NCBI RefSeq assembly: GCF_002797935.1
Contig: NZ_PGER01000001.1
Coordinates: 4,526,001 to 4,590,000 of the forward strand
Direction of reading: 5' to 3'
Length of the DNA: 64,000 nucleotides
Origin: Flavobacterium sp. 1
GTDB taxonomy: Bacteria; Bacteroidota; Bacteroidia; Flavobacteriales; Flavobacteriaceae
This document shows, in pieces, positions 1-64,000 of this stretch. The notes beneath the pieces were generated by a model, which was not told where the DNA came from, did no database searches, and was given only the letters and a program-made list of their open reading frames with translations. The first letter of the stretch is position 1. Each line of letters opens with the position of its first letter. The position numbers and the translations under genes are program-made.

Positions 1-393
1 ATTATTTTGCTATTCTGATTAGCTAGAAAACAGAACATACAACGTGTTTTTATTTGTAGTCTTTTTAATAGGTAATACAAGTTTTTCTCGTTTTTTTTCT
101 CAAGTTTTTTAATTTCACAATAAAAAGTTAATTGTTTCTGGAAAGATAATAATTGTAATAAAAAAACACTTTGGTGTCAGTAAATCCAAGTATTCCTATT
201 GTGTAATTTAAAAGTTAATTAATTGAAGTAATATCTTTTTATCGTGCTTTTTTTTATATATAATAAAAAAATATTTAATTTTTACAGGATGGGGCAGGAT
301 AGTAAGAGTGAGATGAACATGTATATTTGATCGTTAAGAAATAATCAAAAAAGTTAAAAAAAGTATAAATGTTTATCAGCAATTTTATTTAAA
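1..393. other. AT-rich upstream region of the SusCD-FAS1 operon
   Basis: No gene is seen here. The stretch is very AT-rich, with long T and A runs. A box TATATTTG at 322-329 fits the Bacteroidota -7 consensus TAnnTTTG and lies 64 bases before the first start codon. No TTG/TTTG is found 19-21 bases upstream of it, so the promoter call is only tentative. An unusually G-rich patch (GGATGGGGCAGGATAG, 287-302) sits just before the box, where a -33 element would be expected, and could be an activator site. This region probably holds the only promoter for the seven genes that follow. Confidence 0.4.
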
Positions 394-2616
394 ATGAAGA
401 AAAGATTACACTACTATTTACTTGTTATACCCCTTCTAGCCTTATTTTTTGGCTGTAGTTCAGATGTATATGATGAATACTATGCGCGTCCTGCGAATCT
501 TGAAGATCCAATTTATCAACAATTGGAAGCAAAAGGGAATTTTAAAAATTTAACGGTCTTAATTGACAAAGCAGGTTATAAAGATATTTTAGGAAAAGCA
601 GGATATTGGACTATGTTTGCTCCTAATGATGTTGCTTTTACTAAATTTTTCCAAGAGCAAGGTATCTCAGATGTAACTAAAATAGATGATGCTACTGCTG
701 CTAAAATTGTTAAATATGCGCTTGTTTATAATGCTTTTATGAAGGACAAATTATCTGATTACCAATCATCAAAAGGTTGGGTAGTAGATAATGCTTACCG
801 AAGAAGAACTGCATTTTATGATGGTTTTGTGACTAAAACTATTAATGGTCAGCCGATGGTTATAGTAGGATCCAACCGTAATGGCGGTTATATTTCAGGA
901 GATAATAACAATAAGTATATTACTTATTTTACGGATGAATATTTTAAGGCTAAAAGTTTGAGTTCTTATGATTTTAATTATTTCTATCCAGGTAAAGAGT
1001 ACACAGGATTTAATGTTTTTGATTCAAAAGTACTAGAAGCTGATATTGTTGCTGAAAATGGTGTTATTCATGAAGTAGATAAGGTAAGTCTCCCATTAAT
1101 GAATATAGATCAGTATCTGGAGCAAAATAGTAAATACAGCTTGTTTCGTAAAATACTTGAAGAGAATCTTGCTAGTTATGTTTTTTTTCAACCTGCTACA
1201 ACAGATTATTATAATTATACTGGTAAATCAGACAAGGTTTACGTTAAATTGTACGATCCTACTTTGGCATTTTCACCTAATAATGAAAACTTTGTAAAAA
1301 CAGACGACAATGACGGCCAGTCTGATGCCTATACGCTGATTGCTCCAGAAGATGCTGCTTTACAGACTTTTGTGGATAAAATTCTTCTTAAAAATTATCC
1401 TTCTCTTGATAAATTGCCAAAATATGTTTTTCAAGATTTAATAAATGCACACATGGTGCAAGGTGCTTTATGGCCTTCAAAGAATGATTTAGCAAATGGG
1501 TTGAAAGAAGATTTAACATTTAATTTTGCAACTGATATTATTGAGAAGAAAGTTTTAAGTAACGGATTTTTTTATGGTGCTAACAAAGTGCAGAAATCCA
1601 ATTTATTTTATACTGTTTATACTTCTGCTTATCTCGATCCTAAATATAGTTTTGCAACTAAAATTTTTAATGACGGTTCTGGTATCAAAGAAATGATTAG
1701 TAATATAAAAACTAAATATACTATTTTCTTACCATCTGATACGGTATTAATTGGTCTTGGTTTCAATTGGGACTCAAGATTTCTACAATGGGTATATGTT
1801 AATCCTGTAACTGCACAAAGTGAAAGCGGAAGTGCCGCCAGAAATAGATTAGTAAGACTCTTTTATAATTGTATCGTTCTTACGCCTAAAGGGGAGTTGG
1901 ATAACATTGCAACTACTTCTGGTATTATCCGTACAGGAGATAATGAATTGCCAGGGGAGTATATACAATGGTCTAACAGCAAAGTGTATGCGGCTGGTGA
2001 TGTTGCATATGGAACTGTAACTAAAGTAATAGGAAAAGAATTGCAGGAAAATGGGATCACCTATTATGTTGATAGTTTTCCACAATTCTCTACTGAATTA
2101 CAAGGTTTGGTTATCAAGCGTTTAGCAGCAAGTAATGTTGAATTCAACAGTTTCTATCAATATCTTGCAAATTCTAAAATTTTCAATTCTTCAACAGGAA
2201 AAATTGAAGGGGTAGATATAGGCACTTCTTATACTTTTATAATCCCAAATAAAGCGGCTATCGCAAGAGCGGTTACTGCAAAACTCCTTCCTGCTTCACC
2301 TAATCCAGCGTTACAGACAACAGGAGAAAAAGACATGGTTGCCGATTTTATACAATACCATATTATTGTTAATAAAACGGCTTCAAATGACGGATTGACT
2401 ACTGGACAATGGGAAACATTAAGAAAAAATACGCAAGGAGACAAAACTTATGTTGGAGTAATTAGTGATGGTGCAACTAGGACATTGTCGTTTAAAGATG
2501 AATCAGGTAATGAAAATGCAGCTGCTAATTTTATACAAGCAAGCAGTAATAATTTAGCAGACAGGTCTTTAATCCATTTAGTAGACAACTATCTTAAACT
2601 TAGAGAAATAAAATGA
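394..2616 (+). CDS. Multi-domain fasciclin (FAS1) surface lipoprotein
   Basis: The 740-residue protein starts with a lipoprotein signal peptide ending in the lipobox LFFGC (Cys about residue 21), followed by SSD, so it is probably a membrane-anchored and perhaps surface-exposed lipoprotein. FAS1 repeats are recognised from the H1-type motif and the closing NGVIHxVDxV motif. The first spans roughly residues 35-232 (TMFAPNDVAF near 73, ENGVIHEVDKV near 221). More divergent repeats lie near 245-410 (YTLIAPEDAA), 415-565 (YTIFLPSDTV and ENGITYYVDS) and 575-740 (YTFIIPNKAA and LIHLVDNY). FAS1 domains are known for adhesion and protein or glycan contacts. The stop overlaps the next gene, a SusC receptor, by 4 bases (ATGA), so the two are translationally coupled. 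The ligand is unknown. Confidence 0.88.
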   Translation: MKKRLHYYLLVIPLLALFFGCSSDVYDEYYARPANLEDPIYQQLEAKGNFKNLTVLIDKAGYKDILGKAGYWTMFAPNDVAFTKFFQEQGISDVTKIDDATAAKIVKYALVYNAFMKDKLSDYQSSKGWVVDNAYRRRTAFYDGFVTKTINGQPMVIVGSNRNGGYISGDNNNKYITYFTDEYFKAKSLSSYDFNYFYPGKEYTGFNVFDSKVLEADIVAENGVIHEVDKVSLPLMNIDQYLEQNSKYSLFRKILEENLASYVFFQPATTDYYNYTGKSDKVYVKLYDPTLAFSPNNENFVKTDDNDGQSDAYTLIAPEDAALQTFVDKILLKNYPSLDKLPKYVFQDLINAHMVQGALWPSKNDLANGLKEDLTFNFATDIIEKKVLSNGFFYGANKVQKSNLFYTVYTSAYLDPKYSFATKIFNDGSGIKEMISNIKTKYTIFLPSDTVLIGLGFNWDSRFLQWVYVNPVTAQSESGSAARNRLVRLFYNCIVLTPKGELDNIATTSGIIRTGDNELPGEYIQWSNSKVYAAGDVAYGTVTKVIGKELQENGITYYVDSFPQFSTELQGLVIKRLAASNVEFNSFYQYLANSKIFNSSTGKIEGVDIGTSYTFIIPNKAAIARAVTAKLLPASPNPALQTTGEKDMVADFIQYHIIVNKTASNDGLTTGQWETLRKNTQGDKTYVGVISDGATRTLSFKDESGNENAAANFIQASSNNLADRSLIHLVDNYLKLREIK

Positions 2617-5600
2617 GACAACAAATTACAAATATATTTTACAGTTTTGCATTTGCTTGTGTTATTCTGGCTGTTTTACCAGTTTTGGCACAACAAGGGA
2701 ATAAAACTTTTTTAGTCCGTGGTCAGGTTATTGACTCAAGTGATAAATTAAGTGTGCCAGGAGCTACTATTGCAGAACAAGATGCTGAAAATCGTACCAT
2801 TTCTGGGGCAGTTTCAGATATTGATGGAAATTTTGCTATACGGGTAAAGGATCCAAATAACAAGTTATTTATTTCTACTATAGGATATAAATCGCAACGC
2901 ATTGAAATTAAAGGTAGAGAATCAATTAAAGTTTTACTTGTTTCTACTGTAGAATCACTTACCGAGGTAGTTGTTATTAGTGCGAAAAAGGCTGACAATG
3001 GTTTAATGAAAATTGATGACCGAAATAGGACCACTAGTTCAATTAGTATAAACGCTGCAGACTTAGCTTATACACAAGCAGCAAGTATTGATGAAGCTTT
3101 ACAGGGACGTATGGCTGGTGTAGATATTACAGCAGATAGTGGTGATCCTGGAGCAGGTATGCAAATCAGAATTAGAGGGACATCTTCAATTTCTGGATCT
3201 TCAGACCCTTTAATTGTAGTAGATGGAATGCCTTATGAAACAACTATACCAGCAGATTTTAACTTTGGTACGGCCGATGAACAAAGTTATTCAGCTTTAT
3301 TAAATATTGCTCAAACAGATATTGAAACGATAACTGTTTTAAAAGATGCTGCTGCTACTGCAATGTGGGGTTCTCGAGCCGCCAGTGGAGTTTTATTAAT
3401 TACTACTAAACGTGGAGGAGTAAGTGCGCCAAAAATTACGTATACTTTTAAACAGACTTTTTCTAAAACACCTTCTACAGTTCCAATGTTGAATGGAGAT
3501 CAGTATTCTCAGTTGATTCCAGAAGAATATATGAATAGAAACGGTGTACCGTTGAATACTCTGACGGTTAAAGAGTTTCAATATGATCCTCAGGATGTTT
3601 ACTATTTTAAAAATTACGGACAAAATACAGATTGGATAGATGCCATTACGCAAACAGGTAAAACTGGAGAGCACAACCTTTCTCTACTAGGAGGGGGAGA
3701 AAAAGCAAGATATTTTAGTTCCATTGGTTATTATAATTCCAAAGGGGTGACTAAAGGGACTGGGTTGGAGAAATTGAATGCCAGATTGAATTTAGATTAT
3801 GTTGTTTCTGATCGTATTAGATTTAGAACCGATATTGCTTATTCACATAATGATACGCAGCGTAACTATGTAAATAATTTTAGTAGTAATGATGATAAGG
3901 ATCTATTGCGTGGTGTTGCTTATATTAAAATGCCAAATATGAGTATTTTTGAATATGATGAAATGGGAAATCTTACACCCAATTATTTTACGCCGGCTTC
4001 AAATGTTCAAGGTACTTATTCAGGTACTTATAATCCAGTAGCAATGGCCGAATTTGCGACAAATAATCAAGTGGTAGATCGTATAACACCCCATTTTAAT
4101 GTGAATGTCGATATTATTCCTAAAGTATTATTTTCTACATTTGATTTGCAATTTGATTATAGCAGTACAAAAATTAAAACTTTTTTACCACAAAATGCCA
4201 CAGGACGTCCTTTTACTGAAACCGTTGTAAATAGAGCATCTGATGCTGATATTGACCAATCTGGTATTATAACAAAAACCAACTTTGTTTATCAGCCAGA
4301 CTTGGGAGAAAAACAAAATTTACAAGTTTTATTATCATTGCAGACTAATGATTCTAAGTCTACTTCGTATGAAGCAATGACATCAAACACAGCTTCATCT
4401 TTATTAACAGATCCATCGATTCCATCAAGAACTCAAAATTCAGAATTGACCCTAAAAAGTGGTTATGGTCAATATAGAAGTGTTGGTGCAGTAACAAGTG
4501 TACAATATGGACTGCTGGATCGTTATATCATTAATTTGGGTTTGCGTGCTGATGGAAATTCCAGATTTGGTCCTGAAAACAGATATGGTTATTTCCCTTC
4601 TATATCGACTCGTTGGAGGGTTTCTGGGGAGCCTTTTATGAAAAATATTACAGCAATTAACGATTTGAGTATTAAAGCCAGTTACGGAGAATCTGGTAGG
4701 GCTCCAAATTCTGATTATCGTTTTTATAATGTTTATACGAACTATAGTACCCAGTATTTAGATCTTAATGGCGTAATACCTTCTAACATTGAATTGAGTA
4801 ATTTACGCTGGGAAAAATTAAAAGGTACCAACTTAGGTTTCACCTTGCAAATGTTTAAAAACCGTGTTATGATAGATCTTGATTTGTATAAAAACTTGAC
4901 TACAGATTTGATTTCTAAAGATCTTCAATTAACTAGTGTTTCGGGTTACAATAAGGTGGATCAGAACGTTGGAACATTAGAAAATAAAGGATTTGAATTA
5001 AATCTTAATACAACTCCTTATAGATCGAAACATTGGAAAGTTGATTTTAATTTCAATATTTCAAGTAATGAAAACACTATTAAAGAAATTTCAGAATATT
5101 ATCCAAGTGAGAGTGGAAATACTGATAAAAATGGGGAATATAAGCGTTTCCTTCAAGTTGATAACCCATTTGGCTCATTCTACGGATACCGTTTCAAAGG
5201 AGTTTATAAAGATTTGGAAGCTACAAAGGCTACAGATGCCAACGGAAATAAAATTGTAGGGCCTAATGGAGAACAAGTATTGATGCGTTTCAATTATCCA
5301 ATTACAGATTATACGTTTCAGCCTGGAGATGCTAAATATGAAGATATCAACCATGATGGTAACATTGATAGTCGTGACGTAGTTTATTTAGGAAATAGTA
5401 ATCCTAAATTTATTGGAGGTTTTGGACCTAATATAACTCTTAATAACCAATTCAAGCTAATGCTTTTCTTTAGTTATAGATTAGGTTATGATGTTGTCAA
5501 TGGTGCCGATATGAAGGCTACTAATATGTATTCATATAGTAATCAAAGTACAGCTGTTTTATCTAGATGGCGCAATCCTGGCGATGTAACGGATATGCCT

Positions 5601-5903
5601 AGAGCACTTTATGGATCGGGGTATAACTGGTTAGGCTCAGATCGTTATGTTGAAAATGCTTCTTTTATGCGTCTTCGTTCAGTTACCTTCAGTTATATTT
5701 TGGGTAAAAACTTAGTAAAAAAGTTAAGACTGCAGGATGTGAACTGTTATATAACTGCAGATAATATAATCACTTTTACTAACTATAAAGGTCAGGATCC
5801 TGAAGTAAATATGAAAAGTGGAGATCCTTTTGCCATTGCAATTGATAATTCTAGTACTCCACCAACAAAACGTGTTACACTTGGAGTTACACTTCGTTTC
5901 TAA
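2613..5903 (+). CDS. SusC/RagA-type TonB-dependent outer-membrane receptor
   Basis: At 1096 residues this has the normal SusC length. Domains in order are a signal peptide ending near LAQQG; a carboxypeptidase-regulatory-like domain (about 33-110, with VRGQVID and GNFAI); a TonB-box-like stretch LTEVVVISA; the plug, with IRIRGTSSISG near 185, PLIVVDGMPYE and the SusC signature DIETITVLKDAAATAMWGSRA; and a long beta-barrel ending in RVTLGVTLRF with the expected C-terminal Phe. SusC proteins import ligands across the outer membrane using TonB energy with a SusD lid, and the SusD gene follows after 16 bases. The start codon overlaps the FAS1 gene upstream. The substrate cannot be inferred, because no degradative enzyme is encoded nearby. 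Confidence 0.95.
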   Translation: MRQQITNIFYSFAFACVILAVLPVLAQQGNKTFLVRGQVIDSSDKLSVPGATIAEQDAENRTISGAVSDIDGNFAIRVKDPNNKLFISTIGYKSQRIEIKGRESIKVLLVSTVESLTEVVVISAKKADNGLMKIDDRNRTTSSISINAADLAYTQAASIDEALQGRMAGVDITADSGDPGAGMQIRIRGTSSISGSSDPLIVVDGMPYETTIPADFNFGTADEQSYSALLNIAQTDIETITVLKDAAATAMWGSRAASGVLLITTKRGGVSAPKITYTFKQTFSKTPSTVPMLNGDQYSQLIPEEYMNRNGVPLNTLTVKEFQYDPQDVYYFKNYGQNTDWIDAITQTGKTGEHNLSLLGGGEKARYFSSIGYYNSKGVTKGTGLEKLNARLNLDYVVSDRIRFRTDIAYSHNDTQRNYVNNFSSNDDKDLLRGVAYIKMPNMSIFEYDEMGNLTPNYFTPASNVQGTYSGTYNPVAMAEFATNNQVVDRITPHFNVNVDIIPKVLFSTFDLQFDYSSTKIKTFLPQNATGRPFTETVVNRASDADIDQSGIITKTNFVYQPDLGEKQNLQVLLSLQTNDSKSTSYEAMTSNTASSLLTDPSIPSRTQNSELTLKSGYGQYRSVGAVTSVQYGLLDRYIINLGLRADGNSRFGPENRYGYFPSISTRWRVSGEPFMKNITAINDLSIKASYGESGRAPNSDYRFYNVYTNYSTQYLDLNGVIPSNIELSNLRWEKLKGTNLGFTLQMFKNRVMIDLDLYKNLTTDLISKDLQLTSVSGYNKVDQNVGTLENKGFELNLNTTPYRSKHWKVDFNFNISSNENTIKEISEYYPSESGNTDKNGEYKRFLQVDNPFGSFYGYRFKGVYKDLEATKATDANGNKIVGPNGEQVLMRFNYPITDYTFQPGDAKYEDINHDGNIDSRDVVYLGNSNPKFIGGFGPNITLNNQFKLMLFFSYRLGYDVVNGADMKATNMYSYSNQSTAVLSRWRNPGDVTDMPRALYGSGYNWLGSDRYVENASFMRLRSVTFSYILGKNLVKKLRLQDVNCYITADNIITFTNYKGQDPEVNMKSGDPFAIAIDNSSTPPTKRVTLGVTLRF

Positions 5904-5919
5904 TAATAAAATTTGAATT

Positions 5920-7419
5920 ATGCAAACTAAAATAAAAACAATTCTAGCAATCTTTATCCTATTTGTCTGTACGGCTTCGTGTGATGATTATTTAGATTTA
6001 AAGCCGCAAGACGGAATTATCCGTGGTGAATTTTGGAAAACTAAAGAAGATATTCAAGCCGCTGTTGCCGGAATTTATTCGTCTTTGTTAAAACCGCCTC
6101 CAGGAGTAGCTGATTTGACGATGACTGAATATTTATTCATGTACGGAGATTTAAGAGGGGATATGGTTGCTCCAGGGCAGAATGTAACGGAGGATGAGAG
6201 AGATATCATGAACTCAAATATTACAGCGTCTAATAGTCTGACCAATTGGGATGCATTTTACAGAACTATTAATTACTGTAATACTGTAATTGATTTGGCA
6301 CCTGCTGTCAAAGAAAAGGATCCTACCTTGACTCAAGAGCAATTAAATCATTTTCTTTCAGAAGCTTTAGCTATAAGAGCCTATTTGTATTTTACATTGG
6401 CTCGTACTTTTAGAGATGTGCCTTTAAAATTAACCGCTACATTAACCGATCAAGATAATTTTCAATTGCCAGTTACACTTCAAAAAGATGTATTTGCACA
6501 GGTAATCAAAGACCTTAAATTAGCAGAAGGATATGCCGTTGAAGATTATGGCAACAATCCATATAATAAAGGACGTATCACTGTTTATGCGATTAATGCG
6601 CTGCAGGCAGATGTTTATTTATGGACAGATAATTATCAAGAGGCATTGATTGCCACTAACAAAGTAATAGATTCTAAAAAATTTAGTTTGTACCAATCTT
6701 CAAATTACGGCACTTGGTATAATACCGTGTTTGCCAATGGAAATTCCGTTGAAAGTATTTTCGAATTCCAATATACTGCAGCAAATTTAGGCCCTTTTTA
6801 TAATATCTTTTTACAAAGACCACAGTTTATTATTTCTGCTACAGTAGCAGAAAAGGTTTTTGGAGTTGATTTTGATGATCTGAGTAAGAGAGATATTCGT
6901 GGTGACTTTGCTTCTATAGTTGCTTCATTCAATTTGATTTATAAATATATAGGAGATAGCGAAGGCACAAAAGAATTGCAAGATTCAGACACCCATTGGT
7001 TTGTCTATCGCTATGGTGATGTGTTACTATTGAAAGCGGAAGCTCTTGCCGAATTAAATCAAGGGGCAGAAGCACTTGCAATTATTGATGATATTAGACT
7101 AAAACGTCGTGCAATTGCTCAAACTGCTCAGTCTGTTGATGCTTCAAGTAAAAATGGTGTTATAGATTATGTATTAGCGGAACGTTCTCGTGAATTGGCT
7201 TTTGAAGGTAAACGCTGGTTTGATATGCTTAGAGTTGCCAGAAGAAATAACTACGCACGAAAAGACATTCTTATTAATGCTGCTATTGAGAATGCTCCAG
7301 CCGATCAGCAGCAATCTATAATAGCCAAATTACAAGATCCTAACAGTCATTATTTGCCTATTAACACGGGCGAACTTTATACAAATAAAGCACTTGTACA
7401 AAATCCATTTTATAAATAA
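5920..7419 (+). CDS. SusD/RagB-family surface lipoprotein
   Basis: The 499-residue protein has a lipoprotein signal (FVCTASC) followed by the typical mature SusD start DDYLDLKPQDGI. The N-terminal SusD-like part (about 25-200) is rich in aromatic and TPR-like helices such as ALAIRAYLYFTLARTFRDVPL. The RagB/SusD C-terminal part contains the conserved RSRELAFEGKRWFDMLRVAR near residue 425. SusD proteins sit on the cell surface and hand ligand to the partner SusC, here encoded just upstream. The gene is followed after 14 bases by another FAS1 lipoprotein, so all are likely co-transcribed. Sequence quality and length are ordinary for the family; the ligand is unknown. Confidence 0.95.
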   Translation: MQTKIKTILAIFILFVCTASCDDYLDLKPQDGIIRGEFWKTKEDIQAAVAGIYSSLLKPPPGVADLTMTEYLFMYGDLRGDMVAPGQNVTEDERDIMNSNITASNSLTNWDAFYRTINYCNTVIDLAPAVKEKDPTLTQEQLNHFLSEALAIRAYLYFTLARTFRDVPLKLTATLTDQDNFQLPVTLQKDVFAQVIKDLKLAEGYAVEDYGNNPYNKGRITVYAINALQADVYLWTDNYQEALIATNKVIDSKKFSLYQSSNYGTWYNTVFANGNSVESIFEFQYTAANLGPFYNIFLQRPQFIISATVAEKVFGVDFDDLSKRDIRGDFASIVASFNLIYKYIGDSEGTKELQDSDTHWFVYRYGDVLLLKAEALAELNQGAEALAIIDDIRLKRRAIAQTAQSVDASSKNGVIDYVLAERSRELAFEGKRWFDMLRVARRNNYARKDILINAAIENAPADQQQSIIAKLQDPNSHYLPINTGELYTNKALVQNPFYK

Positions 7420-7433
7420 TAAATAAATAAGAC

Positions 7434-9185
7434 ATGAAAAGATTATTAAGATTACCTAGCCTCTTGAGACTTACTTTAGTGTTTTTGATTGTTCTGATGT
7501 TTCAAAGCTGTACAGAGCAAAAAATAAAGGAAAGTACGGATGATACTCTTAATATAACCGAATATTTAAGAGTTAATACCGAATATTCTATGTTTTTAGA
7601 AATTCTGGATATTACGAATTATGCTTCATATATGAATACGTATGGGACTTTTACATTATTCCTCCCAACTAATGATGCTGTAAAACAGTATTTAAAGGAT
7701 TTGGGTGTTAGTTCATTAAAAGAAGTTCCAGTAGAAGATTTGAAAAATATAGCTAAACTGCATATTTTAGATAAAACAATAACAACATCTTCATTTACCG
7801 ATGGTAAGATTGCAACTCCTAGTTTATATGGTCAATTTTTAATAACTGGAGCTACAAATATCAATGGTGTTGCTAGTGAAACTGTTAATAAGACATCAAA
7901 TATTATAATTTCTAACATAATAGCAGGAAATGGAATTATTCATGCTATTGATAAAGTGTTGCGTGTTGCTGATAAAACAGTGGCTGCAAGTATTGAATCA
8001 GATATAAATCTTTCTTTATTTACCGAAGTTTTAAAAGCTACAGGATGGTATGAGAAATTAAATAAACCTATTGTTTATGACGAAAATAAAGTTGGTAGTT
8101 TTTTAACGGTTTTAGGAGAAAGCAATGCAGTTTTGAATAAAGCTGGCTTTAACACCTTAGAAGATTTAAAGAAAAGATATAGTCATTTAAAAGACCCAAC
8201 TAACCCTGCAGATAGTTTGAATTTATATGTACAATACCATGTATTGCCTAATTTAATTTATTTAAGTGATATGGCAATAACACCTGTGTTTGAAACTAAG
8301 GCTCCTCTGGAAGTAATTAGCTCACAATTAGATAAACAATCTATTTTATTGAATCATGATATTTTTAATGGAATACAAGAGCAGGGTGTTGCAATAGTAA
8401 GAGATCCAAGTAATACAACCTGTTCTAATGGAGTATTGCATTATGTAGACGGACATTTCACCATTAAAAAACGTGTGGCATCACCAGTTTATTTTGATTT
8501 ATGTAATCAGCCAGAAATGGCAGCCAATGTTGCTAATTATAGAAAAACGGGAGGAGTAGCTTTCAGTTTTGTATTAGGAGGACTTAGTAATGTTACTTGG
8601 ACAGGAAATAAAACATATAATATGACATGGCAGCCTTATGGCGGAGCTGCTAATGGGGATCTTTGGAATATTTTTCGTTTTCGTACTGGTGCAGGAGGTT
8701 TGAATGATATTGAGTTTGACACTCCGGTAATTATCAAAGGGCGTTATAAAATTTGGGTTTCCTATCGTGCAATAGCTAAAGCTTCTACTAATACAAAAGT
8801 GTTTTTTAATGGTGTACAAACCTCTAGAATTATCAATCAGCAAGAAGCTCCAAATGACCCTAGTAATGTTACAACGGGTATAAATGATAGGGTATTAGAG
8901 TCACAAGGTTATAAACGATATATGTTTCCATTTGTTAAGGGTGATGCTCTCAATTCTAGATTTGTAGGTATTGTAGAAGTATTAACCACAGGAAAACATA
9001 AAATTAAATTTGTTACAGATGCTTGTACAGGCTGTAGTGCGGGAGATGCAGACAGGTTCGATATGGTAGAATTTCGTCCAGTAGACATGGATCAGATTTG
9101 GCCAAAATTTAAGCCAGGCTATGGTGGCGGTTTTGTTCAAAGGACCGACGCAACCAAAGGGGATAATGGTAACAGTGGATATTAA
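7434..9185 (+). CDS. FAS1-domain lipoprotein with C-terminal beta-sandwich
   Basis: The protein is 583 residues. A lipoprotein signal ends in MFQSC near residue 26. Two FAS1 domains are visible: about 42-190 (FTLFLPTNDAV and AGNGIIHAIDKV) and about 195-345 (a divergent one, closing with NGVLHYVDGHF). The remaining ~230 residues, from about 355, look like an all-beta module (many Tyr/Trp/Gly, KGRYKIWVSYRA, TTGKHKIKFV) and could be a carbohydrate- or protein-binding sandwich; that is inference from composition only. A CTGC pair (DACTGCSAG) near 530 could bind metal or form a disulfide. It lies between SusD and a second FAS1 lipoprotein in the same operon. A role as an extra surface subunit of the SusCD complex is plausible. 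Confidence 0.85.
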   Translation: MKRLLRLPSLLRLTLVFLIVLMFQSCTEQKIKESTDDTLNITEYLRVNTEYSMFLEILDITNYASYMNTYGTFTLFLPTNDAVKQYLKDLGVSSLKEVPVEDLKNIAKLHILDKTITTSSFTDGKIATPSLYGQFLITGATNINGVASETVNKTSNIIISNIIAGNGIIHAIDKVLRVADKTVAASIESDINLSLFTEVLKATGWYEKLNKPIVYDENKVGSFLTVLGESNAVLNKAGFNTLEDLKKRYSHLKDPTNPADSLNLYVQYHVLPNLIYLSDMAITPVFETKAPLEVISSQLDKQSILLNHDIFNGIQEQGVAIVRDPSNTTCSNGVLHYVDGHFTIKKRVASPVYFDLCNQPEMAANVANYRKTGGVAFSFVLGGLSNVTWTGNKTYNMTWQPYGGAANGDLWNIFRFRTGAGGLNDIEFDTPVIIKGRYKIWVSYRAIAKASTNTKVFFNGVQTSRIINQQEAPNDPSNVTTGINDRVLESQGYKRYMFPFVKGDALNSRFVGIVEVLTTGKHKIKFVTDACTGCSAGDADRFDMVEFRPVDMDQIWPKFKPGYGGGFVQRTDATKGDNGNSGY

Positions 9186-9225
9186 TATTATAAAAGAATA
9201 TAAGTTCAAACTTAATCAAGTAAAA

Positions 9226-10695
9226 ATGATCGTATTAAATTTAAATTATAAAAGACTATTGGTTAGTTTGTTAACTATAGCTTTAGTTTCTTGTTCCAGC
9301 CCTTGGGATGATCGGGAAAACAATGGAGATTCCAATCTGGATGTTACGCTTAATGAGGCTATTGCAAATACAGCTGAAGTATCTCAGTTTGGAAAATTAT
9401 TAACTCAAACTGGGTACGATAAAATTTTGGCCGCTTCAAAAACCTATACTGTCTTTACGCCTACAAATGAAGCACTGTCTCAGGTAGATGTAGCAATACT
9501 TAATGATGCTGAGGCACTTAAAAAATTTGTAGCCAACCATATTGCGTTAACTTCTTTTTCATCAGTAAGAAAAAATGATCAAGAAAAGATCCAAATGTTG
9601 ACTGATAAGTATTTAATATTCAAAGGAAGTACAACTATTGGGGATGCCACTATTGTTACTGCGGATCATTATGCAGCAAATGGCGTATTTCATATTATTA
9701 ATAAAGCGCTTGCTCCAAAATTGAATATTTGGGAATATATCAATGCTAATAAAGGCACTTCAGCAATGAGCGCTTATTTAACAAGTCTAAAAGAATTTAG
9801 CATTTACAAAGAAGATGCGGCCGCCAAAGAAAAATCTCCTGCTGGATTTCTTGCGGATTCTTTATCCAATTCCTACTTAAGAAATGTGTATAATCTTAAC
9901 AATGAGAAAAATTCATATACCCTTTTCTTAATGCAGGATGATGGTTACAATGCGGAAGTGACTAAAATGAAACCATATTTGACTAAAACATCTAATAATC
10001 CTCTTAGGGATTCAACGGAAACTTACAGTATGTATTTTACGGTACGAGATTTGGCTTTTCCAAAAGCATATACAAAAGGGACATTACCTAAAACATTAAC
10101 ATCAAGATTTGGAGTTCAGTTTGATGTAGATCAAACACAAATTGTAGGCGAGCCAATACAATTAAGTAACGGTATTATTTACATCATGAAAAAGGTAGAT
10201 GTTAAACTTTCAGATCGTTTAGTTCCCACAGTAATTCAAGGAGAAGCTTATACTGGTTATGGCAATGGATCCCGCAGTAGTTTTTCGTATCGCGAAATTA
10301 TAGATCCAACAACCCAGCTGCCGTTTAATGATATTATAGCGCCAGCTCCAGGTTCTGCTCAATTTTATATGACTTATGCAGCAAAGGATATGTACAGTAC
10401 TACTTATAAGGTGTATTGGCGCGCAATAAACGATCAGTTAACCGTTCCTATATCTCAGAGATTAATAGTGGGAGGAAAATGGCAGTTAGTTGGTACTGCA
10501 AATATGCTGACAAATCCTTTAAAAGATTTTGGATATAAAGATGTTTTGGTAAAAGATTATAACCCATTCTTGTTAGGCAGTTTTGATATTACTCAATCTG
10601 GAAATATTGATTTGATTACATTATGGGCTGGTACTGTGGCCAAAAACCCACTCACTATTGATTATTTGAAATTTGTTCCTGACGTTAAAAAATAA
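9226..10695 (+). CDS. Second FAS1 + beta-sandwich lipoprotein of the locus
   Basis: I place the start at 9226 (MIVLNLNYKRLLVSL...), not at the longer in-frame start at 9121. The later start gives a clean lipoprotein signal (ALVSC) and avoids a 65-base overlap with the previous gene. The protein is then 489 residues. FAS1 domain 1 spans about 30-165 (YTVFTPTNEAL and NGVFHIINKAL). Domain 2 is degenerate, about 170-370 (YTLFLMQDDGY, SNGIIYIMKKV). A C-terminal beta-rich segment (about 375-489) resembles the one in the preceding gene in layout. The two genes therefore look like diverged paralogues, each placed between SusCD pairs. The following SusC gene starts 20 bases downstream. Confidence 0.83.
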   Translation: MIVLNLNYKRLLVSLLTIALVSCSSPWDDRENNGDSNLDVTLNEAIANTAEVSQFGKLLTQTGYDKILAASKTYTVFTPTNEALSQVDVAILNDAEALKKFVANHIALTSFSSVRKNDQEKIQMLTDKYLIFKGSTTIGDATIVTADHYAANGVFHIINKALAPKLNIWEYINANKGTSAMSAYLTSLKEFSIYKEDAAAKEKSPAGFLADSLSNSYLRNVYNLNNEKNSYTLFLMQDDGYNAEVTKMKPYLTKTSNNPLRDSTETYSMYFTVRDLAFPKAYTKGTLPKTLTSRFGVQFDVDQTQIVGEPIQLSNGIIYIMKKVDVKLSDRLVPTVIQGEAYTGYGNGSRSSFSYREIIDPTTQLPFNDIIAPAPGSAQFYMTYAAKDMYSTTYKVYWRAINDQLTVPISQRLIVGGKWQLVGTANMLTNPLKDFGYKDVLVKDYNPFLLGSFDITQSGNIDLITLWAGTVAKNPLTIDYLKFVPDVKK

Positions 10696-10715
10696 TATAT
10701 TATAAAAAATTAGTT

Positions 10716-13700
10716 ATGCTAAAAATTATAAAACTAACTTGCCTTGTAAGCATATTTTTTGCTGGTGGTCTTGAAGCGCAATTATATGCGCAGACTGCTA
10801 AGGATTCAACTGCAATAGTTCCTCAGAAAAAAGTACAGGGAATTTTAGTACAAGGTGTTGTTAAAAGTGCAAAAACCAATACCGCTTTATCGGGGATCAA
10901 TATTGCTGTTGAAGGATTTTCAGCAGCCATTTCTAATAATGATGGTAGTTTTGAAATTCAAGTTCCAAATTTACAGGCTCTGCTTACTATTAGTGGGCAG
11001 GATTTTCAAACCAAGGTTTACCCTGTTAAAAACAGAAAATCAGGTTTGAACATACTATTAAGTGAAGTCTATTATTCTCCTGCTTATCAAAAGGCAACTT
11101 TACCATCTGGTGATATTATGCAGTATAATAATACCAATGCAACAAGCGTGATTGACTTTAAGAAAGAACAATGGTCAACTCCGGTAACAGAATCCGCAGC
11201 TGGATTTCTTCAGAGCAGAACAACAGGGTTAACAAGTATTAAAAATTCAGGTGCTCCTAATGCAGGCAGTTATTTGGCTTTGAGAGGTTTTAATTCGTTA
11301 TATGGAAGCAATAGACCCTTAATTGTTGTAGATGGAATGATTTATGATGATGAGGATTATGGATCTGGAATCATATCAAATAACGATTCTTCCCCTTTAA
11401 CGAATATTGATGTTAAAGATATTGAAGATATAACCATTATGAAAGATGGTACTTCATTATATGGAACCAAAGGCGCCAATGGAGTAATAAATATTACAAC
11501 GACTCGAGCTACCGAGTTATCTACTAAAATTGATTTCACGATGTACGGAGGAGTTAATCAAACTCCAGATGAAATGCCATTGTTAGATGCTGATGGCTAC
11601 CGTACACACCTTTCTCAGTTAGAAGCTACACGTGGTTTATCGCAGCAGCAAATTGCCAGCTTACCGTATATGAATGATAATGTTGGTTCTGCAGGATACT
11701 ATAAATATCATAATCAAACCAATTGGCAGAATCAGGTTTTTAAATCAAGTATCAATCAAAATTACTTCCTTAAAGTTCGCGGAGGTGATGATATTGCAAA
11801 GTTTGGCTTATCTGTAGGTTACCTTGATAGTAAAGGAATTGTCGTGGGCACTGACTCAAAACGCTATAGTGTCCGTTTAAACGCTGCTTTGCGATTAACA
11901 GAGAAATTGAGTGTAGATGCTAATCTTTCGTTTATTAATAATCAGCAAAATCAGTGGAATCAAGGTTTTGCATATACCACTAGTCCACAATATTTATCAT
12001 TAACCAAAGCTCCTTTTTTAACAAATAGAATTGTTAATGATGCAGGTGAAGTTTCCCCTAATTGGGAAGATGTGGATTATTTTAATGTAAGTAACCCCAA
12101 CGCTATTTTAGACAATGGAATGGCTACTAATAATAACTATCGTTTTTTTGGTAATTTAAAATTTAACTATGCAATAAGCAAAGCTTGGAATGTTAGTTCA
12201 ATTGCTGGTTTGAGTTTCAATAAAGAGAGAGAGACATTCTTTATTCCAGATAAAGGTGTTACTGATTTTATGCTGCCTACAGCTATTGGGAAAAATCGTT
12301 CAGGAAGTGAAGTGCAAAGTTATAATGGACTTTATACAGATACTTTTGCCAGTTACATGAAAACCTTTTATAATGATCATAATTTAGATGTCCGTTTTGG
12401 ATTTAGAGCACAAAGTAATAAAACTGAAACTGATTTAGGTTTAGGCTACAATTCCTCTACTGATGATTTTACTAGTGTAACAGCGGGTTCCAGTTTGCTG
12501 CGCCAAGTAGGAGGAGCATTAGGAGAATGGCATTGGTTAAATATGTATGCGAGTGGAAACTATAATTTCCGTAATAAATACTTTCTAACAGCAAATTATG
12601 CTGTAGATGGTTCAAGCCGTTTTGGAGATGATGCATCAACTGGAGCTAGTAAATATGCTTTGATGACTTCTATTTCTGGAGCTTGGTTAATTTCTTCAGA
12701 AGATTTCATGAAAGGTATAAATGATGTAGATTATCTTAAATTAAGAGTCGGCTTCGGAACAAGCGGAAATGATGATATAGGTAATTATTCGGCTCAAACT
12801 TATTATGTTTCTCAAAATTTATTAGGAATGCAAGGTTTAGTTCGCGGTAATATTGGAAATACTAATTTACAATGGGAGACAGTTACAAAAACGAATTTAG
12901 GAGTAGATTTCGGATTGTTTAAAGAACGTATTAATGGTACTTTCGATGTGTTTTCAAACAAAACATCTAATATGATTGTTTATGAAAAAACTGCTGCTGA
13001 AAACGGATTCGATTCTGTAGAGTCTAATAGCGGTGCAATGCGTACATATGGAGCCGAATTAGGTATGAATGCTCGAATTATTAATACTCCAGATTTCACT
13101 TTTGACTTTGGATATAAAGTAAGTCACTATAATAATAGAGTGCAAAATTTACCAAGCGGCGATATTCTAACAGAATTTGGCGGTGCTACTTACTTAACAT
13201 CGGTTGGTAAAGATGCGAACTTATTTTATGGATTAAACAGTAATGGCGTTTATAGTACTACTGCAGAAGCTATAGCCGATGGATTGTCAAAGCGTTTGAC
13301 GAATGGCAACTTAGTGCCTTTTAGCGGAGGCGATATGCGTTTTACTGATGTCAATGGAGACAAAGTTATTGATGACAAGGATCGTATGGTTATTGGTAAT
13401 CCGAATGCAACGGTAACAGGAAGTTTTAGTACTGATTTTACATATAAAAGATTTAGTCTAAAAGCGTTGTTTAATTTTTCAGCAGGTAATGATCTTTATA
13501 ACGGAATGCGTTACAATCTTGAAAAAATGGGAGGTTATGAAAATCAAAGTGCTGCTGTTGCAAACCGCTGGAGAGCTGAAGGGCAGCAAACAGATATTCC
13601 AAAAGCTGTTTGGGGAGATCCAATGGGTAATGCTGCATTTTCAGACAGATGGATTGAAGACGGTTCTTACTTAAGGTTAAAAAACTTAGTGATAGGTTAT

Positions 13701-13898
13701 GATGTGCCAGTGAATGATAGTAAACATATTAAGTATATTCAATTGTATGCTACTGCAAACAACTTGTTGACTTTTACTAAATATCTTGGGTTTGATCCTG
13801 AATTTAGTGCTACTTCATCCATTTTTGGTCAAGGGGCAGATATAGGTTTAGCTCCTCAATTTACAAGTTACCAACTTGGATTACGTTTAGGACTTTAA
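10716..13898 (+). CDS. Second SusC-type TonB-dependent receptor (atypical)
   Basis: The protein is 1060 residues with a signal peptide (through LYAQTAK), a carboxypeptidase-regulatory-like domain (about 48-110) and a plug with LALRGFNSLYGSNRP, LIVVDGMIYDD and DIEDITIMKDGTSLYGTKGA, followed by the barrel. Two features differ from the first SusC. I see no EVVV-type TonB box between the regulatory domain and plug (the region reads LSEVYYSPAYQKATL), and the chain ends in GLRLGL instead of the usual aromatic residue. It is paired with the SusD gene 30 bases downstream, so function is still expected. An internal segment from about 120 to 160 with no counterpart in the first copy separates the regulatory domain from the plug. 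Confidence 0.93.
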   Translation: MLKIIKLTCLVSIFFAGGLEAQLYAQTAKDSTAIVPQKKVQGILVQGVVKSAKTNTALSGINIAVEGFSAAISNNDGSFEIQVPNLQALLTISGQDFQTKVYPVKNRKSGLNILLSEVYYSPAYQKATLPSGDIMQYNNTNATSVIDFKKEQWSTPVTESAAGFLQSRTTGLTSIKNSGAPNAGSYLALRGFNSLYGSNRPLIVVDGMIYDDEDYGSGIISNNDSSPLTNIDVKDIEDITIMKDGTSLYGTKGANGVINITTTRATELSTKIDFTMYGGVNQTPDEMPLLDADGYRTHLSQLEATRGLSQQQIASLPYMNDNVGSAGYYKYHNQTNWQNQVFKSSINQNYFLKVRGGDDIAKFGLSVGYLDSKGIVVGTDSKRYSVRLNAALRLTEKLSVDANLSFINNQQNQWNQGFAYTTSPQYLSLTKAPFLTNRIVNDAGEVSPNWEDVDYFNVSNPNAILDNGMATNNNYRFFGNLKFNYAISKAWNVSSIAGLSFNKERETFFIPDKGVTDFMLPTAIGKNRSGSEVQSYNGLYTDTFASYMKTFYNDHNLDVRFGFRAQSNKTETDLGLGYNSSTDDFTSVTAGSSLLRQVGGALGEWHWLNMYASGNYNFRNKYFLTANYAVDGSSRFGDDASTGASKYALMTSISGAWLISSEDFMKGINDVDYLKLRVGFGTSGNDDIGNYSAQTYYVSQNLLGMQGLVRGNIGNTNLQWETVTKTNLGVDFGLFKERINGTFDVFSNKTSNMIVYEKTAAENGFDSVESNSGAMRTYGAELGMNARIINTPDFTFDFGYKVSHYNNRVQNLPSGDILTEFGGATYLTSVGKDANLFYGLNSNGVYSTTAEAIADGLSKRLTNGNLVPFSGGDMRFTDVNGDKVIDDKDRMVIGNPNATVTGSFSTDFTYKRFSLKALFNFSAGNDLYNGMRYNLEKMGGYENQSAAVANRWRAEGQQTDIPKAVWGDPMGNAAFSDRWIEDGSYLRLKNLVIGYDVPVNDSKHIKYIQLYATANNLLTFTKYLGFDPEFSATSSIFGQGADIGLAPQFTSYQLGLRLGL

Positions 13899-13928
13899 AA
13901 TTATTTTTACAATATAGAGAACAGACTG

Positions 13929-15710
13929 ATGATGACAACAATAAGAACAAAAACAAAAAAAATCACTAAGCCCTTATTATGGGTAGCGGTGTTATTGCTT
14001 AGCCTAAGCTCTTGCGAGGAATATCTAGATGTAGAGCCACAAGATAAACTTGCCGGCGAGCAACTGTACCGCAATGTATACGATGCTGATGCTGTAGTTA
14101 TAGGTATATATGGGAAATTTATGGGACTTGCCAGTAAATACGTTATTCTTAATGAAATGCGTGCCGACCTGATGACCACAACTTATAATTCTGATCCCTA
14201 TTTAAAAGAACTTTCAGAGCAAAATATTTCAGCAGAGAATCCTTATGTAAATCCAAAAGATTTCTACGAAGTTATTCAAAACTGTAACGATGCCCTTAAA
14301 AATTTTAATATTATGGTTGCCGAAAAGAAATTTACGCAGTCACAATATGAACAGCGTTATGCAGATATTGCCTGTATTCGTTCTTGGATTTATTTACAGC
14401 TTGGGATTCAATATGGTACAGTACCATATATTACAGATCCTATAACATCCTTAGAAGATGTTAAGAATGTCAGTAAATATCCTAGACTTTCTTTTAATCA
14501 GCTTCTTGATGAACTTGTTAAGTTTACAGAAGGATTGACCTATAAAAAACAATACGACGCTACCAGCAGCTTAGTAGTAACAGTGGATGGTTATTACACA
14601 CCAAAGTTTTTTATCAATAAAGAATGTTTATTAGGAGATTTACAGCTTTGGAGAGGTAACTATCAACAGGCTGCCATGCATTACAAAAACGTATTAGAAA
14701 CCTCTTCAGATCTACCAAGCAGCACTGCACTTTATGAAACATATCGTATGAGTATTTTTGGGGGTAGCGGTAATAATGATTTTCTTGTTGCATATCCAAG
14801 CGGCCAATATTATGATGCATCAGCAGTGTATAATACAGATACTCAGGGCTGGAGGTCAATGTTTGCTAGGACAAGAGATGCTGTATGGAATACAGAATGG
14901 ATTTGGTCATTGCCTTTTGATAGTAAATTTGCTCCGAAAAATCCATTTATAGCTATTTTTTCTAAAACTGGAGGCCAATACTTAGCAAAACCATCTCAGA
15001 GAGCAATCAGTCTTTGGGAGAGTACTAGTAATTACCAAAAAAATGGTATTCCTTATGATGCACGCGGGAAGAAATTTACTTATAGAATGGTAGGTAATGA
15101 TCCTGTTATTATGAAATACCTTTACAAGTATGAAGCTGCTGCCGATGTGTTTAAAACGGACGGAGATTGGTTTTTATACCGTGCAGAAAAACTGAATTTG
15201 CGATACGCAGAAGCTGCTAATAGAGATAATCAACATAGAATTGCTGATGCAATTTTAAATGTTGGGATATTAAAATCGTTTAATCGTGGAAATCTTAGTG
15301 TTAGTACAGATGATGTTACTAATGCTATGAATACGGTGATAGGTAAAAATCAGAGGCCTTTCCCTTATGATTTTGATGCTCGTCAAGGAGAACATCCTTA
15401 CTATAGAGGCAATTGGTATCGTGGCGGAGGTGTTAGAGGCCGTGCAAATCTACAACCAGCTGCAGTTGTAGTTGGAGATAGTCTGACGTCTATTGAAGAT
15501 AATATCATTGATGAAGCAGGACTGTCACTTGCTTATGAAGGTAACCGTTGGGAAGATTTAGTCCGTATTTCTTTACGTAGAAATAATCCAGCCTTTTTAG
15601 CTGATAAAGTGTATGATAAATTGAATAAAGAAGGAAATACTCATGCGGCAGAAGTACGTGCAAAATTAATGAATGTTAATAATTGGTACTTGCCTTTTAC
15701 TTGGAAATAA
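13929..15710 (+). CDS. Second SusD/RagB-family lipoprotein
   Basis: The protein is 593 residues, longer than the first SusD (499). A lipoprotein signal ends in LSLSSC and is followed by EEYLDVEPQDKL, the typical SusD mature start. TPR-like helices around 135-160 (CIRSWIYLQLGIQYGTVPY) and the C-terminal LSLAYEGNRWEDLVRISLRR near 545 identify the family. The extra length lies in the middle and C-terminal half, including a Gly/Arg-rich loop (YRGNWYRGGGVRGRA). The start is one of two tandem ATG codons. This is the last gene of the operon; a strong hairpin terminator begins 35 bases after the stop. It should act as the surface lid for the second SusC. Confidence 0.93.
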   Translation: MMTTIRTKTKKITKPLLWVAVLLLSLSSCEEYLDVEPQDKLAGEQLYRNVYDADAVVIGIYGKFMGLASKYVILNEMRADLMTTTYNSDPYLKELSEQNISAENPYVNPKDFYEVIQNCNDALKNFNIMVAEKKFTQSQYEQRYADIACIRSWIYLQLGIQYGTVPYITDPITSLEDVKNVSKYPRLSFNQLLDELVKFTEGLTYKKQYDATSSLVVTVDGYYTPKFFINKECLLGDLQLWRGNYQQAAMHYKNVLETSSDLPSSTALYETYRMSIFGGSGNNDFLVAYPSGQYYDASAVYNTDTQGWRSMFARTRDAVWNTEWIWSLPFDSKFAPKNPFIAIFSKTGGQYLAKPSQRAISLWESTSNYQKNGIPYDARGKKFTYRMVGNDPVIMKYLYKYEAAADVFKTDGDWFLYRAEKLNLRYAEAANRDNQHRIADAILNVGILKSFNRGNLSVSTDDVTNAMNTVIGKNQRPFPYDFDARQGEHPYYRGNWYRGGGVRGRANLQPAAVVVGDSLTSIEDNIIDEAGLSLAYEGNRWEDLVRISLRRNNPAFLADKVYDKLNKEGNTHAAEVRAKLMNVNNWYLPFTWK

Positions 15711-15744
15711 CCCATGACCTAAACTTCATATTTAAACATTACTG

Positions 15745-15788
15745 AAAAAAAACCTTAGGTGCGATTTAATATCGAACCAAGGTTTTTT
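15745..15788 (+). terminator. Terminator of the SusCD-FAS1 operon
   Basis: The arms CCTT-GGT-CGAT and ATCG-ACC-AAGG pair with two small bulges around a TTAAT loop. The hairpin is flanked by an A run on the left and a T run on the right, so it may work in both directions. It sits 35 bases after the last SusD stop. Confidence 0.85.
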
Positions 15789-15884
15789 TGTGGTTTAAAA
15801 AGTATTAAAATTATATTAATTGAAAATTAATTCTTATATTTAATAAATGTAAATTTTATTTAACTATTTAAAAATTAATTTATT

Positions 15885-16310
15885 ATGAAAAAAACAACTG
15901 TTTTGTTAACGTTATTATTGTGTGGCTTGTTTAATACGATGTCTGCTACATCTTATTTACGTTGGTCTGTGACTACACAAGCTGGCGGAGCTACTTTAAA
16001 AATCAAAGTAAACGGAGTCGTTGAGGTTAATGTAGAACAAGCTCGTTATGCTGCTCAGCAAAGTGGTGTTATACCGATACCTGATTTTGCATTTGTTGAA
16101 TATGAAGCTGCTTCTACAGATAATTTAGTACCGATGCTTTGCGTTACAACTGAAACAGATTTGGTAGATGATTGGCTTGCTTCATATAATGACTATTTTT
16201 ATACATATGGTTACCCATTAGATCCTTATATATATTCAGAATCTGGTTCTTTTAATACCCTTGATGATTTTGATTTTACAATACAGTTATCTACTCAGTT
16301 TGTAAATTAA
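15885..16310 (+). CDS. Small secreted protein of unknown function
   Basis: The protein is 141 residues with a standard signal peptide (hydrophobic VLLTLLLCGLF, cleavage likely after MSA). I do not recognise a family. The mature ~120 residues look beta-rich, with a stretch TLKIKVNGVVEVNVEQARY, then an acidic, Tyr-rich C-terminal half (NDYFYTYGYPLDPYIYSE). It has one Cys and no lipobox; the Cys in the signal peptide (LLLCG) lies inside the hydrophobic core. It stands between the operon terminator and a second terminator, so it is transcribed alone. An A-rich stretch precedes the ATG. Because it follows the SusCD-FAS1 operon it could be an associated secreted factor, but nothing proves this. Confidence 0.75.
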   Translation: MKKTTVLLTLLLCGLFNTMSATSYLRWSVTTQAGGATLKIKVNGVVEVNVEQARYAAQQSGVIPIPDFAFVEYEAASTDNLVPMLCVTTETDLVDDWLASYNDYFYTYGYPLDPYIYSESGSFNTLDDFDFTIQLSTQFVN

Positions 16311-16341
16311 AAATTTTTTTTCAAAATTCTTCATGATTGTC

Positions 16342-16382
16342 TATTGCTGTAGAGATGTATTGCTGTAATCTCTACAGCAATA
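16342..16382. repeat. Inverted repeat, 15-bp arms
   Basis: TATTGCTGTAGAGAT (16342-16356) and ATCTCTACAGCAATA (16368-16382) are perfect complements around an 11-base spacer that itself repeats TATTGCTGTA. It lies just after the small secreted protein and before the shared terminator. It may be a hairpin in the mRNA 3' end or a small repeat element. Confidence 0.8.
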
Positions 16383-16393
16383 ATGATAATAAC

Positions 16394-16437
16394 AATAAAA
16401 AAAGGCATTTTCTAATTTAAGAAAATGCCTTTTTTTA
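16394..16437. terminator. Bidirectional terminator between the secreted-protein gene and leuB
   Basis: GGCATTTTCT / AGAAAATGCC form a perfect 10-bp stem with an AATTTA loop. An A run on the left and a T run on the right extend the stem and provide the U tract in both directions. The adjoining genes converge here. Confidence 0.92.
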
Positions 16438-16448
16438 TTGTTATAGGA

Positions 16449-16502
16449 ATATATGGTATGATAGAGAAATGTACTGCAGTGCATCTCTACCATACCATAT
16501 AT
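16449..16502. repeat. Inverted repeat near the leuB 3' end
   Basis: ATATATGGTATG (16449-16460) and CATACCATATAT (16491-16502) pair perfectly. An inner AGAGA/TCTCT pair extends the hairpin, and a CTGCAG palindrome lies at its centre. It sits 12 bases past the leuB stop and could be part of the leu operon 3' end. Confidence 0.8.
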
Positions 16503-16514
16503 TGATTTTAATTT

Positions 16515-17576
16515 CTACAAATTAGCAACCAGCCAGTCGCCAACTTCGCTAGTTGAGTAAGCTTTTGCTCCTTTTGAAGCTAAATCTTCAGTAACAATTC
16601 CCTGCTCCAATGATTTGTTTACAACAGCTCTGATCGCTTCTGCTTCGTCTTTCAATCCAAAAGCATCTTCAAACATCATTGCTGCAGATAAAACAGTCGC
16701 CAATGGATTAGCAATATTCAATCCAGTAGCTTGAGGATAAGATCCGTGAATTGGCTCATAAAGAGAAGTGTGTTCTCCAACAGATGCTGACGGCATTAAT
16801 CCCATAGATCCTGAAATTACAGAAGCTTCATCTGTTAAAATATCACCAAATAAATTTTCTGTAATCAATACATCATAAGAGTTTGGCCACTGAACTAAAC
16901 GCATGGCAACAGCATCAACAAATTCATAAGAAACGGTAACCTCCGGATATTCTTTTTCCATAGCTTGTACAGTTTCTCTCCATAAACGGGAAGTTTCTAA
17001 AACGTTTGCTTTGTCCACACAACACAATTTTTTTGAACGTGTCATTGCTAATTCAAATCCTTTTTTCGCCAAACGCTGTACTTCAGCTCTAGTGTAAACG
17101 CAATTGTCAAAAGCAGTTTCTCCGCCATCTCTTCTTCCTTTTTCACCAAAATAGATTCCTCCAGTTAATTCTCTTAGAAAAACTAAATCAGTTCCTTCTA
17201 TTCTTTCTCTTTTCAATGGAGAATTGTCAATTAAAGAAGGAAAAGTAAAAGTTGGACGTACATTTGCAAACAAGCCTAATTTTTTGCGCATCAACAATAA
17301 ACCTTGCTCAGGTCTAACCGGAGCACTTGGATCATTATCATATTTTGGGTGTCCGATAGCTCCAAAAAGAACAGCATCAGCAGCCATACAAATTTCATGA
17401 GTTTCATCTGGGTAAGGCACTCCAACAGCATCAATCGCACAAGCTCCTGTAAGCGCTGGTGTCCAAGTGATTTCATGGTTAAATTTTTTAGCAATGGCAT
17501 CCGAAACTTTTACTGCTTCGTTAACTACTTCTGGTCCGATTCCGTCTCCGGCTAAAAGGGCAATATTGAATTTCAT
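16515..17576 (-). CDS. leuB: 3-isopropylmalate dehydrogenase
   Basis: The protein is 353 residues, the normal length for LeuB. It oxidises and decarboxylates 3-isopropylmalate to 2-oxoisocaproate with NAD+ in leucine synthesis. Family motifs are the N-terminal LLAGDGIGPEVV, LFGAIGHPKYD, LRELTGGIYFGEKG, NVLETSRLWRE (the Lys-containing active-site region preceding it is CVDKAN) and the metal/nucleotide site NLFGDILTDEASVISGSMGL, followed by EPIHGSYPQATG. It is the last gene of the leu operon, 42 bases after the leuA-type gene, and ends before two hairpins. Confidence 0.97.
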   Translation of the reverse strand: MKFNIALLAGDGIGPEVVNEAVKVSDAIAKKFNHEITWTPALTGACAIDAVGVPYPDETHEICMAADAVLFGAIGHPKYDNDPSAPVRPEQGLLLMRKKLGLFANVRPTFTFPSLIDNSPLKRERIEGTDLVFLRELTGGIYFGEKGRRDGGETAFDNCVYTRAEVQRLAKKGFELAMTRSKKLCCVDKANVLETSRLWRETVQAMEKEYPEVTVSYEFVDAVAMRLVQWPNSYDVLITENLFGDILTDEASVISGSMGLMPSASVGEHTSLYEPIHGSYPQATGLNIANPLATVLSAAMMFEDAFGLKDEAEAIRAVVNKSLEQGIVTEDLASKGAKAYSTSEVGDWLVANL

Positions 17577-17618
17577 TGTTTTTTATTTTTAATTATATTT
17601 TTAATTGAAATTTATTTT

Positions 17619-17996
17619 TTAAAGAGACACTACATTAAGCATTTTTTGTGTCGCTATAATTGCGGCTACTGTCTGATCGGAATCTAATCCTCTTGTTTTA
17701 AATTCTTTTCCGTTATTTGTCCAGGTGATAATGGTCTCGCATAAAGCATCTGAGCTACTGCCAGGAGGTATGCGGACTGCATAATCAATCAATTTTGGCA
17801 ATGTCATTTTTTTAGTTTTATAAATCTTAGAAAGAGCATTCATAAAAGCATCAAATTGGCCGTCGCCTTGTGCGCTTTCTTCAAAAATTTCGCCGTCAAT
17901 TTTTAAGCAAAGAGTTGTCGAAGGGCGTAATCCTTTTGCATGAGATAATAAATATGATTCCACCGTAATTTTTTCTTCATAAGAATGACTGTTCAA
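17619..17996 (-). pseudogene. C-terminal (LeuA regulatory domain) part of a frameshifted leuA-type gene
   Basis: This 125-residue reading frame matches the C-terminal LeuA dimer/regulatory domain of isopropylmalate/citramalate synthases (LRPSTTLCLKIDGEIFEESAQGDGQFDAFMNAL and ...YAVRIPPGSSSDALCETIITW). It lacks a proper start of its own; the only start-like codon at its head is a TTG overlapping the stop of the upstream frame (TTGA). Its sequence continues the upstream frame if one A is restored in an A run (see the partner entry). It is either the detached end of a broken gene, a sequencing error in a homopolymer, or the product of -1 ribosomal frameshifting. Confidence 0.8.
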
Positions 17997-19141
17997 AACA
18001 TCCGAAATAATATATGGTAAATCTTCTTTGGTAACCGTTTCTTTTTATCACCCAACTCAATAATTCTTTGGGTAACCAATTTTAAATCTTCGGGATTTAG
18101 TTTTAATCCTAACTCTTGAAGATTTTTTTCGATATTGGCTTTGCCTGAAGTTTTTCCTAAAGCATATTTTCGTTTTCTTCCAAAACGCTCTGGAAGCAAA
18201 TCATTAAAATACAAATTGTTTTTGTTGTCGCCATCGGCATGAATTCCGGCAGTCTGCGTAAAAACATTATCGCCCACGATAGGTTTATTGGCAGGAATTC
18301 TATAACCGGTAAAAGTCTCAACGAGTTTGCTTACCGAGTATAAAGACGATTCTTTGATGTTGATTTTTACCTCTGGCATAAAATCATTAATCACCGCAAC
18401 AGTACTTTCAAGAGGAGCATTTCCAGCACGTTCTCCCATTCCGTTTACAGTAACATGCAATCCATTTATGCCTGCTTTTACTGCTTCCATCACATTGGCA
18501 ACACTCAAATCGTAATCGTTGTGTGCGTGAAAATCGAAATGTATGTTTGGGTATTTTGCAGTTATTTTAGATATAAATTTAAAAGTGTCTGATGGGATAA
18601 GAACCCCCAAAGTATCGGGCAGCAATATTCTTTTAACAGGCTGTGTTACCAAAAAATCCAAATATTGAAAAACATATTCAGGCGAATTGCGCATACCATT
18701 ACTCCAATCTTCTAAGTAAATATTCGTAGCAATTCCGTTTTCATTTGCCAAAGCAATAGATTGTGCGATTTCAGAAAAATGCTGTTCAGGTGTTTTTTTT
18801 AACTGATGAGTCAAATGATTCAAAGAGCCTTTGGTCAATAAATTTTGAACTTTGGCACCTGCTTTTTTCATCCATTCGATAGAAATACCGCCGTCAACAA
18901 AAGCCAATACTTCTATTCTGTCAGTATATCCTTTTTCTTTAGCCCAGGACATAATGCCGCTTACGCCTTGAAATTCTCCTTCACTTACACGTGCCGATGC
19001 AATTTCAATACGGTCAATATGTAATTCTTCAAGCAATAATTGCGCAATGGTTAATTTTTCTGCTGCCGAAAAGGATACTCCCGAGGTTTGTTCACCATCT
19101 CGAAGCGTAGTATCCATTATTTCAATTTTTCTTTTTTCCAT
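17993..19141 (-). pseudogene. 2-isopropylmalate synthase-type (LeuA/CimA family) catalytic part, frameshifted
   Basis: The HMGL-like catalytic domain is intact: IMDTTLRDGEQTSGVSFS at residues 8-25, the metal motif HAHND near 205, GMGERAGNAPLEST near 240 and GIHADGDNK near 300. The enzyme condenses acetyl-CoA with a 2-oxo acid; its position with leuBCD favours 2-isopropylmalate, but citramalate cannot be excluded. After IIELGDKK the frame runs into a short unrelated tail (KRLPKKIYHILFRMF). Adding one base to the T5 run at 18042-18046 (A5 on the coding strand) restores LGDKKETVTKEDLPYIISDVLNSH and fuses it to the downstream frame, giving about 507 residues, normal for this two-domain form. The catalytic half alone might still work without leucine-type feedback. 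Confidence 0.85.
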
Positions 19142-19182
19142 TTTGATATTGCTGTTAGCCTTTGACTGAACTATTTATGCGT

Positions 19183-19704
19183 TTATTTTTTGTAGCCAAT
19201 TTTTACCCTTGGTTTTTCGTTCTCTTTTTTCTCGTTTAGCTCCTCTAAATAGGAAAATACAAGTTCGATATTCTTATCGTGATTCTCGAGTTTCTTTTGT
19301 ATTTGCACTATGTCTATCTTAATTTCACTAGTGTCCAAAAGCATTTGCTTAACTTTTGTGAAAGTGCGCATAATTTGGATGTTAGTTTGAATAGCTCTGT
19401 CGCTTTTAAGAACACTAGAAAGCATCATCACACCATGTTCAGTGAAAGCGAAAGGGAGTTTTCTGGTTCCACCCCAACTTGATGTCACAATTTGTGATAT
19501 CAAGTTATCAAACTCAACTTTTGAAATCTCAAACATAAAGTCATCAGGAAATCGTGCAATATTTCGTTTAACAGCTTGATTCAAGACCCTTGTTTCTACC
19601 CCATAAAGTGTTGCCAAATCTTTATCTAGCATTACTTTTTGGTTCCGAATAATGTAAATTTTATCCGTGATTGTTTCTTCAGAAATTATCAAATTCTCAC
19701 TCAT
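19183..19704 (-). CDS. ORF6N-domain protein (putative DNA-binding)
   Basis: The protein is 173 residues. The N-terminal ORF6N domain is typical: IRNQKVMLDKDLATLYGVETRVLNQAVKRN, FPDDFMFEI, and FAFTEHGVMMLSSVL. A coiled-coil-like C-terminal part (about 115-165) ends in a basic tail. ORF6N proteins occur in phages and as stand-alone chromosomal genes in Bacteroidota; the domain is thought to bind DNA, but targets are unknown. It sits between the methyltransferase and the leuA-type gene (gaps of 48 and 41 bases), so it is probably carried along on the leu transcript and is not part of leucine synthesis. Confidence 0.9.
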   Translation of the reverse strand: MSENLIISEETITDKIYIIRNQKVMLDKDLATLYGVETRVLNQAVKRNIARFPDDFMFEISKVEFDNLISQIVTSSWGGTRKLPFAFTEHGVMMLSSVLKSDRAIQTNIQIMRTFTKVKQMLLDTSEIKIDIVQIQKKLENHDKNIELVFSYLEELNEKKENEKPRVKIGYKK

Positions 19705-19752
19705 CCTATGAAATCTATATTGTCAATATTTTTTATATTAATCGTGATAATT

Positions 19753-20544
19753 TTATATTCTTCCTCGTACTTCATTTAATTTCATTGTCATAGAAATTGC
19801 ATCAGTTTCTATCCAATGGTTGTATTCTTCAATTGCTTTCAATCGCAAATCATTTTCTAAATAGCCTTCTTCCACCATTTGAAGCGAACCAGCGACTTTG
19901 GACCAAATGCCTATTTTCGATTTATAATCTGCCCTTTCTTTATTATAAAACTCATCCGAATTTATTTTTTCAACAGAATGAAAACCGACTTCCTCTAATA
20001 AAGCTGGCAAATCTTCTGCAATTCTATTATTCATTCCGGCATCGTGTCTCCATTTTAAGAACGTAGTGTAAAACTCCTGCATGCTTTCTGGAGGTGACGG
20101 ATTCCAATTTAAATTCGTGTGGTCATAGTCCAAAATAGAAATTTGACCGTTTGGTTTCAAAAGAGATTTCATTTTTATTAAAGCCTCTTTTGGATCGCTT
20201 AACCATTGCAATGTTCTAGCCGAAACGATTAAATCAAATTTTTCTTCAGGATTGAAATCAAACAAATCGACATGAATTAATTCTAAATTCGTGATGTCTT
20301 GATGTGATTCAATTCCACTTAAAATTAAACTTTCGGTATTGTCAATTGCAGTAACTTTTCCTTTTTCGCCAACTATAGCAGCAATATCTTTCGAAATGAA
20401 ACCAGTAGCACACCCAATGTCCAGAACTTTCATGCCAGGTTTTAAAATAGAAGCCAAATGTCTGTAATCATTTGCCAAGCTTCTGTCATTATATGCTTTA
20501 TTGGCTTCTTGATTGTCTCTTTGAATGTGTTTGTTTACTTTCAT
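19753..20544 (-). CDS. Class I SAM-dependent methyltransferase
   Basis: The protein is 263 residues. SAM-binding motif I is VLDIGCATGFISKDIA near residue 40. The acidic end of strand 2 is TAIDNTE, motif IV is DLIVSARTLQWLSDP near 105, and a post-motif KPNGQISILDY is present. The C-terminal half (about 145-263) is helical and may bind substrate; its WRHDAGM region resembles small-molecule methyltransferases of the type 11/25 group. The substrate is unknown. It starts 14 bases after the monooxygenase-like gene, so the two are likely translated as a pair within the leu operon. Confidence 0.88.
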   Translation of the reverse strand: MKVNKHIQRDNQEANKAYNDRSLANDYRHLASILKPGMKVLDIGCATGFISKDIAAIVGEKGKVTAIDNTESLILSGIESHQDITNLELIHVDLFDFNPEEKFDLIVSARTLQWLSDPKEALIKMKSLLKPNGQISILDYDHTNLNWNPSPPESMQEFYTTFLKWRHDAGMNNRIAEDLPALLEEVGFHSVEKINSDEFYNKERADYKSKIGIWSKVAGSLQMVEEGYLENDLRLKAIEEYNHWIETDAISMTMKLNEVRGRI

Positions 20545-20558
20545 TTTCTATTTTAAAA

Positions 20559-20861
20559 TCATTTTTTATTTTCCAAAACCATTTCATAATGCTCCACAAC
20601 TGGAAACGAATTATAATAATGATGTAGTAATTTTTTCCATTCTAGATACGCCTCAGATTCTCTAAATCCAACGGTGTGATCTTCTAATTTTTCCCAATCA
20701 ACCAATAACAGATATTTATTTTCTTCTTCTAAACACTTTCTCAAACTATGGCTTACATAACCTGAAATGGACTGTATAAACTGGCTGGCAATGGCAAAAT
20801 CTCTTTCAAAATTTTGTTCTTCTCCTTTTATTACCTGCAGATTAGCCATTTCTAAGACCAT
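20559..20861 (-). CDS. Antibiotic biosynthesis monooxygenase (ABM)-domain protein
   Basis: The protein is 100 residues, the size of a single ABM ferredoxin-like domain. The pattern MVLEMANLQVIKGEEQNFERDF, then SISGYVSHSLRKCLEE, YLLLVDWEKLEDHTVGFRESEAYLEWK and a C-terminal HYEMV fits the family. Members are cofactor-free monooxygenases or small stress proteins; the substrate is unknown. The upstream gap to leuD is 133 bases, the largest in this part of the operon, and the methyltransferase follows after 14 bases. It could start a sub-transcript, though I saw no clear promoter. Confidence 0.85.
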   Translation of the reverse strand: MVLEMANLQVIKGEEQNFERDFAIASQFIQSISGYVSHSLRKCLEEENKYLLLVDWEKLEDHTVGFRESEAYLEWKKLLHHYYNSFPVVEHYEMVLENKK

Positions 20862-20994
20862 ATGTATTTTTATTTATAAACCCGACAGATTTAAAAAAAT
20901 GTGTCGGGTGTTATTGAAATTGATCTGTATTTTAAATAATAGAAAACTGATAAACAGAATTACTGAAAACTAAAAAATTAAGAACTGATTACTT

Positions 20995-21591
20995 TTAGTA
21001 AGGAAGTTTGTCAGCAAAAGCGACAATATCTTCTTTAATGTTTTGCAAATAATCAATGTCATCAAAACCATTGATCATGTTGTTCTTTTTGTATCCGTTG
21101 ATATCAAAAGATTCTTTTTGACCAGTAGCCAATAAAGTAATAGTCTGTGCTGGCAAATTGATTTCTAATTGTGTATTTGGATCAGCTTCGATTGCTTTGA
21201 AAATAGTTTCAGCAAATTCTGGGCTAACTTGCACTGGCAAAACACCAATATTCAAACAGTTTCCTTTGAAGATATCTGCAAAGAAAGAAGAAACTACCGC
21301 ACGGAATCCGTAATCATAAACTGCCCAAGCAGCGTGCTCACGAGAAGAACCTGAACCAAAGTTTTTTCCTCCTACAAGGATTTTTCCAGAGTAAGTAGAA
21401 TCGTTTAAAACGAAATCAGCTTTTGGAGTATCATCTCCATTATATCTCCAGTCTCTAAAAAGATTGTCTCCAAAACCTTCACGTTTTGTAGCTTTCAAGA
21501 AACGAGCAGGGATGATTTGATCTGTATCTACGTTTTCTATCGGTAGTGGCACTGCACTACTGGTAAGGATATTAAATTTATCGTATGCCAT
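20995..21591 (-). CDS. leuD: 3-isopropylmalate dehydratase small subunit
   Basis: The protein is 198 residues, the normal LeuD length. It forms the isopropylmalate isomerase with LeuC. Family motifs: NVDTDQIIPARFLK near residue 20, the swivelling-domain core GKNFGSGSSREHAAWAVYDYGFRAVVSSFFADIFKGNCLNIGVLPV spanning about 76-118. It is separated from leuC by a GxxExxY gene and its flanking repeats; normally leuC and leuD lie next to each other. The left end of that element begins 14 bases upstream of the ATG, so the insertion sits in the leuD ribosome-binding region. Confidence 0.97.
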   Translation of the reverse strand: MAYDKFNILTSSAVPLPIENVDTDQIIPARFLKATKREGFGDNLFRDWRYNGDDTPKADFVLNDSTYSGKILVGGKNFGSGSSREHAAWAVYDYGFRAVVSSFFADIFKGNCLNIGVLPVQVSPEFAETIFKAIEADPNTQLEINLPAQTITLLATGQKESFDINGYKKNNMINGFDDIDYLQNIKEDIVAFADKLPY

Positions 21592-21604
21592 TTGATTTTA
21601 TTTA

Positions 21605-22108
21605 ACCGCAAAGACGCAAAGGCGCAATGCTATATTAATTATTATTTAACTGAAAAAAGCGCAATGCCTTTTCTTGATATAATCTAAATGATTAGTAATT
21701 ATTTACGAATCTTTTGAAACCATTTTTTATGATTGGGACGTTAAAATTAATTAGAAATCCCATTCTTTTATCTGCTAATTTAAGATATGATATTATTTGT
21801 GCTTGATGTACTGGTAATATTGTATCTACAGATTTTAATTCTATTATTATTTCTTTTTCAACTAAAATATCAATCTTGTACTCTTTTGATAAATCAAAAC
21901 CTTTAAATTGCAAAGGAATACCAACTTGACTTTCTGCTGAAACATTTCTCAACTGCAATTCTCTCAAAAGACACATCTCATATACAGATTCTAATAAACC
22001 AGGTCCCATAATTTTATGAACCTCAAGACTAGCTAAAAATATTTGTTTGGCTAATTCTTCATATTTATCTATATACATATTTTCTTTGCGTCTTAGCGCC
22101 CTTGCGGT
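21605..22108. mobile_element. Putative GxxExxY unit bounded by CGCAAAG inverted repeats
   Basis: The left end at 21605 reads ACCGCAAAGACGCAAAGG followed by CGCAA. The right end (22084-22108), read on the other strand, starts ACCGCAAGGGCGC and continues with AAGACGCAAAG. The two ends are imperfect inverted repeats made of a CGCAAAG-like heptamer, and only the GxxExxY gene lies between them. A short GCGCAATGC motif recurs inside (21622-21630, 21659-21667). The unit fills the leuC-leuD gap almost exactly. The same kind of repeat surrounds the second GxxExxY gene near 39.5 kb. Mobility is inferred; no transposase is present. Confidence 0.5.
21692..22078 (-). CDS. GxxExxY protein (PD-(D/E)XK nuclease-like)
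   Basis: The protein is 128 residues, the usual length. The name-giving motif GPGLLESVYEMCL lies near residues 25-37, and IDILVEKEIIIELKSVD near 68-85 resembles the D...ExK nuclease core. The ending IIKNGFKRFVNN is also family-typical. The biochemical role of the family is unproven. The gene is in the leuC-leuD gap on the operon strand. Its sequence is about half identical by eye to the second copy at 39330-39707, with the same motif order. An accessory or selfish role fits better than leucine metabolism. Confidence 0.9.
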   Translation of the reverse strand: MYIDKYEELAKQIFLASLEVHKIMGPGLLESVYEMCLLRELQLRNVSAESQVGIPLQFKGFDLSKEYKIDILVEKEIIIELKSVDTILPVHQAQIISYLKLADKRMGFLINFNVPIIKNGFKRFVNNY

Positions 22109-22114
22109 GAGAAA

Positions 22115-23509
22115 TTAAAAAAGCTCTCTTGGGTCTGTTAATTTTCCAGTAACTGCAGCAGCAGCAGCCATAATTGGACTAGCCAACAAAGTTCTTGAAC
22201 CAGGACCTTGACGACCTTCAAAGTTTCTGTTTGAAGTACTCACTGCATATTTTCCAGCAGGAACTTTATCATCGTTCATTGCCAAACAAGCAGAACAACC
22301 CGGCTGGCGCAATACAAATCCTGCTTCAGTCAAAATATCCAAAATACCTTCTTCCTTAATCTGAGCTTCTACAACGTGAGAACCTGGAACTAGCCAAGCT
22401 GTAACGTTGTCCGCTTTTTTACGGCCTTTTACAATTTCTGCGAAAGCTCTAAAATCTTCAATACGTCCGTTTGTACAGCTTCCCAAGAAAACATAATCGA
22501 TTGTTTTTCCAATCATTACATCATCTTCTTGGAAGCCCATATAAGCTAACGATTTTTTATACGTTTCCGCACCGCCTTCAACTTGATTAGCGTTCGGGAT
22601 ATGTTTAGTGATGCCAATTCCCATTCCAGGATTTGTACCATAAGTAATCATTGGTTCGATATCTTCTGCTTTGATATTTAATTCAGTATCAAAAATTGCA
22701 TCAGCATCAGTTTTTAAAGTTTTCCAGTATTCAACTGCTTTAGTCCAAGCTTCACCTTTAGGAGCATACAATCTTCCTTCAAGGAAATCAAAAGTAGTTT
22801 GATCGGGAGCAATCATACCACCGCGAGCACCCATTTCGATACTTAGGTTACAAACAGTCATACGGCCTTCCATAGTCATTTCTTCGAATACATTACCTGC
22901 ATATTCAGCAAAATATCCTGTACCTCCCGAAGTAGTCAATTGAGCAATAATATAAAGAGCAACGTCTTTTGGCCCCACACCTTTGCTTAATTTACCATTT
23001 ACGTTGATACGCATTTTCTTTGGCTTTGGCTGCATGATACATTGTGTAGCCATAACCATTTCCACTTCAGAAGTTCCGATGCCAAAAGCAATCGCTCCAA
23101 AAGCACCGTGCGTAGAAGTATGTGAATCCCCGCAAACAATAGTTGCACCTGGCAAAGTAATTCCGTTTTCAGGACCTACTACGTGTACGATTCCGTTTTT
23201 AATATGACCTAATCCCCAGTGAGAAATTCCGTATTCTGCCGAGTTATCTTCTAATGCTTGTAATTGATTAGCAGAAAGTGGATCAGCAACAGGTAAATGT
23301 TGGTTTATAGTTGGTGTATTGTGATCGGCAGTGGCAAAAGTACGCTCTGGGTATAAAACCTTTACGTTTCTAGCTTTTAATCCTAAAAAAGCAACAGGAC
23401 TCGTAACTTCGTGAATGAAATGGCGGTCAATAAAAAACACATCTGGTCCATCTTCAATTTTACGCACTACATGTGAATCCCATACTTTGTCAAATAATGT
23501 CTTACTCAT
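22115..23509 (-). CDS. leuC: 3-isopropylmalate dehydratase large subunit
   Basis: I start the gene at 23509 ([13 protein letters not shown]), giving 464 residues, the standard LeuC length; an in-frame extension to 23575 is Tyr/Lys-rich, not family-like, and would overlap the promoter. The enzyme is the aconitase-like iron-sulfur subunit that isomerises 2- to 3-isopropylmalate. Motifs: [37 protein letters not shown], and cluster Cys residues in [13 protein letters not shown] and [11 protein letters not shown]. It is the first gene of the leu operon. A promoter (TTG-N20-TACTTTTG) lies 64-94 bases upstream. Confidence 0.97.
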
Positions 23510-23572
23510 TTTCTTTTTTTTTAATTGTAATTGGTATAACCACAGAAACTTGGTGTAATTATAATAGAAGTT

Positions 23573-23603
23573 CAAAAGTAAAAAAAAGTTATATTGTCGT
23601 CAA
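23573..23603 (-). promoter_or_regulatory. Promoter of the leu operon
   Basis: On the minus strand, TTG (23603-23601) is followed by 20 bases and then TACTTTTG (23580-23573), matching the Bacteroidota -33 / -7 pattern. The predicted start leaves a leader of about 55-60 bases before leuC. No leader peptide or attenuator was recognised. Confidence 0.65.
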
Positions 23604-24190
23604 TTGCGATATTTCGTTTTATACGATACCCAAACATTTGTGTTTTTTGGATAGCAAACTGTTGCCGCTTTATTTTAGAAAGAGCACTATTTACAAAAGG
23701 CAATACTTTTTTTTAAATGGAACAACTAACATTGGGTTTGCTGTTGTTTTTAATAATTGGCAAATTTATCGCTATTGTGTTATAAAATAGCGCTTTTTGA
23801 TTTAAAATATATAACATTTTAAAATAAAATAGTAACAAAAAGGCAGATTTAGATTTAGAATTTCGCTTTGTTTTTGAGATGTAATTTTGTCTTTTTTAAT
23901 GAAAATAATGTTCATGAAAAGCAATTTTTTTTGAAAAAATACTACGACATCCAAAAAATAGATATTTCGTTTTTTCAGAAAAACAAAAAGAAGTTTTATT
24001 GCTTTTGAAAGAGATATAGGTATTCTTTTCAGATAAATTAAAATTGAATCTAGGATAAAAGATTACTGATTTTTCGAGTATTTATTATCTATTAATTTTC
24101 CAGTTGTAAGTTATCGTATTTTATAAATTTTTCTGTTGATAAATTAAGCTGGAATACCCCAAAAAAATTCCTAATTTTGAAATTCACTTT
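23604..24190. other. Intergenic region between the leu operon and dnaE
   Basis: This ~590-base AT-rich stretch between divergent genes holds no convincing gene. The plus-strand open frame that ends at 23790 has no family features and overlaps the leu promoter. A lone TAATTTTG box at 24172-24179 could be a -7 element for dnaE but has no partner -33 box at the right distance. Confidence 0.5.
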
Positions 24191-24212
24191 TTGTGATTTT
24201 ACAAAATCACAA
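24191..24212. repeat. Perfect 22-base palindrome upstream of dnaE
   Basis: TTGTGATTTT and AAAATCACAA flank a 2-base centre, 18 bases before the dnaE ATG. Just downstream, AATCACTTCATTTGCAATT repeats part of the arm. The short centre suggests a dimeric operator more than an RNA hairpin; the binding protein is unknown. Confidence 0.6.
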
Positions 24213-24229
24213 TCACTTCATTTGCAATT

Positions 24230-27200
24230 ATGTACTTAATATTCGATACCGAAACTACTGGATTACCTAAGCGTTGGGATGCGCCCATCACCGATTCTGA
24301 TAACTGGCCTCGCTGTATACAAATCGCTTGGCAGCTACATGATGAGATGGGAACACTTATTGAGCATCAGGATTATTTGGTAAAGCCCGAAGGATTCAAT
24401 ATTCCGTACGATGCAGAACGTATTCACGGAATTTCAACCGAATTGGCAGAAGCCGAAGGAATTTCTTTGACCGAAGTTTTGGAGAAATTCAATATTGCAT
24501 TAAGCAAAGCCAAATTTATCGTAGGTCAGAATTTAGGTTTCGACGTTAATATTATGGGCGCCGAATTGCACCGAATGGGAGTCGATTCTCCAATGAGTTC
24601 GATGCCTGTTTTGGATACCTGTACCGAAGTAACTGCTTCGTTATTGAAGTTGCCTGGAGGCCGTGGAGGAAAATTCAAATTGCCTACTTTGACCGAGTTG
24701 CACAGTTATTTATTCAACGTTCCTTTTGCGGAAGCGCACAACGCCACCGCCGACGTTGAGGCAACTACACGCTGTTTTTTAGAATTAATTCGCCGTGAAG
24801 TTTTTACCAAAGAAGAACTGGATGTTCCAAAGGGTTATTTCGACACCTTTCAAAATAAAAATCCTAAGGAAATTCCGTTAATCGGGTTAAAACACATTAA
24901 CCTAAAAAAGGCTTCGGATGCTATTAGAGAGCAACTGAAAGCATTGGTCTCTGATGATGTCCAAACGGTTGTTTCAGATTCGGACAAACAAGGTTTAAAA
25001 GAGGCTAAGTTTGCGCATTTGCATAATCATACGCAATTTTCGGTATTGCAGTCAACTATTGGAATTGGAAATATTGTTTCGGCTACAGCCAAAAATAAAA
25101 TGCCTGCCGTTGCTATGACTGATACCGGAAACATGATGGGTGCTTTTCACTTTGTGAGCGCCGTCATGAATCATAACAAAGCTGCGTCTGGAAAGAACAA
25201 AGCTTTGGTTGAAGCGGGAGAAGAGCCTACGGAAACAGAAATGAAACCAATTGTTGGGTGCGAATTTAATATTTGCGAAAACCATTTGGATAAAAGCAAA
25301 AAAGACAATGGAAATCAAGTTGTCTTATTGGCTAAAAATAAAAAAGGCTATCACAATCTGGCAAAAATGTCGTCGATTGCCTTTACAGACGGATTTTATT
25401 ATGTTCCGAGAATTGACCGAAATATTATCGAAAAATATAAGGAAGACATCATGGTTTTGTCCGGGAATTTATATGGAGAGATTCCGAGTAAAATTCTAAA
25501 CATTGGAGAAAACCAAGCCGAAGAAGCTTTGATTTGGTGGAAAGAACAATTTGGCGATGATTTTTATTTGGAAGTGATGCGCCACAATCAAGAAGATGAA
25601 AACCGTGTGAATAAAACCCTGATTGAATTTTCGAAAAAACACGATGTAAAACTAATTGCGACCAACAATACTTATTATTTAAATAAAGAAGATGCTAATG
25701 CGCACGATATTTTACTGTGTGTAAAAGACGGTGAAAAGCAGGCAACGCCAATTGGTCGTGGTCGTGGTTATCGTTACGGATTACCTAATCAGGAGTACTA
25801 TTATAAATCGGAAGAAGAGATGAAAAAACTCTTTTCTGATTTGCCGGAAGCGATTATTAATATTCAGGAAATCGTTGATAAGGTTGAAGGCTACTCGCTT
25901 TACCGTGATGTGTTGCTTCCAAAGTTTGATATTCCTCAAGAATTTGTTGATCTGGAAGATGAAAAAGACAATGGCGTTCGTGGAGAAAATGCTTATTTGA
26001 GGGATTTGACGATGATTGGTGCCAAAAAAAGATATGGTGAAATTACAGAATCTATTCAGGAACGTCTCGATTTTGAACTGTTAACGATTTCAAATTCCGG
26101 ATATCCGGGGTACTTTTTGATCGTACAGGATTTCATCGCCGAAGCCCGCAATATGGACGTTTCGGTAGGGCCAGGGCGTGGATCTGCAGCGGGTTCTGCA
26201 GTTGCGTATTGCTTGGGAATTACGAATATTGACCCGATTAAGTACGATTTGCTTTTTGAGCGTTTCCTAAATCCGGATCGTGTGTCTATGCCCGATATTG
26301 ATATCGATTTTGATGATGAAGGCCGTGGCCGTGTTATGGATTACGTAATCAATAAATACGGAAAGAATCAGGTGGCTCAAATTATCACTTATGGTAAAAT
26401 GGCAACCAAATCGGCGATTCGTGATACGGCGCGTGTATTGGATTTACCGTTGTTTGAAGCTGATAGAATAGCCAAGTTGATTCCCGCAATGATGCCGGGT
26501 AAATGGAATTTGGCGCGTTTCCTTTCTGAAACAGAAGATGAGGTTAAAAAAGCATTAAAAGGTGCTGATGAATTTGAACTTGTAAAAGAATTAATCGCCA
26601 TTGCCAATGAAGATGATTTGGCAGGAGAAACTATTCAGCAGGCAAAAATTCTGGAAGGTTCCATGCGGAATACAGGTATTCATGCCTGCGGGGTGATTAT
26701 CACGCCATCTGATATCACGAATTATGTGCCTGTTACTACCGCCAAAGATTCTGATTTATATGTGACGCAATTTGATAACTCGGTTGCCGAAAGTGCAGGA
26801 CTGCTGAAAATGGACTTCTTGGGTCTGAAGACCCTGACACTGATAAAAGATACGGTTAAATTGGTAAAATACCGTACAGGAACTCAGCTTGACCCCGATA
26901 CTTTTCCGATTGATGACATAAAAACGTATGAGCTGTTCCAACGTGGAGAAACCATCGGAATTTTCCAATACGAGTCAGCTGGAATGCAGAAATACATGAA
27001 GGAATTGAAACCCACCGTTTTTGGAGATTTGATTGCGATGAATGCCTTGTATCGTCCTGGACCTTTGGAATATATTCCGTCTTTTGTTCGAAGAAAAAAC
27101 GGAGAGGAAGAAATCAAATACGATCTTGATGCCTGCGAAGAATATTTAGGAGAAACTTATGGAATTACCGTGTATCAGGAGCAGGTAATGCTTTTGTCGC

Positions 27201-28756
27201 AGTCGCTGGCTGGATTTACTAAAGGTGAGGCCGACGTTTTGCGTAAAGCCATGGGTAAAAAACAGAAGGACGTTCTGGATAAAATGAAGCCTAAATTTGT
27301 TGAGCAAGCGGCTTTAAAAGGCCATGATGCCAAAGTTTTAGAGAAAATCTGGAAAGACTGGGAAGCTTTTGCGAGTTATGCTTTTAATAAATCGCACTCT
27401 ACTTGTTATGCTTGGATTGCGTATCAAACGGCTTATCTAAAAGCGCATTATCCTGCCGAATATATGGCAGCGGTACTTTCTAATAACATGAATGATATCA
27501 AGCAGGTTTCGTTTTTTATGGAAGAATGTAAGCGTATGGGACTGCAGGTTTTAGGTCCTTGCGTGAACGAGTCGTTTTATAAATTTACTGTAAATGATGA
27601 TTATGCGGTTCGTTTCGGGATGGGAGCTATAAAAGGAGTGGGTTCTGGGGCGGTTGCCACAATTGTCGAAAGCAGAAAAGATGGGAAATATAAGTCAATT
27701 TTTGATTTGGCGAAACGTATCGATTTGCGTGCCGCCAATAAAAAAGCGATTGAAAACTTAGCGTTGGCAGGAGGTTTTGATTCTTTTGAAGGAACAACAA
27801 GAGCGCAATATTTTCACGATGACGGCGACGGAATTACCTTTTATGAGAAAGCAATCCGCTATGGTTCGAAGTATCAGGAAAACGAAAACTCCTCTCAGGT
27901 GAGTTTGTTTGGCGAAAGCAGTGATGTACAAATTGCTGAACCAGTGGTGCCTCCCTGTGAAGATTGGAGTACTATGGAAAAACTCGCCAAAGAGAAAGAG
28001 GTTGTCGGAATTTATATTTCGGGACATCCTTTGGATGATTACAAATTCGAGATGAAATATTTTTGTAACGCAAGGCTCGAAGCTTTGAAAAACATGGAAC
28101 AGTATGTAGGCAAGAATCTTACTTTTGGTGGGATTATTACCAATGTACAGCACCGTGTGGCTAAAAATGGAAAAGGCTGGGGGACTTTTATGTTAGAAGG
28201 TTATGATGAGAGTTATGAATTTAAAATTTTTGGAGAAGAGTATTTAAAGTTTAGACATTTCTTTATCCAAAATAATTTCACCTTCATGAAAGTGCTTATT
28301 AAGGAAGGCTGGGTAAATCAGGAAACCGGCAAAAAGACTGACCCTAGAATGCAATTTGTTTTAGTGCAATATTTGCAGGATGTGTTGAGTACTTTTGCCA
28401 AAAAGCTAATTCTGCTTTTGAATATTAATGATATTGAGACCGAATTTATTCATAAACTGAACCGTCTTTTTCAAGAATATAAAGGAGATAATACTGTTTC
28501 TTTTGAAATCATGGAATTGGAAAAAATAAAACGGATTGTCGAAACAGTTCCCGATTTTGCAGAAAACGAAGAAGAAGCATTTACAGATAGTGATGAAGAA
28601 ACTGTTGAGGTAAGCGAAGCAAAGCAGGTTACTGAAGTCGAAGAAATAAAGGTAGTCACCAAACTCGCCATGCCAAGCCGAAAGCTGAAAATTCAAATTT
28701 CTAATGAACTGCTGTTTGAATTGGAAAAAATGCAGATTAATTTTAAACTGAATTAA
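24230..28756 (+). CDS. dnaE: DNA polymerase III alpha subunit with fused N-terminal exonuclease
   Basis: The protein is 1508 residues against ~1160 for E. coli DnaE. The extra length is an N-terminal DnaQ-like 3'-5' exonuclease (about 1-200): Exo I FDTETTGLP at residues 5-13 with D6 and E8, and Exo III HNATADVEATTR near 171-181. The PHP domain starts near 262 (FAHLHNHTQFSVLQ). The polymerase active site shows PGRGSAAGS near 640, PDIDIDF near 688 (two catalytic Asp) and YVTQFD near 843. A helix-hairpin region and an OB-fold (LTFGGIITNVQHRVAKNGKG, about 1297 on) follow. A C-terminal acidic tail is variable. It is the replicative polymerase and carries its own proofreading domain. It is transcribed alone and followed by a terminator. 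Confidence 0.97.
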   Translation: MYLIFDTETTGLPKRWDAPITDSDNWPRCIQIAWQLHDEMGTLIEHQDYLVKPEGFNIPYDAERIHGISTELAEAEGISLTEVLEKFNIALSKAKFIVGQNLGFDVNIMGAELHRMGVDSPMSSMPVLDTCTEVTASLLKLPGGRGGKFKLPTLTELHSYLFNVPFAEAHNATADVEATTRCFLELIRREVFTKEELDVPKGYFDTFQNKNPKEIPLIGLKHINLKKASDAIREQLKALVSDDVQTVVSDSDKQGLKEAKFAHLHNHTQFSVLQSTIGIGNIVSATAKNKMPAVAMTDTGNMMGAFHFVSAVMNHNKAASGKNKALVEAGEEPTETEMKPIVGCEFNICENHLDKSKKDNGNQVVLLAKNKKGYHNLAKMSSIAFTDGFYYVPRIDRNIIEKYKEDIMVLSGNLYGEIPSKILNIGENQAEEALIWWKEQFGDDFYLEVMRHNQEDENRVNKTLIEFSKKHDVKLIATNNTYYLNKEDANAHDILLCVKDGEKQATPIGRGRGYRYGLPNQEYYYKSEEEMKKLFSDLPEAIINIQEIVDKVEGYSLYRDVLLPKFDIPQEFVDLEDEKDNGVRGENAYLRDLTMIGAKKRYGEITESIQERLDFELLTISNSGYPGYFLIVQDFIAEARNMDVSVGPGRGSAAGSAVAYCLGITNIDPIKYDLLFERFLNPDRVSMPDIDIDFDDEGRGRVMDYVINKYGKNQVAQIITYGKMATKSAIRDTARVLDLPLFEADRIAKLIPAMMPGKWNLARFLSETEDEVKKALKGADEFELVKELIAIANEDDLAGETIQQAKILEGSMRNTGIHACGVIITPSDITNYVPVTTAKDSDLYVTQFDNSVAESAGLLKMDFLGLKTLTLIKDTVKLVKYRTGTQLDPDTFPIDDIKTYELFQRGETIGIFQYESAGMQKYMKELKPTVFGDLIAMNALYRPGPLEYIPSFVRRKNGEEEIKYDLDACEEYLGETYGITVYQEQVMLLSQSLAGFTKGEADVLRKAMGKKQKDVLDKMKPKFVEQAALKGHDAKVLEKIWKDWEAFASYAFNKSHSTCYAWIAYQTAYLKAHYPAEYMAAVLSNNMNDIKQVSFFMEECKRMGLQVLGPCVNESFYKFTVNDDYAVRFGMGAIKGVGSGAVATIVESRKDGKYKSIFDLAKRIDLRAANKKAIENLALAGGFDSFEGTTRAQYFHDDGDGITFYEKAIRYGSKYQENENSSQVSLFGESSDVQIAEPVVPPCEDWSTMEKLAKEKEVVGIYISGHPLDDYKFEMKYFCNARLEALKNMEQYVGKNLTFGGIITNVQHRVAKNGKGWGTFMLEGYDESYEFKIFGEEYLKFRHFFIQNNFTFMKVLIKEGWVNQETGKKTDPRMQFVLVQYLQDVLSTFAKKLILLLNINDIETEFIHKLNRLFQEYKGDNTVSFEIMELEKIKRIVETVPDFAENEEEAFTDSDEETVEVSEAKQVTEVEEIKVVTKLAMPSRKLKIQISNELLFELEKMQINFKLN

Positions 28757-28815
28757 ATAGAGAGGTTATTTTTTTAAAGGGGTGTTAAAAAGCGCAATGG
28801 TTGTTAAAAATTGGT

Positions 28816-28842
28816 AAAAAAAGGTGCTGAATAACCTTTTTT
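28816..28842 (+). terminator. Terminator of dnaE
   Basis: AAAAAAGGT and ACCTTTTTT pair around a short GCTGAATA loop, about 60 bases after the dnaE stop. The stem contains only three G-C pairs, so strength is moderate. Confidence 0.65.
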
Positions 28843-29051
28843 GTATTGAATTATAATACTATTCTGTGTTTTTTAATAGAGTTTAATTTCTTATTTTTGT
28901 AAAATATTTATATTTTTTATATTTTTTTAATAGTTTATTTAGTTATTGTTTATTAAAATTAATAACAAAGTCTTGTTTTTGATTATTTCATATAGTTTTG
29001 TCTAAAGATCAGGAAAATAGATATAATTTTGTCCAAAATTAAATTTAAAAA

Positions 29052-30026
29052 ATGAAGACAAAATTATTTTTATTAGGATTATTGGCTTCTGCTATGACTG
29101 TGGCAGGGCAAACAACTAACACTACAGATAGTAAAAAAGAAACTTGGTATTTTAAATTAGGAGGTTCTTATTTTATTCAAACGGCCGCAACTGATTTTCC
29201 AATTATTTCTGGAACATTGCCTAATAATGATGTATTTGCTGCAGATGGTATTACTTTGATTTCAAGAGAGACCAATCATGGCTCATTTGGAGAAGGATTC
29301 CGTACCGGATTGACTACTGGATACCGTTTTTCTACACGTTTTGGTGTAGAAGTAGGATTTAATTATTTCAATGGGAATAGTAAGACAATGGCGCAAGCAA
29401 CTCATAAATATGTGCCTAATCCTAATAATGTTCCAATTTTTGTAAATGGTAGTGCAGAAGGAAAAATTGAAGCGTTTGATATTGCACCTGCGCTTGTAAT
29501 GTTTTTAGGAGAAACTCATGGTTTCGAGCCATATACTAAAGTAGGAGTTATTGTTCCTGTTCATGGGACATTAGAAATTGAAAGCAATAGAGAATTTACA
29601 ACACCTGCCGGAGTTACTAATACTTATACTAAAGATGTTGTGAAACCGAAACCAACTGTAGGTTTTATGGCGGCTATCGGGACTTCATATAAAGTAGCAA
29701 AAAATATTTCCATATTTGCCGAACTAGAATACCGTAACTTTACTGTTCATGGCGATACTAAAGAAACAAAGGAGTATACAGAAAATGGAGTTGACAAACT
29801 ATATACGCCAACTACTTTTAGAGCAGATGCTTCTTACTCGGCAAGCCATGTTAAATATGTTGATGAATTGACTACTGATTCAAATCATTATTTATTTAAT
29901 CCTAATACAGCAACGCCATATATAGAAAAAGATACAACTAGGCCAAATGATGCAATGAACGACATCAGCTCTTATGTTGGAATTTCTGGATTAGGTTTGA
30001 CTTTTGGATTGAAATACAGCCTGTAA
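29052..30026 (+). CDS. Outer-membrane beta-barrel protein
   Basis: The protein is 324 residues. A signal peptide (LFLLGLLASAMTVAGQ) is followed by alternating amphipathic strands rich in Gly, Tyr and Phe: WYFKLGGSYFIQ, GFRTGLTTGYRFSTRFGVEVGFNYF, FEPYTKVGVIVPV, VGFMAAIGTSYKVAKNISIFAELEYRNF and a last strand ISGLGLTFGLKYSL. This is an OmpA/OmpW-size barrel of the general 'outer membrane beta-barrel' group; no periplasmic peptidoglycan-binding domain is present. Two -7-like boxes (TAGTTTTG at 28993-29000 and TAATTTTG at 29024-29031) precede the start. It is monocistronic, with a terminator shortly after. Function is not inferable. Confidence 0.85.
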   Translation: MKTKLFLLGLLASAMTVAGQTTNTTDSKKETWYFKLGGSYFIQTAATDFPIISGTLPNNDVFAADGITLISRETNHGSFGEGFRTGLTTGYRFSTRFGVEVGFNYFNGNSKTMAQATHKYVPNPNNVPIFVNGSAEGKIEAFDIAPALVMFLGETHGFEPYTKVGVIVPVHGTLEIESNREFTTPAGVTNTYTKDVVKPKPTVGFMAAIGTSYKVAKNISIFAELEYRNFTVHGDTKETKEYTENGVDKLYTPTTFRADASYSASHVKYVDELTTDSNHYLFNPNTATPYIEKDTTRPNDAMNDISSYVGISGLGLTFGLKYSL

Positions 30027-30050
30027 TCAAATACGGTTGAAATTGAATGA

Positions 30051-30080
30051 AGACCTTCTGAAAAGAGGGTCTTTTTTTTT
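30051..30080 (+). terminator. Terminator of the beta-barrel gene
   Basis: AGACC-t-TCT and AGA-g-GGTCT pair around GAAA, followed by nine or more T residues, 24 bases after the stop. Confidence 0.88.
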
Positions 30081-30103
30081 GATTAAATATTTTGAAATCC
30101 CAA

Positions 30104-30190
30104 ATGCCCTAGCCCAGATGGAAACGGCATCCTGTTGTCCCGGGGTTCGGGACAACAGATATAGTGTACAGCTGGAAATAGCTACTAATC
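30104..30190 (+). ncRNA. Dispersed hairpin element, copy A
   Basis: This is one of four copies in the window of a ~90-100 base element. It reads CCCTAGCCCAGATGG, then a GGAAACGGCATC-like box, a variable stem (CTGTTGTCCCG 30132-30142 with CGGGACAACAG 30148-30158, loop GGGTT), then CAGCTGGAAATAGCTACTAA. The outer pair CCAG/CTGG here replaces CCTG/CAGG in copies C and D, a compensatory change. It lies between the beta-barrel terminator and trxA. It resembles what I remember of the Flavobacterium Flavo-1 RNA family, but I cannot confirm the match. Confidence 0.7.
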
Positions 30191-30321
30191 ATTTTGGAAA
30201 TAGCAATTAGCAATACATTTATAATGAAAACTAATTTAGGAATGGCGTTTGGTTGGTTTTTAATTTCTAAATTTGTACTCAAGTTTTAAGAATAAGCATT
30301 TAAACATTAAATAAAAATAGT

Positions 30322-30639
30322 ATGGCATTAGCAATAACAGATGCTACTTTTGATGAAGTAGTTTTGAAATCAGATAAACCGGTAATGGTAGATTTTTGGG
30401 CAGCATGGTGCGGACCTTGTAGAATGGTTGGACCAATCATTGACGAGCTAAGCAGCGAGTACGAAGGGAAAGTTGTTGTGGGGAAAGTTGATGTAGATGC
30501 AAACCAAGAATTTGCTGCAAAATACGGTGTTAGAAATATTCCTACTGTATTAGTTTTTCATAACGGAGAGGTAGTTGGGAAACAAGTTGGAGTAGCGCCA
30601 AAACAAACGTATGCTGATAGTTTAGATGCTTTATTGTAA
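30322..30639 (+). CDS. trxA: Thioredoxin
   Basis: The protein is 105 residues, the exact size of classical thioredoxin 1. The redox site WCGPC lies at residues 29-33 (Cys30, Cys33), followed by the conserved RMVGPIIDELS, KVDVDANQEFAAKYGVRNIPTVLVF with its cis-Pro (IPT), and a C-terminal Gly-rich turn. It reduces protein disulfides in the cytoplasm with thioredoxin reductase, which is not in this window. There is no signal peptide. A -7-like TAAATTTG at 30268-30275 lies 46 bases before the ATG. It is transcribed alone, with a terminator after the stop. Confidence 0.97.
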   Translation: MALAITDATFDEVVLKSDKPVMVDFWAAWCGPCRMVGPIIDELSSEYEGKVVVGKVDVDANQEFAAKYGVRNIPTVLVFHNGEVVGKQVGVAPKQTYADSLDALL

Positions 30640-30657
30640 TCTAAATTGAAATAAGTT

Positions 30658-30688
30658 AAAAAGGTCTGGCGAAAGTCAGGCCTTTTTT
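30658..30688 (+). terminator. Terminator of trxA
   Basis: AAAGGTCTG and CAGGCCTTT pair (one G-U) around GCGAAAGT and are followed by a T run, about 20 bases after the stop codon. Confidence 0.88.
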
Positions 30689-30720
30689 GTTTTAAATATT
30701 TTGTTGGACTAAGTTAATTC

Positions 30721-30773
30721 ACCATTAAGAGATTAAATCAGTTAAGCTTAATGATTCTTAATATCTTAATGGT
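30721..30773. repeat. Long imperfect inverted repeat built of TTAAG units
   Basis: ACCATTAAGA (30721-30730) and TCTTAATGGT (30764-30773) are perfect 10-base arms. Inner ATTAA/TTAAT and TTAAGCTTAA extend the symmetry. The whole stretch is built of ATTAAG-like units, a simple-repeat type seen in several spacers of this window. It lies between the trxA terminator and the DUF58 gene. Confidence 0.65.
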
Positions 30774-30859
30774 TAAAAAAGAAAAACCTTTTAATGGTTT
30801 ACTTTTAAATTGTCAGTAGCACGATGTAGTGTGTTCAAACTTTTTTATACATTTGGAAT

Positions 30860-31786
30860 ATGAAGATCGAATCACAGATAGAAAAAATATCCAGTTTTCA
30901 GCACTTGGAACTGTTGGCCAATCAAGTTGTGGAAGGCTTTATTTCTGGAATGCACAAAAGTCCGTTTCATGGATTTTCGGCAGAATTTGCCGAGCATAAA
31001 GTGTACAATGTAGGAGAAAGCACCAAACACATTGATTGGAAACTGTTTGCAAAAACGGATAGACTGTACACCAAGTGTTTTGAGGAGGAAACCAATTTGA
31101 GATGTCATATTATCATTGACAATTCCTCATCGATGCATTATCCTAAATTGAAAGATAATCAGCAGTTTTATGAAAGCAAAATAGGTTTTTCGGTATTGGC
31201 TTCGGCTGTATTAATGAATCTACTGAAGAAACAGCGTGATGCGGTAGGTTTGAGTGTGTTTTCGGATAGTTACGAATATTATGCGCCAGAAAAGGGGAGC
31301 GACCGTCATCACAGAATGATATTGAATACCCTTGAGGGGCTTTTGGAAGTCACCAAAGAGAAAAAACAGACCGACACTATTACTTATCTGCATCAGATAG
31401 CTGAGAAAATCCATCGTCGTTCGATGATTATTTTGTTTACGGATATGTTTCAGTCAGAAAACGAGGAAGCACTTTTTAATGCATTGCAGCATTTGAAACA
31501 CGACAAGCATAAAGTGGTTTTGTTTCATGTTATAGACAATGAAACGGAGCGGAAATTTGATTTTGACAATGCTCCGAGGAAGTTTATTGATGTTGAGACA
31601 GGAGAAGAGGTAGTGATTTTTGCGGATAATGTGAAGTCAGCATACGAAAAACAGGTGGGTGATTACTTCAAAAAGTTGGCTTTAACCTGCGCTCAAAACA
31701 AAATAAAGTACATTCCTGTGGGGGTTGGCGAAAGTTTTGAGAAAATTTTGATGGCATACTTGGTTGAGAAACAAAACTTTGGATAG
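30860..31786 (+). CDS. DUF58-domain protein (MoxR-associated, vWA-like)
   Basis: The protein is 308 residues. The DUF58 signature is clear: HKSPFHGFSAEFAEHKVYNVGESTKHIDWKLFAKTDRLYTKCFEEETNL around residues 32-78. A vWA/MIDAS-like IIIDNSSSM follows near 85-93, and LFTDMFQSENEEAL lies near 190. DUF58 proteins usually act with MoxR AAA+ ATPases and Bat proteins in envelope or stress functions. No moxR is adjacent here, so the gene is separated from its usual partners or belongs to a different subgroup. There is no signal peptide or membrane helix. A TACATTTG box lies only 4 bases before the ATG, too close to be a normal promoter. Confidence 0.92.
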   Translation: MKIESQIEKISSFQHLELLANQVVEGFISGMHKSPFHGFSAEFAEHKVYNVGESTKHIDWKLFAKTDRLYTKCFEEETNLRCHIIIDNSSSMHYPKLKDNQQFYESKIGFSVLASAVLMNLLKKQRDAVGLSVFSDSYEYYAPEKGSDRHHRMILNTLEGLLEVTKEKKQTDTITYLHQIAEKIHRRSMIILFTDMFQSENEEALFNALQHLKHDKHKVVLFHVIDNETERKFDFDNAPRKFIDVETGEEVVIFADNVKSAYEKQVGDYFKKLALTCAQNKIKYIPVGVGESFEKILMAYLVEKQNFG

Positions 31787-31825
31787 ATGAACAGAATTTT
31801 TTTTTAAAATTCTCTAATAAAAGAC

Positions 31826-31855
31826 TTGTGTAAACGGAAATCTATTGTATCTTTG
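31826..31855 (+). promoter_or_regulatory. Promoter of the first tRNA-Asp gene
   Basis: TTG (31826-31828), 19 bases, then TATCTTTG (31848-31855), followed directly by the GC-rich CCACCGC. It has the consensus spacing and lies 18 bases before the tRNA. Confidence 0.85.
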
Positions 31856-31873
31856 CCACCGCAATAAAGCAGA

Positions 31874-31947
31874 GGTTTGGTAGTTCAGTTGGTTAGAATA
31901 CATGCCTGTCACGCATGGGGTCGCGGGTTCGAGTCCCGTCCAGACCG
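31874..31947 (+). tRNA. tRNA-Asp (GTC), copy 1
   Basis: The 74-base gene has acceptor stem GGTTTGG/CCAGACC (one G-U), anticodon stem CATGC/GCATG with loop CTGTCAC (anticodon GTC), T arm GCGGG-TTCGAGT-CCCGT, and discriminator G. CCA is not encoded. It is identical to copy 2 at 32367-32440 over the mature tRNA. Confidence 0.97.
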
Positions 31948-31957
31948 CAATATTGGG

Positions 31958-31987
31958 AAAAGCCTTTCGTAACAGAAAGGCTTTTTT
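31958..31987 (+). terminator. Terminator after tRNA-Asp copy 1
   Basis: AAAGCCTTTC and GAAAGGCTTT pair around GTAACA and lead into a T run, 10 bases after the tRNA. A nearly identical hairpin follows copy 2. Confidence 0.9.
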
Positions 31988-32022
31988 GCCCAAATACGGT
32001 ATCTAAAGCTAGTTGTGTTGTT

Positions 32023-32092
32023 TCTCGTCCATGACGAGACTGGTTTGTAGTTAGACCAATGAAAAGCTTTCCACTTTGTGGATAGCTTTTTT
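32023..32092 (+). pseudogene. tRNA-Asp remnant with CTCGTC palindrome and terminator
   Basis: TCTCGTC (32023-32029) and GACGAGA (32033-32039) form a tight palindrome. It is followed by GGTTTGTAGTT and AGACC, which look like the collapsed ends of a tRNA-Asp gene (GGTTTGGTAGTT...AGACC). A terminator-like hairpin, AAAAGCT-tt-CCAC / GTGG-at-AGCTTTTTT (32062-32092), follows as after the intact copies. This reads as a deleted tandem copy of the tRNA unit. Confidence 0.5.
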
Positions 32093-32186
32093 GATTTTAA
32101 GGGAGTTACATTTTTTTGATTCTTGTGTTATAAAATAGTTGCGAAAACGAAAATCTGTTGTATCTTTTGCACTCACAATAAAACAG

Positions 32187-32267
32187 GGTTTGGTTGTTCA
32201 GTTGGTTAGAATACATGCCTGGTATCTCGTCTTTTGGGACGAGACGGAATCGAGTCCCGTTCAGGCT
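32187..32267 (+). pseudogene. Degenerate tRNA-Asp copy with a palindrome in place of the anticodon arm
   Basis: The first 32 bases match tRNA-Asp (GGTTTGG, D arm, CATGCCTG) with one or two changes. The anticodon arm is then replaced by TCTCGTC (32225-32231) / GACGAGA (32238-32244) with a TTTTGG loop. The end is an altered T arm (ACGG...CCGT still pairs) and an eroded acceptor (TCAGGCT). A promoter-like TTG-N19-TATCTTTT precedes it. It cannot be a working tRNA-Asp because the GTC anticodon is lost. Confidence 0.75.
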
Positions 32268-32319
32268 TTTTTGATTTTAAAAGAGTTAGGATTTTTTTAA
32301 TTCTTGTGTTATAAAATAG

Positions 32320-32349
32320 TTGCGTAAACGGAAATCTATTGTATCTTTG
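32320..32349 (+). promoter_or_regulatory. Promoter of the second tRNA-Asp gene
   Basis: TTG (32320-32322), 19 bases, TATCTTTG (32342-32349), then CCACCGC. It is nearly the same as the copy 1 promoter, showing that the whole promoter-tRNA-terminator unit was duplicated. Confidence 0.85.
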
Positions 32350-32366
32350 CCACCGCAATAAAACAG

Positions 32367-32440
32367 GGTTTGGTAGTTCAGTTGGTTAGAATACATGCCT
32401 GTCACGCATGGGGTCGCGGGTTCGAGTCCCGTCCAGACCG
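32367..32440 (+). tRNA. tRNA-Asp (GTC), copy 2
   Basis: The 74-base tRNA is identical to copy 1 (GGTTTGG/CCAGACC acceptor, GTC anticodon, TTCGAGT T loop). CCA is not encoded. It has its own promoter and terminator and is the last unit of the tandem array. Confidence 0.97.
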
Positions 32441-32452
32441 CAAATATTGTTT

Positions 32453-32482
32453 AAAGCCTTTCTTAACGGAAAGGCTTTTTTT
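32453..32482 (+). terminator. Terminator after tRNA-Asp copy 2
   Basis: AAAGCCTTTC and GGAAAGGCTTT pair around TTAAC, followed by a T run. It lies between this tRNA and the convergent DUF456 gene. Confidence 0.9.
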
Positions 32483-32500
32483 AGGGATAAAATTCACGAT

Positions 32501-33001
32501 TTAAAACAAAGCGGTACTATTCTGCCATACAATCCAAATAAACAATCCCAAATACATCATACACACTACAAACTTCATAAAAGAAGAAGCAAGAAGACCC
32601 AGTAAAGAACCGGTCGCCGCTTTCAAAGCGCGCTTATGGTCTTGCTTATCATAAATTAGTTCACCAACTAAAGCCCCAACAAACGGCCCTATAATAAAAC
32701 CCAACGGAATTGGGGCAAAAATTCCAACAATCAAACCAATATTGGTTCCCCAAATACCATATTTACTCCCGCCAAATTTTTTGGTTCCTTTTGCGGGTAT
32801 CACATAATCTAATACGGTTAGCATAACAGTAATCAATAAGGAAATACCCAGAACCCAATAATTGGCAGGAACAGCTTTGGTAAAATATAACAATACGATT
32901 CCAATCCAACTGATGCTTGATCCTGGTAAAACAGGCAGGAAACTTCCAAAAACACCTGCAACAACACAAACAAAACCCAAAATAAAAAGCAGGATATCCA
33001 T
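32501..33001 (-). CDS. DUF456 membrane protein
   Basis: The protein is 166 residues and nearly all hydrophobic, with four to five membrane helices. The family signature is VFGSFLPVLPGSSISWIGIVLLYF near residues 18-41, then a Gly-rich KKFGGSKYGIWGTNIGLIVGIFAPIPLGFIIGPFVGALVGEL (about 74-115) typical of DUF456 glycine-zipper proteins. It is an inner-membrane protein of unknown function. It converges with the tRNA-Asp array and stands alone. The start has a plausible upstream A-rich region; no promoter with good spacing was identified. Confidence 0.92.
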   Translation of the reverse strand: MDILLFILGFVCVVAGVFGSFLPVLPGSSISWIGIVLLYFTKAVPANYWVLGISLLITVMLTVLDYVIPAKGTKKFGGSKYGIWGTNIGLIVGIFAPIPLGFIIGPFVGALVGELIYDKQDHKRALKAATGSLLGLLASSFMKFVVCMMYLGLFIWIVWQNSTALF

Positions 33002-33113
33002 AAAAATATTTTTAGTAATTTTGATGCCGAAAACGCAAACTCATTTCGTACACGAATATGGGAAAAATAATTGTATTTTTATAACATATTTAGTTCCATT
33101 CAAATAACAAACA

Positions 33114-33590
33114 TTGAAGCAGTATTCCTTTTTTTTAGTCTTTATTCTTTTTAATTCCTGTCAATATTTTGACAAGCAGATTCCTTCCGAAAAGGAATTA
33201 TTGCAAAAGGAATTAAAGGCTATCAATTGGAAAGAAGTCGACGAGTATCCATCGATGGTGGATTGCGATAAAATCGAAGACAAAAAACAACGCCAGCAAT
33301 GTTTTTTTGAGATGTTAACCCAGTTAATACAAGAGAAATTGTGTAATGATACGCTGGCGATGCTGTATCCGGAACTGGATACCATCGAAGTGAAAGTGAC
33401 TATTTTTCCTAATGCAACTATGAAATTCGAACCGCAGTTCCCGAAAGATTCGGTTATGTATGATAAAGTAAAAATCGATAGTATTCTGAAAGTCCGTTTG
33501 GTGGACTTTCCTAAAATCCATCCAGCAATCAAGAGGGGATTACCTGTAAAAACCCAGTTTATACTTCCAGTTATTCTAAAAGTGGAGTAG
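33114..33590 (+). CDS. Hypothetical lipoprotein
   Basis: The protein is 158 residues. It appears to start at a TTG codon (MKQYSFFLVFILFNSC), because no in-frame ATG gives a signal peptide; the lipobox is LFNSC with Cys16. The mature part is charged, with a CDKIEDKKQRQQCFFEML segment and a beta-rich C-terminal half ending KTQFILPVILKVE. The layout vaguely resembles the C-terminal domain of TonB-like energy transducers, but key residues are not evident. There are four Cys beyond the lipid one or near it, which could form disulfides. The hairpin element copy B starts 6 bases after the stop. Function unknown. Confidence 0.75.
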   Translation: MKQYSFFLVFILFNSCQYFDKQIPSEKELLQKELKAINWKEVDEYPSMVDCDKIEDKKQRQQCFFEMLTQLIQEKLCNDTLAMLYPELDTIEVKVTIFPNATMKFEPQFPKDSVMYDKVKIDSILKVRLVDFPKIHPAIKRGLPVKTQFILPVILKVE

Positions 33591-33595
33591 TTTTT

Positions 33596-33694
33596 TAAGG
33601 AGCCTTTTCCAGCTATTCGTTGCAATCTTTATGTTTTTAAAGAAAAAACATAAAGGATTTCCACTACTATCTGGGCTAGGACATTTGTTTTCAT
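33596..33694 (-). ncRNA. Dispersed hairpin element, copy B
   Basis: Read on the minus strand: ATGAAAAC (33694-33687), CCTAGCCCAGATAG, TAGTGGAAATCC, a variable stem, GATTGCAACGAATAGCTGG, then GGCTCCTTAA. The variable stem here is AT-rich (CTTTATGTTTTT 33627-33638 with AAAAACATAAAG), quite unlike the GC-rich stems of A, C and D, yet it pairs well. The outer CCAG/CTGG pair is kept. Conserved flanks with a replaced but pairing stem support a structured element. Confidence 0.7.
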
Positions 33695-33781
33695 AACAAG
33701 ATTTCATAATTTGAGATGACGTTTATTATTGAATCTTTAAGGAAATCTAAAATTTAAATTCTGCAATCTTAAATCTGCAAT

Positions 33782-34879
33782 CTAAAACCTCCTCCCTTTC
33801 CATTCGTATTTTCCAAACAAGCAATAGAAAGCCACAGCAGTGCTGAAAAACGGATACCATAAACTGCTTAAAAGCAAATAGCGGATTTTATGTTTGGTTA
33901 AGAATTTGTTTGTTTGCTGTATTAAAACAGTATCAATTCCAAATTTGATTAGGAAATAAAAGCCAATAAAAAAATAGGGAAGCATACCCAAAAGAGTTAG
34001 CACAAAACAATAAACCAATCCAAAATTTACCATAAAAACAAGCAGTCCCAACCTTTTCCCGAAAAGGCTTTGATAGGAAGTAGTTTTGGAAGCCCAGCGC
34101 ACGCGCTGGTAAAACAGCGATTTCCAATCATCGGCTGGTTTTGTGGTTACAATAGTATTCTTTGATTTTAAATACGCTACTTTTTCCGGGAATTGGGACA
34201 ACGCTTTTTGCAACAGAAAAACATCATCGCCACTGGCAATTGCTGAGTTGCCTTCAAAACCTTTTAGTTCTTGAAAAAATGATTTGGTGTAGGCAAAATT
34301 AGCACCATTACACATAAATCCCTTTTTGATTCCAAAACTGCCAATGGTTGCTCCCTGTAAACTGGTCAAATCCAATTGTTGAAAATGATGCAAAAAGGAA
34401 TTATCGCAATCGTAAGTAACAGCTCCTGCAACCATCGAAACATGATGTAGCTGAATGAAATTGTCCAAAGCCAACAACCAATTTTTGTGAACCACACAAT
34501 CGGCGTCGGTGGTGATGACCCAATCGGTTTTTACGATTTCCATCGCCGTTGCAATGGCATCTTTCTTAGGAGAATTTGAATGCCGGATGTTATCGATCAA
34601 CAAAATCTTAAATCTTAAATCGTTAATTTTAAATCTTAAATCTGAAGCATCATCAACCAAAATCACTTTAAACAAATCCGTCGGGTAATTTAACTTTGAA
34701 AAACTTTCCAATAAAAACGGTAAATTTTCGGCTTCATTCCGAAAAGGAACAATAATACTAAAACTGGTTTTTGGCGGTAAGCCAATGAATTCAAAACGAT
34801 TTATTTTGGTAAAACCATAAATAAGCCAGCTTATGATAAGCACATAAACGATTACGATGCCTAATAAAAACAAAATCAT
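33782..34879 (-). CDS. Family 2 glycosyltransferase, membrane-anchored
   Basis: I start at 34879 (MILFLLGIVIVYVL), giving 365 residues and an ATGA overlap with the upstream gene's stop; a longer frame to 34984 is not needed. There is an N-terminal membrane helix (1-25). The GT-A domain has FSIIVPFRNEAENLPFLLES near 45, VILVDDAS near 80, TTDADC (DxD motif) near 130, and a C-terminal QRVRWASKT, the processive-type Q/RxxRW motif. Two or three membrane helices follow. An unusual insert after VDDAS, DLRFKINDLRFKI, is encoded by a short direct repeat. The acceptor is unknown; the coupled flippase-like gene suggests a membrane lipid or polysaccharide product. Confidence 0.9.
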   Translation of the reverse strand: MILFLLGIVIVYVLIISWLIYGFTKINRFEFIGLPPKTSFSIIVPFRNEAENLPFLLESFSKLNYPTDLFKVILVDDASDLRFKINDLRFKILLIDNIRHSNSPKKDAIATAMEIVKTDWVITTDADCVVHKNWLLALDNFIQLHHVSMVAGAVTYDCDNSFLHHFQQLDLTSLQGATIGSFGIKKGFMCNGANFAYTKSFFQELKGFEGNSAIASGDDVFLLQKALSQFPEKVAYLKSKNTIVTTKPADDWKSLFYQRVRWASKTTSYQSLFGKRLGLLVFMVNFGLVYCFVLTLLGMLPYFFIGFYFLIKFGIDTVLIQQTNKFLTKHKIRYLLLSSLWYPFFSTAVAFYCLFGKYEWKGRRF

Positions 34880-35820
34880 AATGCCATTTTGGGTTTGAAA
34901 TTCAACACATAATAACTTCCAATAAACACAGGTAAAACTACATTCAGGAACCACATTAACGTAGTGACAAAAACGACCACCCATTCATTAACACCTAATA
35001 TTCCGAAGAAATACACTGCGACGCTTCCTTTGACGGCAAAATCCAAAAACTGAAAAGTTGGCAAAGAAGAAGCTAGAAAATAAACACTCGAAATAGCCGA
35101 GATTAAAATAAGATACGGTAAATCGACATCAAAAGCCAGAAACAAAAAATAATATTGATGCGAGAAAACCAAATACCGCAAAATAGCCAAAAACGTATTT
35201 TTTTTATGAATCGATTTTGGGATTTCGTTAATTTTATGAATCAGTTTTTCTATTGAATAGCCTTTGATGTTTACTTTTTTCGAAAAAAATAAAACTCCAA
35301 AAATCAAAAAACAAATTCCGAATAGTACGGTAACTGTTTTGGCAGTAATAACATTGTACTGTGCATTAAAATACAACAAGCCAAAAATTCCGAAGATCAC
35401 TGTCAGTACCATTTGGATTCCATTACAGATCAGGTTTAAAAATACTACTTTTTTGGTTTGTTTTTTATTGAAGTATAATGCTTTTCCGGCATATTCTCCC
35501 ACTCCGTTTGGCGTAAACAGTCCAGCCGTTAGCGAAGCCAAAACCTGTTTTGTCGCTTCTCCCAATGAAATAGGATGAAGATAGGAAACTAAATACTTCC
35601 ACTTCAGGATTTCAAACAAGCGGTTCAGGACACTTAAAAGAAGGATAAAACTAATTCCTGCAGCCGACTGATTTTTATGAAACAGCACCAAGAATTTTTG
35701 CCAATTGAGTTTGTCGTTGTTAGCCAGTTGATTGTAAATAAAATAAAACGCCCCGCCCACAATCAAAAGTTTGACTAGAAGTACGAGGAATTGCTTAGTT
35801 TTGTGTGGTATTGAATTCAT
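34876..35820 (-). CDS. Lysylphosphatidylglycerol synthase TM-region / flippase-like protein
   Basis: The protein is 314 residues with about eight hydrophobic helices (LLVKLLIVGGAFYFIYNQL near the start, ISFILLLSVLNRLFEILKWKYL, TVLFGICFLIFGVLFFS and others). The family signature is the central LASLTAGLFTPNGVGEYAGKALYF near residues 88-111. Members are the integral-membrane part of MprF or stand-alone UPF0104 proteins, often beside glycosyltransferases. The gene overlaps the GT2 start by 4 bases, so both are co-translated and probably handle the same lipid-linked product. The upstream gap carries CGCAAAG repeats. Confidence 0.88.
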   Translation of the reverse strand: MNSIPHKTKQFLVLLVKLLIVGGAFYFIYNQLANNDKLNWQKFLVLFHKNQSAAGISFILLLSVLNRLFEILKWKYLVSYLHPISLGEATKQVLASLTAGLFTPNGVGEYAGKALYFNKKQTKKVVFLNLICNGIQMVLTVIFGIFGLLYFNAQYNVITAKTVTVLFGICFLIFGVLFFSKKVNIKGYSIEKLIHKINEIPKSIHKKNTFLAILRYLVFSHQYYFLFLAFDVDLPYLILISAISSVYFLASSLPTFQFLDFAVKGSVAVYFFGILGVNEWVVVFVTTLMWFLNVVLPVFIGSYYVLNFKPKMAL

Positions 35821-35967
35821 ACCGCAAAGTAAAGTAAAATTGCCGTGAAAATGCTATTTCGCAAAGATTCACAAAGAAATCCTTAATGGATTCAAAGATT
35901 TTTCATTTTGTCAGAGAAATTAAACTTCGTGAATGGCAGCGTCAACTTCGAGTATCTTTGCGTAATG
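35821..35967. repeat. CGCAAAG-type repeats without a gene
   Basis: ACCGCAAAG (35821-35829), TTTCGCAAAGATTCACAAAG (35857-35876) and an inverted ATCTTTGCGTAATGG (35953-35967) lie in the gap between two divergent genes. They resemble the ends of the two GxxExxY units elsewhere in the window, but only ~130 bases separate them and no GxxExxY frame is present. This could be an empty or decayed unit. The TATCTTTG in the right repeat also fits a -7 box. Confidence 0.4.
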
Positions 35968-36004
35968 GCTTGAAATGATTTAAACAAACTAATTCTATAA
36001 AGAA

Positions 36005-36427
36005 ATGAGCAATAATAAAACTTGGCACGAAAAACATATTGAAGCATTAGGTTTTGGCAGCCGTTTGGCAGATGCAGTAGCCAAAGGGATGGGATCTTGG
36101 CGGTTCATTATTATTCAGACTTTTTTTGTAATCGTCTGGATGGGATTAAATCTTATTGGTTATGCCTATCATTGGGATGCGTATCCTTTCATATTACTTA
36201 ATCTTGTTTTTTCGACACAAGCCGCTTACGCAGCGCCTATTATTATGATGTCCCAAAACAGGCAAAGTGAAAGAGATAGGATTCAGGCACAATCCGATTA
36301 TCAGACCAATATAGATGCAAAGCTGGAAATTGAAGCTCTTGCAATTAAACTGGATAAAATTGAAACAGAAAAGTTAGACAAGATAATTGCAATGCTGGAA
36401 GAGATGAGAAGCAATTCTAAAAAATAA
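36005..36427 (+). CDS. DUF1003 membrane protein
   Basis: The protein is 140 residues. The family core is GSWRFIIIQTFFVIVWMGLNL near 30-50, a second helix YPFILLNLVFSTQAAYAAPIIMMSQNRQSERDR near 60-92, then a coiled-coil-like C-terminal tail rich in Lys/Glu (about 95-138). It has two membrane helices with both ends in the cytoplasm. DUF1003 proteins are widespread and of unknown function. The gene is followed by a short hairpin and then ruvC, which starts 40 bases downstream. Confidence 0.93.
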   Translation: MSNNKTWHEKHIEALGFGSRLADAVAKGMGSWRFIIIQTFFVIVWMGLNLIGYAYHWDAYPFILLNLVFSTQAAYAAPIIMMSQNRQSERDRIQAQSDYQTNIDAKLEIEALAIKLDKIETEKLDKIIAMLEEMRSNSKK

Positions 36428-36438
36428 ATTAAAAATCT

Positions 36439-36456
36439 AGACAGTTACTGTCTTTT
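36439..36456 (+). terminator. Short hairpin between the DUF1003 gene and ruvC
   Basis: AGACAGT and ACTGTCT are perfect complements around one T, followed by TTT. It is small, so it may only weaken read-through into ruvC. Confidence 0.5.
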
Positions 36457-36467
36457 AAAAATAAGCC

Positions 36468-37022
36468 TTGACAAAAGAACGCATCATATTAGGAATAGAC
36501 CCCGGAACCACGATTATGGGTTTTGGACTGATAAAAATTGTCAATAAAAAAATGCAATTTTTGCAGCTCAACGAATTGCAATTATCCAAATACGACAATC
36601 ATTACCAGAAACTGAAAATCATTTTTGAACGCACCATCGAGTTAATAGAAACCCATCATCCCGATGAAATTGCGATTGAAGCTCCTTTTTTCGGAAAGAA
36701 TGTACAATCGATGCTAAAGTTAGGACGAGCACAAGGTGTGGCAATGGCAGCAGGACTTTCCAGAGACATTCCCATCACCGAATACGAGCCCAAAAAAATA
36801 AAAATGGCAATTACCGGTAACGGAAATGCCAGTAAGGAACAAGTAGCCAAAATGTTGCAGCAATTATTAGGAATGAAAGAATTACCAAAAAATCTGGATT
36901 CAACAGATGGATTGGCAGCAGCTGTTTGCCATTTTTTTAATTCGGGGAAAGTGATTGGTGATAAAAGTTATACAGGTTGGGATGCTTTTGTAAAACAGAA
37001 TGAAGATAAAATAAGGAAATAG
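36468..37022 (+). CDS. ruvC: Holliday junction resolvase RuvC
   Basis: The protein is 184 residues and starts at a TTG codon ([15 protein letters not shown]). RuvC resolves four-way junctions left by recombination, acting with RuvAB. Catalytic acidic residues are seen in [12 protein letters not shown] (D11), [11 protein letters not shown] (Glu near 72) and the C-terminal [13 protein letters not shown] (Asp near 146 and 149). [17 protein letters not shown] is the conserved helix. No other ruv gene is near. The TTG start has no better in-frame ATG upstream. Confidence 0.96.
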
Positions 37023-37057
37023 TTATATTTGTAGAAAATAACTTAACCTTTTAAATA

Positions 37058-37951
37058 ATGACAAAAATTAAATTTATTGCATTTGTACTATTTACTGTGA
37101 TTTTTGCATCTTGTTCTTCTGGAGATGACAATAATGACAGTAATAATAACCAGTCAACAGGCGGATCTTTTGACTTCGTTTATAATAACGAGACAAAAAA
37201 AGTAAGTTCATGGGAAGCTAAAAAAATAGATGATTACATGCAAGTTGAAGGTGTAACATCTGACGGAATTGGAGTTAATTTTGTATTTAATGTTTTTGGC
37301 AATTTGTATGAAGGATCTACTCATGGTACTTCAGCAACAAGTTCTGTAGTTATGCATGAAGTTTCAGAAGTTTTTACCTCCAATACTTTTACCTTTACTT
37401 TGGAAGAACTTAATACAGTCAATAAAACAGTAAAAGTAAAATTTTCTGGTAAGTTATATGAAGATGGATACGATTACGAGGCAAATTATATTACAGATCC
37501 ATCAAAATTCATTCCAATAAGCGGTGCGTTTACCGTTCCTTATAAAGATTTGACTGCTGATATTCCAGGATTAGGAACTTTTGCAAAGTTGGATGGCAAA
37601 GATTGGCATGGTATGTCGCTTGACAGTTCTACTGAATTGATAGGTTTTGACAAAATTACAACACTTAATGTAGAGAATGATGGAGAATATAGTTTAGGGA
37701 TTGTTTTTCCAATAGCAGATGTAAAAAAGGGTACATTCGCTTTTACAAGCAATGATTTTTACAACAGAATTTCTTTTCTAAGATTTGATTTGGCAACACA
37801 TGAATATATAAAATATAATGTTTCAGGAACGATAACCTACAGTGCTGTAAATGATGCATATGTGGAGGGAACTTTTAGCTTGACAGCAACTCACCCAGTT
37901 AACAATTCAAAAATTGTAATTACAAATGGGAAGTTTAAAGAAGGAAGATAA
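37058..37951 (+). CDS. Hypothetical lipoprotein
   Basis: The protein is 297 residues. A lipoprotein signal ends in VIFASC (Cys20), followed by an Asp/Asn-rich spacer (SSGDDNNDSNNNQ) as in many surface lipoproteins of Bacteroidota. The mature chain is beta-rich. Two halves show loose similarity (TFTLEELNTVNKTVKVKFSGKLYEDG... and SGTITYSAVNDAYVEGTFSLTAT), so an internal duplication of a beta-sandwich is possible. No family is recognised. It starts 35 bases after ruvC but has a different role; a hairpin terminator follows about 80 bases after its stop. Confidence 0.78.
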   Translation: MTKIKFIAFVLFTVIFASCSSGDDNNDSNNNQSTGGSFDFVYNNETKKVSSWEAKKIDDYMQVEGVTSDGIGVNFVFNVFGNLYEGSTHGTSATSSVVMHEVSEVFTSNTFTFTLEELNTVNKTVKVKFSGKLYEDGYDYEANYITDPSKFIPISGAFTVPYKDLTADIPGLGTFAKLDGKDWHGMSLDSSTELIGFDKITTLNVENDGEYSLGIVFPIADVKKGTFAFTSNDFYNRISFLRFDLATHEYIKYNVSGTITYSAVNDAYVEGTFSLTATHPVNNSKIVITNGKFKEGR

Positions 37952-38029
37952 AAAACAATATAAATTAATCTTCGGTCTGAATCAAAAAACATAATTTTAA
38001 TTTTATCGGAGATTAATGGTAATTTATTC

Positions 38030-38058
38030 AAGAGTAAGATTTAACTTGCTCTTTTTTT
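38030..38058 (+). terminator. Terminator after the 37.1-37.9 kb lipoprotein
   Basis: GAG-t-AAG and CTT-g-CTC pair around ATTTAA, followed by seven T residues. It ends just before the hemW ATG at 38062, so hemW transcription must begin inside or before this hairpin. Confidence 0.7.
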
Positions 38059-38061
38059 ATT

Positions 38062-39198
38062 ATGTCAGGAATCTATATACACATACCATTTTGTAAGCAG
38101 GCTTGTCATTACTGTGATTTTCATTTTTCGACTTCAATGAAGAAGAAGGATGAGATGGTTTTGGCTATTGCCAAAGAATTACAACTGCGTAAAAATGAGT
38201 TTGAAAAGGAAACGATTGAAACCATTTATTTTGGCGGAGGAACGCCTTCGGTATTAACTACACAAGATATAGGGCTTTTGATTGCTGAGGTTTATAACAG
38301 CTATAAAGTTTCTGAAAATCCCGAAATCACTCTCGAAGCCAACCCTGATGATTTATCAAGTGAACGAATAATCGAATTGGCGAAAAGCCCAATCAACCGC
38401 TTGAGCATTGGAATCCAATCTTTTTTCGAAGATGATTTGGTGATGATGAATCGGGTTCATAATTCGGCAGAAGCCAAAGAATGTTTAGAATTTGCCACAA
38501 AATATTTCGATAATATTTCACTGGATTTAATTTATGGAATTCCGGGAATGAGCAATGAGAAATGGAAACATAATATTGAAACGGCTTTGTCTTTTGGAAT
38601 CCCGCATATTTCGAGTTATGCTTTGACTGTCGAACCCAAAACGGCTTTGAACAAACTCATCCAAACCGGAAAAATAGCCAAACCCAATGATGAATCGGCG
38701 CAGGAACACTTTGCGATTTTGGTGGAAACATTGGAAGCAAACGATTTTATTCATTATGAATTGTCCAATTTTGGAAAAGCCAATTATTTTTCAAAGAACA
38801 ATTCGGCCTATTGGTTGGGGAAAAAATACTTAGGAATTGGTCCGTCGGCACACAGTTATGACGGCGTTTCCCGAAGCTGGAATGTTTCGAATAATTCACT
38901 TTACATAAAATCCATTCAGGAAGATAAACTGCCCAATGAAATTGAAATTCTCTCCATTGCCGACCGTTACAACGAATATATTATGACGGGTTTGCGGACA
39001 ATTTGGGGTGTTTCTTTGGATCGTATTGAAACTGAATTTGGAATAGAATATTTAGATTATTTACAAAAACAAGCCCAAAAATTTCTAAACGATGATTTGC
39101 TTTCCATTGATAACAATATTTTGAAACCAACTTCAAAAGGAAAATTTTTAACTGATGGAATTGCGTCAGATTTATTTTATTTAAATTTGGAAGCTTAA
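38062..39198 (+). CDS. hemW: HemW-type radical SAM protein (heme chaperone)
   Basis: The protein is 378 residues. The N-terminal GIYIHIPFCKQACHYCDFHFS contains the CxxxCxxC cluster motif (Cys10, 14, 17) with the extra downstream Phe and no HemN-type fourth Cys. TIYFGGGTPSVL near 56, LEANPDDLS near 92, RLSIGIQSFFEDDL and LIYGIPGM follow the HemN/HemW pattern. HemW binds heme and is a likely heme chaperone; it is often misnamed coproporphyrinogen dehydrogenase. Its stop codon TAA shares its last base with the left repeat of the second GxxExxY element. Confidence 0.94.
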   Translation: MSGIYIHIPFCKQACHYCDFHFSTSMKKKDEMVLAIAKELQLRKNEFEKETIETIYFGGGTPSVLTTQDIGLLIAEVYNSYKVSENPEITLEANPDDLSSERIIELAKSPINRLSIGIQSFFEDDLVMMNRVHNSAEAKECLEFATKYFDNISLDLIYGIPGMSNEKWKHNIETALSFGIPHISSYALTVEPKTALNKLIQTGKIAKPNDESAQEHFAILVETLEANDFIHYELSNFGKANYFSKNNSAYWLGKKYLGIGPSAHSYDGVSRSWNVSNNSLYIKSIQEDKLPNEIEILSIADRYNEYIMTGLRTIWGVSLDRIETEFGIEYLDYLQKQAQKFLNDDLLSIDNNILKPTSKGKFLTDGIASDLFYLNLEA

Positions 39199-39756
39199 CC
39201 GCAAGGTTCGCAAAGTTTTACGCAAAGGTCGCTATTGAAGAGCTAATTAATTTTTTTATAATATCAATTTTGGGTTTAGCTTTGCGTTCTTAGCGTAAAT
39301 CTTTGCGAACCTTGCGGTAAAAAATAATTATGACTGAAAATGAATTATCTAAAATTGTTTTTGATTGTGCTTTAAAAGTGCATCAAACTTTGGGTCCCGG
39401 TCTTTTAGAAAGTGCTTATGAAGAATGTTTGTTTTATGAATTAAAAAAGACGGGCTTAGATATCCAAAAACAGAGGCCTTTACCGTTAATCTATGAAGAA
39501 GTTAAGCTGGATGTTGGGTATCGCCTAGATATTATTATAGAAAATAAATTAATTTTAGAGATTAAATCAGTTGATGCTTTAAATGACATACATTTTGCTC
39601 AACTACTGACTTATTTGAAATTAACGAATTGTAAATTAGGTTTACTTATAAATTTCAATGTTGTATTAATAAAGAATGGAATTAAAAGAGTAGTGAACAA
39701 TCTTTAGCAATAATTTCTTTGCGAACTTTGTGTAAACCTTTGCGCTCTTTGCGGTT
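39198..39756. mobile_element. Second GxxExxY unit bounded by CGCAAAG repeats
   Basis: ACCGCAAGGTTCGCAAAG (39198-39215) and CTTTGCGAACCTTGCGGT (39301-39318) are a perfect 18-base inverted repeat upstream of the GxxExxY gene. A third, related repeat, CTTTGCGAAC...CTCTTTGCGGT (39718-39754), closes the unit downstream. Further CGCAAAG half-units lie inside each end. The arrangement is the same as in the leuC-leuD gap. It fills the space between hemW and the DUF3291 gene. No transposase is encoded, so any movement would need outside enzymes or the GxxExxY protein itself. Confidence 0.5.
39330..39707 (+). CDS. GxxExxY protein (PD-(D/E)XK nuclease-like), copy 2
   Basis: The protein is 125 residues. 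Motifs are GPGLLESAYEECL near 26-38 and a nuclease-like LDIIIENKLILEIKSVD near 67-83, ending KNGIKRVVNNL. It is a diverged paralogue of the copy at 21692-22078. The ATG comes 12 bases after the right arm of the 18-base inverted repeat, so the repeat probably forms the 5' leader or promoter region. Family function is unproven; the ExK motif suggests a nuclease fold. Confidence 0.9.
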   Translation: MTENELSKIVFDCALKVHQTLGPGLLESAYEECLFYELKKTGLDIQKQRPLPLIYEEVKLDVGYRLDIIIENKLILEIKSVDALNDIHFAQLLTYLKLTNCKLGLLINFNVVLIKNGIKRVVNNL

Positions 39757-39820
39757 CATTATTTTTAAATTAATTCAGTCTTTAAAGCAAAGTCTTAATT
39801 GAAAAATAAAAAGAACTAAA

Positions 39821-40273
39821 ATGGCAGAATATCAGCTTGCAGAAATAAATATAGCTAGAATGAAGGGCGTTACTATTAACGATCCTATTATGAAAGAATT
39901 CGTAGATAATCTAGACAAAGTCAATGAAATTGCCGAAAACAGTGATGGATTTGTATGGCGATTAAAAGACGAAGACAATAATACGACCAATTTTAATCCG
40001 TATAATGACGAACAAATCATTGTGAATTTTTCGATTTGGGACAGTATTGAGTCTTTGGAACACTATATGTATAAAACCTTTCATTCGGAGTTTTTAAAAC
40101 GTAGAAAAGAATGGTTTCAAACTTTTGGTCAAGTTTCCACTGCGATGTGGTGGGTAAAAAAAGGTGAAATTCCGGATATTACCGAAGCAATGGAAAAATT
40201 AGATTACTTGCAAAAAAATGGTGCTTCCGAAATAGTTTTTAACTTTAAGCAAAAATATTCTAAACCGCTTTAG
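39821..40273 (+). CDS. DUF3291 protein
   Basis: The protein is 150 residues. It matches the DUF3291 pattern of a dimeric alpha/beta-barrel (ferredoxin-like) fold: YQLAEINIARMKG at the start, DNLDKVNEIAENSDGFVWRL near 28-47, VNFSIWDSIESLEHYMYKTFHSEFLKRRKEWF near 68-99, and MWWVKKGEIPDITEAMEKLDYL. The family is related in fold to ABM monooxygenases and may bind heme or small ligands, but function is unknown. The stop is 7 bases before the cyclase gene, so both are in one operon running to 42188. Confidence 0.9.
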   Translation: MAEYQLAEINIARMKGVTINDPIMKEFVDNLDKVNEIAENSDGFVWRLKDEDNNTTNFNPYNDEQIIVNFSIWDSIESLEHYMYKTFHSEFLKRRKEWFQTFGQVSTAMWWVKKGEIPDITEAMEKLDYLQKNGASEIVFNFKQKYSKPL

Positions 40274-40280
40274 TAGTTTT

Positions 40281-41051
40281 ATGATTGCAACAATCCAACA
40301 TAACGATCAGACGATTGAAGTCGATTTGTCAAAACCCATTGATATTTCGATTTCATTGACGAATACAGATGAGAATCCGATTGCTTGGTATATCGAAAAA
40401 CCGGTAATAGAACCTGTCGTTTTTGGAGATTGGATAGGCAAAGTTTCGGAAGGGAAGTCATCGACCAATTTCAACAATATTTTCTTTAATCCGCATGGAC
40501 ACGGAACGCATACGGAATGTCTAGGGCATATTACAAGGGAGTTTTACAGTATTAATCAATCGTTGAAACAGTTTTTCTTTTTGGCTGAATTGGTTTCGGT
40601 TGTGCCAGAAATGCAAGATGAAGATTTGGTAATAAGCAGAAATCAGGTTAAAAAAGCGTTAGAAAATAAAATCCCTGAAGCCATAATTATACGGACATTG
40701 CCTAATTTTAAAATAAAAAAACATTTGAAATATTCGAATACCAATCCGCCTTATCTTGCAGAAGATGCTGCACATTTCATCCGCGAATGCGGGATTAAAC
40801 ATTTGCTTATTGATTTGCCAAGCGTTGACAAAGAACGTGACGAAGGAAAATTGCTGGCTCACAAAGCATTCTGGAAAGTAAAAGATGTTCATAACCTAAA
40901 TCCAGATGCACGATTGGACTGTACAATTACCGAAATGATTTTTGTTCCTGATGAGGTACAAGACGGCAGTTATCTGTTGAATCTGCAGATTGTTTCTTTC
41001 GAAAATGATGCGAGTCCGAGTAAACCTATTTTATATAGTATCGTTTTTTAA
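40281..41051 (+). CDS. Cyclase-family / kynurenine formamidase-like hydrolase
   Basis: The protein is 256 residues. The metal-binding motif NPHGHGTHTECLGHI near residues 73-87 is the HxGTHxDxPxH pattern of the family, with Glu in place of Asp, and TREF follows. ISISLTNTDENP lies near the start. A late segment with VDLPSVDKERDEGKLLAHKAFW (about 178-200) completes the fold. Members hydrolyse N-formylkynurenine or similar amides, but the pathway cannot be inferred here because no tryptophan-catabolic gene is near. It is in the same operon as the DUF3291 and GNAT genes. Confidence 0.88.
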   Translation: MIATIQHNDQTIEVDLSKPIDISISLTNTDENPIAWYIEKPVIEPVVFGDWIGKVSEGKSSTNFNNIFFNPHGHGTHTECLGHITREFYSINQSLKQFFFLAELVSVVPEMQDEDLVISRNQVKKALENKIPEAIIIRTLPNFKIKKHLKYSNTNPPYLAEDAAHFIRECGIKHLLIDLPSVDKERDEGKLLAHKAFWKVKDVHNLNPDARLDCTITEMIFVPDEVQDGSYLLNLQIVSFENDASPSKPILYSIVF

Positions 41052-41067
41052 TAAAAAATTAATAGAT

Positions 41068-41466
41068 ATGATTACCGTTTCAACAGATAAACAAAAACTC
41101 AATATTCCTTTTATTCAGCATTTTTTGAAGGATATCTATTGGGCTGCAGGACGTACCATTGAGGAAGTGCAAAGAACAATTGATGCTTCAATTTGTTTCG
41201 GGATTTATCTGGATGAGGTACAAATTGGTTTTGCCAGAGTAATTACCGATTATGTGGTTTTTGCTTATTTGATGGATGTTTTTATAACCAAAGAATATAG
41301 GGGAAAAGGATATTCTACAGTTTTAATTGATGCTATGATGAACGAACCGCAATTGCAAGAAGTAAAAATATGGCGATTGGCTACATCTGATGCTCATTTT
41401 TTATATGAGAAATTTGGTTTTAAGGCATTGGCACACCCAGAAAAAATGATGGAAAAAATAGTATGA
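41068..41466 (+). CDS. GNAT-family N-acetyltransferase
   Basis: I choose the start at 41068 (MITVSTDKQKLN), giving 132 residues; a longer frame from 40990 overlaps the cyclase by over 60 bases. The fold is the short GNAT type: AGRTIEEVQRTIDASICFGIYLDEVQIGFARVITDYVVFAYLMDVFITKEYRGKGYSTVLIDAMM, where YRGKGYS is the acetyl-CoA loop (R/QxxGxG/A) near 76-82. The C-terminal half ends WRLATSDAHFLYEKFGFKAL. The substrate is unknown. It overlaps the next gene by 4 bases. Confidence 0.92.
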   Translation: MITVSTDKQKLNIPFIQHFLKDIYWAAGRTIEEVQRTIDASICFGIYLDEVQIGFARVITDYVVFAYLMDVFITKEYRGKGYSTVLIDAMMNEPQLQEVKIWRLATSDAHFLYEKFGFKALAHPEKMMEKIV

Positions 41467-41816
41467 TGAAGACAGTTATCAAACTCGAAGAGTTAGGATT
41501 GTTTATATTAGGTATTTATTTCTTTAATCAATTGGAATACGCTTGGTGGTGGTTTTTGGTTTTAATTTTAGTGCCTGATGTATCAATGATTGGCTATATA
41601 TTTGGAGATAAAACAGGAGCTTTTTGCTATAATTTAGCACATCACAGAGGAATAGCAGTTATTTTATATCTTATTGGAATTTATTGTTCCAGTTCGGCAA
41701 TTCTGCTTTCGGGAGTGATTTTATTCGCACATTCGGCTATGGACAGGATGTTCGGTTATGGATTGAAATATAAAACAGGTTTTAAATATACCCATTTGGG
41801 TGAAATTGGAAAATAA
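41463..41816 (+). CDS. DUF4260 membrane protein
   Basis: The protein is 117 residues with three to four hydrophobic segments (LGLFILGIYFFNQL, WWWFLVLILVPDVSMIGYIFG, GIAVILYLIGIYCSS and others). The DUF4260 signature includes LVPDVSMIGYIFGDKTGAFCYNLAHH and AHSAMDRMFGYGLKY near 88-102. The family is of unknown function. The gene starts inside the GNAT stop (ATGATGA) and its stop abuts the ATG of the next gene, so translation is coupled. Confidence 0.9.
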   Translation: MMKTVIKLEELGLFILGIYFFNQLEYAWWWFLVLILVPDVSMIGYIFGDKTGAFCYNLAHHRGIAVILYLIGIYCSSSAILLSGVILFAHSAMDRMFGYGLKYKTGFKYTHLGEIGK

Positions 41817-42188
41817 ATGAATTTAGAAACTTTTTACGAATATTGCCTTTCTAAAAAAGGAGTTACAGAACATTTTCCTTTCGATGAAGATACTTTGGTT
41901 TTTAAAGTAGGAGGAAAGATATTTGCTCTTTCATCATTATTGCAATGGGAAAAAGGAACTCCACATGTGAATCTTAAATGCGATCCTGAGCGTGCACAAG
42001 AATTACGTGCCGAGTACGATGCTATAAACCCAGGCTTTCACATGAGTAAAGTACATTGGAATACTATCGGAGTAAATCAAGATGTTCCAGATGCTTTGCT
42101 GAAAGAATTGATAGACCATTCGTATGACTTGGTTTTTAAAAGTTTAACCAAGAAAATTCAAATGGAAATTATCGAATTAGAAAAATAG
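41817..42188 (+). CDS. MmcQ/YjbR-family protein
   Basis: The protein is 123 residues. The pattern MNLETFYEYCLSKKGVTEHFPFDEDTLVFKVGGKIFALSSL, then VNLKCDPERAQELRAEYDAINPGFHMSKVHWNTI, is typical of the family, which has a double-wing CyaY-like fold. Some members are called DNA-binding, but evidence is weak. The ATG directly follows the stop of DUF4260 with no gap. It is the last gene of the small operon; a 71-base spacer with ACTCAG repeats follows. Confidence 0.92.
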   Translation: MNLETFYEYCLSKKGVTEHFPFDEDTLVFKVGGKIFALSSLLQWEKGTPHVNLKCDPERAQELRAEYDAINPGFHMSKVHWNTIGVNQDVPDALLKELIDHSYDLVFKSLTKKIQMEIIELEK

Positions 42189-42219
42189 GCATTACTTTTG
42201 TACAATAATTAAAAAAACA

Positions 42220-42249
42220 TAGCAACTCAGTTACTTAGTGACTCAGCAA
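42220..42249. repeat. Short phased repeat (ACTCAG/ACTTAG units)
   Basis: AGCAACTCAG, TTACTTAG, TGACTCAGCAA repeat an ACTnAGn(n) unit every 7-8 bases. It lies just before the PH/SHOCT gene. Similar simple phased repeats occupy other spacers here. Confidence 0.6.
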
Positions 42250-42259
42250 TTTTATAAAA

Positions 42260-42958
42260 ATGAAAGAACAGATTAAAAAGTTTTTAAACGAAGAACAAGA
42301 TCCAAAAGCGATTGAGAAAGTGACTTCAAAATTGCAGGATATTTTAATGAAAAATGAAGAAGTAGGGTATATTGCAGTTCAAAAAAAGCCTGCATTGACC
42401 GTACTTCCAGATAGTATTGTGTTGACTAATAAAAGAATCATCATTTGTCAGCCTAAAAACTTAGGACTGTCAATGAATTTTATTGATTACACTTGGGACG
42501 ATATTGAAGCCACTTTTATAAAAGAAAATATTCTTGGATCCGAGTTTTCCTTTTCTACTAAAACGGAGTTGCAGGTTTCCATTGATTATATTCCGAAGAT
42601 TCAGGCGCGTAAAATTTTTACGTATGCCAAAGAACAATTGGATATATTGAAAAATGGAGCAAATCAAGTTTCTCCAATTACTGAAGAAATTGCTACTTCA
42701 TTAATACAGGAATCAGAATTGATTGAAGAAATGGAAACAGAAGAAGTGACTGATTTTGCCGAAATAATGCCGGTAGTTTCTAATTATGCAGACCCCATTC
42801 TTGAAAACACAACTGCTTCGACTGAGAAAAAAGATAGTGAATTGACACAAGATGAGCTTTTTGCTAAACTTCAAAATTATAAAAAACTACTTGACAACGG
42901 ATTGATTTTACAAGGCGAATATGATGCTTTCAAAAAAGTGATTTTGAGTCATATGTAG
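42260..42958 (+). CDS. PH-domain and SHOCT-domain protein
   Basis: The protein is 232 residues. An N-terminal bacterial PH-like domain (about 35-130) shows VGYIAVQKKPALTVLPDSIVLTNKRIIICQPKNLGLSMNFIDYTWDDIEATF, as in YokE-type PH proteins. A charged linker follows. The C-terminal SHOCT motif is ELTQDELFAKLQNYKKLLDNGLILQGEYDAFKKVIL near 198-230. SHOCT motifs usually mark oligomerisation or membrane-protein assembly. No membrane helix is seen. It is followed by a strong terminator shared with the convergent DUF4407 gene. Confidence 0.87.
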   Translation: MKEQIKKFLNEEQDPKAIEKVTSKLQDILMKNEEVGYIAVQKKPALTVLPDSIVLTNKRIIICQPKNLGLSMNFIDYTWDDIEATFIKENILGSEFSFSTKTELQVSIDYIPKIQARKIFTYAKEQLDILKNGANQVSPITEEIATSLIQESELIEEMETEEVTDFAEIMPVVSNYADPILENTTASTEKKDSELTQDELFAKLQNYKKLLDNGLILQGEYDAFKKVILSHM

Positions 42959-42981
42959 AAGCTTGTCTAAAGTTATAAAGG

Positions 42982-43033
42982 AAAAAAGTCTTAAAGTCAG
43001 AAGTTAGTTTCTTTGGACTTTAAGACTTTTTTT
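42982..43033. terminator. Bidirectional terminator after the PH/SHOCT gene
   Basis: AAAAAGTCTTAAAGTC and GACTTTAAGACTTTTT pair over 16 bases around an 18-base loop, with A and T runs on both sides. It lies between convergent genes. Confidence 0.85.
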
Positions 43034-43038
43034 AAGAC

Positions 43039-44139
43039 TTATAATGTTTTCATTTGCTTTTCTACAAAATTATTGGATTGCTGTTCCAATAATTCGGTTG
43101 CATTTTTTCTTTGCAAATCGTATAGTTTTTTGTCCACGGCAATATCAGCGTAAACTTTGTCGTGCATTGCAGCGCTGGTTTTAATTAGCAATTCACGTTG
43201 GTATTTGTCTTGCTCAATAGTTGCTTTTAGTGCAGTTTCCAAATCTTCCAATTTGAAATCGTATTCTCCTTTTGGAGACAATAATTTGGCAATAATAGGC
43301 GAAGTTTCTATGGCTAAGAATAGTAGCATTATAAAAAAAGAAGGAATCCAAGGCAATTTATTCAAAGCATTGATTCGCGCCATCAAACCGTCAAATCCAT
43401 CAATGATAGGCTGGGTTTCGGTTACTTTTTTGTCCAAATCGGTTTGGAGTGTTTTGGATCCTTTTTCCAGCACAGCAATTTTGGCTAAATTGTTTTTTCG
43501 AATGGTATCCAATTCTTTTTTAGACAGATCATGTTTGGCTATTTTTTCTTTAAAAACGGGACCTTTGCCTATTTTTTTGGTTCCGGCAGTTCCTTCGGCT
43601 TCTTGGATATAGGTTTCATAAAGCGTGTTTACTTCTTTTTCTTTATTGACGATTTCAGCTTTTAGATTCTTGATATCGTTTTTGTTTTTGTCCAAATCAG
43701 ATTTGAAATAATTGGCAACTTCCTTTTTGTTATTCAAAGCCATTGCATTTTTTTCTTTCAATAAAACCGTATTGATTTCTTTCTCGAAGATTTTAATTTC
43801 CAATGGTTTTGAAATCACGATAGCAATGATAATTGCCAAGATAATTCGGGGAGTCGCTTGCAGTAATTCACTAGAAAAATTGTTTCTTTTTCGGATAGTG
43901 GAAACGATAAAGCGATCCAGATTAAAAATAAGAAGACTCCATACAAAGCCAAAAAGTAATGCGGGAATGACATTGTCAAACACAGTAAAAAGAGCATAAG
44001 CACTGGCTATAAAAGCCATAACTGCAGTAAAGAAAACGGTGGCGCCAATGCCCACGTATTTTGTTTGTTCGCCTTCGGAGCAACCGTCTAGCAGCGGTTT
44101 GTCTGCACCTGAACACAGGATGAAAAATTGTTTTAACAT
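43039..44139 (-). CDS. DUF4407 membrane protein
   Basis: I start at 44139 (MLKQFFILCSGADKPLLDGC), giving 366 residues. The family pattern is an N-terminal FILCSGAD...L..C..GEQTKYVGIGATVFFTAVMAFIASAYALF, then two helices (NVIPALLFGFVWSLLIFNLDRFIVS; IILAIIIAIVISKPLEIKIFEKEI). A long Lys/Glu-rich coiled coil lies between about 140 and 260, and a fourth helix (WIPSFFIMLLFLAIETSPIIAKLL) near 285. It is an inner-membrane protein of unknown function. The gene is alone; nothing links it to the phytase operon upstream. Confidence 0.9.
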   Translation of the reverse strand: MLKQFFILCSGADKPLLDGCSEGEQTKYVGIGATVFFTAVMAFIASAYALFTVFDNVIPALLFGFVWSLLIFNLDRFIVSTIRKRNNFSSELLQATPRIILAIIIAIVISKPLEIKIFEKEINTVLLKEKNAMALNNKKEVANYFKSDLDKNKNDIKNLKAEIVNKEKEVNTLYETYIQEAEGTAGTKKIGKGPVFKEKIAKHDLSKKELDTIRKNNLAKIAVLEKGSKTLQTDLDKKVTETQPIIDGFDGLMARINALNKLPWIPSFFIMLLFLAIETSPIIAKLLSPKGEYDFKLEDLETALKATIEQDKYQRELLIKTSAAMHDKVYADIAVDKKLYDLQRKNATELLEQQSNNFVEKQMKTL

Positions 44140-44370
44140 GATTGATTGATTTTTGATTGATAATTTTGATGGGTACAAATTTAACGTCAAAAATCCATAA
44201 TTTGTTTCAATTGATTGATTTCTTTTGTGTTAAAAGCATTTAAATTATACACTTGCTATTGGGAGTTGCTAATAGTGTTAATTTTTTTGGACTGTTCTGT
44301 AATGCTGCCATTAATCTGAAGAGGAAATACACTCTGGCGGAGGCCTAATATAGTAGCTATATTATTAGAT

Positions 44371-44416
44371 CCGAAAAGGTAAAAAATTGACATTAGTCCG
44401 TTTTTTACCTTTTCGG
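44371..44416. repeat. 16-base perfect inverted repeat in a 340-base gap
   Basis: CCGAAAAGGTAAAAAA (44371-44386) and TTTTTTACCTTTTCGG (44401-44416) flank a 14-base loop. A second palindrome, TAATATAG/CTATATTA (44347-44364), is next to it. The gap 44140-44481 has no gene. The hairpin lies after the phytase stop on the minus strand and may end that operon, although no T run follows it. Confidence 0.75.
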
Positions 44417-44481
44417 CTCAATAGATTGTATAGAAAATTTGTAAAGATTTGGAATACTTAAATACACCAAGTCCAACTAAA

Positions 44482-45564
44482 CTACTTTGTTTTTAAGTCT
44501 TTGCCAGCGATATCTTCCCAACGATAAAAATGAAACGTTCTATCGGTACTCATAGCAACAAACAAACCATGTTTAAAGGTTGTATTTAAAGGGATGCTGG
44601 TTATTTCGGAGCCATCACTTTCTTTGGCTGTAACATTTACTGTCTTTAAGTATTTGTGTTCAAATGGATTGTTTTTTGTGCCTTCGCGGCTAAAAATCTG
44701 GAAACGATTAGCCCCTTGATCGGATACTAAAATATAACCTGTGGTATCAGTAAGTTTATAAATAGAAATGCCTTCGTGATCTTCAGTAAAATCTGTTTTG
44801 CCAAATAAGGATAATTGTTCGTTTCCTTTGGCTGGATCTGCATAATACTGGCGCACACCAAATTGCTCATCAGAATAGTAAACATATCCTAACTCGTTAT
44901 CTACAGCAATTGATTCTATTTCTTTTTTGCCACTGTATTCTCCAAATTTGCGAACTAAAGTGGCTTTCACTTCCCCATTCCCGTTGTCTTCTAATAAATA
45001 TTGAAAAAGATAACCACCTGTTTTGGGGCCATTTTTACGACCAACAATGGCATATATTTTTGCATCTTTTGCGGTATAAACGGCAATACCCATTGGAGCA
45101 TTATAATCGGGTTCGGATTCATTTTCAAATACTTTGATGCCTCCGTTGTCGACAGGTTTCATGTCCGGAATAGAAAAAATTCTAAGATCCTGGCCTAGTC
45201 TTTCAGTTGTAATGGCAACATCAGTTGGTTTTCCTTTAAGTTCCAATCCATAAGCAATATCTACATTATTGGGTCTTTTTAGATTTTTAACGGTTTTATC
45301 TTTCAACATCTTCCCTTGTAGGTCAAATACATAAAGTCCCCCATTTATATCTTTATCAGTTCCTATAATCAAACTTTTTGAAACATCAGCTTTATTAATC
45401 CAAATGGAAGGATCGTCACTGTCAAATTGCACAGGTTCAGAAATAAAAACTGGTTTTACTACGGTTTTGGAGGCGATTCTGGTTCTTTTTTTGTCGGTTT
45501 GACACCTCGCTGATAGCCCTGCAAGCACAAATAAACCTATAGAAAGCATTATTTTTTTGATCAT
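44482..45564 (-). CDS. Beta-propeller phytase (3-phytase)
   Basis: The protein is 360 residues. A signal peptide is present (MLSIGLFVLAGLSARC); the Cys is preceded by Arg, so it may not be a true lipobox. The family pattern is clear: DSDDPSIWINKADVSKSLIIGTDKDINGGLYVFDLQGK near residues 48-85, KRPNNVDIAYG, DHEGISIYKLTDTTGYILVSDQGANRFQIFSREG near 258-292, and the propeller end FKHGLFVAMSTDRTFHFYRWEDIA. These enzymes release phosphate from phytate using Ca2+. It is the last gene of an operon with a TonB receptor and a beta-helix lipoprotein, which suggests scavenging of inositol phosphates. Confidence 0.93.
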   Translation of the reverse strand: MIKKIMLSIGLFVLAGLSARCQTDKKRTRIASKTVVKPVFISEPVQFDSDDPSIWINKADVSKSLIIGTDKDINGGLYVFDLQGKMLKDKTVKNLKRPNNVDIAYGLELKGKPTDVAITTERLGQDLRIFSIPDMKPVDNGGIKVFENESEPDYNAPMGIAVYTAKDAKIYAIVGRKNGPKTGGYLFQYLLEDNGNGEVKATLVRKFGEYSGKKEIESIAVDNELGYVYYSDEQFGVRQYYADPAKGNEQLSLFGKTDFTEDHEGISIYKLTDTTGYILVSDQGANRFQIFSREGTKNNPFEHKYLKTVNVTAKESDGSEITSIPLNTTFKHGLFVAMSTDRTFHFYRWEDIAGKDLKTK

Positions 45565-45592
45565 TTTGTATGTCTTAATTAATTGTTTTGAT

Positions 45593-46861
45593 TTATTTAG
45601 CTACGCCATAAGCACCAATAAAAGTTGCTGGAGCTGGTGAAACATATGCCAATCCATTACTAAAAGTGATAGGATTATTAAAATGTCTCACAAAATTAGT
45701 AGTTCCTTTGCCAATCGCAATTGAATTTGATTTCAAATGAAAATCCCAAGAGGTATCAAAATCCGGACTGCTTACAGGGTTGTTTAGTGGGTAATTAACA
45801 AAACCCGGATCGTTTTGGCCGGCACTTGTTCCTCTTACTTCGTTTGTGCCACCAATTATATCTGCAGATAGTTGAAATTGATTAACGGTTGCTTGATCAT
45901 AGCCATAATAAAAATTATTGCTGATAGTAGTGCGGGCGTCTTCTTTGCTCTTAGTATCTCTCTTAATACCAAAGCGGGTATTGGCAAATAAATTATTATG
46001 GATGTGGGCTATTACTGCATTTTCGACCCAAACTGATCCCCCTTTTGCTGTTGGTCTGCGCCAGCCTGTATTTACAAAAGTATTGTTATAGGCAACAATA
46101 TCAGCCTGTGGGGTTCTTACGCCCGCATTAGATAATTTAAAAGCATTTGTATTTGCACTATAAATTAAATTGTAAGCTGCGTCAACCAAACAACCTGATT
46201 TGAAATTCATCGCCTCACCACCAGAAACCCCTGTAGTGTAGAAAATATTATTAGAAAAAATAATATTTCCACCTTCGATATAAGTACAGTCTTCTTGAAA
46301 ATTTCTAATAACAGAATTGGTTACCACCAATTTTCCGTTTACGTTCGAAAACCACAAAGCAGGTAAGTTTTCGCCGGCAACAGCTTTATATAATCCTAAT
46401 TTTACTGATGTTGAGGCATCTGAAGTAGTACTCCCTCCATATTCTAAAATTGTGTGGTCCAAAATGAGTTCGGCACAAGTTTTAGAGGCTAAAATTCCAC
46501 CCCATTTTTTACCAAATTTATTGTCTGTGGTTCTGTCTTTTTCCTGTATGGTAAATTTCACAGGATTATCAGCAGTTCCCAGCGAGTATAGATTACCTTT
46601 TACAATAAATTCGGTCTTTGCCACAGGATCCATAATTACGGTAACACCCTCTTCTATGGTTAGCGATTTTCCTTCCGGAATAATTACATCTCCAGTAATG
46701 TTGTGAGTAGTTCCTTTTTCCCACACTCCTGATATTTCACCTGAAGAAGCTCCAGCATCTACATTGGTATCTACATCGCTATTCGCATTTTCGCACCCTG
46801 CCACAGTTATTATAATTATTAATAAAAGAGCAGCGATAAGATTTTTAAAAATTGTTTTCAT
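45593..46861 (-). CDS. Parallel beta-helix lipoprotein
   Basis: The protein is 422 residues. A lipoprotein signal ends in IIITVAGC (Cys23). The mature protein has repeated short beta strands with the pattern of a right-handed parallel beta-helix: ITGDVIIPEGKSLTIEEGVTVIMDP, FIVKGNLYSLGTADNPVKFTI, LVVTNSVIRNF, IIFSNNIFYTTG, IVAYNNTFVNTGW, VIAHIHNNLFANTRFGIKRD. No catalytic residues can be assigned. It is encoded between the TonB receptor (22-base gap) and phytase (28-base gap), so it probably binds or presents a substrate at the cell surface. Confidence 0.85.
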   Translation of the reverse strand: MKTIFKNLIAALLLIIIITVAGCENANSDVDTNVDAGASSGEISGVWEKGTTHNITGDVIIPEGKSLTIEEGVTVIMDPVAKTEFIVKGNLYSLGTADNPVKFTIQEKDRTTDNKFGKKWGGILASKTCAELILDHTILEYGGSTTSDASTSVKLGLYKAVAGENLPALWFSNVNGKLVVTNSVIRNFQEDCTYIEGGNIIFSNNIFYTTGVSGGEAMNFKSGCLVDAAYNLIYSANTNAFKLSNAGVRTPQADIVAYNNTFVNTGWRRPTAKGGSVWVENAVIAHIHNNLFANTRFGIKRDTKSKEDARTTISNNFYYGYDQATVNQFQLSADIIGGTNEVRGTSAGQNDPGFVNYPLNNPVSSPDFDTSWDFHLKSNSIAIGKGTTNFVRHFNNPITFSNGLAYVSPAPATFIGAYGVAK

Positions 46862-46883
46862 CTGTATATTTTTTTACTATTAA

Positions 46884-49652
46884 CTAATATTTGTAACGTA
46901 CGCCAATAAGATAGCTTTGACCATAATAATCGTCCCTTATCAGTGTTCTGCCATTATATTCTAAATTGTTTTCTGCAATGTTGGCGTTTGCTGCGTTTGT
47001 GCCTTTTATAAATAACCTGTTTGGAGTGTTTAAGATATTATTTGCCTTTACATAAATGCTAAATTTTGATTTAAATTGTTTTTCAATCGAAGCATCCATT
47101 TGTACAAATCCTTCTTGCCATAAATCATTATTTACAAATTGGGAAACAGTATTGATGCGAGGGCCAGTATAGGCAACAGAAATTTGAGCATCCCAGCCTT
47201 TTTTGCTGTCTTTATAAAGTATAGAAGCATTGGCAATATGAGCTGATTGACCATAAAGCGGTCTAGTTTGCATTACTGATATTTTTTGTAAATTTCCGTT
47301 AGCATCTAAGACTTTTTTATCCTTAGGTGTAGTAATTTTAGAGTCGGTATAGGTATAGTTTACTTTAAAACCAATCTTGTTGAAAAAGGTGATATAGTCT
47401 AATTCTATTCCGAAGTTTTTTGCTGTACCAAAGTTGCCCGGGCTATAGTAAGTATCTTGTCCACGAGTAGCATCGGCCAAGAAAGTGTACTCGATAGGAT
47501 CTTTAATGTTTTTATAAAAAGTACCCAAAAATAATTGCGAGCCTGCTTTTGGAAAAAACTCATACCTAAAGTCGTAATTATCAGCAACTGAAGGCTTTAA
47601 GTCGGGATTACCTCTTTCTTGATATTCTTCGTTAACCACTTTGCTTGGTACAATTTCATAAAATCCAGGACGATTTAAAGAGCGGAAATAAGAAGCATGT
47701 AATTGTTGTTTATCGCTTAAGAAATATTTTAAAGTTAAGCTAGGCAAAGTGTAGGTGTAAATTTGGTTTCCTGTTGGACGAGTTTCACCGGCAGGAAAAA
47801 GCAGATTGTAACCTTGGTCGGTGTTCTCTATACGAACACCTCCAATTGCTTGCCACTTTTCTGTTTTAAAATTAAACATTCCGTAACCAGCAGCTGTTTT
47901 TTCACTTGCATCATAAGTTAAAGAGTTGCTTACTGCCCCTGTTGGATTACTTACTACTAAATCCAGTTGCGTATAATCTGTAAAATCTACATCATAAGTA
48001 GCATTCGGATTTGTTGGTGCCAAAGTATAATTATTGTAAAAACTGCTTCGTTGCTTATCTCTGTAAAGACCTCCAGCTGATAAATCGATATTACCGCCAA
48101 ATAACGGCAGAGTATAAGTTAAATCTAAATATCCCGCTAAATCTTCATCTGTATTGCGCTCCCAGCGATGCGTAATAGGGTTGATAGCTAGTTTTGTACG
48201 GGTACTTACATAGTTTTTCTCTTCGCCATTAACATTAATAGTGGTATTGTCTGGAACTTGATTACTGGCAAAAGAGTAAGCTCCTGACCAATGAATTTTG
48301 AATTTATCGTTCAATAAGGTATGATTTCCTTGTAAAGTGTTGTTGTAAATTTGCTGCTTTGTAAAACGTGTTCGTGTAGCGTAAACCAATTTTGCGCTAC
48401 CAATTTCCGGGTGATACTCGGAACTATAATCGGTAGTAAGCGTATTTCTGGTCTGAATATTATCAAGATTTAAGAACACACTGTATAAACTAATTTTGTT
48501 AGATGGATTGAATTGGTAATCTGCCTTTGCTTGTACACCGTATCTTTTTTGCTGTTCCGAATATTCTCGGTAATTTTTGTTGACAATGCTGGCATACTCA
48601 TCCGTACCAACAAGTTGGGTATTGTATAGTGTAGAGTTACTGCCTCGATAAGAATTTTGATAACTGCCCGCAATAAGCACACCAAATTTGTTATCAAAAA
48701 ACCTTTTACCTAATGAAATGTTAGATAAAAAATTGGGTGGTGGATTTGAGTAAATATAAGCTAATGTCCCTTTTGGAAAATCTTGAGAAGTAGCTTGATA
48801 GCCCTTAGGATTTACTTCATAAGGAGATTTTTTGTTAATCTCATCGTATCCGTAGCCCATGAATTTCCTGTCAAAAAAAATCTGGTTGTATCCTTCAGAA
48901 ATATTAACACTGAAAAGCGATTTAGCTGCCGGCGCATCTTTCATTACCATATTTACGGCACCGCCTATGGCATCACCCTCCATATTTGGAGTTAATGTTT
49001 TATAAACTTCCAATCGGTCTAGTAAGTCAGAAGGAAAAATATCTAAAGGAACATAACGATACTTATTATCAGGACTCGGAATTTTCACTCCATTAATTAG
49101 CGTGTAGTTGTATCGCTTATCCATTCCTCTAATAATAGCATATTGTCCGTCTCCATTACTATTCCTTTCTATCGAAACACCTGAAACACGTTGAATTACA
49201 TTAGCTACGGTAAGATCTGGGGATATCTCTATTGCTTTAGCAGATACAATATTTACGACTTGGATATTTTCTTTCTCTAATCTTCGGGCTGTATGTTCTT
49301 CATTGGCACCACCTATACTATTTACAACGACTTCATCTAATGATTTACTTTCAGGCTGTAAGTAAAATTTTAAATCTTGAGAACCTTCTTTATCAATTGT
49401 AATTTCTTTCGAAATACTTATATAATTAACATAACTAATTTTTAATGTATAAATTCCAGAGGATAATTCGCTAAGTTTAAAAGAACCATCAAGTCCAGTA
49501 ATGGCGTTTTGCTTGCCGTTTGTCAACGAAAGTGAAGCACCAACCAAAGGTTCTCCTGTTTCCGCATCATAAACATAACCTTTAATAGTCGATGCTTTTG
49601 CAGATACTGTAAGGAAAAAAGAAAATGTAAAAAGAAGTATAAATTTTTTCAT
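46884..49652 (-). CDS. TonB-dependent receptor (phytase operon)
   Basis: The protein is 922 residues. A signal peptide (LLFTFSFFLTVSAKA) is followed by a carboxypeptidase-regulatory domain (about 22-105: GYVYDAETGEPLVGASLSL and GLDGSFKLSELSSGIYTLKISYV), a TonB box-like SLDEVVVNSIGG, a plug (TVANVIQRVSGVSIERNSNGDGQYAIIRGMDKRYNYTLINGV) and a barrel ending in SYLIGVRYKY. It is not of the SusC type (no SusD partner, different plug signature) and resembles siderophore/oligosaccharide-type receptors. It is the first gene of an operon with the beta-helix protein and phytase, so an inositol-phosphate or metal-phytate substrate is a fair guess. Confidence 0.95.
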   Translation of the reverse strand: MKKFILLFTFSFFLTVSAKASTIKGYVYDAETGEPLVGASLSLTNGKQNAITGLDGSFKLSELSSGIYTLKISYVNYISISKEITIDKEGSQDLKFYLQPESKSLDEVVVNSIGGANEEHTARRLEKENIQVVNIVSAKAIEISPDLTVANVIQRVSGVSIERNSNGDGQYAIIRGMDKRYNYTLINGVKIPSPDNKYRYVPLDIFPSDLLDRLEVYKTLTPNMEGDAIGGAVNMVMKDAPAAKSLFSVNISEGYNQIFFDRKFMGYGYDEINKKSPYEVNPKGYQATSQDFPKGTLAYIYSNPPPNFLSNISLGKRFFDNKFGVLIAGSYQNSYRGSNSTLYNTQLVGTDEYASIVNKNYREYSEQQKRYGVQAKADYQFNPSNKISLYSVFLNLDNIQTRNTLTTDYSSEYHPEIGSAKLVYATRTRFTKQQIYNNTLQGNHTLLNDKFKIHWSGAYSFASNQVPDNTTINVNGEEKNYVSTRTKLAINPITHRWERNTDEDLAGYLDLTYTLPLFGGNIDLSAGGLYRDKQRSSFYNNYTLAPTNPNATYDVDFTDYTQLDLVVSNPTGAVSNSLTYDASEKTAAGYGMFNFKTEKWQAIGGVRIENTDQGYNLLFPAGETRPTGNQIYTYTLPSLTLKYFLSDKQQLHASYFRSLNRPGFYEIVPSKVVNEEYQERGNPDLKPSVADNYDFRYEFFPKAGSQLFLGTFYKNIKDPIEYTFLADATRGQDTYYSPGNFGTAKNFGIELDYITFFNKIGFKVNYTYTDSKITTPKDKKVLDANGNLQKISVMQTRPLYGQSAHIANASILYKDSKKGWDAQISVAYTGPRINTVSQFVNNDLWQEGFVQMDASIEKQFKSKFSIYVKANNILNTPNRLFIKGTNAANANIAENNLEYNGRTLIRDDYYGQSYLIGVRYKY

Positions 49653-49669
49653 GTAATTAATTTTTTTTG

Positions 49670-49724
49670 CAAATGTAAAAGCACGATGTTATGTCAATGT
49701 AGCCTAATAGTTAAATGTAGTCTA
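49670..49724 (-). promoter_or_regulatory. Candidate promoter and direct-repeat site of the phytase operon
   Basis: On the minus strand a -7 box TACATTTG (49677-49670) has TTG 17 bases upstream (49697-49695), shorter than the usual 19-21. Two direct repeats on the plus strand, AATGTAGCCTA (49696-49706) and AATGTAGTCTA (49714-49724), are spaced 18 bases apart and cover the -33 region, so a tandem activator may compensate for the weak spacing. Confidence 0.4.
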
Positions 49725-49867
49725 CTGTATAAATTGAATTTAATTATAAGAATATTACTCTATTAATGCGGAGAAAAGTTAAATTATAAGAGTAAATGTG
49801 ATGTTGTTGATGTCACTTCGATGAATATATTCTTTTCCCAAAACTTCGGAATTTCTCAGTGGGGTAT

Positions 49868-49901
49868 AAAAAAAGGGCTGTTCAAAACGAACAGCCCTTT
49901 T
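49868..49901 (-). terminator. Terminator of pckA
   Basis: AAAAGGGCTGTTC and GAACAGCCCTTTT form a 13-base perfect stem around an AAAAC loop. On the minus strand a long T run follows. It lies 22 bases after the pckA stop. Confidence 0.95.
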
Positions 49902-49922
49902 AGTATTGAATTAAATAGTAAC

Positions 49923-51524
49923 CTATGCAATCGGTGCTCCTGCTAATATCTCAGCATTAGCAAATTCTTTAAATTTTGCAAAATTAGCTTCGAATTTATG
50001 AGCCAATTCGGTAGCTTTTGTATTGTATAATGCTGGATCTTCCCAAGTATTTCTGGGATTTAAAATTTCACTAGGGACGTTTGGACAAGATTGCGGAATT
50101 GCAATTCCAAATACGTCGTGGTTCACAAACTCAACTGAATCTAATTCTCCTTTTAAGGCAGCAGTAATCATTGCGCGAGTATATTTCAATTTCATTCGGC
50201 TTCCTGTTCCATAAGGCCCACCAGTCCATCCTGTGTTGATTAGCCAAACTTTTACATTGGCTTCTTTCATTTTTGTACTTAGCATTTCGGCATATTTTGT
50301 TGGATGCAAAGGCATGAATGGAGCACCAAAACAAGCCGAAAAGTTAGGCTGAGGTTCTGTTATGCCAGCTTCAGTTCCGGCAACTTTTGCAGTGTATCCT
50401 GATATAAAATGATAAGCTGCTTGTCCAGCTGTCAGTTTCGAAATTGGAGGCAAAATACCATAGGCATCGGCCGTTAAGAAGAAAATATTTTTTGGATTTT
50501 TACCAATAGAACCTGGCTGAATATTATCAATATGCTCAATTGGATAACTTACTCTTGTGTTTTGTGTAATAGAAATATCTTGAAAATCTACTTCATTGGT
50601 TCCAGCTTTGAAAACTACATTTTCAAGAATAGCTCCTTTTTTGATAGCTCTAAAAATATCTGGCTCATTTTCCTCTGTAAGATTAATTACTTTGGCATAA
50701 CAGCCACCTTCAAAATTGAAAACAGTATTTTCATTTGTCCATCCGTGTTCATCATCACCAATTAGTTTTCTGTCAGGATCTGCAGATAAGGTTGTTTTTC
50801 CAGTTCCAGATAATCCAAAGAATATAGCGGTATTTCCATCTTCTCCAACATTGGCACTACAATGCATTGGCAAAGTGTTTTTGAAAACAGGCAAGATGAA
50901 GTTCAATGCCGAAAAGATTCCTTTTTTCATTTCGCCTGTATAACCTGTGCCTCCAATTAACGCTATTTTTTTTGTAAAATCCAAAATGGCAAAATTGCTT
51001 TGGCGTGTTCCGTCAACAGAAGGATCGGCCAGAAATCCAGGTGCGCAAATCACAGTCCATTCTGGAGTGAAATTTGCTAATTCGTCATTTGTAAGTCTCA
51101 AAAACATGTTGTGGCAAAATAAATTAGCCCAAGCAGTTTCTGTAACTACACGTACATTCAATTTGTAATTTTCATCGGCACAAACATAAGAGTCTCTAAC
51201 AAAAACTTCTTTATTTGATAAGTAAGCTGTTACTTTTTTATAAAGTGCATCAAAAGCAGTAGGCTCAAAAGGAATATTTACTTTACCCCACCAAACTTTA
51301 TCCTCGGTAATACTGTCTTTAACGATGAAACGATCTTGTGGAGAACGTCCAGTAAACTCTCCAGTGTTAATTGCTAATGCTCCAGTATTGTTTTCGAGTC
51401 CCTGTCCTGATTGGATCGTAATGTCATGTAACTCATTCGGGCTTAGCTGATACTGAATTGTAGCATTTTCAATTCCTAGTTCTTTTAACGAAATCGATTT
51501 CGTAAACAAAGCGTAATTGTCCAT
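49923..51524 (-). CDS. pckA: Phosphoenolpyruvate carboxykinase (ATP)
   Basis: The protein is 533 residues, the normal size for the ATP-dependent enzyme. It makes PEP from oxaloacetate in gluconeogenesis. Motifs: NTGEFTGRSPQDRFIV near 52-67, the kinase-specific P-loop GLSGTGKTTLSADP near 236-249, DDEHGW, NFEGGCYAK, and FGAPFMPLHPTKYAEML. RMKLKYTRAMI carries the conserved Arg/Lys segment. A TACTTTTG -7 box on the minus strand (51568-51561) lies 37 bases upstream, without a good -33 partner. It is monocistronic, with a strong terminator. Confidence 0.98.
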   Translation of the reverse strand: MDNYALFTKSISLKELGIENATIQYQLSPNELHDITIQSGQGLENNTGALAINTGEFTGRSPQDRFIVKDSITEDKVWWGKVNIPFEPTAFDALYKKVTAYLSNKEVFVRDSYVCADENYKLNVRVVTETAWANLFCHNMFLRLTNDELANFTPEWTVICAPGFLADPSVDGTRQSNFAILDFTKKIALIGGTGYTGEMKKGIFSALNFILPVFKNTLPMHCSANVGEDGNTAIFFGLSGTGKTTLSADPDRKLIGDDEHGWTNENTVFNFEGGCYAKVINLTEENEPDIFRAIKKGAILENVVFKAGTNEVDFQDISITQNTRVSYPIEHIDNIQPGSIGKNPKNIFFLTADAYGILPPISKLTAGQAAYHFISGYTAKVAGTEAGITEPQPNFSACFGAPFMPLHPTKYAEMLSTKMKEANVKVWLINTGWTGGPYGTGSRMKLKYTRAMITAALKGELDSVEFVNHDVFGIAIPQSCPNVPSEILNPRNTWEDPALYNTKATELAHKFEANFAKFKEFANAEILAGAPIA

Positions 51525-51589
51525 AAAAAATAAATTTTTTGAGTGTTGTTTATTTCACTGCAAAAGTATAATTTATTTTTATAACTACA

Positions 51590-51991
51590 TTATGTTTTGT
51601 TTTTCTTTTTTATCGGCTTTATTAAGTCAAAAAACAGTAAGAACCATGAAATAATAAGAAATAACCCTCCAATAGGAGTAATGAAGCCAATCACCTTAAA
51701 GTCAATTGGAGTCAATGAATTGGTTGCCAATAGATAAATGGAACCTGAAAAAAATAGGACACCAATTATGGTCAAATTGAGGATTGTTTTTTTTAATTTT
51801 TGATTAATTAAAGTCGTTGTTCCAATAAATAATAAAAACAAAGCATGGTACATTTGATACCGTACTCCTGTTTCGAATGTGGCAAGCTGTTCAAAAGTGA
51901 GAACTTTTTTTAGACCATGTGCACCAAAAGCACCTAAAATTATTGCAATCATACCCAAAATTGCTGCGGTCGAAATTATTTTCTTATCCAT
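51590..51991 (-). CDS. DUF423 membrane protein
   Basis: The protein is 133 residues with four membrane helices. The family start is recognisable: AILGMIAIILGAFGAHGLKKVLTFEQLATFETGVRYQMYHALFLLFIG (about 10-57), and FSGSIYLLATNSLTPIDFKVIGFITPIGGLFLIISWFLL follows. It is an inner-membrane protein of unknown function, conserved in many bacteria. It is encoded upstream of pckA in the same direction, but a 65-base gap with its own -7 box separates them. A TACTTTTG box (52020-52013) precedes this gene too. Confidence 0.92.
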   Translation of the reverse strand: MDKKIISTAAILGMIAIILGAFGAHGLKKVLTFEQLATFETGVRYQMYHALFLLFIGTTTLINQKLKKTILNLTIIGVLFFSGSIYLLATNSLTPIDFKVIGFITPIGGLFLIISWFLLFFDLIKPIKKKNKT

Positions 51992-52154
51992 TTCTTTTTA
52001 ATTAATGTATGACAAAAGTATTTCATATATTTTAAAATGACTGCATTTTTTATATGACTTTTGCAGGAGTTTTTCAATAATTAAATTTAGTTAAATTTTG
52101 TCCAGCTTATTTGATATAGCGAATCAGTTTAAATAAATAAAAGCTTTAAAATAT

Positions 52155-52186
52155 TTGTTGCAAATACAACAATATTATATATTTGT
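52155..52186 (+). promoter_or_regulatory. Promoter of the saccharopine-dehydrogenase-like gene, with palindrome
   Basis: TTTG (52155-52158), 20 bases, TATATTTG (52179-52186) matches the consensus. Between the boxes TTGTTG-caaata-CAACAA (52156-52173) is a perfect inverted repeat overlapping the -33 box, so a repressor could act here. The start codon is about 115 bases downstream. Confidence 0.6.
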
Positions 52187-52306
52187 GTTATATTATTTAG
52201 TAATATAAAAACAGCAAAATGCTTTAAATAAGGATAAAAATATCCTATTTTATTAGAGATATATTGAAAAATGTCAACTGTTAAGATTTTAAATTAAAGA
52301 CAACTT

Positions 52307-53677
52307 ATGAGAACAGTTCTAATTATAGGGGCAGGAAGATCCGCTTCATCTTTGATACAATATCTTTTAAATAAATCGGTAGAGGAGGATTTGCATCTTA
52401 TTATTGGAGATTTGTCTTTGGCTTTAGCCCAAAAGAAGACAAACAATCATCCCAATGCGACTCCTATCGCTTTAAATATATTTGAAAAAAATCAAAGAAA
52501 AACGGCTATCCAAAAAGCCGATATTGTTATTTCGATGCTACCGGCTCATCTTCATATTGAAATAGCTAAGGATTGTGTTGTATATAAAAAACATCTCGTA
52601 ACGGCTTCCTACATTAGTGACGCCATGCAACAATTGGATGTGCTTGCCAAAGAGAATAACCTGATTTTCATGAATGAAATTGGACTTGATCCAGGAATTG
52701 ATCACATGAGCGCGATGAAAGTGATTGACGAGATTAGAGATCAAGGAGGCAAAATGCTTTTGTTTGAATCTTTTTGCGGAGGGCTTGTTGCACCTGAATC
52801 AGATAATAATCTTTGGAACTATAAATTTACTTGGGCACCAAGAAATGTAGTTCTTGCTGGTCAAGGCGGAACTGCTAAATTCATACAGGAAGGCGCTTAC
52901 AAATACATTCCGTATGTGAATTTATTTAGAAGAACCGAATTTCTAGAAGTAGAAGGATATGGCAAATTTGAAGCGTATTCAAATAGGGATTCTCTTAAGT
53001 ACAGAAGCGTTTATGGTCTTGATGACGTGCTTACTTTGTATAGAGGAACGATTCGAAGAGTTGGTTTTTCCAAAGCTTGGAATATGTTCGTGCAATTAGG
53101 CATGACTGATGATAGCTATATCATGGAAAACTCAGAAAACATGAGTTATCGGGAATTTGTAAATTCCTTTCTTCCATATCATCCAACGGATTCGGTTGAA
53201 ATAAAAATGAGGCTGATTCTAAAAATCGACCAAGATGATATCATGTGGGACAAGCTTTTGGAATTGGATTTATTTAATCGCAATAAAAAAGTGGGATTGA
53301 AAAATGCCACACCCGCACAAATTTTAGAAAAAATATTGACCGATAGTTGGACCTTACAGCCTCATGACAAGGATATGATAGTGATGTATCACAAGTTTGG
53401 ATATGTTATCAACGGTGAAGAAAAACAGATCGATTCCAAAATGGTTTGTATCGGAGAAGATCAAATCTATACAGCGATGGCAAAAACAGTTGGATTGCCT
53501 GTTGCAATGGCGGCTTTATTAATTTTGAATGGCAAAATTACAACTCCCGGAGTACAGCTTCCGATTCGGAATGAAGTGTATCTGCCAATTTTGAAAGAAT
53601 TAGAAGAATTTGGAGTTGTTTTTAATGAACAAATGATGCCTTATGTGGGATATAATCCTGATAAGGTTTTTAGTTAA
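52307..53677 (+). CDS. Saccharopine dehydrogenase-family protein
   Basis: The protein is 456 residues. The N-terminal Rossmann motif is VLIIGAGRSASSLIQYLL (residues 3-20), followed by DIVISMLPAHLHIEIAKDCV near 75 and the family signature FMNEIGLDPGIDHMSAMKVIDEI near 123-145. The C-terminal domain (about 145-420) has ESFCGGLVAPESDNNLWNYKFTWAPRNVVLAGQG. In animals and plants this domain degrades lysine through saccharopine. No lysine-ketoglutarate reductase is adjacent, so the exact reaction is uncertain. It converges with the M56/BlaI operon at a shared terminator. Confidence 0.93.
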   Translation: MRTVLIIGAGRSASSLIQYLLNKSVEEDLHLIIGDLSLALAQKKTNNHPNATPIALNIFEKNQRKTAIQKADIVISMLPAHLHIEIAKDCVVYKKHLVTASYISDAMQQLDVLAKENNLIFMNEIGLDPGIDHMSAMKVIDEIRDQGGKMLLFESFCGGLVAPESDNNLWNYKFTWAPRNVVLAGQGGTAKFIQEGAYKYIPYVNLFRRTEFLEVEGYGKFEAYSNRDSLKYRSVYGLDDVLTLYRGTIRRVGFSKAWNMFVQLGMTDDSYIMENSENMSYREFVNSFLPYHPTDSVEIKMRLILKIDQDDIMWDKLLELDLFNRNKKVGLKNATPAQILEKILTDSWTLQPHDKDMIVMYHKFGYVINGEEKQIDSKMVCIGEDQIYTAMAKTVGLPVAMAALLILNGKITTPGVQLPIRNEVYLPILKELEEFGVVFNEQMMPYVGYNPDKVFS

Positions 53678-53730
53678 GGCTTTTTAATTTTAGATTTTTT
53701 TAATTTTAGATTTTTTTAATTTTTTTAGTC

Positions 53731-53760
53731 AAATCCGCTTCTCTCGAAGCGGATTTTATT
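53731..53760. terminator. Bidirectional terminator between convergent genes
   Basis: AAATCCGCTTC and GAAGCGGATTT are perfect 11-base arms around TCTC, with T-rich flanks on both strands. Just before it, TTTTTTAATTTTAGAT is repeated two to three times (53686-53726). Confidence 0.9.
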
Positions 53761-53774
53761 GTTTATCTAAGTGT

Positions 53775-55493
53775 TTAATTGGCTGATTGAATAGTTATTG
53801 GCAGGCTGTACATTACTTTAACGGGATTGCCGTCGATTTTTCCAGGAATCCATTTTGGACTCAATTTCAAAACACGTATTGCTTCGTCACCCGTTCCGTA
53901 GCCGATATCTCTTAAGATTTTGAAATCACTTAAGCTGCCGTCTTTTTCTATTATAAAGGTTATATATACTTTTCCTTTTAGATTAGGCTCTGAAGGAGTT
54001 TTAAAATTTGTACCGACAAATTGATAAAACTTCTCTATTCCACCTGGGAATTCTGGTTTGTCGGATATTTGAGCAAGATTGTGAATTTCGTTTTCCTGAA
54101 TTTTTATTGGTTTTGTTTCAGTCGGTTGTGCCTTTTTTTGTTTTTTATCCATTACTGTTATTCTTAGTTCCTTTCCAGAGAATTTTAGGTGTGAATCTTT
54201 TAAATTTTCATCAAAGTAAGAATGGGTGTATAAATGAAACTGATGTAATTGAGGATGTTTTTTTGTTCGAGCGTTTTTATAAATAAAACTTCCCGAAAAA
54301 TATGCGATATCTTTTGTTGAATATTGGTTTAATTCTGAGTTAGGAATGTTTTTTTCGTCAAGCCAGATTGCAAAATTCTTTTCATTTTTCCAATTATTGA
54401 ATTCTTTTTCTGTTGGAGTTTTTTTAATTTTTGGAGAAGGAACGTAGTTTAAAAATCTATTTTTTTCTGCCAAAGTTAATTCTTCATATTTCTTGTCTAT
54501 TATTGTGCGTTTGTTGTTATCCTTGACGATTATTTGGACTCCTGCATAATATGCATCTCTTAATTTGTCTTTTGAGACTGGTTGAGTGATACTTTTTTGA
54601 GTTTGAGTATTGCTTTTAGAAGAAACGGATTTTTCTTGAGCAACACTTTCAACGCATATAAAGAAAATAAGCCCGGAAAATAAAGGCAAAAGTGCTATTT
54701 TATAAAGGATTATTTTTGTTTTCGAAACGGTTTTTGTCATCATAATTAATCGTTTTTTGGCAACAGAATAGTTTAAATTACTGGTCAAGTAAAAAGGTTG
54801 GTTCTCGTTTGCTTTCGATAGCAATAAATTTTGGTAAAACGGGACGTCATTATGGGCGTTTACCACTTGCTCATCGGCGAGAAATTCGTGATTAAGCTGT
54901 ATGGCTTTTTTGTAAAAAATAAAAATTGGATTAAACCAAAACAGCGTTTTCAATATTTCAATAAACAAAATATCCAAAGTATGTTTTTGAGTTACGTGTA
55001 TCAATTCGTGTGTATATAATTCGGCTTCAATTTTTCGATTGTGGTAATCAGTTTCATTGATAAAGATGCTGTTCCAGAAAGTATGCAGCAAGGTTTTTTC
55101 CTTGAGTAAAACTAATTTTGCATTTTTATAATCAATAATTGTGTTCGATTTTATTTTGGAATTTATTTTTAGAATGTTTTTCATAAAGCGAAACAGCAAT
55201 AACAGAGTAATCAAACCATATATGCTCCAAACGATAATTGTTGTATGATTGGTGGTTTCCTGCACAGTTACCATCGTAGCTGTTCCGGTCATAACGGTAT
55301 TGGTTTGCACTAATGTATCTGAAGATTCATCAATAACTTCAATAGTTATGAATGGAATGACAAACGAAAATACAATACTAAAAAGCAAGTAAAACCTATT
55401 GAAGCGGTGCATTTTTTCTTTTTCTAATACCAAATGATAAAAGAGTAAAAGTGCCAGCAGGCTGATGGAGGATTTGAATAAAAAGTCAATCAT
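53775..55493 (-). CDS. BlaR1-like M56 metallopeptidase with C-terminal TonB domain
   Basis: The protein is 572 residues. The N-terminal membrane helices (about 5-30, 35-55, 88-108) and an M56 zinc site THELIHVTQKHT near residue 160, with NHEFLADEQVV near 203, match the BlaR1/MecR1 protease. A further helix lies near 270-285. The middle part is Lys-rich. The C-terminal TonB-like domain (about 480-572) contains EFPGGIEKFYQFVGTNF and GKVYITFIIEKDGSL. No beta-lactam-binding domain is present, so the signal sensed is unknown. It overlaps the blaI-type gene by 4 bases and presumably cleaves that repressor on stimulation. Confidence 0.93.
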   Translation of the reverse strand: MIDFLFKSSISLLALLLFYHLVLEKEKMHRFNRFYLLFSIVFSFVIPFITIEVIDESSDTLVQTNTVMTGTATMVTVQETTNHTTIIVWSIYGLITLLLLFRFMKNILKINSKIKSNTIIDYKNAKLVLLKEKTLLHTFWNSIFINETDYHNRKIEAELYTHELIHVTQKHTLDILFIEILKTLFWFNPIFIFYKKAIQLNHEFLADEQVVNAHNDVPFYQNLLLSKANENQPFYLTSNLNYSVAKKRLIMMTKTVSKTKIILYKIALLPLFSGLIFFICVESVAQEKSVSSKSNTQTQKSITQPVSKDKLRDAYYAGVQIIVKDNNKRTIIDKKYEELTLAEKNRFLNYVPSPKIKKTPTEKEFNNWKNEKNFAIWLDEKNIPNSELNQYSTKDIAYFSGSFIYKNARTKKHPQLHQFHLYTHSYFDENLKDSHLKFSGKELRITVMDKKQKKAQPTETKPIKIQENEIHNLAQISDKPEFPGGIEKFYQFVGTNFKTPSEPNLKGKVYITFIIEKDGSLSDFKILRDIGYGTGDEAIRVLKLSPKWIPGKIDGNPVKVMYSLPITIQSAN

Positions 55494-55861
55494 TTTTTCT
55501 TTTTTTGGATTTCACTGTCTATTATTTTTTTGAGTTCTTCCAATTCCGATGCCGATAAATTGGTCTCTTTAGTGAAGAAAGAAGCAAATTGTGAAGCCGA
55601 ATTATTGAAGAAATTGCTAATCAATCCGTTTACGTGTTTTGAGAAATAATCGGTTTTTTTGACCAAAGGATAATATTCCCGTGAGTTTCCAAATTCGTTG
55701 TAAGCAACGAATTTTTTGTCAATCATTCTCTTTAGCAAAGTGGCAACCGTTGTTGTGGCCGGTTTTGGTTTTGGATACGCCTTGAGTAAATCTTTCATGA
55801 ATGCTTTTTCGAGTTGCCAAAGATGTTCCATTAATTGTTCTTCGGAGTTGGATAGTTGCAT
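55490..55861 (-). CDS. BlaI/MecI/CopY-family repressor
   Basis: The protein is 123 residues. The N-terminal winged helix shows LSNSEEQLMEHLWQLEKAFMKDLLKAYPKPKPATTTVATLLKRMIDKKFVAYNEFGNSREYYPLV, the standard family pattern, and the C-terminal part (about 75-120) is the dimerisation helix pair. It is followed by the M56 sensor gene (4-base overlap), as in bla/mec systems. A palindrome matching the TACAnnTGTA core of BlaI operators lies upstream of the first gene of the operon (56385-56402), which suggests autoregulation. Confidence 0.95.
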   Translation of the reverse strand: MQLSNSEEQLMEHLWQLEKAFMKDLLKAYPKPKPATTTVATLLKRMIDKKFVAYNEFGNSREYYPLVKKTDYFSKHVNGLISNFFNNSASQFASFFTKETNLSASELEELKKIIDSEIQKKKK

Positions 55862-55924
55862 GTTTTTTCTATTTTTAAAATTGTTGTTGTATTGCCATTG
55901 AAACCATTATTGAATTTGAAATAA

Positions 55925-56353
55925 TCATTTTCGATTGATTTCTACTTCTGAAATCAGTTCTCCATTATTGTATTTTTTTGTGATAATTAGTTTTCCTTTT
56001 TCATTGTAAAATTTCCAAACTCCATGATAGAACCAATGAATTTCTATGTTGTCTGTGGTTGTTTTTGTCTGTCCTTTTGATTGGATTTTTCCGTTTTCAA
56101 AATAGGTTGTTGTTTTGCAGATGTTGTGTTTGTATTTTTCTTTTTTGATAATTTCCCCGTTTAAGTAGTAATGCCACTTTTTTATTGGGTCGTCCTGACG
56201 GTATTTTCCAACCGATTTATATTTTTCGCTGTCAGCTGTATAATTCTCTATCCAAAGCCCTTCTCTTTTCTTGTTTACTTTTTGATTTATAGGTGCTGTT
56301 TTACATCCAATCACGGTTAATGTAAGGAATAAAGTGATGAATAAGTATCTCAT
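55925..56353 (-). CDS. Lipoprotein with MORN-like/YwqK-type repeats
   Basis: The protein is 142 residues. A lipoprotein signal ends in LTVIGC (Cys17). The mature part has repeats of the toxin-antitoxin YwqK/MORN_2 type: KREGLWIENYTADSEKYKSVGKYRQDDPIKKWHYYLNGEIIKKEKYK, CKTTTYFENGKIQSKGQTK, HGVWKFYNEKGKLIITKKYNNGEL. It is the first gene after the promoter/operator and 63 bases upstream of blaI, so it belongs to the regulated output of the BlaI/M56 system. A surface or periplasmic stress role is likely, but unproven. Confidence 0.82.
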   Translation of the reverse strand: MRYLFITLFLTLTVIGCKTAPINQKVNKKREGLWIENYTADSEKYKSVGKYRQDDPIKKWHYYLNGEIIKKEKYKHNICKTTTYFENGKIQSKGQTKTTTDNIEIHWFYHGVWKFYNEKGKLIITKKYNNGELISEVEINRK

Positions 56354-56384
56354 AAATGTCTTTTGTTCTACTAAAATAGAATTA

Positions 56385-56421
56385 ATTCTACAAATGTAGA
56401 ATAAAAATTAATGCAACCAAA
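56385..56421 (-). promoter_or_regulatory. Promoter with BlaI-type operator
   Basis: On the minus strand, TTTG (56421-56418), exactly 19 bases, then TACATTTG (56398-56391). The palindrome ATTCTACA-AA-TGTAGAAT (56385-56402) covers the whole -7 box and matches the TACAnnTGTA core known for BlaI/MecI. Repressor binding would therefore block transcription of the lipoprotein, blaI and M56 genes. A partial second site, TTCTACTAAAATAGAA, lies at 56367-56382. Confidence 0.85.
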
Positions 56422-56489
56422 TTTTTGAATGTTTTTTTACAAAAACAGCTCTCTTGGTAAAACTATTTAATTATAAAAATCAATATCTT

Positions 56490-56590
56490 ATGAAAACCAA
56501 AAGCCTTAGCCCTGATAGAAGTGGAAATCCTTGTGGACCGGGGTTCGGTCCACAAGATTGTAGCGGATAGCAGGAAATAGCTCCTAATTA
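56490..56590 (+). ncRNA. Dispersed hairpin element, copy C
   Basis: ATGAAAACC (56490-56498), CCTTAGCCCTGATAG, AAGTGGAAATCC, the variable stem CTTGTGGACCG/CGGTCCACAAG, GATTGTAGCGGATAGCAGG, then GCTCCTAATT. The inner stem differs from copy D (GGACC/GGTCC against GAGCC/GGCTC) and each still pairs. The outer pair is CCTG/CAGG. It lies between the BlaI promoter and the end of the dipeptidase gene. Confidence 0.75.
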
Positions 56591-56617
56591 AAACCAAAAT
56601 TATTTGGGACTAGGCAT

Positions 56618-56646
56618 AAAAAAATCCGCTCATTGGGAACGGATTT
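56618..56646 (-). terminator. Terminator of the dipeptidase gene
   Basis: On the minus strand AAATCCG and CGGATTT pair around a 12-base loop and are followed by a T run. It lies about 20 bases after the stop codon. Confidence 0.8.
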
Positions 56647-56665
56647 AGAGAGTATTAGAGGAATT

Positions 56666-58054
56666 TTATTTGCTTAACTCCACAAAATATTTGTAAAACA
56701 ACGGAATAGTTTCAATTCCTTTCAGGTAATTAAAAATCCCGAAATGTTCGTTTGGCGAGTGAATGGCATCGCTGTCAAGGCCAAAGCCCATAAGGATTGT
56801 TTTGCTTTTTAGTTCTTTTTCGAATAAAGCCACAATAGGTATACTTCCTCCAGAACGAACTGGAATCGCAGGTATCCCAAAAGTTTCAGTGTAAGCCATA
56901 TTGGCCGCTTTATAACCGATACTGTCAATAGGAGTCACATAACCCTGACCGCCATGATGAGGGGTAACTTTTACGGTAACGCCCGCCGGAGCAATGCTGA
57001 TGAAATGTTTGGTAAACAAATCGGTGATCACTTCCCAATCTTGATTTGGAACCAATCGCATAGAGATTTTGGCGAAAGCTTTGCTGGCAATAACCGTTTT
57101 TGCTCCTTCTCCAGTGTATCCTCCCCAAATTCCGTTTACATCCAGTGTTGGACGAATCGAGTTGCGTTCATTGGTCACGTATCCTTTTTCGCCGTAAATA
57201 TCATTTAGGTCTAATGCTTTCTTATAATTGTCAAGATTAAAAGGAGCTTTTGCCATTTCGGCTCTTTCCTCCAGCGATAATTCTTCTACATTGTCATAGA
57301 AACCTGGAATGGTAATATGATTGTCTTCATCGTGTAATGAAGCTATCATTTTGGCCAAAATATTAATTGGGTTGGCAACTGCACCGCCATATAATCCGGA
57401 GTGCAAATCACGGTTTGGTCCAGTAACTTCTACTTCTACATAACTCAAACCGCGAAGGCCAGTGGTGATAGAAGGCTGTTGATTTGAAATCATTCCAGTG
57501 TCCGAAATCAAAATCACATCATTTTTAAGTTTCTTGGTATTGTTTTCTACAAAGGTTTTTAGGTTGACGCTTCCAACTTCTTCCTCGCCTTCAATCATGA
57601 ATTTCACGTTACACGGCAAATTGTTGCTTTGAATCATGTATTCAAAAGCTTTTACGTGCATGTACATTTGACCTTTGTCATCACAAGAACCTCTTGCAAA
57701 GATGGCGCCTTCGGGATGAATATCCGTTTTTTTAATAACAGGCTCAAATGGGGGAGAACTCCATAATTCTAATGGATCTGCAGGTTGTACATCATAATGC
57801 CCATATACTAAAACGGTAGGCAATTTTGGGTCGATTGTTTTCTCGCCATATACAATTGGGTAGCCGGCAGTGTCGCAAATTTCGACAAAATCGCATCCAG
57901 CTTTCTCTAAACTTTCTTTTACAGCTTCGGCAGTGTCAAGTACATCTTGAGAAAAAGCAGAGTCTGCGCTTACAGATGGAATTTTTAATAGTTCTATTAA
58001 TTCGTTGATAAACCGATCTTTGTGTTTGGTAACGTATTGTTTTATATCTTCCAT
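56666..58054 (-). CDS. M20-family dipeptidase (zinc peptidase)
   Basis: The protein is 462 residues. M20 motifs: VLVYGHYDVQPADPLELW (metal His and the DxQP signature, near 85), IFARGSCDDKGQMYMHVKAFEYM near 120 (Asp bridging the metals), the catalytic MIEGEEEVGSVN near 155 and the late IHSPNEHFGIFNY near 437. SDTGMIS and GLRGLSYVEVEVTG mark the dimerisation/lid domain border. It hydrolyses dipeptides in the cytoplasm; the length matches the carnosinase/PepV-like group. It is transcribed alone. A TATTTTTG -7-like box lies 23 bases upstream, without a proper -33 partner. Confidence 0.95.
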   Translation of the reverse strand: MEDIKQYVTKHKDRFINELIELLKIPSVSADSAFSQDVLDTAEAVKESLEKAGCDFVEICDTAGYPIVYGEKTIDPKLPTVLVYGHYDVQPADPLELWSSPPFEPVIKKTDIHPEGAIFARGSCDDKGQMYMHVKAFEYMIQSNNLPCNVKFMIEGEEEVGSVNLKTFVENNTKKLKNDVILISDTGMISNQQPSITTGLRGLSYVEVEVTGPNRDLHSGLYGGAVANPINILAKMIASLHDEDNHITIPGFYDNVEELSLEERAEMAKAPFNLDNYKKALDLNDIYGEKGYVTNERNSIRPTLDVNGIWGGYTGEGAKTVIASKAFAKISMRLVPNQDWEVITDLFTKHFISIAPAGVTVKVTPHHGGQGYVTPIDSIGYKAANMAYTETFGIPAIPVRSGGSIPIVALFEKELKSKTILMGFGLDSDAIHSPNEHFGIFNYLKGIETIPLFYKYFVELSK

Positions 58055-58119
58055 TAAATCAAAATTTTTTGTGAATCAAAAATACAAAAAATAGAATAAA
58101 TAATTTTTTTAAAAAATCC

Positions 58120-58149
58120 TTTGAATATTGGAAGTTATGATTATCTTTG
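58120..58149 (+). promoter_or_regulatory. Promoter of tRNA-Leu
   Basis: TTTG (58120-58123), 18 bases, TATCTTTG (58142-58149), then CACCCAC. The box is followed by the same GC-rich start as the rRNA promoters. Confidence 0.75.
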
Positions 58150-58163
58150 CACCCACAATTACG

Positions 58164-58247
58164 CGGATATGGTGAAATTGGTAGACATGCCAGACTTAGG
58201 ATCTGGTGCCGCAAGGCGTGTAGGTTCGAGTCCTATTATCCGCACCA
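58164..58247 (+). tRNA. tRNA-Leu (TAG)
   Basis: Acceptor stem GCGGATA/TATCCGC, anticodon stem CCAGA/TCTGG with loop CTTAGGA (anticodon TAG), a long variable arm as expected for Leu (GTGCCGCAAGGCGT), and T loop TTCGAGT. Discriminator A and an encoded CCA (58245-58247) are present. Confidence 0.97.
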
Positions 58248-58276
58248 AAAGCTTCTCAATTCGAGAAGCTTTTTTG
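58247..58276 (+). terminator. Terminator of tRNA-Leu
   Basis: AAAAGCTTCTC and GAGAAGCTTTT pair over 11 bases around AATTC, directly after the CCA end, followed by a T run. Confidence 0.93.
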
Positions 58277-58413
58277 TTTTTGTATCATTTTGCTCTTGAA
58301 ATGTGCTTTCTTTCCAAATCCTTTATACCTTAGTACTGAATATTTTAACATAGAAAAACAGTACTAAGTCTATGGTATGTTTTTTGTTTAAAAATTCAAT
58401 AATTAAGAACGAT

Positions 58414-59469
58414 ATGAAAGATATTGCAAAGCGTTTTCCTGAAAACCCATTGTTATCTCCTTCGGATATTTTACCAAGTCACAAAGACTTGCAAATAGCC
58501 TGTTTGCTTAATCCGGGAGTGTTTCGTTACGACGGAAAAATATGGATGATTATTCGTGTAGCCGAAAGACCTGATCAAAAAGAGGATACAATCTCATTTC
58601 CGGTATTGACTTCTGCAGGAGTCGAAGTTATTGAGATTTCTAAAGGCAATCCTGAATTAGATGCTAAAGACGCAAGAGTTATCAAATATAAAGGTGTTGA
58701 TTATTTAACAACATTATCACACTTGCGATTAATGTGTAGTGATGACGGGCGTAAGTTTTATGAACCCGAAGGATATCCTTTATTAATAGGAGAGGGATTT
58801 TTGGAATCATTCGGAATCGAGGATTGTCGAGTGTCCTATATAGATGGTCTTTACTATTTAACCTATACCGCAGTTTCTCCCAATGGAGTCGGTGTTGGTT
58901 TGCGAACGACTTCCGATTGGAAAAAATTTCAATCACATGGAATGATACTGCCACCTCATAATAAGGACTGTGCTATTTTCGAAGAAAAAATCAATGGATT
59001 GTTCTATGCTTTACATCGTCCAAGCAGTGTCGAAATTGGCGGAAACTTCATCTGGCTAGCTTCTTCTCCAGATGGAGTTCATTGGGGAAATCACCAATGT
59101 GTTTTAAAGACCAGGGAGAATCTTTGGGATAGTTCCAGAATTGGCGCCGGCGCATCTCCTATAAAAACCGAAAAAGGATGGCTTTCCATATATCATGGCG
59201 CTAATCAAAATCATCAATATTGTTTGGGTGCTTTTTTAATGGATCTTGAGAATCCGGTAAAAGTGATTGCTAGAACAGAAGTTCCTATTATGGTACCAAC
59301 AAAAGAATATGAGCTTTCGGGATTTTTCGGCAACGTTGTTTTTACAAATGGGCATGTAGTAAATCCCGAAGCAGATTCGGTGACTATATATTATGGAGCA
59401 TCAGATGAATTTGTTTGTGGTGCCGAATTTTCGATTAAAGAAATTTTTTCACTTTTACAGTATATTTAG
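58414..59469 (+). CDS. Glycoside hydrolase family 130 (mannoside phosphorylase-like)
   Basis: I start at 58414 (MKDIAKRFPENPLLSP), giving 351 residues; the longer frame from 58372 has a hydrophobic head not typical of the family. GH130 enzymes phosphorolyse beta-mannosides. The five-bladed propeller is visible: FPENPLLSPSDI, CLLNPGVFRYDGKIWMIIRVAER near 30-55, the catalytic-region IEDCRVSYIDGLYYLTYTAVS near 135-155 (general acid Asp137; Cys stands where Pro is common), GLRTTSDWKKFQ, and GKDCAIFEEK-like NKDCAIFEEKINGLFYALHRPS near 186-207. It is alone, with no sugar transporter or PUL gene. The stop codon overlaps hairpin element D. Confidence 0.9.
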   Translation: MKDIAKRFPENPLLSPSDILPSHKDLQIACLLNPGVFRYDGKIWMIIRVAERPDQKEDTISFPVLTSAGVEVIEISKGNPELDAKDARVIKYKGVDYLTTLSHLRLMCSDDGRKFYEPEGYPLLIGEGFLESFGIEDCRVSYIDGLYYLTYTAVSPNGVGVGLRTTSDWKKFQSHGMILPPHNKDCAIFEEKINGLFYALHRPSSVEIGGNFIWLASSPDGVHWGNHQCVLKTRENLWDSSRIGAGASPIKTEKGWLSIYHGANQNHQYCLGAFLMDLENPVKVIARTEVPIMVPTKEYELSGFFGNVVFTNGHVVNPEADSVTIYYGASDEFVCGAEFSIKEIFSLLQYI

Positions 59470-59562
59470 GAGCTATTACCTGCTATCCACTTCAATCTTG
59501 TGAGCCGAACCCCGGCTCACAAGGATTTCCGCTACTATCAGGGCTAGGGAATCGGTTTTCAT
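59466..59562 (-). ncRNA. Dispersed hairpin element, copy D
   Basis: Read on the minus strand: ATGAAAACCG (59562-59553), CCCTAGCCCTGATAG, TAGCGGAAATCC, the variable stem CTTGTGAGCCG/CGGCTCACAAG, GATTGAAGTGGATAGCAGG, then GCTCCTAA. It starts inside the stop codon of the GH130 gene. With copy C it forms an inverted pair on either side of the dipeptidase, tRNA-Leu and GH130 genes. Confidence 0.75.
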
Positions 59563-59815
59563 GAGAGGGATTAGTCCTTATATATATGTATAGTGTTTTT
59601 CAGAAACAGAAACATGCGGTCCTTGTATGTATGTACGTCATATTTCAGAAATCAAATCGGTGCAAAATTCTTAAACAAACCTTCAAAAACCTGCCAAAAC
59701 CGCTAAAACGCCCTAAAAGAGCTGCCTTAAATTTAAAACTTCGCAAAATCGGGTGTTGTAACGAACGACTAACCAGAGTATTAAAAAATAAACGCAAAAT
59801 AAATGCAAAACCCCA

Positions 59816-59845
59816 TTGTTTAAACGAATAAAGGTGGTACTTTTG
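59816..59845 (+). promoter_or_regulatory. rRNA promoter P1
   Basis: TTG (59816-59818), 19 bases, TACTTTTG (59838-59845), followed by CACCCGC. Consensus spacing. Confidence 0.85.
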
Positions 59846-59935
59846 CACCCGCAACAACGGCATACGCTCCTAGAAACACTGACAAGTCAAACGAATTAAA
59901 CTGAAAACAAATTTTCAAAATAATTCAAAAAAAGC

Positions 59936-59966
59936 TTGTGAGATTTAAAAGAGCAGCTTACTTTTG
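59936..59966 (+). promoter_or_regulatory. rRNA promoter P2
   Basis: TTG (59936-59938), 20 bases, TACTTTTG (59959-59966), followed by CACCCCGC. Confidence 0.82.
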
Positions 59967-60059
59967 CACCCCGCTAAACTAGCAAAGTTATTTGACAGAC
60001 TGCTAAGAAAAAGAGAAGAAAGGGAAAATAAATTTTTCCAAAAAAACTTCAAAAAATTC

Positions 60060-60089
60060 TTGCCAGTTAGAAATAAATTGCTACTTTTG
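60060..60089 (+). promoter_or_regulatory. rRNA promoter P3
   Basis: TTG (60060-60062), 19 bases, TACTTTTG (60082-60089), followed by CACCCGC. It is the closest to the 16S gene, about 225 bases upstream. Confidence 0.85.
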
Positions 60090-60312
60090 CACCCGCTTTG
60101 AGAAACAAACGAAAGGCGAAAAGCGTAGAGATTCACTGTTGTGGGTCTTAACAAAAAAAAGAGAAGACAACGTTCCTAGACATATTGAATTGACAGCCGT
60201 TCTGATTAAAATCAGAACAAAAGAAATAAGAGTAATAGAATCGGAAGATTTGAGAAAAGACCACTAGAATTTGAGTCGCATAAAAACAGCTTAATTTATT
60301 AAGCGCACAATA

Positions 60313-61828
<1,516 letters not shown>

Positions 61829-62027
61829 TAGAGCTTTAGTGTTAGCTATATGCACGCTAAGGAAAGAAGACGATCTGACTATTGGTTACAGATAATAAGA
61901 TTATATTACTCTTGCTGTTAATTTAAAAAAAAAGAAAATAAATTATTTTAAATGATGAATTATAAATTATAAATGACGTAAAGGCATTTAAAATAAAAAA
62001 ATTCAAAATTCAAAACAATTTTAAGAG

Positions 62028-62104
62028 TGTCTCGTAGCTCAGCTGGTTAGAGTACTACACTGATAATGTAGGGGTCGACAGTTCGAGTCTGTCCGAGACA
62101 ACCA
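62028..62104 (+). tRNA. tRNA-Ile (GAT)
   Basis: Acceptor stem TGTCTCG/CGAGACA, anticodon stem CTACA/TGTAG with loop CTGATAA (anticodon GAT), T loop TTCGAGT, discriminator A and an encoded CCA (62102-62104). It is the first spacer tRNA. Confidence 0.97.
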
Positions 62105-62239
62105 AAAAAGTATTAAGTACTTAGAATTAAGTATTAAGACAAAAACGTTCATAGAAACAGATTAAAAGGAAATTCTAGGGTTGAAAGATTACGAATTACA
62201 ACAATTCATAATTCATAATTCACAATTCATAATTAAATT
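62105..62239. repeat. Spacer repeats between tRNA-Ile and tRNA-Ala
   Basis: The spacer holds AGTATTAAG-type units (62110-62140) and a run of ATTCATA-type units (AATTCATAATTCATAATT, then ACAATTCATAATT; about 62200-62236). No gene or hairpin with a T run is seen. Confidence 0.6.
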
Positions 62240-62313
62240 GGGGGATTAGCTCAGCTGGCTAGAGCGCCTGCCTTGCACGCAGGAGGTCAACGGTTCGACT
62301 CCGTTATTCTCCA
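62240..62313 (+). tRNA. tRNA-Ala (TGC)
   Basis: Acceptor stem GGGGGAT/ATTCTCC (two G-U), anticodon stem CCTGC/GCAGG with loop CTTGCAC (anticodon TGC), T arm AACGG-TTCGACT-CCGTT, discriminator A. CCA is not encoded. It is the second spacer tRNA. Confidence 0.97.
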
Positions 62314-62519
62314 CAGGAAAGTATAGAGATAATAGTACAAAGAATTAAGACAAAATCTTAATACTTAATACAAAAATCTTGATACTTATTAAAGTTCATT
62401 GACATATTGAGATAAGAAATAATAAAAAGTAGAAAGAACATGATAGTATCAAGACGGTAGTATCAAGTATTAAGAGTAATCTTGATACTTAATACTTAAA
62501 TCTTAATACTTTGTAAGTA
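62314..62519. repeat. Spacer repeats between tRNA-Ala and 23S
   Basis: The spacer is filled with TTAATACTTAATAC and AGTATCAAG / CTTGATACT units on both strands (about 62340-62395 and 62440-62515), giving several possible hairpins, such as AGTATCAAGTATTAAG with CTTGATACTTAATACTT. These may form part of the 23S processing stem or be simple spacer repeats. Confidence 0.6.

Positions 62520-64000
<1,481 letters not shown>

Follow-up and report, generated by a model that had tools for sequence, protein, structure and literature searches.

The hairpins examined here belong to an already known sequence family, Flavo-1 (Rfam RF01705), and on balance this family is probably an intergenic hairpin repeat in which a site-bound dock encloses an inner hairpin that is replaced by copying, the element being mainly selfish or neutral. 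The outer arms, about nine bases each, are inherited with the site, as is the adjoining flank. The inner hairpin shows little site memory; its two arms jointly resemble, often exactly, those of other copies in the genome. Flavo-1 copies are indifferent to orientation and to gene context.

Four copies in the window and the family in the genome

In the window, i.e., the whole stretch of 64,000 nucleotides that was analysed, all four hairpin copies described in the earlier note are present, and its guess that they may be Flavo-1 proved right. The Rfam covariance model (Infernal cmscan, gathering cut-off of 42 bits) matches each of them with 65.3 to 79.6 bits and E-values of 5e-12 to 6e-16, far beyond chance. 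All four possess type A outer arms. Copy 1 (30107..30182, forward strand, 65.3 bits) lies upstream of trxA and copy 2 (33602..33681, reverse strand, 79.6 bits) carries an AT-rich tip, both with the outer pair CCAG/CTGG. Copy 3 (56504..56581, forward strand, 75.8 bits) and copy 4 (59472..59549, reverse strand, 71.3 bits), the latter about 765 bases before the 16S rRNA gene, feature CCTG/CAGG instead. These outer pairs, as well as the inner stems and the joint changes of their arms, had been read correctly. Likewise, the upstream block common to three of the four copies was confirmed as ATGAAAAC, the 5' flanking block of type A, which precedes copy 3 at 56490..56497 (forward strand) and is also found at the orthologous site in relatives. 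The type A 3' boundary block TCCTAA, a consensus of 44 copies, follows at 56582..56587 on the same strand. The further blocks said to be shared are present in kind but less uniform than described: CCTAGCCC is exact in three of the four copies, with CTTAGCCC in copy 3; GTGGAAATCC is exact in copies 2 and 3, with GCGGAAATCC in copy 4 and ACGGCATCC in copy 1; and GGAAATAGCTCCTAA is exact in copy 3 only. In the same window, two tRNA genes with identical Rfam scores (31874-31947 and 32367-32440) stand 419 bases apart, and an rRNA operon, which includes two further tRNA genes, starts at 60314.

Further covarying copies, for which the earlier note had called, exist in large number. The own genome (G000; 5.35 Mb, single contig) holds at least 138 Flavo-1 matches at E<=0.001, 70 on the forward and 68 on the reverse strand; this is a lower bound, since scoring covered 150 of the 1590 first-look candidates and three further copies surfaced later. 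None was found in 14 control genomes. Under strict filters, 39 of 41 Flavobacterium genomes contain a match, and two near-complete genomes of the genus (G018 and G020) contain none. The spread over the phylum is patchy, with matches in 44 of 296 genomes, 36 of them over the cut-off. Carriage by phages was considered and set aside, as one Flavo-1 pattern had no exact match in viral contigs.

Reading the 138 copies revealed three outer architectures around one kind of inner hairpin. Type A is built as ATGAAAAC..CCCTAGCCCN / NGGAAATAGCTCCTAA and type B as ..GCAAAAAAGCAAAAT.TTTCC TTTTAGCCCC / GGGACGATAC..AAAATGCCTAATCTTTCTGCTCC, while type C shows GCGTTAGGGAT / AGCCCGACC, often followed by a small hairpin and then AACGC, which makes a three-way junction. 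A parser assigned 44 copies to A, 70 to B, 9 to C and 15 to others. The co-occurrence of type A/B with type C (rank correlation 0.94) is not an independent result, as model R2 used for the latter also matches A/B copies. Two sets of paired elements have their 5' ends facing each other, 20 and 126 bases apart (G000:C1:582870-583046, a type C with a type A element, and 957281-957568). By eye, a second small palindromic piece lies within the helix of several copies, of a AGTGAACTTCGTTTG type in L071, L058, L112, L064, L067 and L102 and of a GATTGCTTCG..CGCTCGTGTGCAG type in L093, L090 and L129; these pieces look as if another repeat had inserted into the Flavo-1 hairpin. In addition, the long tip CCCGATTTAGAAAAACAAGGCTTTTTTGCCGTAGTTTTTGTTAATCGGG and near forms occur in at least five G000 copies (L039:2501-2600, L128:2501-2600, and in L129, L076 and L115) and also in relatives, and this tip may be a structured module of its own.

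Whole Flavo-1 elements were gained and lost at sites over the time of the genus. In the best 80 of at least 567 trxA loci found, nearly all from Flavobacterium or its kin, 17 have an element within 330 bases upstream of the gene (model R1, E<=0.01), and its direction is the same in all 17. A quick tree was built from the 70 rows having both genes, among them these 17, one of which is the window's own; on it, presence at the trxA site changes at least eight times, with six changes forced by well-supported branches. Still, presence is clustered, as shuffling gave a mean of 15.3 changes against these at least eight. Three sites occupied in a relative but empty in G000 were read, with flanks too diverged for the exact ends by which a target-site duplication would be recognised.

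Site memory along the hairpin

The comparison between species was based on 40 stretches, 20 of G167 and 14 of G259 (both picked for element density) as well as 6 of G000. From 84 matches, 76 were kept after dropping 4 in the G000 stretches and the 4 weakest. Of these relatives' elements, 30 lie at a syntenic G000 site with an element and 3 face a G000 site without one; for the other 43, no G000 counterpart was among the fetched regions, and the element or the region may be absent from G000 or the copy may lie outside the 138. Two of the 30 pairs are of opposite orientation and were left out. The remaining 28 pairs, which represent 23 distinct G000 sites and hence are not independent, were set against 746 non-ortholog comparisons.

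Identity at orthologous sites falls from the flanks towards the tip. Median identities of orthologs and non-orthologs are 0.74 vs. 0.57 in the left flank (p 6e-14) and 0.79 vs. 0.57 in the right flank (p 1e-13), a slight site memory persists in the lower stems (0.83 vs. 0.78, p 0.004; 0.81 vs. 0.72, p 0.0008), and the tips differ hardly at all (0.47 vs. 0.41, p 0.05). A few pairs have flanks whose likeness does not exceed chance, and orthology there rests on gene order. Expressed as the share of possible excess identity, site memory lies at 0.35-0.62 across the flanks and the outermost ten bases of both ends and drops to 0.10-0.18 from base 10 (counted from 0) inward, at the same depth on both arms; this profile comprises 27 pairs in ungapped 8-base blocks, with one further type C pair left out.

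The likeness missing between orthologs is found within the genome. In these pairs a G000 tip matches the best other G000 copy at 0.93 on average and its ortholog at 0.55, and when the ortholog's tip was set against the best match among the other 137 copies of G000, it never won, tying twice and losing 26 times. The lower stems likewise gave no win for the ortholog (5 or 3 ties and 23 or 25 losses on the two sides), whereas the flanks gave 11 or 14 wins, 4 or 2 ties and 13 or 12 losses, even though a single ortholog competed with 137 rivals. Moreover, 11 exact tips are common to 33 of 122 parsed copies that have differing lower stems and outer classes, the commonest one (six copies) being combined with six lower-stem variants and with outer arms of type A (three), type B (two) and an unclassified type (one). 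Among 100 tips, 28 are identical to that of another copy, compared with 0-2 in five scrambled-stem sets, and two tips were found inverted. Inner hairpins thus appear to be exchanged between copies, both arms together, as far as can be read from species whose aligned neighbouring stretches are about 74-95% alike and in which no exchange was observed directly. Part of this pattern could also arise from rapid independent change within a limited repertoire, though hardly identities of 24-26 bases.

In the window, the part of copy 1 that appears to be exchanged spans 30117..30172 (forward strand), its limits being set ten bases in from the model ends at the boundary of the 8-base blocks, and a near-same form with 1-3 different bases occurs at the 56504 site of the relatives L246 and L247. 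The inner hairpin of copy 2 would span 33612..33671 (reverse strand) by analogy with the block boundary of the other copies. That of copy 4 covers 59482..59539 (reverse strand), the boundary again deriving from the 8-base-block analysis, and its syntenic counterpart at L337:11653 has another tip. In copy 3 the inner hairpin (56514..56571, forward strand) differs in relatives, and the outer arms there are of type A or C in other species. Of 29 relatives classed by eye at this site, which had the best-matching loci among 393 genomes with a match, 9 possess type A and 13 type C, and 7 have no full element in the 240 bases inspected. The type A elements carry either a TGATAG-type inner hairpin or the CAGATGG..GTTGTCCC one, which G000 itself carries at 30107.

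At this 56504 site, type A and type C sit beside the same terminator in different species, which would also suit an insertion hot spot, i.e., new whole elements that keep landing at the same intergenic points and leave unrelated copies at orthologous sites. The repeated changes of presence at the trxA site (at least eight) and the few pairs with flanks no more alike than chance point in the same direction. Nevertheless, fresh whole elements would swap their arms too, while the outer arms and outermost pairs are mostly inherited with the site where the inner part differs (e.g., L333 vs. L102), and a hot spot is accordingly considered quite improbable. Insertion targeted to terminators, comparable to group IIC introns, was rejected as well, as only a minority of the copies lie next to one: with bins summed and no background computed, our own scanner placed the end of a terminator in the 80 bases upstream of no more than 12 of the 138 copies, and a terminator facing the copy in the 80 bases downstream of no more than 21.

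Fold, gene context and the question of an RNA

Flavo-1 was filed as a probable RNA, not cis-regulatory, when it was described (Weinberg et al., 2010, PMC2864571), and the hairpin, its internal loops and its occurrence in Bacteroidota as given there are the same as those found here. It is also named in a review section on the most abundant small RNAs (PMC9029176). A functional RNA, residing in UTRs or small transcripts, binding protein by its purine-rich internal loops and kept in pairing by selection, is unlikely overall, although the fold provides substantial arguments for it. When 80 of the better-scoring copies among the 138, each 74-84 bases long, were aligned, bases paired in 94.2% of the cells, double compensatory changes occurred in 17 of 21 pairs, and the covariation score reached 0.590, compared with 0.205 after shuffling and 0.10-0.14 (maximum 0.141) with the pairs slid by 1-3 columns. 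Covariation is seen at every helix of the hairpin and the internal loops are conserved, as in RF01705, and an isolated covarying pair in columns 14/74 is paired in 72 of 80 copies. At paired positions, G-T is tolerated over A-C (39 vs. 16, p 0.003, with two loop-closing columns left out; 47 vs. 26, p 0.02, with these included), and the annotated strand is therefore the folded one. This excess does not discriminate between RNA and single-stranded DNA. Furthermore, the tip loops are of fixed sense, GGGGTTCGG being found 53 times vs. once inverted and TTTCCTTTAAAA 22 times vs. once, with other loops in 61 of the 138 copies. This one-sidedness fits a strand-specific role in RNA or single-stranded DNA. 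An RNA would also agree with sites being kept across species while the sequence turns over, as for the 30 of 76 elements and at site 56504.

The earlier note had argued that the compensatory changes mean a kept structure. The covariation itself is strong, but the inner hairpins of orthologous sites differ as a block with both arms at once, and thus much of the covariation need not be base-by-base compensation under selection. The joint arm changes between copies are real but probably stem largely from the inner hairpin arriving as a block. Still, the 94.2% pairing, the column pair 14/74 and exchange limits that coincide in the two arms point to selection on the fold, something for which a purely neutral repeat has no need. 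In the same sense, a strand-specific role would still be compatible with the near-perfect pairing, the fixed loop sense and the long persistence of sites.

The surroundings of the copies speak against an RNA. With a crude ORF calling (at least 90 aa), 133 of 138 copies overlap no ORF, 2 lie almost wholly inside one and 3 partly. Seen from the element, and by the same crude calling, the flanking genes are arranged as -- in 46 cases, ++ in 39, -+ in 29 and +- in 24, an arrangement similar to that of all gaps of at least 100 bases in the fetched regions (98, 121, 66 and 49 in the same order, element-bearing gaps included). The 138 copies therefore show no preference for a strand or for the 5' or 3' end of genes, and nothing marks them as 5' leaders, 3' UTR elements or terminators. 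The T run of an intrinsic terminator is absent, the downstream consensus being TCCTAAaaA (type A) or A-rich. The motif TAnnTTTG, which we take to be the Bacteroidota -7 promoter motif, is no commoner in the 70 bases upstream (10/138) than at 231-300 bases upstream (10/138). In the transcriptome of F. psychrophilum published in 2021, Flavo-1 hits lie sense or antisense to transcribed regions and many lie outside of any, which yielded no real functional clue (PMC9723704). The absence of matches from the near-complete genomes G018 and G020 under strict filters is a further point against a function as an RNA. Based on the ORF-free placement and the lacking strand or gene-end preference, an ordinary RNA role of Flavo-1 is unlikely. 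Thus, from the proposal of an RNA that might be mobile, the mobile part stands in the sense of gain, loss and apparent exchange, while the RNA part found no support in gene context or promoter motif.

Candidate mobilisers and a proposed route of copying

High copy number, intergenic position, hairpin formation, occurrence in either orientation and patchy distribution across species are features which Flavo-1 has in common with the REP, BIME and REPIN elements moved by RAYT proteins (PMC6006769, PMC3733652). That Flavo-1 is a REP-type repeat whose folded single strand is recognised and moved by a Y1 HUH transposase of the RAYT/IS200 kind is nonetheless very improbable. The imperfect hairpin would suit this explanation, a Bacteroidetes RAYT subclass (2.6) has been described next to "atypical secondary structures" that recur elsewhere in the genome (PMC6006769), and of two such RAYT genes in the own genome, one (L037) lies 93 bases away from a strong Flavo-1 copy. 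Against this, RAYT subclass 2.6 is missing in 19 of 41 genus genomes (E<=1e-5), including the high-copy genomes G004, G010, G029 and G030. In 20 genomes chosen from these 41 and searched for PF01797, 9 have no match (E<=0.001), and 8 of the 9, which also do not have RAYT 2.6, hold 10-86 copies, in counts that stop at 87. The copy number shows no difference by presence of RAYT 2.6 (p 0.13) or Y1 (p 0.38), a Flavo-1 match of any kind occurs at only 4 of 30 RAYT loci (1.5 kb on each side), and the copies show no strand trend along the own chromosome (by eye, origin not located). A Y1 HUH transposase (RAYT/IS200) is thus not required for high copy number, and mobilisation by RAYT/HUH is largely refuted by Y1-free genomes with many copies and the few RAYT loci with matches. 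The RAYT of locus L037 (L037:1246-1794, reverse strand, corresponding to G000:C1:462956-463501) has 182 aa and a YIHNNP motif like the reported subclass 2.6. Its Flavo-1 copy lies on one side only, while a different, GC-rich palindrome, GCGAGCGTCCCGCTCGTG, is found by eye on both sides and in more copies nearby; this palindrome may be the true repeat of that RAYT.

Flavo-1 differs from the REP/RAYT systems in having no linked or required Y1 transposase, in its longer and irregular helix and in an inner hairpin that differs while the outer arms stay. By eye, the GTAG or CGTC foot is absent from the consensus ends of 80 copies; RAYT subclass 2.6 was also reported without GT[AG]G (PMC6006769). 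Beyond the tested RAYT/Y1 candidates, no other mobiliser or insertion mechanism was found. An autonomous version with a gene between half-hairpins was rejected, as the right-half pattern occurs at 92 places of the own genome of which 84 are listed copies. Six of the other eight were fetched, three of these six bearing a long or weak copy (L325, L326 and L327); one of the eight is the weak L034 copy. The genes between close copy pairs are, by eye, ordinary chromosomal ones, the RAYT excepted. A curb on hairpins by SbcCD is not claimed. The hairpin nuclease subunit SbcD is over the cut-off in 7 of 41 genus genomes (34 without it at that cut-off) and present in 3 of 4 genomes with 0-1 copies (G018, G020 and G024; Fisher p 0.012, rank test p 0.052), all three of which have no match to the type C model. 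Nevertheless, four SbcD genomes have many copies (G019 with 66, G036 with 74, G534 and G546 with at least 15 each), and no effect appeared in 46 genomes outside the genus (p 0.81), which were partly chosen for having Flavo-1 matches.

Miniature non-autonomous insertions (MITEs) are short, non-coding and gained and lost at sites, and Flavo-1 is likewise. A general terminal inverted repeat is absent, as the own arms of a copy pair no better than swapped arms, and CCTGAACTCGATTATT-like inverted ends were seen by eye in some copies only. Quasi-palindrome correction and template switching at hairpins also change both arms together and would suit the two inverted tips; in Flavo-1, however, inverted tips are rare and a copy from another place in the genome appears to act as donor. 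Integron attC sites possess R and L boxes and stand in cassette arrays; Flavo-1 copies are dispersed, and no array was seen. In the open-licence literature that was searched, a body outside which most subscription papers lie, nothing was found on Flavo-1 exchange, docks or type C. The portions of the Flavo-1 papers at hand likewise contain no mention of copy exchange, gain and loss or a type C architecture.

For the preferred reading of a dock whose inner hairpin is replaced, the following route of copying is proposed. The Rfam-sense strand would form its hairpin while single-stranded, most probably during replication, and a second copy would serve as the template through ectopic gene conversion or template switching anchored in the conserved GATNGNAG / ACGGANAGC blocks. 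Such copying would homogenise the inner hairpins and keep their pairing good, pairing being perhaps also selected at the moment of copying, while the element would be tolerated between genes as a mainly selfish or neutral passenger. In a further reading, the inner hairpin itself would be the spreading unit, a gene-less cassette copied without HUH transposase into fixed docks of at least three kinds (A, B and C) by single-strand templating or an RNA intermediate. This seems doubtful; if true, it would represent a bacterial class of selfish elements which lives by dock conversion and not by transposition.

If the covariation stems largely from block exchange, covariation does not by itself prove that such families are RNAs, and the same control, a comparison of orthologous with paralogous identity along the helix, would be needed for other high-copy "RNA motifs". 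Flavo-1 has been listed as a probable RNA since 2010; its behaviour suggests a self-copying repeat more than an ordinary regulatory RNA.
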